Source: a bacterium (lineage in GTDB: Bacteria; AUK180). From it: a DNA stretch of 32,720 bases. The translations under genes were made by a program, and so were the position numbers. The stretch is taken from NCBI GenBank assembly GCA_030622125.1, contig JAUXGM010000005.1, positions 1 through 32,720 of the forward strand. The letters run 5' to 3'. This document shows, one piece after another, positions 1 through 32,720 of the stretch. The notes under the pieces were generated by a model. The model was not told the origin of the DNA. It ran no database searches and saw only the letters and a list, made by a program, of their open reading frames with translations. Each line of letters begins with the position of its first letter. Positions within the stretch are counted from its first letter, which is position 1.

Positions 1-1
1 A

Positions 2-472
2 AAAAAATTTGGAAGAAATGAGATAAAAATTATGCCATTGCCTATCAATATATTGGCAATAAATACTTCTATAGCTCCCGCAAAAATTATGGAACAGAAT
101 GAGATTTATTACATTGAATTTTCTATAGATTATAAAATTATAAATCGTACCCCAGGGCAATTAATATTTGATGGCGTAGCTGTTGGGAAAGGCTTCCAAT
201 TGGATTGTATATGGCCCCCGTCGAATTGTTTGGTTTTTGTTTATGTTCGAAAAACAGAATTAAATATAGATACAGTACAAACTTTGAAAAGTTCAACCCT
301 TGAAAATAATAAAACCCTATATGAAATATTGATAAATAAGCCAACTTTTATAGAAGAAACTTCTAATACTCTCTATTTTAAGGCAATAAAAAATGGTGCA
401 AATTTTAATGAGGATATTAATGGTTTACAAAGAATTGGAATTCGAAAAAACTGGGTGTTAAAGCAAAATTAA
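2..472 (+). CDS. hypothetical protein, probably 5'-truncated by the window edge
   Basis: The reading frame of ORF 32..472 stays open to position 2 (KKFGRNEIKIMPLP...), so the true start may lie upstream; no family recognised. Confidence 0.6.
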   Translation, partial: KKFGRNEIKIMPLPINILAINTSIAPAKIMEQNEIYYIEFSIDYKIINRTPGQLIFDGVAVGKGFQLDCIWPPSNCLVFVYVRKTELNIDTVQTLKSSTLENNKTLYEILINKPTFIEETSNTLYFKAIKNGANFNEDINGLQRIGIRKNWVLKQN

Positions 473-479
473 TTTTATT

Positions 480-496
480 GGGGGGAATTTCCCCCC
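480..496 (+). terminator. GGGGGGAATTTCCCCCC hairpin, possible terminator/attenuator
   Basis: Perfect inverted repeat between the stop at 472 and the start at 514, followed by tctttt. Confidence 0.4.
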
Positions 497-513
497 TCTT
501 TTAAGGAGACACT

Positions 514-2175
514 ATGAAAAAACTATTAACTATTATTTTTATTATCTGTATAATCTTGAATTTATTTAGTATTAATTTTGAATTAATTGAGATTGGAAAG
601 GTTTACCTCCAAAATTTTACCTATAAAGACTTTAAAGCTTTAAAATTTTATTCAGATAAGCAAGATTACTTTATAATAGATAAAAAAAGTAACATTTGGT
701 TACAATCAGGATCTCTTACATTAATAAAGTTTAATAAAGAAGGTTTTTTAGACAAAATAATATCATTATATAATGGAAGCAATGATGATGGAATATGGGC
801 AGTAAATCTTTTTAATGATTATATAACTGCCGATATACAGGGAAAAAAGATCGCAATACTTGATAAGAAAGGAAATATATTAAAATATATACATTTACCG
901 TTATTTACAAAGAGTTCATCTTTATGTAGCTTTTATTTTGATAATAATTTCATATTTTCAAATGGTTACTTTTCTAATGAAAATGAAAAAAATAAGGTTT
1001 TTCTGACAGCTATGATAAATATTAAAAATGGAAATATAATAAAACTTTCAAATGAAGTCATGATTAAAAAATTTGTAGAGGATTCATATGTACCTAATTA
1101 TAGATATTACCCCTTAAAATTACCAAATGGAAATTATATAATTTATAACAGATATTTTTATAAAATTGTTGAATATAATAAAAAAGGTAATGTTATATAT
1201 GTTTATAATAAAGAACCTTTGAATTTTAAAGATTATAAGGGTTTGAAAAGTTGTCGTGATGTTTCAAATAAAGAAATTATTGAAATAATTCAAAATAAAA
1301 AAAATAATATTTCTTCCGATTACCCGTTTAATTTTTCATTAGGTGGAAAACCAATATTATATAAAGATTACTTTATTATTCCCAGGAGAATTTTTCCGCC
1401 TTATTATCTTGATATTTATAATTTTCAAACCAAGAAATATGAAGGACAAGTGGAATTGCAAGATAGGTTAATAATTAATTCACATGATGAAAGATTATAT
1501 TGTTTGAATGATGGAGCTGAAGATGATAGAGTTAATTTCTCAATATATAAACTCATAACAAAAAATGATTATAAGAAATATCTAAAAAATAGTTCTAAGG
1601 TATTTAAAGAAAGCATAGATATTTTAAATCAAAAAATCAAAAATGGTATTTCATCTTGTGGTTGCCATAAAAAATATGTTTTTAAAAAGAACCCCAATTT
1701 TGTTAATAATATAAATCATGTTATCATCAAAGCGCCTCAACAAGAAAACCTATTTATTAATCTATTCAGCAAAAAGAAAAAATATATTAGTGATTATATT
1801 AAAAAAAATGGAAAATTTCACATCATTTTTACATGGAGAGATAATAGAAAAAATTTTATTAATTGTTATAAAACTGTAACGAATTATTTGAAAAAATATG
1901 GAAATGTATTTGATGGATATTTAATATTATCCTCAAATAAATTTGATATATTAAAAAATGTTAAGAATACATTTAAATTTCAAAAAGATATGAATATAAT
2001 TTTAAATCTTGCACCTAAAAATATTGATGCAATTTATTATGAAAAAGCTAATTATGATATGTCAACAATTATTATAGTAGATGATAATGGGAGCATAAAA
2101 GATTATTTTTCTTTTTCTAATGATAAAGATTATAAAAATTTATTCGAACGTTTTTTAAACAAAATGACTAAATAG
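514..2175 (+). CDS. secreted hypothetical protein, possible beta-propeller N-terminal region and thioredoxin-like C-terminal region
   Basis: 553 aa, hydrophobic signal-like N-terminus (MKKLLTIIFIICIILNLFSINF), upstream aaggaga RBS; C-terminal KFHIIFTWRDNRKNFINCYKT...STIIIVDDNGSIKDYF resembles a TlpA/thioredoxin-like fold without CxxC. Confidence 0.7.
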   Translation: MKKLLTIIFIICIILNLFSINFELIEIGKVYLQNFTYKDFKALKFYSDKQDYFIIDKKSNIWLQSGSLTLIKFNKEGFLDKIISLYNGSNDDGIWAVNLFNDYITADIQGKKIAILDKKGNILKYIHLPLFTKSSSLCSFYFDNNFIFSNGYFSNENEKNKVFLTAMINIKNGNIIKLSNEVMIKKFVEDSYVPNYRYYPLKLPNGNYIIYNRYFYKIVEYNKKGNVIYVYNKEPLNFKDYKGLKSCRDVSNKEIIEIIQNKKNNISSDYPFNFSLGGKPILYKDYFIIPRRIFPPYYLDIYNFQTKKYEGQVELQDRLIINSHDERLYCLNDGAEDDRVNFSIYKLITKNDYKKYLKNSSKVFKESIDILNQKIKNGISSCGCHKKYVFKKNPNFVNNINHVIIKAPQQENLFINLFSKKKKYISDYIKKNGKFHIIFTWRDNRKNFINCYKTVTNYLKKYGNVFDGYLILSSNKFDILKNVKNTFKFQKDMNIILNLAPKNIDAIYYEKANYDMSTIIIVDDNGSIKDYFSFSNDKDYKNLFERFLNKMTK

Positions 2176-2204
2176 TGTTGGCGTTATGAAAATGGGGACG
2201 GTGG

Positions 2205-2274
2205 TAGAAAAGTAGAATTTTTACTTAATGGGTTCTTTTAGAATGCTGATTTTCAGAATTTATTGATTGGAATT
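2205..2274 (+). repeat. imperfect ~70-bp direct repeat, copy A
   Basis: tagaaaagtagaatttttacttaatgggttcttttagaatgctgattttcagaattta...ggaatt; about 57/70 identical to 3783..3852 by hand alignment. Confidence 0.75.
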
Positions 2275-2465
2275 GAAATAAAATGAATAGAAATTTGATT
2301 TTTGAGAAATTTGTGATATAATCTATTAGCAAAAACGGGAAAAATAGTTGTCGTTGGGGCGGAAAAAATCCTTGTCGTTGATCATATAGCAATATTTTTC
2401 CAGATATACTTGAAATATTTTTAAAAATATGATATATTTCAACTATAAATGAAATAGGAGCTGCT

Positions 2466-3695
2466 ATGGTAATAAGAGATTTATATTTAAGAAAAATTGT
2501 ACCATATATTAATAAACCGATTATTAAAGTAATTAAAGGTATGCGAAGGGTTGGAAAAAGTGTCTTTTTAAAACAGATTATAAATTATTTATTAACAGAA
2601 AAAAAAATCAATAAAAACAATATTATTTATATTAATAAAGAACTCATTGAATATGATTTTATAAAAGATTACCATCTTCTTTATAAATATATTAAAGACC
2701 AAAAAACAAACAAAAATATTCATTATGTATTTGTAGATGAGGTTCAGGAAATTATCGGATGGGAAAAAGCCATTAACAGCTTACTTGCAGAAGGAAAATA
2801 TGATATTTATGTTACAGGTTCAAATGCTAAATTATTATCTTCTGAATTGACAACCTTAATTGGAGGAAGGTATATTGATATTAATATATATCCTTTTGGT
2901 TTTGAGGAATTCTTAAAAATACGTAAAAACAAAGGGAAAAATATAGAAAAAGAATTTTTACATTATTTGAAATGGGGCGGTTTACCAGGTTTGCATGTTT
3001 TTGAGTCAGATGAAATATCCGTATATCAATACATTACTTCGGTATATAATACAATTCTTTTAAAGGAAATTATTGAAAGGAAAAATATAAGAAGAACCGT
3101 TTTATTAGAAAGTGTAGTAAGTTTTTTAGCCCAAAATATTGGGAATATTTTTTCAGCAAAAAGTATCTCCGACTATTTAAAATCTCAAAAAATTAAAGTG
3201 GCATCTGAAACTATTCAGCATTATATTAAATACATTCAAGATAGCTACATTCTTTATGAATTAAAACGGTTTGATTTAAAAGGAAAAAGGATTTTTGAAA
3301 TATATAATAAGTATTATCTTGCTGATCACGGTATACTAAATGGTTTATTGGGTTATAATGATATTAAATTGCCTGGTTTATTGGAAAATATTGTTTATAT
3401 GGAATTACTTCGTCAAGATTATAAAGTTTATCTTGGCCAATTTAATAGGTATGAAATTGATTTTGTTGCTGAAAAAAATAGGAAGAGAATATATATTCAA
3501 GTGTGTTATCTACTAAACAATGATAGTACTATTGAAAGGGAATTTGGAAATTTATTAAAAATCCCTGACAATTATCCAAAATATGTAATTAGCTTGGATA
3601 AATATTTTAATACTGAATTTAAAGGAATTCAAAGAAAAAATATTATTGATTTTCTTCAGAAGTCCAAACAATGGGGTCGGGGGATGTCTTTATGA
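2466..3695 (+). CDS. AAA ATPase of the AAA_14 / DUF4143 family
   Basis: Walker A-like GMRRVGKS, Walker B-like YVFVDEVQE, C-terminal nuclease-like YEIDFVAEKNRKRIYIQVCYLL typical of DUF4143 proteins. Confidence 0.88.
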   Translation: MVIRDLYLRKIVPYINKPIIKVIKGMRRVGKSVFLKQIINYLLTEKKINKNNIIYINKELIEYDFIKDYHLLYKYIKDQKTNKNIHYVFVDEVQEIIGWEKAINSLLAEGKYDIYVTGSNAKLLSSELTTLIGGRYIDINIYPFGFEEFLKIRKNKGKNIEKEFLHYLKWGGLPGLHVFESDEISVYQYITSVYNTILLKEIIERKNIRRTVLLESVVSFLAQNIGNIFSAKSISDYLKSQKIKVASETIQHYIKYIQDSYILYELKRFDLKGKRIFEIYNKYYLADHGILNGLLGYNDIKLPGLLENIVYMELLRQDYKVYLGQFNRYEIDFVAEKNRKRIYIQVCYLLNNDSTIEREFGNLLKIPDNYPKYVISLDKYFNTEFKGIQRKNIIDFLQKSKQWGRGMSL

Positions 3696-3706
3696 CGGGT
3701 TTGTAG

Positions 3707-3726
3707 ATTCCCGTTTGCATGGGAAT
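3707..3726 (+). repeat. short palindrome ATTCCC-N8-GGGAAT
   Basis: attcccgtttgcatgggaat, perfect 6-bp arms with 8-nt spacer. Confidence 0.7.
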
Positions 3727-3755
3727 GGCAGTTGAATATAATGAACAATGAACCA

Positions 3756-3776
3756 CAGCACCTTTTCAAAGTGCTG
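3756..3776 (+). repeat. palindromic repeat cagcaccttttcaaagtgctg
   Basis: Matches 23648..23668 (inside the S1 gene) at 20/21 positions. Confidence 0.75.
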
Positions 3777-3782
3777 AGCGGA

Positions 3783-3852
3783 TAGAAAAGTAAAATTTCT
3801 GTTTTATAGGTTCTTTTAGAATTTTTATTTTCAGAATTTAGCGAGAGGAATT
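3783..3852 (+). repeat. imperfect ~70-bp direct repeat, copy B
   Basis: See 2205..2274. Confidence 0.75.
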
Positions 3853-3913
3853 TACGAAAAAATGAAGAAAGTGTTACAATTATTTAAAAATGTAAATATA
3901 TTTAGGAGGTTGT

Positions 3914-4144
3914 ATGAAAAAGAGTATTGTAATGTTAATTACACTTATTTGCATGCTTGGATTATTAAATTGTAATCAAGAAGGGTACTTAGCAAAACCT
4001 GTCGTTGATACAATAACCGGAACTGATTACTCTTTTAAACTAATTACAAAAGATCATTATACAATATCCTGTCCCAATCCGGAAAAATTTGGCTATAAGG
4101 AAATTTATTATGATTCCAAAGTGGGGTTGAAAATAAATAAATAA
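3914..4144 (+). CDS. small putative lipoprotein
   Basis: aggagg RBS, signal peptide with lipobox-like LLNC (MKKSIVMLITLICMLGLLNCNQ); 76 aa. Confidence 0.6.
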   Translation: MKKSIVMLITLICMLGLLNCNQEGYLAKPVVDTITGTDYSFKLITKDHYTISCPNPEKFGYKEIYYDSKVGLKINK

Positions 4145-4234
4145 AAAAATGGGTCCGTGAGTTTACAAATCTTTCGGATTTGCAGCAGGACACAAATTTA
4201 CAAATCAAAAAAACAATGTCAAAGGTCAAAAGAT

Positions 4235-4314
4235 AGATTCTTCAATCGTGTAGTTTACCCCGTATCCTGATTTTCATCGGGACAGGCTTTGATTCGGGGC
4301 TCAATCAGAATGAC
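4235..4314 (-). repeat. dispersed repeat with ends GTCATTCTGA...GAAGAATCT (minus-strand reading)
   Basis: agattcttca...tcagaatgac; shares both ends with the element inside the S1 gene at 23798..23826. Confidence 0.5.
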
Positions 4315-4383
4315 GAAATGGGCAAGCGAATTTGCCTGCCTGTGCGTTGCACGCAGACAGGCAACTGGATTTCCTTGGTCGCC

Positions 4384-4432
4384 TATTGTTCTCGGGTGGT
4401 CTATCGTTATCTAAGGAAGAATCCGGGACACA
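4384..4432 (+). repeat. 49-bp exact direct repeat, copy 1
   Basis: tattgttctcgggtggtctatcgttatctaaggaagaatccgggacaca, identical to 4593..4641. Confidence 0.9.
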
Positions 4433-4466
4433 GTCTTGGGACACACAGTGACGAAGTCACACAATA

Positions 4467-4517
4467 GGGACATACCTTCCCGTATCAGATACGGGATAAA
4501 TTCCGAAGGTGTGTCCC
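4467..4517 (+). repeat. 51-bp palindrome gggacataccttc...gaaggtgtgtccc with nested cccgtatcagatacggg
   Basis: 13-nt arms (one G:T wobble) enclosing a perfect 7-bp inner stem at 4479..4495. Confidence 0.75.
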
Positions 4518-4592
4518 GACACCTTTGTATTTATGTCCCGCCTGTTTGCGGTGTATTTTCTCTTGAACCTTTGATTCTATTTCCTTTGGCTA

Positions 4593-4641
4593 TATTGTTC
4601 TCGGGTGGTCTATCGTTATCTAAGGAAGAATCCGGGACACA
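4593..4641 (+). repeat. 49-bp exact direct repeat, copy 2
   Basis: Identical to 4384..4432. Confidence 0.9.
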
Positions 4642-4750
4642 CCTCAACAAAAAAAAATCTGTTTGATGAGGTAATGTCCCTCTTTTTATGGGGGACGGAG
4701 TTTTATATTATTTTTTACTAACCTCAAACCTCTAACCTCTTCTTACCCTC

Positions 4751-4781
4751 TCAACGGGTAGACACACAGGTCTACCCCTAC
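4751..4781 (-). repeat. 31-nt hairpin repeat GTAGGGGTAGACCTGTGTGTCTACCCGTTGA, minus-orientation copy
   Basis: Exact reverse complement of 32635..32665; 8-bp stem gggtagac/gtctaccc. Confidence 0.9.
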
Positions 4782-4795
4782 ATTTTTTCTTTCCT

Positions 4796-4827
4796 CATAC
4801 ACCCATCAACTCATCCACCCATTCACT
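4796..4827 (+). repeat. four-unit 8-nt array
   Basis: catacacc catcaact catccacc cattcact. Confidence 0.65.
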
Positions 4828-4838
4828 TTTTTCCTTAT

Positions 4839-5513
4839 TTACTTATCAACTTGCATTTTTTGTATATATGCTTCTGGGTCAAAGTCGGAGTTCTTTTCTA
4901 AAAAACTTTGTTTTCCATTCTCTAATGCAAAAATAAAATCGCTGTTTTTGGTAAGAATGCCAATATCGTGTGAGATCACAAAGATTTTTTTCTCTGATGA
5001 CGATTGTTTTAAATACTCAAACATAATATGCTTATATCTAATATCTAAAAAAAGGATCACCTCATCAAGAAAAACAACCGGTGTTGATTGAAGCAGATTT
5101 TCAATTATTTGAACCATTATCCATTGCCCTTGAGAAAGTTTTTTGATATCCTTATTTAAGAAGTTGGAAAACCTCCCGAATTTAGCAAGAAAAAACGGTT
5201 TTATTTCCCTTTCTTTTGTTGTTATTGTGAGATAATCCAATACGGTAAATCCCGGAATAGGATTTTCATTTATGTATGTTGCCGAGAATAATTCTCTTCT
5301 TTTCTCTATGCATATTTTTGTCAGAGCTTTGTCTTCATAAAATATTCCGCCTGAATCCGGTTTTATTATCCCCGTTGCAAGTTCAATAAATGTTGTTTTT
5401 CCGCTTCCATTCGGACCGATGATCCCATATATTCCGTTTTCTCTAAATTCCACATTTAGAAAAAAGGTGAATCCGTCTCGTTTAAGTTCCACATTATCAA
5501 AATTTAAGATCAT
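4839..5513 (-). CDS. btuD: ABC transporter ATP-binding protein, BtuD/FecE type
   Basis: Walker A GPNGSGKTT, signature LSQGQ, Walker B VVFLDE; last gene of a riboswitch-preceded operon. Confidence 0.88.
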   Translation of the reverse strand: MILNFDNVELKRDGFTFFLNVEFRENGIYGIIGPNGSGKTTFIELATGIIKPDSGGIFYEDKALTKICIEKRRELFSATYINENPIPGFTVLDYLTITTKEREIKPFFLAKFGRFSNFLNKDIKKLSQGQWIMVQIIENLLQSTPVVFLDEVILFLDIRYKHIMFEYLKQSSSEKKIFVISHDIGILTKNSDFIFALENGKQSFLEKNSDFDPEAYIQKMQVDK

Positions 5514-6438
5514 TTTTACCTTTTAATAGAATCAAAAAATAGATCCCGCCAACAATGGACAGTATCATCCCGACCGGCAGATAGAAAGCATTTATATTCT
5601 TTGAAACAATATGAGAGATCAAAAGCAGATTCGATCCATAAATGCCGGAGTAAAATATTAGATATTTACTCCTTGAACCATATATATTTCTTGCAATGTG
5701 TGGTGACATCAGACCCAAAAAACCGATTATACCGCTGATGGATACTGTAAAAGAAACCAAAAGAGCAATAATAACAAAAAAAATGACTCTGTATTTATCA
5801 ATGTCAACCCCCAGACTCCTTGCCTTTTTATCGCTGAAATTCATCTGGTCAAGGATCAAAACCTTTTTTTCCGTCCATAATAATACCAAAAGAAGAATAA
5901 TAATAAATAGGATCAGGATCTTGATATCATAAAATTCAGTTGTCCCGTATAGCCACTCAATAATTGAGTGGATCTTCTCTCTTGTAATATTTGTTAGAAT
6001 AATCGAGGTCAATGAACTCGTCATTAGCCCATAAACAATACCGATCAAAAGTAAGGTTACCGTATTTTTTCTTCCTACCGCCCTATATATTCCAAAGATC
6101 AGAAAGATAGAAATTAACCCGAAAGCCAATGAAAATATGAATATTGAATATTGTCCGAACAAATAGTATATTCCCGTTAAAAAAGCAACGGCGATTCCAA
6201 GAGAGGATCCCGAGGATATCCCAAGAATATAGGGATCGGAGAGCGGATTTTTGAACAATATTTGTGAAATTGCTCCGGCAAAACCAAGAGCGAACCCAAC
6301 AACTATTGCCGTTATGGTCTCCGGGATCCTTATCCTGAAAAATATATTTTTATCAAAAAAACCAAGATTTAAAAATAAACTGATCGTAATAAGAATTATT
6401 AGTATGAGAAAGGGTCCATAATTTTTAAAAAATTTCAT
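5497..6438 (-). CDS. btuC: FecCD/BtuC-family permease
   Basis: Polytopic; RIPETITAIVVGFALGFAGAISQILFKNPLSDPYILGISSGSSLG is characteristic of the family. Confidence 0.93.
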   Translation of the reverse strand: MKFFKNYGPFLILIILITISLFLNLGFFDKNIFFRIRIPETITAIVVGFALGFAGAISQILFKNPLSDPYILGISSGSSLGIAVAFLTGIYYLFGQYSIFIFSLAFGLISIFLIFGIYRAVGRKNTVTLLLIGIVYGLMTSSLTSIILTNITREKIHSIIEWLYGTTEFYDIKILILFIIILLLVLLWTEKKVLILDQMNFSDKKARSLGVDIDKYRVIFFVIIALLVSFTVSISGIIGFLGLMSPHIARNIYGSRSKYLIFYSGIYGSNLLLISHIVSKNINAFYLPVGMILSIVGGIYFLILLKGKNDLKF

Positions 6439-7223
6439 TTTTTAATATATTTTATTAAAACATCCCTTAAAAAGATCATGCTTCTTAAAGAGGGCTGTAA
6501 AAAATTATCATAATTTTTGATCACATATACTCGTCCCGATCTTATTGCGGAAATATTATTAAATGCTCTGTCGATTATAATATCTTTTTTTATAAGATCT
6601 CCATTTTCAATAAATATAAAAATTATATCGGGATTCCTTCTTATAATATCTTCCTTTTTTATGATACCGTACCTATCTTTTAGATTTGAAGCAATATTTT
6701 TTAAACCGAGAATTTTTAGACATTCACCTTGAAATGTTCTTTCCCCAAATGTATAGTACGGATTTGTCCATATCAAACCAAGTACTTTTTTGCCATTGAA
6801 CTTGGGAATATCTTTTAATATTTTATCTATATTTTTTACGATCTCCGATGCTCTTTTTTCTCTATCCAACATTTTTCCGAGAAGAATATAGCTTTCTTTT
6901 AATTCTTGAATTGAACTGATATATATCTTTTTTGAAGGTACCTTAAATTTTTTGAGATTTTCGCCATCCTTTTCCTGAGAGATCGCTGTATAAAAAACAT
7001 AATCGGGTTTGAGCTTGATTATCTTTTCAATATTAACCTTTGAAAAATTTCCGACCTTTAAAGTAGTTGGAAATATATCCTCTGCAATTGTAGCGGTAAT
7101 ACTATCTGAAAGTTCCAGATCCACAAGGATCTTGGTAATATTAGGAGCAAGTGAAATGATCCCATTTGAAAAAACTACCTCAAAAACGAATAGCATTAAA
7201 AGAAAAAGAATGAATTTTTTCAT
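6435..7223 (-). CDS. btuF: periplasmic corrinoid-binding protein, BtuF-like
   Basis: Signal peptide; ISLAPNITKILVDLELSDSITA, KIIKLKPDYVF, RNPDIIFI; 4-bp overlaps with neighbours. Confidence 0.85.
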   Translation of the reverse strand: MKKFILFLLMLFVFEVVFSNGIISLAPNITKILVDLELSDSITATIAEDIFPTTLKVGNFSKVNIEKIIKLKPDYVFYTAISQEKDGENLKKFKVPSKKIYISSIQELKESYILLGKMLDREKRASEIVKNIDKILKDIPKFNGKKVLGLIWTNPYYTFGERTFQGECLKILGLKNIASNLKDRYGIIKKEDIIRRNPDIIFIFIENGDLIKKDIIIDRAFNNISAIRSGRVYVIKNYDNFLQPSLRSMIFLRDVLIKYIKK

Positions 7224-8968
7224 TCAATACCGATTTTCACAAAGAATTTCCTTCTTGCCAACGGATAATCTTCATCAGAAGGAGAATTGCCAAAATTTAT
7301 TTTTCCCTTACTGCCAAATAAATTTTTTATACCGAAAGAGGTCTTTAATCTTTTAATATCATATTGAAATAAAATATCTGCTTTATGGATGGGCAATAAC
7401 TTTTTTAATTGATCATTAAAATAGATATTTTTTTCAAGTCCCCTGTAAAGATAATCCATCTTAATTTTCCACTTTTTAACCTGAATTTGCACCGATAATG
7501 TATTGACGAGGTCGGGAAGATAAGTTGCCGGAAATTTTTTAGTTTCATATATGGTGTTTCCATTTATATCCACATCCGTTTTATAATATCTCTCTTGATC
7601 GCCCCAATTCGCCGATATTTTGTCATAGATAGTAACAAAATTGTATTTGAGTTCATAATTCAATGAGATACTGTTGATCTGTGCCTTGTTTATATTTTCC
7701 GCCTGATAATAATAGGTTGAGGGATCTTTCAAAATCCAAACAATCATATTTTTAATATTCTTATAATTATATGAAAGAGAAAATTTATTGATCTTGTATT
7801 TTAAAAAGAGGCTCGTTGCCTCTTCATTTTTCAGATTCTCGTTTCCTCCCATTTCCCAGTAGAGGTCATTTAAGGAAGGTTCTTTCAATCCCCTTGAAAG
7901 ATAGATCAGAACATCGCCGGTTCCAAATTTTCTTTCAAAGAACAAATTTCCCGAAAAGAAAATATCATTGAAAGATGAACTATTCAATTTTAAATTTCCA
8001 CCTATTCCAATAGGAAGATAGGCAGCGCCCAATGAAAATTCCTCTTTTTTTACATTTTTCTCATTATATTTAGTATAACAGATACTAAATTTTTCCGTAA
8101 ACCGCAAGTAATTGCCAAAAATAGTTCTATATAAATTGGAGGCACTGATAAGTTCATAGTCAATATTACTTGTGTAATATGTTCCAAAATATTCGGAAAG
8201 ATATGTTATTTTGCTGTTTTTATAGAAAATATTTCCATTAAGTTTTTTGCCTAATCCGGATAAAATAAACCAGAAATATTTTCCCGTTTGTCGGTTATCG
8301 GGATAGAGGGCATCATCATAAGAACCATCGGCGGGAACAGGTCCCGGCGTACCGAGATCCTCATCGGTATAATTCAGCAGAAAATTTAATAAATCCTTAA
8401 ATTGCATGTTTAATCCGAGATTATTTTTTTTGAAATCCGAATTTTTTCTGCCGCAATCTCCTGATTTTTCCTGAAACATAAGATTTATTTTAAGTTCTTT
8501 ACCTTTTACGGGAATGGTAGTGCAGATATCCCGTTGATTGGTGTCAATATAAAGATAGGAGCTCAATTGCATCTTGATATTATGATCTATTTTTAAATTT
8601 CCACCTATACCTTCTCCTCCAATGATAGATGATGTATCAAATCGATAGTATCGTATACTGTCAAAAAGATAGTCGGGGAAAAGAGAAAGATCAAGGTTTC
8701 CGGTTGTCGGATCATTTAAGACAACGGAATTAAGCATGATCGTTGTGTGAGTTGAAGAAAGTCCGGGTGAATTTAGAAATAGAGCACTTCCTTGATAAAA
8801 TCCATTAGGGATCAAATTGAGTTTAAATGCTTCAATATCATAGAGAGCATCTACCGTTGTAATTGTAAATGTTCGGGTATTATTTCTTGTTCCGATAACA
8901 AGAATTTCAACCGAAAAAATATAACCAGTGGCAAAAAAGAGAAACAGAACAATAATTAGTCGTTTCAT
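7220..8968 (-). CDS. btuB: TonB-dependent outer-membrane receptor, BtuB-like
   Basis: Signal peptide, TonB-box-like VEILVIGTR, plug TTIMLNSVVLNDPTTGNLDLSLFP...SSIIGGEGIGGNLKI, C-terminal RRKFFVKIGIE; downstream of a cobalamin riboswitch. Confidence 0.85.
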   Translation of the reverse strand: MKRLIIVLFLFFATGYIFSVEILVIGTRNNTRTFTITTVDALYDIEAFKLNLIPNGFYQGSALFLNSPGLSSTHTTIMLNSVVLNDPTTGNLDLSLFPDYLFDSIRYYRFDTSSIIGGEGIGGNLKIDHNIKMQLSSYLYIDTNQRDICTTIPVKGKELKINLMFQEKSGDCGRKNSDFKKNNLGLNMQFKDLLNFLLNYTDEDLGTPGPVPADGSYDDALYPDNRQTGKYFWFILSGLGKKLNGNIFYKNSKITYLSEYFGTYYTSNIDYELISASNLYRTIFGNYLRFTEKFSICYTKYNEKNVKKEEFSLGAAYLPIGIGGNLKLNSSSFNDIFFSGNLFFERKFGTGDVLIYLSRGLKEPSLNDLYWEMGGNENLKNEEATSLFLKYKINKFSLSYNYKNIKNMIVWILKDPSTYYYQAENINKAQINSISLNYELKYNFVTIYDKISANWGDQERYYKTDVDINGNTIYETKKFPATYLPDLVNTLSVQIQVKKWKIKMDYLYRGLEKNIYFNDQLKKLLPIHKADILFQYDIKRLKTSFGIKNLFGSKGKINFGNSPSDEDYPLARRKFFVKIGIE

Positions 8969-8994
8969 TGCATCCTCCGTACTAATAATATTTA

Positions 8995-9118
8995 GGTAAA
9001 TATCCTGACTTGAGTATCAAGCCTCGTCCTTCCCTTCCCGGTATCATCCAGTGGTATGAAGGATTTGTAACTCTCACAGTTGCGGGGACAGTTGCGGATT
9101 TTCACCACATTCCTTACC
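8995..9118 (-). promoter_or_regulatory. cobalamin riboswitch
   Basis: Minus strand: ggtaaggaatgtGGTGAAAATCCgcaactgtCCCCGCAACTGTGAg...ACCACTGGatgataCCGGGAAGGgaaggacgaggcttgatactcAAGTCAGGAtatttacc; P1 ends ggtaa/ttacc. Confidence 0.95.
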
Positions 9119-9194
9119 ATTTTTATTATAACAAAAAATATTAAATTTTTCAAAATTTTTTAATAAAACCAAGAAAATCCTTTTAAATTTTCTT

Positions 9195-10772
9195 TTATTT
9201 ATCTTCCATTAATTTCCGAATTATCGATGCCGAGACTAATGAAGCGTAACTATTTGAATCAAAAACCACCGCACCGGCTTCCACTAAGGTTTCCTTTACT
9301 TTGGTTTTGTTTTGCGGATCCTTATCTGTTCCCGTTATCGTTATGATAATAGTAATATTATATCCATCATTTTTTGCAATTTCCTTTGCCTTTTTTATGA
9401 TAGGGGCAAGCTCTTCTGCCGGTTCCATATTTGAACCGTAACCTAAAACAACATCAAGTAAGATAATTGCAACTTCGGGATCATTTGCCTCTTCTAATAT
9501 TTTTTTATTCCTAAGGGTAAAATCGATCATTGGATGTGGTCTTCCTACTGTAAATTCATCTTCACCGAGATCAATGAATGAATTTTTATGACTTTTCCAG
9601 GAGTCCTTTAACTTATATTTGGGATTTAAAGGAGAATTTCCGTAAACCTCGCCAATGTATTGTCTATGTATCAACATTGCTTCATCACAAAGCGTTCCGC
9701 CCGAAAACAAGCCCCTTACATATTTTTGATCAAGCGTTTTTCCATATGTTTCACTCTCAACAATCCGTTTAATTTCTTCGTTTCTTTTTGCAATATCTCT
9801 TTTAAATTCATTAAGGTCTTTTTTCTGTGATAAAGAACAGGAGATCAATGCCGCTTCTTCAAGTGTTTCTGCATTTATTATTTTTTCACTTTGTATTTTC
9901 TCGGAATTTCCGCCAAGGAAAACGGCAACAACGGGTTTTGAAACATTTGCTTCAATATAATTGACCACATCGGAAACTACCGTATCGGCAGGCGGTTTGG
10001 AAATAAGAGTTATTATCTTCGTTTGCTCATCTTCATTTAATGCCTTAATCCCTTCTAAGAACATTATGCCGCCAATATCTTTTTTTACATCTCTGCCGCC
10101 GGTACCGATTCCCTGAGATATTCCGCAACCATTATTTGAAATAATAGAACTCACCTCTTGCAATCCCGTACCGGATGCTGCAACAAGTCCGATTTCTCCT
10201 CTTTCAACAACATTGGCAAAACCAAGTGGTGTACCATTTATTATTGCTGTTCCACAATCCGGTCCCATTACCAACAATCCATTCTCTCTTCCGAATTTTT
10301 TTAATTCCAGTTCCTTTTCTATAGAAACATTATCCGAAAAAAGCATTATATGAAGTCCTTTTTTTAATGCTTTCATTGCTTCATCTCCCGCATATTTACC
10401 TGCAATAGAGATAATGGCAAGGTTTGCATCCGGCAAAAAATCAAACGCGCCTTCGATACTTTTAGGCAGATATTCTCCCGTTTTAAGCGTTTTATTTTTC
10501 TTTTCTTTTAGAATCTCATCTATTTTTTGAAAGGCATATTCTGCAATATTCTCGGTTTCCGCATTTACCGCTATTAAAAGATCGGAATCAATGGCATCCG
10601 TAAATTCTTTTAAAAGTAACTTAGAGGTTTTTAAAATCGATTTATTTTGTTCGGTTCCCATAACGATGGCAACATCAATAACGCCCTCCATTTTAGTAGC
10701 CTCTTTTGAAACAAGCATCAATGAGACCGAATCGTAGTACTCGCCTTTTTTTATAATACCTTTCGTAAACAT
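9195..10772 (-). CDS. fdrA: FdrA family protein (succinyl-CoA synthetase-like; AllF-like)
   Basis: 525 aa; GLLVMGPDCGTAIINGTPLGFANVVERGEIGLVAASGTGLQEVSSIISNNGCGISQGIGTGGRD and LFSGGTLCDEAM are FdrA hallmarks. Confidence 0.92.
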   Translation of the reverse strand: MFTKGIIKKGEYYDSVSLMLVSKEATKMEGVIDVAIVMGTEQNKSILKTSKLLLKEFTDAIDSDLLIAVNAETENIAEYAFQKIDEILKEKKNKTLKTGEYLPKSIEGAFDFLPDANLAIISIAGKYAGDEAMKALKKGLHIMLFSDNVSIEKELELKKFGRENGLLVMGPDCGTAIINGTPLGFANVVERGEIGLVAASGTGLQEVSSIISNNGCGISQGIGTGGRDVKKDIGGIMFLEGIKALNEDEQTKIITLISKPPADTVVSDVVNYIEANVSKPVVAVFLGGNSEKIQSEKIINAETLEEAALISCSLSQKKDLNEFKRDIAKRNEEIKRIVESETYGKTLDQKYVRGLFSGGTLCDEAMLIHRQYIGEVYGNSPLNPKYKLKDSWKSHKNSFIDLGEDEFTVGRPHPMIDFTLRNKKILEEANDPEVAIILLDVVLGYGSNMEPAEELAPIIKKAKEIAKNDGYNITIIITITGTDKDPQNKTKVKETLVEAGAVVFDSNSYASLVSASIIRKLMEDK

Positions 10773-11621
10773 TCAATCCTCCAAATCAAATAATTTCTGC
10801 ATTGTAATTATGAAACCCGTCAATATATCCGCACCTGATGTTTCCCCGATATTTAAATAATTCATAATCGCTACATTAATATCTTTGTTTTCCGTAAATG
10901 CAATGAATAAATTTTTAAATTTCATATAATATCTTCCGATATATGAATAATAAAGAAATGTTTTTGAAATAATGTTCGTTTTATTTGATGTTTTATAGAG
11001 AGATTTTCGAATATCAAAAGTAGATTTTCCGGTAATTTTTTCATAGACACCTAATCCCAATAAAATACCATTGATAAGATCATCTCCTTGGGGCGTCAAT
11101 CCTATGCCTGTCCCCGATAATTTTATACCGTTTTTAAATTCACTTGCCAAAAGATCATTCGTTCCCTTTTTCAGATATTGCATTAAATTTCTTTTGAACG
11201 GAGAATTAAAATTTCTCTCTTTAAGACTGTCTAAAAGAAAGATAGCACTTATCGGATTTCCTTTTTTAATAATCATTTTTTTTAAGATCTTAATATTTTT
11301 TATAAATATGCTTCTATCAAAAGAAATATTCGGCAAGCGATCATCATAATAATTTAGCTCCTCCTGAAAATATTCATAGTCATTTATACAAACGCTATGA
11401 TCCCTAATAATTAAAGTCATATTGTTAAAATCTTTTATATCATCAACTACAATATTATTGGGACCTCCACCGATCTTGTTTGATACGATTGAAATTAAAT
11501 GGTCGTCTTCATCAATGAAATTGATAACATTTGTAAAAAGAGATTGAATTATCAGCTCCCGCTTTTTTAACAAGATATCTTTACCAACAGAAATAATTGT
11601 AGGACTAATTTTTAACTTCAT
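10773..11621 (-). CDS. DUF2877 (AllH/YlbF-like) protein
   Basis: GTGIGLTPQGDDLINGILLGL motif; stop codon directly abuts the fdrA start (TGAATG). Confidence 0.8.
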   Translation of the reverse strand: MKLKISPTIISVGKDILLKKRELIIQSLFTNVINFIDEDDHLISIVSNKIGGGPNNIVVDDIKDFNNMTLIIRDHSVCINDYEYFQEELNYYDDRLPNISFDRSIFIKNIKILKKMIIKKGNPISAIFLLDSLKERNFNSPFKRNLMQYLKKGTNDLLASEFKNGIKLSGTGIGLTPQGDDLINGILLGLGVYEKITGKSTFDIRKSLYKTSNKTNIISKTFLYYSYIGRYYMKFKNLFIAFTENKDINVAIMNYLNIGETSGADILTGFIITMQKLFDLED

Positions 11622-11676
11622 TTTAATTTAAAATAATTATAGCAAAATCCTTAATTTCAGTCAAATATTTTTTTTT

Positions 11677-11870
11677 GGGGACGGTGGTTAGTTTGATTAG
11701 TTTACTTACATATTACTATGTATTCTTTTTCGCCATATTTCTTTTATCATTGGGAAGTATTACTTTAACGGTTTTAAGAATTGTTTTTGTGATTTTTTTG
11801 TTAAAATCCTAATTTCTGATATATAGGCATATAAAAGTTTAATAAGTTAATGTAAACTAACCACCGTCCC
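11677..11870. repeat. ~194-bp segment bounded by 17-bp perfect inverted repeats, REP/BIME-like
   Basis: gggacggtggttagttt (11678..11694) and aaactaaccaccgtccc (11854..11870). Confidence 0.7.
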
Positions 11871-12311
11871 TATTAAAAGAGCTGTAAATATTCCAACGAA
11901 CATTCCAATTATGACTTGAAAGCTTGTATGTCCAAGTAATTCTTTAAATCTCCCTGGAATAAGTTTTTTATCTTTAAAAAATTCATCCATCATCTTATTA
12001 AGAATACGTGCTTGCATTCCAACGGCTCTTCGCACACTTTGAGCATCAAACATAACGATAAACGCAAATATACACGAAATAGCAAATAAACCGCTACCAA
12101 ATCCATAATATAATCCTATAGATGTTGCCAATCCGCTTACAATCGCAGAATGTGCAGAAGGCATGCCGCCGGTTGATAGATAAATATGAAAATCAAATTT
12201 TTTATTTTTAATAACCAATACAATTAGCTTTATTGTTTGTGCAACTAACCATGAGAATATTGCTGCAATAATTGGAATATTAAGATACCATTTTTCATTA
12301 ATACAGTTCAT
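11847..12311 (-). CDS. divergent PAP2 family protein (DUF212)
   Basis: STGGMPSAHSAIVSGLAT and FDAQSVRRAVGMQARILN motifs; start chosen at MNCINEKWYLNI, 1 nt after the upstream gene's stop. Confidence 0.85.
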   Translation of the reverse strand: MNCINEKWYLNIPIIAAIFSWLVAQTIKLIVLVIKNKKFDFHIYLSTGGMPSAHSAIVSGLATSIGLYYGFGSGLFAISCIFAFIVMFDAQSVRRAVGMQARILNKMMDEFFKDKKLIPGRFKELLGHTSFQVIIGMFVGIFTALLIGTVVSLH

Positions 12312-12312
12312 T

Positions 12313-13938
12313 TTATAAAATCGGTGGTCTATATAGTCCATTTGAAATTTTTTCAAGATCCTTAACGGATTTCGCAGCAAGTAATTTTTTATTTGCCCTT
12401 TTAATATCAATACCTAAATCTTCGGGTGTTTGTATCAGCTTTTTCTTTCTCAAGTGCAATATCTCTTTTTCGGAGATGGTTTTCCCAACTTCCGTATCAC
12501 CTGCAATACCGGCAACTACCTTCATTCTTGTTTCAATATTCATACATTTATGTAGATAGCCAATACCTTTTTCCGTAACAATATGCGTTATCTGATCACC
12601 TGAAATCATTATGGGTGGAACACGAAAAAAACCTTCTCTGCATAGATCCATTGCATCAAGTTGATTTTTAAAAACAGGAATTCCCTTTTTCTCACTTACT
12701 GTGGGAGTGATCTGAACCACAAGTTTTCGACCGTATATAACATCATTTTCTTTATGTCCAGCCATTTTAAAGGTTTTAGTATAATGCCTCCTCCCGGGAG
12801 GAGTAGAACCTAAATTCGGAGCACCACCGAAACCGGCGATCATTCCTTTAATAGCGGTTGAGCTGTTTCCATATTTATCTATTTGCAATGTTGCACCGAT
12901 AAAAAGATCAATGGCATATAAACCGGCAGTGTGTGCATTACTTCTACTTGACCTCATTGTTCCGTCAGGTCCAAGACTAAAAATATCGCCTCTCGCCTTG
13001 ATATACTTTTCCATACCGGGTTCACTTCCAAAGGAATAAATATGTTTAACAAATCCTGCTTCAATGGCGGGTATCATTGTCGGGTGAGGGTTCAATGCCC
13101 AATGAGTGCAATATTTTCCTTTCATACCAAGTTCTTCGCCATAAGTAGGTAACAGCAATTCAATTGCAGCTGTCGGATAACCGATGCCATGATTCAATGT
13201 TTTTACTGCATACTTTTTATAGATACCCTTTAATACCATCATTGCCATCAATACCTGTTTATCGGTGATATTTGCAGGATCTCTTGTAAAAAGCGGTTTT
13301 ACATAACAATCCTTTCCTGTTTCAATAATGAAATCTACCCAATCACCGGGAATATCCACTCTTGGTAATTTATCTACCTTTTTTTTAACCTGTGCAATTA
13401 CAATCCCGCCGTTAAATTTTGTTGCCTCCGTGATTATGGGTGTTTCTTCGGTATTAAAACCCGTATAAAGATTGCCTTTCTCGTCTCCATATTCGGCGGC
13501 AATTAAACTTACATTAGGATATAGATCTATAAAGTATCTTCCAAAAAGTTCCAAATATGTATGAATCGCACCGATCTCAACCTTTTTTTCTTTTACAATA
13601 TTATACAATTGTTTCGCCTGTGGTCCGGAAAACGCAAAATCCAATTTTTTCGCAATCCCTTTTTCAAATAATTCAATATGTTCGGGTAAAACTATGGAGG
13701 ATTGAACCATATGCAGGTTATTTATTTTTTTAGGATCAATTTTTACAATTTTTTTTGCAAGATAATCCGCTTGTTTTTGATTGTTGCCTTCAAGGCATAC
13801 CCTATCTTTTGATTTTATAACACTTTCAAAAAGATTAATTGTATCGGAACTTTTCACATATTTTGTTTTACCATCGGTTAATTTGTTCCCCTTTTTCAAT
13901 CTTTTTTCATAATTGGTTTTTCTTTTATCAAATTTCAT
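12313..13938 (-). CDS. mdcA: malonate decarboxylase alpha subunit-like acyl/CoA transferase
   Basis: RVCLEGNNQKQADYLAKKI, LHMVQSSIVLPEHIELFEKGIAKKLDFAFSGPQ, DWVDFIIETG, TLNHGIGYPTAAIELLLPTYGEELG, KYCTHWALNPHPTMIPAIEAGFV match MdcA strongly. Confidence 0.92.
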   Translation of the reverse strand: MKFDKRKTNYEKRLKKGNKLTDGKTKYVKSSDTINLFESVIKSKDRVCLEGNNQKQADYLAKKIVKIDPKKINNLHMVQSSIVLPEHIELFEKGIAKKLDFAFSGPQAKQLYNIVKEKKVEIGAIHTYLELFGRYFIDLYPNVSLIAAEYGDEKGNLYTGFNTEETPIITEATKFNGGIVIAQVKKKVDKLPRVDIPGDWVDFIIETGKDCYVKPLFTRDPANITDKQVLMAMMVLKGIYKKYAVKTLNHGIGYPTAAIELLLPTYGEELGMKGKYCTHWALNPHPTMIPAIEAGFVKHIYSFGSEPGMEKYIKARGDIFSLGPDGTMRSSRSNAHTAGLYAIDLFIGATLQIDKYGNSSTAIKGMIAGFGGAPNLGSTPPGRRHYTKTFKMAGHKENDVIYGRKLVVQITPTVSEKKGIPVFKNQLDAMDLCREGFFRVPPIMISGDQITHIVTEKGIGYLHKCMNIETRMKVVAGIAGDTEVGKTISEKEILHLRKKKLIQTPEDLGIDIKRANKKLLAAKSVKDLEKISNGLYRPPIL

Positions 13939-14834
13939 TTTTTCTTTCCTTTAATTCTTCTATACGGTTCAAAACCACTCTTTGCATCAAGTGTGAGATA
14001 GTCTTTGTATGATTTAACATTTCTATCTTCCAAATGATCAAATAGCATTGGAGAATTTGAACCGAATGTAATTTTTTTTATCGGATCGGGATCAAGTTCT
14101 GCAAAAATGATCTCCTCTGTCCCTCTTCCAAGAGCCAATACCCGAGCAATCGGTGAAACGATCATTGAATGTCCAAAAAAATAATTATTTGCTGCATCCG
14201 GTCCAATGGAATTTACTGCAACAATATAGGTATGATTATCATAAGCTCTCGCCTTATTTGTCATCTCCCAAATATCATAACTTCTAAGTAAAGCGGAAGG
14301 TCTAACAATGATCTCAGCACCTTGGACAGCAAGAATCCTTGCAACCTCAGGGAAATCACCATCATAACATATCATCATTCCGATCTTCCCGAATTCCGTT
14401 TCGATTATATTGTATTTATCTCCCGGAGTGGTCCATCCGCCTTCTTTTGTGATCCTCTCTGTGGGGAAAAGATGTGTCTTTCTGTAAACTCCCGCAATTT
14501 CACCATTGGGATCAATTAGAAATGCACTGTTGTAGATAATATTTTTTTCTTTTGACTTTTCATAACTTGGTATTACCGTGTATGTATTTTGCTCTTTACT
14601 TAACTTCATAATTGGTTTTAAAGCATCTTCGATCGAATCCGGTAAAAATTTATAAAATTCAGATAATTTCATTCCCGGTGAAAATCCCGTCGTAACCGTT
14701 TCCGGAAAGATTACTAATCTTGCATTTGTTTCCTCCACTGCTTTCTTGCACCAGTAACATACCTTTTCAACATTTTTTTCAATATTATTCGGTGTAACGG
14801 AAATTTGAACACCCGCAACTATAACTCTTTTCAT
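13935..14834 (-). CDS. nitrilase-superfamily carbon-nitrogen hydrolase
   Basis: Glu-Lys-Cys triad contexts VIFPETV, YRKTHLFP, MMICYDGDFPE; 4-bp overlap with mdcA. Confidence 0.93.
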   Translation of the reverse strand: MKRVIVAGVQISVTPNNIEKNVEKVCYWCKKAVEETNARLVIFPETVTTGFSPGMKLSEFYKFLPDSIEDALKPIMKLSKEQNTYTVIPSYEKSKEKNIIYNSAFLIDPNGEIAGVYRKTHLFPTERITKEGGWTTPGDKYNIIETEFGKIGMMICYDGDFPEVARILAVQGAEIIVRPSALLRSYDIWEMTNKARAYDNHTYIVAVNSIGPDAANNYFFGHSMIVSPIARVLALGRGTEEIIFAELDPDPIKKITFGSNSPMLFDHLEDRNVKSYKDYLTLDAKSGFEPYRRIKGKKK

Positions 14835-14853
14835 TTATTGGTCATCCTCCATA

Positions 14854-15654
14854 TTAAACTCCAAGATTATCAAATAATGTTCCTTGTCTTTTGTTTTTAG
14901 CTGTTATATCTTTTTTAATCTCGGTAATGTTATTATCCAATCTCTTTAATATAAGATTATAATATTCTTCTGAAATTTCCATTGTTATAAAATGCCTTTT
15001 TAATTTTTTAGCAACCGATGCTGTTGTTCCTGTTCCTCCAAAAGGATCCAAGATGATATCTTTTTCATCAGAACTTGCACTGATTATTCTTTCTAAAAGA
15101 GCTTCGGGCATTTGGCAGGGATGATTTCCCAATCGTTCTTTAAATGTTCCACAAACTCTTGAAAATTGCCAAACATCATCCGGAATTTTTCCAAGGGGAT
15201 TTGCTCTTTTATCATTATAAATAAGTTGTCTTGCAGATGGAATTCGTATTTGTTTGTCATTAAATGTAAATTGTTTTTTATCTTTTGTAAAATAAAAAAT
15301 ATGTGTATGTACCCGATTAAATTTTTTCCTTTGATTTTGTCCAAAAGTATAATACCATATAATCCAATTTCTAAAATAGAACTCCAATTTTTTTAAAATT
15401 AAATTTATTTCCGCTGCGAATTCATCACCGATTGCAATATAGATTGCTCCGTTTTTTTTAAGTAATCTATAAGATTCTTTTATCCATTTCTCTGACCAAT
15501 TATAATATTCTTCATAAGGCATCTTATCATTGTGAACATCATATTTTATTCCTATATTAAAAGGCGGATCAGCAAATATTAAATCTATGGAATTATTCGG
15601 GAATTCCTTCATAATTTCTATACAATCACCTAAATACACTTTATTTAATTCCAT
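14854..15654 (-). CDS. site-specific DNA amino-methyltransferase (beta-type motif order)
   Basis: Motif IV FADPPFNIG near the N-terminus, motif I ILDPFGGTGTTASVA near the C-terminus; start at MELNKVYLGDC just after the nuclease stop. Confidence 0.9.
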   Translation of the reverse strand: MELNKVYLGDCIEIMKEFPNNSIDLIFADPPFNIGIKYDVHNDKMPYEEYYNWSEKWIKESYRLLKKNGAIYIAIGDEFAAEINLILKKLEFYFRNWIIWYYTFGQNQRKKFNRVHTHIFYFTKDKKQFTFNDKQIRIPSARQLIYNDKRANPLGKIPDDVWQFSRVCGTFKERLGNHPCQMPEALLERIISASSDEKDIILDPFGGTGTTASVAKKLKRHFITMEISEEYYNLILKRLDNNITEIKKDITAKNKRQGTLFDNLGV

Positions 15655-15656
15655 TA

Positions 15657-16493
15657 TTATTCTCCTATTTTGAATAATTGACATGGTTTTATCTTGAATT
15701 GCAATTTTGTCGGGTCAGGTGTACCACCTTTCCTTTGCATAGTAATTTTTCCAATATACAAACTTCCTCTTGGTGAAATTTTTACATCACCAGTGCCAAA
15801 AAAATTCATTGTAGTATTAATATCTTTAAGCATCCAGTCTGTTGTCTTTTCCTGTTTATTTAGTCTTGTAACTAATACCCAGCCAGCTGAAAGTCCACCT
15901 CTTCCTTTAATAATATCGCTTACTATAAGAATTTTATTTTTGTCAATGAAATGAATGATTTTTTTCAAAATCGTATTCGGTATTTCATTTAAAAACAATC
16001 TTCTGTTATCTTGCAATTTTATTTTACCAATTAATTTTCTCTGAGTTTTAGGGAGAATTTCACCAGTAAAAAGTTTTAACCACAAAGCTATTTCATTATC
16101 AAATCCCCACATTTTTTGATAAGCATTAACAGTTCTTTTGTCTATTTGATTATAATCAGCATCAGAGTTTGCTTTTTTAAGTGATAGATTTTCTATTTTA
16201 AATATGTTTCCAATCTTAATAATAATTCTTATTTGGACATCTGCCTTTTTAAATTTAATGAATTTTTCATATTCCCTTTCATCTACTTTAAATTTACTTA
16301 AATCATTTTTTTTAATTCTAACAGGAATTTGAATTGCTTTCACAGAATTAAGTTTTTTAATATTATAGCCCATAATTTTAAGCCATTCTTGTGCCTCTTG
16401 ATCTTTTTTCCAATTATTAAATTTTTTACAGATATCTTTTTCATTTGTGAATCCACCCTTTGCGGTTTTTGAACCGAGTTCCGCTTTATTCAT
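15657..16493 (-). CDS. type II restriction endonuclease, HinP1I-like
   Basis: N-terminus MNKAELGSKTAKGGFTNEKDICKKFNNWKKDQEAQEWLKIMGYN and C-terminal GRGGLSAGWVLV...ISPRGSLYIGKITMQRKGG...LQFKI resemble recalled R.HinP1I; adjacent methyltransferase. Confidence 0.82.
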   Translation of the reverse strand: MNKAELGSKTAKGGFTNEKDICKKFNNWKKDQEAQEWLKIMGYNIKKLNSVKAIQIPVRIKKNDLSKFKVDEREYEKFIKFKKADVQIRIIIKIGNIFKIENLSLKKANSDADYNQIDKRTVNAYQKMWGFDNEIALWLKLFTGEILPKTQRKLIGKIKLQDNRRLFLNEIPNTILKKIIHFIDKNKILIVSDIIKGRGGLSAGWVLVTRLNKQEKTTDWMLKDINTTMNFFGTGDVKISPRGSLYIGKITMQRKGGTPDPTKLQFKIKPCQLFKIGE

Positions 16494-16662
16494 ATTTTCT
16501 TCTCATAAAGGTAAATTTTAACATTTATTTCTCTCATTAGCATTTTTATATTATATCATTTCTTCATTATTTTTCAAAATTATTTTTTTTCCCGGGACAG
16601 ACCAAAGAAAGAGGATCAAAAATAGAGGTTGGTGAAAAAACAAAAAGAGAGATTATCACGAT

Positions 16663-16694
16663 GGAGTTTACCCCGCATCAACGGGGGAAACTCC
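16663..16694 (+). repeat. palindrome ggagtttaccccgcatcaacgggggaaactcc
   Basis: Inverted arms ggagttt/aaactcc with inner cccc/gggg. Confidence 0.65.
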
Positions 16695-16696
16695 AA

Positions 16697-16725
16697 AGAT
16701 GGATTCCTGCTTTCGCAGGAATGAC
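16697..16725 (+). repeat. agatggattcctgctttcgcaggaatgac repeat, copy 1
   Basis: Hairpin attcctgc-tttc-gcaggaat; second copy at 16774. Confidence 0.8.
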
Positions 16726-16733
16726 GAGATACA

Positions 16734-16761
16734 AACTAAAAACTAAAAGTGTAAAGTAAAG
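16734..16761 (+). repeat. four-unit 7-nt array
   Basis: aactaaa aactaaa agtgtaa agtaaag, lying between the two hairpin copies. Confidence 0.5.
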
Positions 16762-16773
16762 AATAATAAGAAA

Positions 16774-16802
16774 AGATGGATTCCTGCCTTCGCAGGAATG
16801 AC
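16774..16802 (+). repeat. agatggattcctgccttcgcaggaatgac repeat, copy 2
   Basis: 28/29 identical to 16697..16725. Confidence 0.8.
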
Positions 16803-16903
16803 AGATGGATTGGCGGGCTGTGGTTATTAAATTAATGAAGAATCATAAAAATTCTGCTTCTTAATTTGAAAAAAATTAAATATTTTGATATAATAAAAGT
16901 TAA

Positions 16904-17536
16904 GTGAATATGAATCCGTTATTGTTGGGTATTGCCCAAGCCCTTATTGTTTTAATTTCCATTTCTGTCCATGAGGCGTCACACGCTTATGCCGCATACA
17001 AAATGGGTGATCCTACGGCAATGCATCTCGGAAGGGTAACATTAAACCCTTTGAAACACATAGATCTATGGGGAACGATCATAATCCCATTGATACTAAT
17101 TCTTTCAAGGGTTGGTTTTGTTGTGGGGTGGGCAAAACCGGTTCCAATTAATCCGAATAACTTTGAAGATAGAAAAAAGGGAGAGATAATCGTTTCGCTT
17201 GCAGGACCGCTTTCAAATCTTCTTCTTGCTACTGTTGTCGGGCTATTGATGAGATTTCTCTTTAGCGCACAAATAGGGAATAATATTCTATTCAACCTTC
17301 TTTTTCTCATCTTCGCTATAAATATACTGCTTGCCTTTTTTAATCTTATTCCTATTCCGCCGCTTGATGGTTCTCATGTACTTGAAAATATGCTTTCTTA
17401 TAAAGCGAAAGAGGTTTATCGGAGAATAGCACCATTTTCCTTTATTATTATCCTTATTCTTATAAATGTGATATCTCCGCTATTTTTTCTTATCTTACGA
17501 TTTTTTGCAAAAATAATTATAGGAATATCTCTATAA
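16904..17536 (+). CDS. site-2 protease family (M50) membrane metallopeptidase
   Basis: SVHEASHAYAAYKMGDPTA (HExxH) and NLIPIPPLDGSHVL; GTG start. Confidence 0.93.
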   Translation: MNMNPLLLGIAQALIVLISISVHEASHAYAAYKMGDPTAMHLGRVTLNPLKHIDLWGTIIIPLILILSRVGFVVGWAKPVPINPNNFEDRKKGEIIVSLAGPLSNLLLATVVGLLMRFLFSAQIGNNILFNLLFLIFAINILLAFFNLIPIPPLDGSHVLENMLSYKAKEVYRRIAPFSFIIILILINVISPLFFLILRFFAKIIIGISL

Positions 17537-18505
17537 ATGAAAAGGGTAGTATCGGGAATTAGACCGACAGGGCGGCTTCACATCGGACATCTAAAAGGAA
17601 TTATTGAAAATTGGGTCAAATTGCAAGAAGAATATGAGACCTTTTATTTTATTGCGGATATCCATTCATATACAACTAATCTTTCAACTGCAAAATCCGA
17701 ATTTTACTATGATATAGTAAGGGATCTTTTAGCCGAGGGGATCAATCCCGATAAATCAACTCTATTTGTTCAATCGGAAATTTCGCAGCATAGTGAACTT
17801 TCAACATTGCTTTCAATGGTAACACCATTGGGTTGGTTGCAGAGATGCCCGACCTTTAAAGAGGCGATCTCGAATACAAATGATAAAGAAATGATCTCCC
17901 TTGGGCTTATTTCCTATCCCGTTCTGATGACCTCGGATGTTGTATTGTATGATGCCAATTTTGTTCCGGTCGGCAAGGATCAGTTACCTCATCTTGAGTT
18001 GGCTCGTGAAATAGTCAGAAGATTTAACAGGATATTCGGGAAGACCTTTGTTGAACCTAAATCACTTCTTACAAAATTTCCGCTTTTAATAGGAACCGAT
18101 AATAGAAAAATGAGTAAGAGTTATGATAATTGTATTTATTTGAATGAAAATGACGAGCTGTTAAGAAAAAAGATCATGTCAATGATAACCGATAAAAATA
18201 AGGTTCGTAGAAATGATCCGGGAGAACCGAATGTTTGTAATGTTTTTTCGTATCATAACATATTTGGAACCGTTGATATAGAAGAAATTGAAAAAACCTG
18301 TAAAAGCGGAGAGCTCGGATGCGTTGACTGTAAAAAGAATCTATGCAATACTATGTCGGAAATTATCGGAATACATCGGAAGAAAAAAAGCCGATTTTCT
18401 AATGAATATGTAAGAGAGATATTAGAAGAAGGTAGAAAAAAAGCATCAAAAATAGCAAAGCAAAAGATAAAAATCGTAAAAGAAAACATGGGGATGAGGT
18501 TATAA
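17537..18505 (+). CDS. trpS: tryptophanyl-tRNA synthetase
   Basis: SGIRPTGRLHIGHLKG, KMSKSYDN; class I aaRS signatures. Confidence 0.96.
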   Translation: MKRVVSGIRPTGRLHIGHLKGIIENWVKLQEEYETFYFIADIHSYTTNLSTAKSEFYYDIVRDLLAEGINPDKSTLFVQSEISQHSELSTLLSMVTPLGWLQRCPTFKEAISNTNDKEMISLGLISYPVLMTSDVVLYDANFVPVGKDQLPHLELAREIVRRFNRIFGKTFVEPKSLLTKFPLLIGTDNRKMSKSYDNCIYLNENDELLRKKIMSMITDKNKVRRNDPGEPNVCNVFSYHNIFGTVDIEEIEKTCKSGELGCVDCKKNLCNTMSEIIGIHRKKKSRFSNEYVREILEEGRKKASKIAKQKIKIVKENMGMRL

Positions 18506-18508
18506 ATA

Positions 18509-19255
18509 ATGTTTGAGATAAAAACAAATATCTTTAGTGGTCCTCTTGATTTACTTGTTGAGCTTGCCAGATCGCATGATATTGATATTTTAAAGATTAA
18601 GATGGTTAATATAATTGAGGATTTTATTGAATATATCAATAGGGCAAAACAGGAAAGTATAAATTTAACTACGGATTTTATGGGAATGGCATCGTATTTA
18701 ATCCTATTGAAATCACGATTACTGCTTCCAAAAGATGAAGAAGATGAAGAGGATGCTATTTCAGAGATCAATGATTTGTTTGATATAATAAAAAAATATG
18801 AACTTATAAAAGATGCCGCTTTTGAACTTCAGGAATATCATAATTTGCAGGAAAAACTTCATTTTAGAGCTGACCCTGAATTGAGTAGATATATTGAACA
18901 TAAAAATTTTGACATTGATGAATTAGATCCTTATTCCCTGACAAAAAAGGTTCTTGAACTGTTGGACCGAAATAAAAAAAATGAGGATTTTGCGAGCATA
19001 ATAAAAGATAGTTTTAATATTGAGGATGAGATATCAAAACTCTTTGATTTCTTTTTAAAAAATAAATATACGGAATTTTCAATGTTAACAGAGGGGAAAA
19101 AGAAAGAAGAAATAGTAACTCTATTTTTTGCTCTCCTCATTATGGTAAAACAACAATTCTTAAGATTTACACAAAATGTACATTTCGGACCAATATATAT
19201 AAACTCACAGATAGAAGAAAACAGTGTTTTAGATTTGGAAAAGTATGAATATTGA
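18509..19255 (+). CDS. scpA: segregation and condensation protein A
   Basis: FSGPLDLLVELARSHDIDILKIKM, YLILLKSRLLLP; followed by scpB. Confidence 0.92.
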   Translation: MFEIKTNIFSGPLDLLVELARSHDIDILKIKMVNIIEDFIEYINRAKQESINLTTDFMGMASYLILLKSRLLLPKDEEDEEDAISEINDLFDIIKKYELIKDAAFELQEYHNLQEKLHFRADPELSRYIEHKNFDIDELDPYSLTKKVLELLDRNKKNEDFASIIKDSFNIEDEISKLFDFFLKNKYTEFSMLTEGKKKEEIVTLFFALLIMVKQQFLRFTQNVHFGPIYINSQIEENSVLDLEKYEY

Positions 19256-19829
19256 TTTTCAGGAACTCAATAAAAGAAAAATAGAATCAATTCTATTCGT
19301 TGCGAATAGACCTATTTCCTTAAAAAAGATTGTGAAGCTTCTGGACCTTCCTCCGGATACTATTGTATCGGCTATAAAGACATTAAATGAAAAATACAAA
19401 AGAGAACAAAATGCTTTTTTTATAGAAGAGATTGGAGAGGGTTACATCTTTGCTACCTGTCCTGAATTTGATGATATTATAAGGAATTTTTACAGTTTAG
19501 AAGAACAAATGTCATTAACAGATCTTAATATCGAAGTACTTGCAATTATTGCTTATAATCAACCGATTACCAGAATTGAGGTAGATGCCGTTAGAGGTAA
19601 TGTCGACTCCTCTTTTCATATTAAAACATTACTTGAGAAGGGATTTTTAAAAATGGTTGGAAAAAAGATAGTTCCCGGAAGACCCTTTTTATATGGAACT
19701 ACAAAACAATTTTTAATTTATTTTGGTTTAAAATCACTCTCGGATCTGCCGAAAATCAGCGAGATCAAAGAGGAATTTAAGTCAAGGGAAACAAAAAATG
19801 AAACTGATACGCTTCCTGGTTTTGAATAA
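19245..19829 (+). CDS. scpB: segregation and condensation protein B
   Basis: LEVLAIIAYNQPITRIEVDAVRGNVDSSFHIKTLLEKGFLKMVGKK...GRPFLYGTTKQFLIYFGLKSLSDLP. Confidence 0.94.
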   Translation: MNIDFQELNKRKIESILFVANRPISLKKIVKLLDLPPDTIVSAIKTLNEKYKREQNAFFIEEIGEGYIFATCPEFDDIIRNFYSLEEQMSLTDLNIEVLAIIAYNQPITRIEVDAVRGNVDSSFHIKTLLEKGFLKMVGKKIVPGRPFLYGTTKQFLIYFGLKSLSDLPKISEIKEEFKSRETKNETDTLPGFE

Positions 19830-20607
19830 TATTGCTTCACGGAGAAAAGCAATAGAATTATTAAAAAAAAATGAAATAAAAGTCAATAATAAAATTGTGG
19901 GGAATTCTACAAATGAAATAGATATAGAAACGGACATTGTTTCTTATAACGGAAAACAATACAAAGGAATTCCGGATTTTTATTATTTAGTTGTAAATAA
20001 ACCAAGAGAAATTGTTGTTACAAAATCCGATCCGCAGCATAGAAAAACAATATATGACTTGATTTATGAAAAGCGGCTCTTTAAGATCGCAGCAAACATT
20101 CTTTGGTTTGATCTATCGGAATCAGCTATTTACAGAAAATATAAAGAATTTAAAAAATTGAACATGCTTTATGCAGGGCGTCTTGATTTTAATACAATGG
20201 GGTTGTTGTTAATGAGTAATGATTCAGAACTTATAAATAAACTATCGCATCCTACCAATAAGATAAAAAAATATTACCGTGTTAAGGTATACAAGCACCT
20301 TTCTCAAAAACAAATTGAGATATTTAAAAAAGGCGTTTATGTTAAGGTTCCGGTAAACTCCAAAGAAAAAGTGGTAAAATTTACCTGCAATTTTGAAAGG
20401 ATTAAACCGCAAAGATCCGATATGATCCTATATATTTCCATATACTCCGGTGAAAATAGAATAATCCGCCGTGCCTTTGCGCAGATGGGTCATCCTGTTG
20501 TTACTTTAAAAAGAACCCAAGAAGGACCGATAAAATTAAGAGGATTAAAAATTGGCGAATATAGGTTTTTATCGAAAGAGGAGGTAAAAACATTAAAAAA
20601 AATATAA
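19798..20607 (+). CDS. RluB/RsuA-family pseudouridine synthase
   Basis: S4-like N-terminus, NKPREIVVTKSDPQHRKTIYDLI, catalytic AGRLDFNTMGLLL, GENRIIRRAFAQMGHPVVTLKR. Confidence 0.88.
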   Translation: MKLIRFLVLNNIASRRKAIELLKKNEIKVNNKIVGNSTNEIDIETDIVSYNGKQYKGIPDFYYLVVNKPREIVVTKSDPQHRKTIYDLIYEKRLFKIAANILWFDLSESAIYRKYKEFKKLNMLYAGRLDFNTMGLLLMSNDSELINKLSHPTNKIKKYYRVKVYKHLSQKQIEIFKKGVYVKVPVNSKEKVVKFTCNFERIKPQRSDMILYISIYSGENRIIRRAFAQMGHPVVTLKRTQEGPIKLRGLKIGEYRFLSKEEVKTLKKI

Positions 20608-21254
20608 CCATTGCAATTGATGGTCCGGCAGGAAGCGGAAAATCAACCATTGCAAGAGAATTATCGAAGAAGCTTTCCATTGTTTATATCGACACCGGAG
20701 CATTTTACCGAAGCGTTGCATTATTTAAGCTCAGAAATAAAGATGCAAAAGAAGATGAAATTACTCAATTCGCCCGAAATATGACCATAAAATTTAAAGA
20801 AACATCGGAAATTACCGGAATTTTCTTAAATGGTGAGGATGTAACCGAGATAATAAGAGGATCCGATGTAACCGAACTGGTGTCTGATGTTGCCGATATA
20901 AAAAATGTGAGAATAGAAATAAATAAGGGATTAAGGAGAATGGCAGAGAAAAACGGGGGTATTCTTGAAGGCAGGGATATTCAAACCCTTGTTCTTCCGT
21001 TCGCTGATTATAAATTTTTCTTGATCGCTTCTCCCGAGATAAGAGCAAAAAGGAGATTAAAGGATTATAAAAAATTAAATATTAAAAAAAATTTTAGTAG
21101 CGTTCTGAAAGATATAATCGCTCGTGACAAAAGGGATAAAAACAGAGATTTTGGTGCCTTGAAAAAAGCAAAAGACGCTATAATAATAAACAGCAGTGAT
21201 ATGACATTGAAAGAAGTTTTAGAAAAAATATTATTTTTTTTAAAAAAAGATTGA
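20592..21254 (+). CDS. cmk: cytidylate kinase, AUU start inferred
   Basis: The frame of ORF 20781..21254 extends upstream to KKNITIAIDGPAGSGKSTIARELSKKLSIVYIDTGAFYRSVA; AGGAGGT at 20579..20585, then ATT at 20592; in-frame stop TAG at 20562..20564 and no ATG/GTG/TTG before the P-loop. Confidence 0.88.
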   Translation: MKKNITIAIDGPAGSGKSTIARELSKKLSIVYIDTGAFYRSVALFKLRNKDAKEDEITQFARNMTIKFKETSEITGIFLNGEDVTEIIRGSDVTELVSDVADIKNVRIEINKGLRRMAEKNGGILEGRDIQTLVLPFADYKFFLIASPEIRAKRRLKDYKKLNIKKNFSSVLKDIIARDKRDKNRDFGALKKAKDAIIINSSDMTLKEVLEKILFFLKKD

Positions 21255-21277
21255 TTTTATTTGAAAGAAAAGGTATA

Positions 21278-21919
21278 ATGAAAATATTTAGGTACTATTT
21301 TTACCAAACAATGACATTATTAGTAAGGTTCTTTGTTAGATTTTTTTTACGGTTTAAGTTGATAAAATTGGAAAAAAGCATCAAGAAAAGAGGAAACATT
21401 CTTGTAATTTCCAACCATCAAAGCTTACTTGATCCTCCGATAATAGGGAGTTTCATAACTGAACTTTATCTTTCGGTTTTTGCAAAGGCGGAACTTTTTA
21501 AGGTTCCGGTTTTAAGAAAAGTTATTATACTTTTAAATGCTTTCCCCGTAAAAAGAGGCGAAGCGGATATCGATGCCCTGCGAAAAGCAATAACTATTCT
21601 AAAAGCAAATGGCGCATTGATGATGTTTCCCGAAGGAACGCGAACAACTGATGGTAAAATGGGTCCCTTTAAAAGAGGAGTCGGTTACATTGCAAGTAAA
21701 GCAAAATGTAATGTTCTTCCTGTATATATAAAAGGTTTTGACCGTGTAATACCTAAAAAAGGTAAACTACATTTCCGTTGGCCTATGTCAATGGTGGTAG
21801 GAGAAATGATAGAATATAAAGAGATAAAACAAGATATGAAAAACGAAAAAAATTATACTAAAATATCTGAATATTTGTATGGTAAGGTTAAAAGCTTAGC
21901 CAGGGAGGCAAAAAAATGA
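21278..21919 (+). CDS. plsC: 1-acyl-sn-glycerol-3-phosphate acyltransferase
   Basis: ISNHQSLLDPPII (NHxxxxD), MFPEGTRT; start at MKIFRYYFYQ. Confidence 0.92.
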   Translation: MKIFRYYFYQTMTLLVRFFVRFFLRFKLIKLEKSIKKRGNILVISNHQSLLDPPIIGSFITELYLSVFAKAELFKVPVLRKVIILLNAFPVKRGEADIDALRKAITILKANGALMMFPEGTRTTDGKMGPFKRGVGYIASKAKCNVLPVYIKGFDRVIPKKGKLHFRWPMSMVVGEMIEYKEIKQDMKNEKNYTKISEYLYGKVKSLAREAKK

Positions 21920-24111
21920 TAGATAATCCAAAAGGTCCAAAACGGGGAGATGTAACAGAAGTTGTTGTAGCAAAAAAAACCGATGAGTATGTAATTGTAG
22001 AAACCGATTATAAAAATGACGGGCAAATTCCTGCATCAGAATTTACAGAAAGAGAATTAAAGCAATTAAAAGAAGGGGCTAAAATAAGAGTAATGGCTGT
22101 GGGATTTAGAGAAGGTATGCTCACTTTCTCCAAAATAGAAGCTGAAAAAGCAGACCAATGGTCAATGCTTAGAACAACCAAAGAAAAAAGGCAGCAGATA
22201 CTTGTTGAATTCAAGGAATTCGGTGAATATTTACATAGAAATAGATTTATTTCAAGAAAAGGATATTGGGGAGCTTATCTTAACTTTAAGGTTTTCATAC
22301 CGGAAAATGAGATTTCAAGAGAATCAAAAAGAGAACATAAGAACCTCACCGGATTAAAGTTACCGGTTAAAATAATTATGCTAATGGGAAGAGACAAAGT
22401 TATAGTTGCTTCGGAAAAAATGTTTGTTCTTGAAGAACGATACAAAAGAAGAGAAGAGCTTTTAGAGAAATTGGATATTGGGGTTATTCTTAAAGGCAAA
22501 GTTATCAGAGCAGACATAGAAAAAAAGGCATTTATTATTGACCTTAACGGATTGATCGGAAAAATGAAGTTTGAAAATGTATCATGGGACAGGTATCAAA
22601 ATCCAAGAGAAAGGATAAAAATCGGGGATACGGTTGAGGTTGTTGTGGTTGATTTCAATAAAGAAACGAAAGAAGTTTATCTTAGTTTAAAGGACCTAAC
22701 AGATGACCCATGGGAAAATGTTGAAGAAATCTTTAAAATTGGGGATATTGTTGAAGGGGAAGTATATAGAATTTTTGATTTTGGAGCTGTTATAAATCTA
22801 AACAGTGATTTCAGGGCACTGATACCAAATGAAGAATTGACATTGACAAGAAGAGTAAAAAATCCAAAAGACATAATACATATCGGTGAAAGATTAAAAG
22901 GTATAATAAAAAGAATAGATATTGACAATCGGAAAATTATTGTTTCTATAAAGGATATAATATTACAAAAGTATAACACCGGTGATATTGTAAAGGGGAA
23001 AGTAATAAAAGTAGAAAAATATGGTGCATTTGTAGAATTGGAACCCGGTGTTACGGGACTTTTAAAGGTTGAGGATATTTCCTGGAGTAAAAAAGTCAGA
23101 AATGCACAAAATCTAATAAAGGAAGGTGAAATAGTCGAAGCAAAAATACTTTCAATAGATACCTTTAAAAGACAGATTGATTTTGGTGTTAAGCAGATAT
23201 TGCCAAATCCGTGGGATAACGTAGAAGAAAAATATCCGATTGGTAGTAAAGCAAAAGGAATTGTGGTTAAAATAATAGATGCGGGGGCTTTTATTAATCT
23301 TGATGAGAATTTTGATGCTTTTTTACATCGTTCTAAGGTATCAGCCAAAAGTGAAGCAGAAAATTGGAAGGATAAACTTGAAATCGGAAAAGAAGTTGAA
23401 GGAACAATTATTCATATAAATGCCGGAGAGAATAAAATCCAAATATCTCTTTTAGAAGAGGCTAATATTAAAAGAACAGTAAAGGCAGCGGGACATTCCT
23501 CTGGTGTGTCTCAAGAAGAGGCTCCAAAAGAAGAAGAGAAGGAAGTAACTTTAAGCGATGCCTTCTCACCGGAGATCATTGAACTTATGAAGAAAAAAGT
23601 TAAGGAAAAAGAGGAAGAAAAGACAGTGAATAGTGAACAGTTAATCACAGCACCTTTCCAAAGTGCTGGACAGGTAGTGAATAGTGAAGAAAAAAAAGAA
23701 GAAACCATAAAAGAAGAGGTTGGGGGCAATAAAGAAATGGACAATGGACAATTGACAATGGACAATGGAGAAAAAAAAGAAGAAGTTACCCCCTCCAGTC
23801 ATTCTGAGGCTTCAGCCGAAGAATCCACAACCACAGAGGAAGAAAAAACAATTGACAATGGACAATTGACAATTGACAATTATAAAGAAGTGAATAGTGA
23901 GGAGAAAGAAAAAAAGAAAGAAGAAAAGACAATGAATAGTGAGGAAAAAGAAGTAGGAAGTGAGAAGTTAGAAGTGAAAAGTGAAGAAAAAACAAAAGAA
24001 GAAGAAAAAGACAAAGAAAAAACAGAGGGAAAAGAAGAAAGAACTAAAAAAACAATCAAAAAACCAAAAAAAATTGTTAAAAAGTCTACAAAGAAGAAGG
24101 AAAAACAATAA
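21916..24111 (+). CDS. rpsA: S1-domain RNA-binding protein (ribosomal protein S1-like) with long Glu/Lys-rich tail
   Basis: Multiple S1 domains (e.g. GDIVKGKVIKVEKYGAFVELEPGVTGLLKVEDISW), downstream of cmk and plsC; tail of ~215 residues after ISLLEEANIKRTV. Confidence 0.92.
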   Translation: MIDNPKGPKRGDVTEVVVAKKTDEYVIVETDYKNDGQIPASEFTERELKQLKEGAKIRVMAVGFREGMLTFSKIEAEKADQWSMLRTTKEKRQQILVEFKEFGEYLHRNRFISRKGYWGAYLNFKVFIPENEISRESKREHKNLTGLKLPVKIIMLMGRDKVIVASEKMFVLEERYKRREELLEKLDIGVILKGKVIRADIEKKAFIIDLNGLIGKMKFENVSWDRYQNPRERIKIGDTVEVVVVDFNKETKEVYLSLKDLTDDPWENVEEIFKIGDIVEGEVYRIFDFGAVINLNSDFRALIPNEELTLTRRVKNPKDIIHIGERLKGIIKRIDIDNRKIIVSIKDIILQKYNTGDIVKGKVIKVEKYGAFVELEPGVTGLLKVEDISWSKKVRNAQNLIKEGEIVEAKILSIDTFKRQIDFGVKQILPNPWDNVEEKYPIGSKAKGIVVKIIDAGAFINLDENFDAFLHRSKVSAKSEAENWKDKLEIGKEVEGTIIHINAGENKIQISLLEEANIKRTVKAAGHSSGVSQEEAPKEEEKEVTLSDAFSPEIIELMKKKVKEKEEEKTVNSEQLITAPFQSAGQVVNSEEKKEETIKEEVGGNKEMDNGQLTMDNGEKKEEVTPSSHSEASAEESTTTEEEKTIDNGQLTIDNYKEVNSEEKEKKKEEKTMNSEEKEVGSEKLEVKSEEKTKEEEKDKEKTEGKEERTKKTIKKPKKIVKKSTKKKEKQ
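23490..23512 (+). repeat. gggacattcctctggtgtgtctc element within the S1 gene
   Basis: Resembles the arms gggacataccttc/gaaggtgtgtccc of 4467..4517; translated GHSSGVS. Confidence 0.4.
23626..23668 (+). repeat. 7-nt units plus cagcacctttccaaagtgctg palindrome within the S1 gene
   Basis: gtgaata gtgaaca gttaatc then the palindrome found intergenically at 3756..3776. Confidence 0.75.
23740..23767 (+). repeat. four-unit 7-nt array within the S1 gene
   Basis: gacaatg gacaatt gacaatg gacaatg. Confidence 0.9.
23798..23826 (+). repeat. gtcattctgaggcttcagccgaagaatcc element within the S1 gene
   Basis: Shares ends with intergenic 4235..4314 (opposite orientation). Confidence 0.55.
23854..23881 (+). 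repeat. four-unit 7-nt array within the S1 gene
   Basis: gacaatg gacaatt gacaatt gacaatt. Confidence 0.9.
23953..23987 (+). repeat. five-unit degenerate 7-nt array within the S1 gene
   Basis: gtaggaa gtgagaa gttagaa gtgaaaa gtgaaga. Confidence 0.7.
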
Positions 24112-24228
24112 ATTTGGGGACGGTGTTTCACTTATTTCACTTATCTATTGTTTATTTCGAATATCTAAAGAATTACACTAATATTTTGAAATTTTAGTAC
24201 AAAAATCTTTTAAAATTATTAAATCTAA

Positions 24229-25812
24229 TTATAATGAATGTAGTTTCAACGGGCCAAAATTTTTGATGAGGGTTCCTTTTTTTTGAATAAATTTTTCCAT
24301 TTTTAAAGAGTTTTTAGAAAGTGTATTTATAATGAAATAGATCTTTTGTTTATAATATTTATTTTCCGATACCGTTAAGTTTTTATATTTCTTATTTCTT
24401 ATGTAATTTATGAGATATTGATATTCTCTGTTTAATGGATTAGCATCACTTGGTTTATCGTAAATTATAGGTATTTTTCCATTTGTTTCAGATAATATGT
24501 ATTCAACAATATTATATTTATAGGAGTATAATACATTGTAACTGCCCCTTGTGCCACCATTTTTTTTTAAAAATCCGTTAAATTTCACATTAAAAAATAT
24601 CTGAGAAAATGTGATCAAAGAAAATGAAAAAAATATTATTATTAAAACATATTTTTTAAATTTCAGTAGGCTTGCAAGATCATAAAGAAATATAGAAATT
24701 GCAAAATAACATGCTGGATAGATAATTACAAAGTATGATGCTGTAACGCCAAATCCAAAGATAACCAAAAAAATTGGTTGTATCAAAATCCAAATAAGTG
24801 GGAAGACTTTTATAAAAATATTTTTCCCATTTAAATTACTATAAGGTTTTTTTCGCATAACAATGGTAAATGTAAACAAGATAAAAAGATAAATGATAGC
24901 TAAAACTAAAATTATTTGCTCAATAATACTTAGTATTTTTTCTAAAACTACTTTTTTGTAAAATTTCTCCTTATCAAAACCTAATATATCTTGAAAATAC
25001 CCGTCATTCACAGTTCCAATTGTATAATTGAAAGGATTCTTAGTTCGGTATAAAGAACCATCTGGTGAGAATGTGCCGGGAGCTTCCGTTCTAACAATAT
25101 ATTTTTTTGATATCAATAATAAGTTTTTAATGTCTTTAAAGCCCGTCTTTTCTTGATATATAAAGAAAGGGATCATTGGAATAATGCCGATTAATATTCC
25201 TAACAATAAATGTTTTATACTAATACTTCTCCATTTAATAATAATCACTGCTATTATCACTAAAAAAATGGTAACAGCAGTAAAATGAAGTTGGAATATG
25301 TAAAATGAAAGAAAAACAGCACACATTAGTGATTTTCCTTTACCTGTTTTTATAAATGAGATCAATGCCCAATAAAGGAATACAAGTAATGGGATCATAA
25401 CATCCTGCGACCATACATATATTGAATAGTGAACAGCCCAAGGTGAAACAGCAAAAAGGACAGAAGACATTATGCCAATAAATTTATTATAATACTTTTT
25501 GCCAATTAAATATACAATTAAAATTGCTGCAATGTTTACAAAGCATATAAATAAACTACCAAAGATAATATTATTAGAAAGCAGAAACGGAATAGAGAGG
25601 ATATATATTAAAAGTGGGAAATGCATTATTCCAGTGCTTGTAGCTAATCCTGTAAGTGGAAAGTTTCCCCTAAATACATTGTATGCAAGTTCGGCATTTC
25701 CCGCTTCATCTGCCTGAAATCCAATAACTTTTAAGGAGGAAAATCGGAGAATAAGTGCAATTCCGAGAATAATTAAAATAGTGATGGATTCGATGATATT
25801 TTCTTTTTTCAT
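24229..25812 (-). CDS. GT39/ArnT-like polytopic membrane glycosyltransferase
   Basis: Many TM segments, early acidic GFQADEAGNAELAYNVFRG, SPWAVHYSIYVWSQDVMIP; PMT_2-like layout. Confidence 0.75.
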   Translation of the reverse strand: MKKENIIESITILIILGIALILRFSSLKVIGFQADEAGNAELAYNVFRGNFPLTGLATSTGIMHFPLLIYILSIPFLLSNNIIFGSLFICFVNIAAILIVYLIGKKYYNKFIGIMSSVLFAVSPWAVHYSIYVWSQDVMIPLLVFLYWALISFIKTGKGKSLMCAVFLSFYIFQLHFTAVTIFLVIIAVIIIKWRSISIKHLLLGILIGIIPMIPFFIYQEKTGFKDIKNLLLISKKYIVRTEAPGTFSPDGSLYRTKNPFNYTIGTVNDGYFQDILGFDKEKFYKKVVLEKILSIIEQIILVLAIIYLFILFTFTIVMRKKPYSNLNGKNIFIKVFPLIWILIQPIFLVIFGFGVTASYFVIIYPACYFAISIFLYDLASLLKFKKYVLIIIFFSFSLITFSQIFFNVKFNGFLKKNGGTRGSYNVLYSYKYNIVEYILSETNGKIPIIYDKPSDANPLNREYQYLINYIRNKKYKNLTVSENKYYKQKIYFIINTLSKNSLKMEKFIQKKGTLIKNFGPLKLHSL

Positions 25813-25901
25813 ACTGTAAACATTTTATCACAAATCTCAAAATTTTCAAATAGATAAAAACAAAATTTGCCAAAAAGCAAAAAATGTGTTACAATAAAAT
25901 C

Positions 25902-26651
25902 ATGAAAAAAGAATACCTTTTAAAGGATATTAGTATTAGGAACAAAAAGATATTGATTGCCGGTATATCAAAAAACAATACAATAGATATATTACAATCA
26001 AAAGCAAAGCAAGGTGAATTTTTCAAGGCAAAGGTTATTGATATATGTGGAAACCTTATATCCGAATACAAAGAAAAATTTAAAAACGATAGTGATTCCC
26101 TTGAATTCATTGCAGCCGATCTATGTGATGTTTCATTTATTAAAGAAGTAAGTCTTGATTATGTTATCCTACCATCTACATTGTCATCTATCAATATTAG
26201 ACCTTTGAAGGTCATTCAAGCATTTAAAGAGGTCTATAGAATTCTTAAAGATGACGGTTTGGTAGTTATACAGGAAAAAATGGCTACGGCAAACAACAAC
26301 CGACCTGAATATAGTTTTTACAATTGGTATAGAAGTAGAAAAAATTTGCTTGGTAATCTCTTTTCCGACTATTATATTCCATTAAAACCGCATTTTTTTT
26401 TAAATGATCTTAAATTTGCATTAAAGGAATATAAATTTAATATCGAAAATATTCTGCCTCAGGGCGGAGATACAATCTCAGATGAAAAAAAAGAAGAATT
26501 ATTAAATGATCTTTTACCAAAGAATATTGATAAAGAAAGCTCTTTTGATAAAATTATTTCAATCGTTAAAAATGAATTTTCCGAATTAAAAGAGAGACAA
26601 TCCTTTTTCCCACCGTATTCCATAATAAAATGTACGAAGAAGAAATCCTAA
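25902..26651 (+). CDS. class I SAM methyltransferase-like protein
   Basis: AKVIDICG, LDYVILPSTLSSI, EVYRILKDDGLVVIQE; start chosen at MKKEYLLKDI. Confidence 0.6.
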   Translation: MKKEYLLKDISIRNKKILIAGISKNNTIDILQSKAKQGEFFKAKVIDICGNLISEYKEKFKNDSDSLEFIAADLCDVSFIKEVSLDYVILPSTLSSINIRPLKVIQAFKEVYRILKDDGLVVIQEKMATANNNRPEYSFYNWYRSRKNLLGNLFSDYYIPLKPHFFLNDLKFALKEYKFNIENILPQGGDTISDEKKEELLNDLLPKNIDKESSFDKIISIVKNEFSELKERQSFFPPYSIIKCTKKKS

Positions 26652-27634
26652 AAATTTTAAACGAGAGAGATAATCTAAAATTTTTTGATATAATTGGTAA
26701 AAATGGTCATTTCAGGAAAGGGAAATTTACCGTTTTATCTTCAACACCAATTACTATGGAGGGAGTGGATTTTCTTAAATTTTCAAAAAACCGAAAATAC
26801 GATCTTATTTTGGTTCTCTTTCCTAATGAAAACATCTCACAAAAAGAGATCATAGATCTACATAAAAATCTTACGATAAAGGGAAAGCTTGTTGTCGTTG
26901 ATATTATGAAACGGAGTTTTTCTTCTGAATTTACCGAGGAGGTGTTATTATTCAAACACAAATACAAAATTGACAATCCCCTAATTATTGAATCTCTGAG
27001 AAATGATTTTTTGAAGGTTAATTATTCCATTAAAAAGAAAATTATTTTGCCGTATCTTTGGATGTTAAAGATATCAAAAGAATCCTTGTTAAATAAAAAA
27101 GAACGGGATGTATTTAATTTTTCCAAATATCCGTTCTCTAAGGTCAACCGTGGATTTATTGAGTTCCTGGTATTACAGATCATTGATTATTTAAAGATCA
27201 AGGATATTGTTGTTTTATTCGATGGAAAGAAGATTGGAAAAAGAAAGACTATTGATTTTTGGGGCGGTAATAGGTTGAATGGAAAAAAACTCTTGGTCGC
27301 TCCATTTTTAATAAATGGGATCAATAGTAAAGGATATATAAAAAAACGGCTTAAATATTGGTCGGAAGATAATGAATTATTTATTCCAATCATTAAACGA
27401 GGACTGTTGAATAATTATTTTAATTTTAAGACAATGACCTATATAAACGGAACTCTACAGATCGCAAGTGCCATTCAAAAGATTGATTGCAGCTTTCTAT
27501 TTATTCAAAATGTAAAAAAAAATGAGAAAATATTTGAATATATTATGATAAAGTATTATAATTTAGAAAAGGTGGTAGCTAATGTGGAATGTTTAACAAA
27601 GGATCTACCTTATATAAATTTATGGAGGATGTAA
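26630..27634 (+). CDS. hypothetical protein with methyltransferase-like Rossmann segment
   Basis: YDLILVLFPNENISQKEIIDLHKNLTIKGKLVVVDIM; overlaps the preceding gene. Confidence 0.55.
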   Translation: MYEEEILKILNERDNLKFFDIIGKNGHFRKGKFTVLSSTPITMEGVDFLKFSKNRKYDLILVLFPNENISQKEIIDLHKNLTIKGKLVVVDIMKRSFSSEFTEEVLLFKHKYKIDNPLIIESLRNDFLKVNYSIKKKIILPYLWMLKISKESLLNKKERDVFNFSKYPFSKVNRGFIEFLVLQIIDYLKIKDIVVLFDGKKIGKRKTIDFWGGNRLNGKKLLVAPFLINGINSKGYIKKRLKYWSEDNELFIPIIKRGLLNNYFNFKTMTYINGTLQIASAIQKIDCSFLFIQNVKKNEKIFEYIMIKYYNLEKVVANVECLTKDLPYINLWRM

Positions 27635-28530
27635 TGATGAAAAGGTTTTTTATTGCAGTTATCTTTATGATTGCTTTTACGGGTTGTTTATGTGCAGATA
27701 ATTTGAATGCTATTACAATGGGAAAACCAGTCACCTATTCTCTTTCAAAAGAGATTATCATCGACCAGGGGCAGGGAATGAATCAAACGGAGCTTTATGA
27801 TATGGATTGTAGTGTAAACTATGTATCAAAAAATGATACGGGAGATGCAATTATTACATTAAGTTTGAATAGTTTATACCTTTCCTGGCCGGATAAAGGC
27901 GGAACCTTTGAATTTGATTCCGAGAACGAAGAGGATCTGGAAAAATTAGATAAAAAGGTTCTGTTCGGTTACAACATACTCCTATCTACCGATGTAACAT
28001 TTGTATATAATTCGGAATATGGGGTTACCGATCTGGTAAATTGGGACAAATTATTCAAATTCGCAAGGGAAAAATTCAGATTGTTCCCATCAAAGAAAGG
28101 ACTCTATAAGGCAGCCCTTCTTCGTATAATACAAGAAGTATTTGAATTTCCATTTGTAGTAAAGGAAAATATTGATCTGAAATCTCCATTCAAGATCTTA
28201 AATAAATCGGAATTTGGAGAGGGACAAATACTCAATTTTGAGACCTTTTTTGAACCGGAAAAGATCGGCAAGAAAAAAGCAACATACAAGATTAGCGGCG
28301 GTGTTGTTGGAAATGCCGTTTTTACACAAGAAGAGGGCGAAAATTCGCTTGAATTGGATATGAGTGATTTTACGGTCAAAGGGAATATTGAATTCGACCG
28401 AAAGAAAGGAAAAATGATAAAGTATAATTATGAACAAAATGGTTCTCAAAAGGCGAAGATCAAAAGAGGAGAAGAAGAAAAAGAATATAATGTAAAGATA
28501 TCCGGTAAAGTAAAAGTAGCGGTAAAATAA
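27634..28530 (+). CDS. putative exported protein (DUF6263-like)
   Basis: Signal peptide with possible lipobox (MMKRFFIAVIFMIAFTGCLC); start overlaps upstream stop. Confidence 0.65.
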   Translation: MMKRFFIAVIFMIAFTGCLCADNLNAITMGKPVTYSLSKEIIIDQGQGMNQTELYDMDCSVNYVSKNDTGDAIITLSLNSLYLSWPDKGGTFEFDSENEEDLEKLDKKVLFGYNILLSTDVTFVYNSEYGVTDLVNWDKLFKFAREKFRLFPSKKGLYKAALLRIIQEVFEFPFVVKENIDLKSPFKILNKSEFGEGQILNFETFFEPEKIGKKKATYKISGGVVGNAVFTQEEGENSLELDMSDFTVKGNIEFDRKKGKMIKYNYEQNGSQKAKIKRGEEEKEYNVKISGKVKVAVK

Positions 28531-28550
28531 AATATATTGAGAAAGGATCT

Positions 28551-29621
28551 ATGAAGGGATTAATATTAAGCGGAGGTAAAGGAACACGATTAAGACCGCT
28601 GACCTATACCTCATCTAAGCAACTAATACCTATTGCAAATAAACCGATACTCTTCTATGGAATTGAGCAACTGGTTTTTTGTGGTATCAAGGATATTGGT
28701 ATTGTTGTCGGGGACAGCAAAGATGAGATAAAAAGAATCGTCGGCGATGGACAAAAATGGAATATAAATATTACATATATTCATCAGAAAGAACCTCTTG
28801 GAATTGCACATGCAATTAAGGTATCAAGAGATTTTTTGGATGATGATGATTTTCTATTATATCTTGGGGATAATCTTTTGAATGATGACCTGAGGAGTTT
28901 TATCGATGATTTTAACGAAAAGGAACTTGATGAAAAGATACTTTTAACAGAGGTAAAACATCCTGAGATGTTCGGTGTAGTTGAGTTTAAGGATAAAAAG
29001 ATCGTTCGCCTTATTGAAAAGCCCAAAAATCCGCCTTCAAACCTTGCACTTTGCGGTATCTATATTTTTAATAAGAATATTCATCCTATTATTGATGAAC
29101 TTAAACCATCGCATCGCGGAGAATATGAAATTACAGAGGCAATACAGAATTTATTTGACAAGGGGTATAAATTGGGATATTCACTTGTCAAGGGTTGGTG
29201 GAAGGATACCGGAAAATTAGAGGACCTTCTTGCGGCAAATAGAATTGTTCTTGATCGTAATTTAAAGCTGAACATCAAATTGGATTTAGATGATACCGTT
29301 TCTATTGAAGGAAGGGTGGAAATAGGAGAAGATTGTAAAATTCATAATACCGTAATCAGAGGTCCGGTTATTATTGGGAATAGTGTTGAAATAGATAATG
29401 CTTATATTGGACCGTATAGTTCAATCGCCGATAACTGCGTTATCATTCATAGTGAGATCGAAAATTCAATAATCCTTAATAATACAACAATAGGATCAAT
29501 AAAGAAAAGAATTCAAAATTCACTAATAGGAAAGAATGCAACCATAATTTCTCACAATGAGAAACCGAATGCACATTCATTTATGATCGGTGATAATTCA
29601 ATAATTAATTTAGGAGAATAA
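28551..29621 (+). CDS. rmlA: glucose-1-phosphate thymidylyltransferase, long form
   Basis: MKGLILSGGKGTRLRPLTYTSSKQLIPIANKPILFYGIEQL plus C-terminal left-handed beta-helix-like repeats. Confidence 0.93.
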   Translation: MKGLILSGGKGTRLRPLTYTSSKQLIPIANKPILFYGIEQLVFCGIKDIGIVVGDSKDEIKRIVGDGQKWNINITYIHQKEPLGIAHAIKVSRDFLDDDDFLLYLGDNLLNDDLRSFIDDFNEKELDEKILLTEVKHPEMFGVVEFKDKKIVRLIEKPKNPPSNLALCGIYIFNKNIHPIIDELKPSHRGEYEITEAIQNLFDKGYKLGYSLVKGWWKDTGKLEDLLAANRIVLDRNLKLNIKLDLDDTVSIEGRVEIGEDCKIHNTVIRGPVIIGNSVEIDNAYIGPYSSIADNCVIIHSEIENSIILNNTTIGSIKKRIQNSLIGKNATIISHNEKPNAHSFMIGDNSIINLGE

Positions 29622-29622
29622 A

Positions 29623-30078
29623 ATGATAGAAGGAGTAAAGATCAAAAAATTAAAATGGAATCCCGATGAGAGAGGGAAATTGATGGAGATATTAAGAAAT
29701 GATGATGAGATATACTCGGAAATAGGTCAGGTATATGTTACAACGGGGTTTCCGGACATTGTTAAGGCGTGGCATTATCATAAATTTCAGGATGACCATA
29801 TGGCCGTTGTAAAGGGAATGATGAAGATCGTTTTATATGATGGACGAGAAGATTCACATACAAAGGGTGAGGTAAATGAATTATATGTCGGGGAGTATAA
29901 TCCGATATTGGTAAAAATCCCAAGGCATGTTTATCATGGATTTATGTGTGTTTCCGAAAGTGAGGCGTATGTTATAAATATTGTAACAAAGCCATACAAT
30001 AGAGAAGAGCCAGACGAATACCGTCTTCCATGGAACACGGATAAGATCCCTTACAAATGGAAACGAAAAAATGGGTAA
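29623..30078 (+). CDS. rmlC: dTDP-4-dehydrorhamnose 3,5-epimerase-like cupin
   Basis: DERGKLMEILRNDD, GIVKAWHYHKFQDDHMAVVKG-like region, IPRHVYHGFMCVSE. Confidence 0.85.
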   Translation: MIEGVKIKKLKWNPDERGKLMEILRNDDEIYSEIGQVYVTTGFPDIVKAWHYHKFQDDHMAVVKGMMKIVLYDGREDSHTKGEVNELYVGEYNPILVKIPRHVYHGFMCVSESEAYVINIVTKPYNREEPDEYRLPWNTDKIPYKWKRKNG

Positions 30079-31078
30079 ATTATTTGGAATAATATTATTT
30101 TTATTATCAATTTCAATATTTGCGGATGATTTTATGATGCCGGAAGATGTGGTAAAATATTTAGCCGATAAAGATTATGAAATAATTAAAAGTGATGTCA
30201 AACCGAACACTTATTTCGCTGATTTTAGGACCGATTTTACGGTTATAAAAAACCCAAATACAGAAAAATATGAATTAAAAACATACAAAATAGATACCGA
30301 TATAACAAAAGAAATTAATGAAGGCAACGAATTTTTTATCTCGAAATTGTATAAGAAAGCGATTTCAAATTATAAATATGCACTAAAAAAAGGAGCAGAA
30401 TACAATTTGATCTACAATAAGATTGCTCTTTCTTATTTTTTACTGAAAGATTATGACAAAGCAACTGAATATGCGGTAATGGGAACAAATCAAAATCATT
30501 CCAACTTCTATCTTTATAATCTTCTTGGAAAGATAGCGATAAAAAAGAAAGATACTCTTTTTGCGTTGGAATATCTTTTAAAAAGTCTTGTCAATAATCC
30601 GAATAATAGGGAAACAATCCAATTATTGAATTCTGTTTTAAAAGAAGATAAAAAGATCTATAACGATTATATATTTAATCCGCCAATAAGTTATGAAATA
30701 AAAGGTGGTAAGATAAAGGTATTGATGGATCAGGAATTGTCTGAATATTGGAAGGCATATATTAATATCCATCTGAAACATTATTTTGAAAAAACTGATC
30801 CGGATATATTTAATTACAAAAATTTTAAATGTGAATATGAGGCATTATGGAATCTTATTATTGCTTATGCATCGGAAGACCATAAAAAGAATTTAAAGGT
30901 AGAAAAGATCATAAATATGAATGAATCGGGGTTTCTTAATAGCTTTATCTATTTTAACATTATTGGAAGAAGAGATATCTCGACACTTTTAACCTTGAAT
31001 GATGATGAAAAAAATCTTATTCTAAATATGATAAAAAAGTACTTCATAAAAGAAATGGAGGTAAAAAATGAAAATTAG
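30071..31078 (+). CDS. exported TPR-containing hypothetical protein
   Basis: Signal-like N-terminus; YKKAISNYKYALKKGAEYNLIYNKIALSYFLLKDYDKATEYA TPR pattern. Confidence 0.7.
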   Translation: MGKLFGIILFLLSISIFADDFMMPEDVVKYLADKDYEIIKSDVKPNTYFADFRTDFTVIKNPNTEKYELKTYKIDTDITKEINEGNEFFISKLYKKAISNYKYALKKGAEYNLIYNKIALSYFLLKDYDKATEYAVMGTNQNHSNFYLYNLLGKIAIKKKDTLFALEYLLKSLVNNPNNRETIQLLNSVLKEDKKIYNDYIFNPPISYEIKGGKIKVLMDQELSEYWKAYINIHLKHYFEKTDPDIFNYKNFKCEYEALWNLIIAYASEDHKKNLKVEKIINMNESGFLNSFIYFNIIGRRDISTLLTLNDDEKNLILNMIKKYFIKEMEVKNEN

Positions 31079-31715
31079 ATGGTTTGGACATTCCGCATTT
31101 TCAATTGAGGATGAAATAAAAATAATTACCGATCCTTATATAAGCGGTTCTTATAATGGTGCCGTCGGGTATGATCCGATAGACGAAACTGCTGATATCG
31201 TTATTGCATCACACAAACATGACGACCATTATGGATTGAAAGAGGTAAAGGGCGATCCTAAAATTTTGGAAAAGGAAGGGGAATATAAAATATTTGATGC
31301 AAAAATCGAGTTATTAAAATCTTTTCATGATCAGAAAAGAGGTAATTTAAGAGGCGATAATCTTATTTCTATTATAACATTTGATGATGGCATTAGGGTT
31401 GTTCATTTTGGCGATCAGGGTTGTATGCCTGATCAATATATTATCAATAAGGTAAAAAATGCTAATGTTGTTATGATCCCGATCGGAGGTACATTTACGG
31501 TAGATTACAGAGAGGCAAAGAAAATAATTGAAAAAATAACTCCCAATATAATTATACCTATGCACTATAAAACGGAAAAACTCGGATTTAATATCGATAC
31601 GGTAAACAATTTTTTGACATTGTTTGATAATGTTGAAAAAGCAGGCGATTTATTGGAAAGAAATAATTTTGAAGATGATACGAATAAATTGGTAATTTTG
31701 GATTATACCAGATAA
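31068..31715 (+). CDS. MBL-fold metal-dependent hydrolase (UPF0173-like)
   Basis: MKIRWFGHSAFSIE, SHKHDDHYG metal motif, HFGDQG. Confidence 0.9.
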   Translation: MKIRWFGHSAFSIEDEIKIITDPYISGSYNGAVGYDPIDETADIVIASHKHDDHYGLKEVKGDPKILEKEGEYKIFDAKIELLKSFHDQKRGNLRGDNLISIITFDDGIRVVHFGDQGCMPDQYIINKVKNANVVMIPIGGTFTVDYREAKKIIEKITPNIIIPMHYKTEKLGFNIDTVNNFLTLFDNVEKAGDLLERNNFEDDTNKLVILDYTR

Positions 31716-32570
31716 ATGAAGTTAATTATTAACCCCAATTCGGGAAAACTTAAACAAAGAGGAAAGTTAGACGCATTGGTAAAAAATATTAAAAGAATTA
31801 TCAAGAAATCATATATTGAAATAACAAAATCTCCTCTTCATGCAACGGAGATCGCGTATAAAGCCGCTAAAAATGGGGTAAAAACCATTATTTCCGTCGG
31901 GGGCGATGGTACCTTGAATGAAATAATAACCGGAATTAGAGGATATAATGTAAATTTGGGTATTATTCCGACCGGTTCGGGAAATGATTTCGCAAGAAGT
32001 TTAAACCTTCATAAAAATCCATTATTAATATTGAAAAATCTTTGCAATTATCGCCCGAAAAAAATTGATCTTATCTCTGTAAACGGTAATTCAGTGGGAA
32101 TAAATGTTATTGGTACCGGTATTGATAGCGAGGTAGTTCGTGTATTAAAAGGTTCAAAAAAATATTTTGCCGGATTTTATAAGGCGTTAAAAGATCATCA
32201 ACCGTATAATTATGATATTAGTATTGACGGCAAAAAGAAAATATTTGAAAATGTAAATTTAATAGCAATTGCAAACGGCAAGTATTTCGGACATAAAATG
32301 TTCATTGCTCCGGAAGCCCGTCTTGACGATGGCTACTTTGATATAATTATTGTTGAAGGTCTTAGTAGGTTTAAACTTTTTTGTCTTTTTCCGGAGATTT
32401 ATCTGGGACTACATATCCATAATAAAAATGTGCACACTTTTAAGGCAAAAGAATTGGAAATAAACAAACCCGATGGATTGTACTATGAAAAAGACGGCGA
32501 CCTGGCTTTTTCCGATTCATTAAAGTTAAAGATACTGGACAGAGAGATAACTGTTTTAACAAGGGAATAG
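31716..32570 (+). CDS. diacylglycerol kinase family lipid kinase (YegS/BmrU-like)
   Basis: INPNSGKLKQRGKL, SVGGDGTLNEIITGI, GIIPTGSGNDFARSL. Confidence 0.94.
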   Translation: MKLIINPNSGKLKQRGKLDALVKNIKRIIKKSYIEITKSPLHATEIAYKAAKNGVKTIISVGGDGTLNEIITGIRGYNVNLGIIPTGSGNDFARSLNLHKNPLLILKNLCNYRPKKIDLISVNGNSVGINVIGTGIDSEVVRVLKGSKKYFAGFYKALKDHQPYNYDISIDGKKKIFENVNLIAIANGKYFGHKMFIAPEARLDDGYFDIIIVEGLSRFKLFCLFPEIYLGLHIHNKNVHTFKAKELEINKPDGLYYEKDGDLAFSDSLKLKILDREITVLTRE

Positions 32571-32580
32571 GGAAAAACAA

Positions 32581-32608
32581 TTGAGAATTGAGAGTTGAGA
32601 GTTGAGAG
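32581..32608 (+). repeat. four-unit 7-nt array
   Basis: ttgagaa ttgagag ttgagag ttgagag. Confidence 0.9.
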
Positions 32609-32634
32609 TTAAAATACAAAAGCACCAGTAATTC

Positions 32635-32665
32635 GTAGGGGTAGACCTGTGTGTCTACCCGTTGA
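32635..32665 (+). repeat. 31-nt hairpin repeat gtaggggtagacctgtgtgtctacccgttga
   Basis: Exact inverse copy of 4751..4781. Confidence 0.9.
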
Positions 32666-32688
32666 TAGGTAAAAAAGATTTGAAATTT

Positions 32689-32709
32689 GGGGTTTGAGGT
32701 TTGAGATTA
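32689..32709 (+). repeat. three-unit 7-nt array
   Basis: ggggttt gaggttt gagatta. Confidence 0.6.
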
Positions 32710-32720
32710 GAAAGAAAAAC

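Follow-up and report, generated by a model that had tools for sequence, protein, structure and literature searches.

Dispersed repeats read in frame in the C-terminal tail of ribosomal protein S1 and in other genes of a draft bacterial genome

RAYT-associated REP sequences are GTAG/CGTC-tagged palindromes that are mobilised by a REP-associated transposase. Rickettsia palindromic elements (RPE) occur between genes and also in frame inside unrelated conserved proteins, where they are tolerated, and are single palindromes of ∼105-150 bp with one conserved peptide (PMC2229807, PMC10969869). Small non-autonomous repeats of the MITE/ERIC type have been found fused in frame to ORFs (PMC2229807), and in PARCEL dyad-symmetric repeat DNA encodes variable protein segments that are shuffled within genomes (PMC2996958). 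The TAACTGA heptamers of Beggiatoaceae, Cyanobacteria and Bacteroidetes are direct repeats that are mostly intergenic, with a few copies in ORFs and these mostly at protein ends; within ORFs the strand that is read is the stop-free one (LSVISYQ), and copies in the stop-prone orientation do no more than terminate an ORF (PMC4679880).

The window analysed here is a stretch of 32,720 nucleotides that makes up the entire contig C50; the draft genome to which it belongs comprises 2.08 Mb in 192 contigs. Its plus strand carries at 21916..24111 a ribosomal protein S1 gene of 731 codons, assigned from the ORF, its translation and Pfam, which finds four S1 domain stretches in the product (E 9e-48); the 5′ end of the gene overlaps the 3′ end of a plsC-like ORF (21251-21919, plsC named by eye). 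The best named relatives of the protein (from Lentisphaerae, Planctomycetes, Omnitrophota, Krumholzibacteriia and others) are 25-34% identical, and orthologues in the family genomes G001-G004 are 47-57% identical across most of the protein and 55-64% in the core. Alignment of the five family members gives a well conserved S1 core (residues 1-514), a variable linker plus the family-conserved motif EVTLSDAFSPEIIELMKKK (residues 515-566; 23458..23613, plus strand) and a lineage-specific tail of 165 codons and disordered type (23614..24108, plus strand; alignment and composition). A conserved block ending EVTLSD..SPEIIELMKKK is present in all five. An earlier sequence-only reading had proposed a tail of ∼215 codons assembled from intergenic repeats; its length has to be reduced, as residues 515-566 fall in the family-conserved block and the lineage-specific part is ∼165 codons. 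Glu and Lys account for 45% of the tail and hydrophobic residues for 17%, versus 23% and 41% in the core, and judged by this composition the tail is predicted to be unstructured. An Rfam search of the tail gave no match.

Assembly from repeats holds for roughly half of the tail, which consists of two 28-nt heptamer arrays, the palindrome CAGCACCTTTCCAAAGTGCTG, a GTCATTCTGA...GAAGAATCC element and GTGAATAGTGA / GAGGTTAGAGGCAATAAA words; the remainder is E/K-rich linker. On the plus strand, in order, are a dispersed GTGAATAGTGAACAGTTAAT word (23618..23645, 96% over 28 nt to the search word), read TVNSEQLI, other copies of which are intergenic or lie in S16, in a probable L15 and in proteins of contigs C58, C1 and C44; the palindrome (23648..23668), read TAPFQSA, with an intergenic plus-strand copy at 3756..3776 that is, as first noted, identical at 20 of 21 positions; the composite EEVGGNKEMDNGQLTMDNGEKKEEVTPSS (23710..23799), common to several protein tails and made up of a GAGGTTGGGGGCAATAAA word, a heptamer array and linker, the array being TGGACAA-TGGACAA-TTGACAA-TGGACAA (23738..23765), read MDNGQLTMDN; a GTCATTCTGAGGCTTCAGCCGAAGAATCC element (23798..23826; 7 genome copies, control 0), read SHSEASAEES; a second array, TTGACAA-TGGACAA-TTGACAA-TTGACAA (23852..23879), read IDNGQLTIDN; and degenerate 7-nt words MNSEEKEVGSEKLEVKSEE (23935..24000), for which non-coding DNA directly following a gene on contig C48 has a 66-nt match of 94% identity. 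Sequence and translation thus agree with the sequence-only reading that the named repeats lie where it had placed them and that no stop codon interrupts them. Of its three 7-nt arrays two are indeed arrays, of four units each, and the third (∼23953) is a degenerate run, while a GGGACA...TGTGTCTC element that it had counted in the tail is present at 23490..23512 (plus strand), shortened, read HSSGVS and related to intergenic GCGGGACRTNCCT...GTGTCCC elements, and lies ahead of the family-conserved motif. Intact GGGACA-type copies are visible among the intergenic elements, and GCGGGAC[AG]TNCCT has 23 copies in the genome DNA searched. Peptides predicted from the tail include EEKTIDNGQLTIDNYK and VNSEQLITAPFQSAGQVVNSEEK.

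That these repeats are dispersed and not a product of chance is borne out by their numbers. In the 2.08 Mb genome the TTGACAATGGACAATTGACAA heptamer pattern has 94 matches at ≤3 mismatches, the palindrome has 12 copies, 5 of them exact, and GTCATTCTGA-N(4-25)-GAAGAATCC has 7 (46 and 14 in two relatives), and reversed controls give 0 in each case (for the last pattern in the window genome). By BLAST the tail DNA has 60 matches in its own genome. Matches of ≥60 bits in the genome DNA compared number 26 for the real tail versus ≤18 for each of 200 codon-shuffled versions (same protein, same codons) and 0 for two pieces of the S1 core; because all 200 shuffled tails match less well, the likeness is one of DNA and goes beyond an effect of Glu/Lys codons.

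The tail is not common to G001-G004, an outcome that fails to refute the sequence-only reading. G003 S1 ends ∼6 residues past the conserved block (only 6 residues align to the tail), the tails of G001 and G004 S1 are EEVKEE-type tandem repeats, and that of G002 has KSEELKVKSE words of the 7-nt type; no intergenic copies of such words were found in 69 kb of G002 searched. Because G003 stops after the conserved block and the other tails are unrelated to that of the window, the window's tail is lineage-specific, and on present alignments it is not ancestral; the comparison extends to G001-G004 (55-64% core identity) and gives no direct view of an empty S1 site. Although G001 has more GTCATTCTGA elements than the window genome, inspection of its S1, L17 and L30 tails by eye shows none of the repeat words of the window's tail. 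Charged tails on S1, L17 and L30 are found in relatives as well. The L30 proteins of relatives (loci L368, L369 and L371 versus L370) have Lys/Ala- or Lys/Glu-rich tails of ∼90-120 residues in two genera; in the same comparison G003 L30 has no tail, in parallel to its S1.

The same words are found in frame in L17 (C110:1354-2229), L30 (C147, where the gene is cut by the contig end) and S16 (C49), and also in a SPOR-domain protein (C44), TPR proteins (C31, C1), unassigned proteins (C130, C58), a lipoprotein with a C-terminal SpoVG domain (C170) and a radical SAM enzyme (C76). On C110 a further repeat-word tail lies within a few bases of secY, on its upstream side, and because the order L30-L15-SecY holds in 4/4 relatives it is probably the end of L15; L15 of the four relatives is without such a tail. 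Tails are absent from the other ribosomal proteins encoded in the S10/spc cluster on C147. Carriers were found by targeted searches of the genome and the list is a lower bound, with at least 11 besides S1 and at least 7 of them non-ribosomal. The proposal that the repeats gather in the tail of S1 is correct for S1 itself but not in making it special, given S16, L17, L30, probable L15 and the non-ribosomal genes. Two candidates were rejected, an array on C184 that precedes the likely start codon and a C143 gene in which LINGRLTYDN is a chance peptide match in a normal enzyme. In the SPOR-domain protein (L338, C44:3-1118) the linkers carry in-frame palindromes, MPSTNLVRGER and NRGHTSDVQVCPDE, the latter being the GGGACA...TGTGTCCC element.

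Pairs of tails have long segments in common. S1 shares 90 nt (23710-23799) with L30 on C147 at 98%, and the same stretch matches two copies in the C31 TPR protein at 87-89%; 96 nt around the palindrome are shared with probable L15 on C110 at 93%, and 48 nt (23833-23880) with L17 at 98%. The GTCATTCTGAGGCTTCAGCCGAAGAATCC element is also in frame in the C130 protein (93% over 54 nt with the S1 tail), and a partial copy in L17 gives the peptide PSSHSEDLADYSN. With intergenic heptamer elements S1 shares ∼42-46 nt, within a different conserved context. Because the S1-L30 and S1-L15 stretches are longer than this, the pattern points to exchange of segments among tails after the repeats had entered. 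Codon differences in shared coding tail segments (34 synonymous and 116 non-synonymous, overlapping pairs counted) look roughly neutral, near the unconstrained expectation, and may be read as a loose constraint by which the tails stay open and stay polar.

The strongest evidence for insertion, beyond mere extension past a lost stop, comes from the radical SAM gene on C76. Here ∼50 residues (133-185) lie between conserved segments and are absent in 4/4 relatives, and the Pfam radical SAM match stops at residue 132. This insert combines a heptamer array, NTIDNEQWTMDN, with SLNNDRSPENSIAKGN downstream of it, a different repeat that has many copies in non-coding DNA, including one (matched stretch 4483-4626) within an intergenic repeat cluster of the window (3700..4830). 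An intergenic ttgttctcgggtggtctatcgttatctaaggaagaatccgggacac element, with window copies at 4375-4430 and 4583-4640, recurs in the genome and is also in frame in the radical SAM gene (L401).

Arrays of at least three heptamers number 46 in the genome DNA examined. The repeats are common in the genome and mostly intergenic, which favours the earlier reading, with 37 of the 46 arrays between genes and 9 within 7 genes, versus ∼42 genic arrays expected at 91% coding (the window figure). Most intergenic arrays are part of a larger dispersed element, GGGACATTACCGAAWACAA - four heptamers - TGAAAAAAAGACAAATACAAACTC...GCGGGAC (L344, L345, L346, L349, L350 and similar), which is separated from the nearest gene by some 70-280 nt and frequently sits at a contig end. 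All nine genic arrays are on the coding strand. When 12 carrier genes are compared with one another, their 308 ungapped DNA matches include none on the opposite strand, and those in other frames can mostly be put down to heptamer register shifts or to gaps in the alignment. The array strand usually has one or two open frames; the opposite strand nearly always has three, encodes the hydrophobic LSIVNCQ and is used by no gene. Intergenic arrays are in the sense orientation of the upstream gene in 19 of 27 cases (p = 0.05), and the difference in strand bias between genic and intergenic arrays gives a Fisher p = 0.07. Because intergenic arrays also lean to the sense of the upstream gene, strand by itself says little about protein-level selection, which would explain the genic bias only partly.

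The effect of frame is apparent for the GAGGTTAGAGG word that opens the composite. In the frame GAG-GTT-AGA-GGC it extends the protein (EVRG), as in S1, S16 and L30. A C82 gene (L329, C82:10717-12042, minus strand) ends AGA-GGT-TAG and a C48 gene (L362, C48:1283-2299, minus strand) ends at TGA-GGT-TAG, in both cases with a stop from the GAGGTTAGAGG repeat, and past these stops the same composite runs on as non-coding DNA. Because the two stops fall in its other two frames, the same repeat at a 3′ end extends or ends a gene according to frame.

Compared with the described systems, the parallel with RPE drawn in the sequence-only reading is one of functional likeness and not of membership, since element sizes and structures differ. 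As with RPE, one and the same repeat is intergenic in some places and read in frame within unrelated genes in others (9/46 arrays, 7 genes; words in S16 and in the C44, C58, C1 and C130 proteins), and insertions are absent from orthologues (the radical SAM insert in 4 relatives, the S1 tail in G003). In contrast to the ∼105-150 bp RPE palindrome with its internal ORF there are here palindromes of 20-30 nt, 28-nt arrays and composites, and these are concentrated in tails, including those of ribosomal proteins, and common between tails. The in-frame fusion of small repeats resembles that of MITE/ERIC-type elements; palindromes are present, element ends vary between copies, and no terminal inverted repeats or target-site duplications are defined here. 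PARCEL is similar in its dyad-symmetric repeats that encode variable segments and are shuffled in the genome but consists of tandem protein repeats of 25 residues in ORFs whose function is unknown, many of them targeted to the membrane (PMC2996958), whereas here intergenic elements lie in housekeeping-protein tails. With the TAACTGA heptamers of PMC4679880 the repeats have in common that they are direct, 7 nt long and mostly intergenic (37/46 arrays here) with one stop-prone strand; the units here are TTGACAA, TGGACAA, TGAATAG and similar and not TAACTGA, genes read the stop-prone, hydrophilic strand (DNGQLT), the opposite of LSVISYQ, and the carriers include ribosomal-protein tails, of which PMC4679880 gives none in the passages considered.

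We consider it likely that dispersed repeats accrete in frame at the 3′ ends of genes and within disordered linkers and have in this way extended the tails of S1 and other proteins. The S1 tail would be a fast-evolving, unstructured Glu/Lys-rich extension into which repeats were inserted or copied in frame; such entry would mainly be at these two kinds of site, with the open hydrophilic frame extending the protein and other frames supplying a stop that ends it. Hydrophilic open copies would be tolerated, and tails with common words (S1, L30, L17, probable L15, S16, TPR) may then exchange segments with strand and frame kept, probably by recombination or gene conversion. We infer this mechanism of insertion and exchange, and likewise that the tails are translated and stable and that they are tolerated, not selected for a job.

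An assembly artefact, in which repeats were collapsed or misjoined in a draft metagenome to give a chimeric tail, seems very unlikely, given that the S1 tail is internal to its contig with the reading frame kept throughout, that shared segments differ by substitutions and that the same pattern is found in at least 11 other genes, several of them off contig ends (L17, S16, radical SAM, the SpoVG-domain lipoprotein). The draft does have 192 contigs, many ending in these repeats, and the L30 contig ends within the 90 nt common to S1, such that the 3′ parts of the two tails could be swapped; error, which the sequence-only reading had itself raised, retains a small probability, and because the assembly is a draft in which repeats break contigs the order of segments past 23800 could be exchanged with that of the L30 tail. 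More improbable still, and at odds with the data at hand, is an ancient functional tail that evolved as protein, its likeness to intergenic DNA a low-complexity coincidence. S1 of G001, G002 and G004 also has long E/K-rich tails, and shuffled tails keep some matches where the S1-core pieces have none, so composition does raise the background, but each of the 200 shuffled versions falls short of the real tail in its genome matches, low complexity does not apply to the palindrome or the GTCATTCTGA element, both of which have controls of 0, and G003 S1 is without a tail.

S1 is an RNA-binding protein, and it is one of five ribosomal proteins (with S16, L17, L30 and probable L15) that have these words in common, with the strand identical and the frame mostly so; relatives, moreover, retain charged S1, L17 and L30 tails. 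The shared tails could on these grounds be functional, as selected acidic/polar words or as mRNA elements for coordinated control or ribosome clustering. Yet the same words are present in a lipoprotein, a SPOR protein and a radical SAM enzyme, the codon differences are roughly neutral, G003 has neither an S1 nor an L30 tail and the palindrome region shows only a modest tendency to fold (z = -1.9), and we regard a function of this kind as unlikely. There is a similarly small chance that the repeats were recruited as a selected tail module, a disordered tag or RNA element, on S1, S16, L17, L30 and probably L15; if true, repeat expansion would have reshaped the ribosome surface of this organism.

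We found no earlier report of ribosomal-protein tails from intergenic repeats in the open-access literature, in keeping with the original remark that this is not a standard observation. With accretion of repeats as the preferred explanation, non-coding repeats would be a source of new protein sequence in essential, otherwise conserved proteins. The steps can be seen side by side in one genome, in intergenic, gene-ending, gene-extending and enzyme-internal repeats and in exchange between tails, and they offer a testable route to long, disordered, lineage-specific tails of ribosomal proteins. Tails built in this manner say little about function, and they cause assemblies to break.

Elsewhere in the window a cobalamin riboswitch aptamer (Rfam RF00174, 85.8 bits) is located at 8978-9159 on the minus strand, just upstream of the minus-strand gene at 7220-8968.
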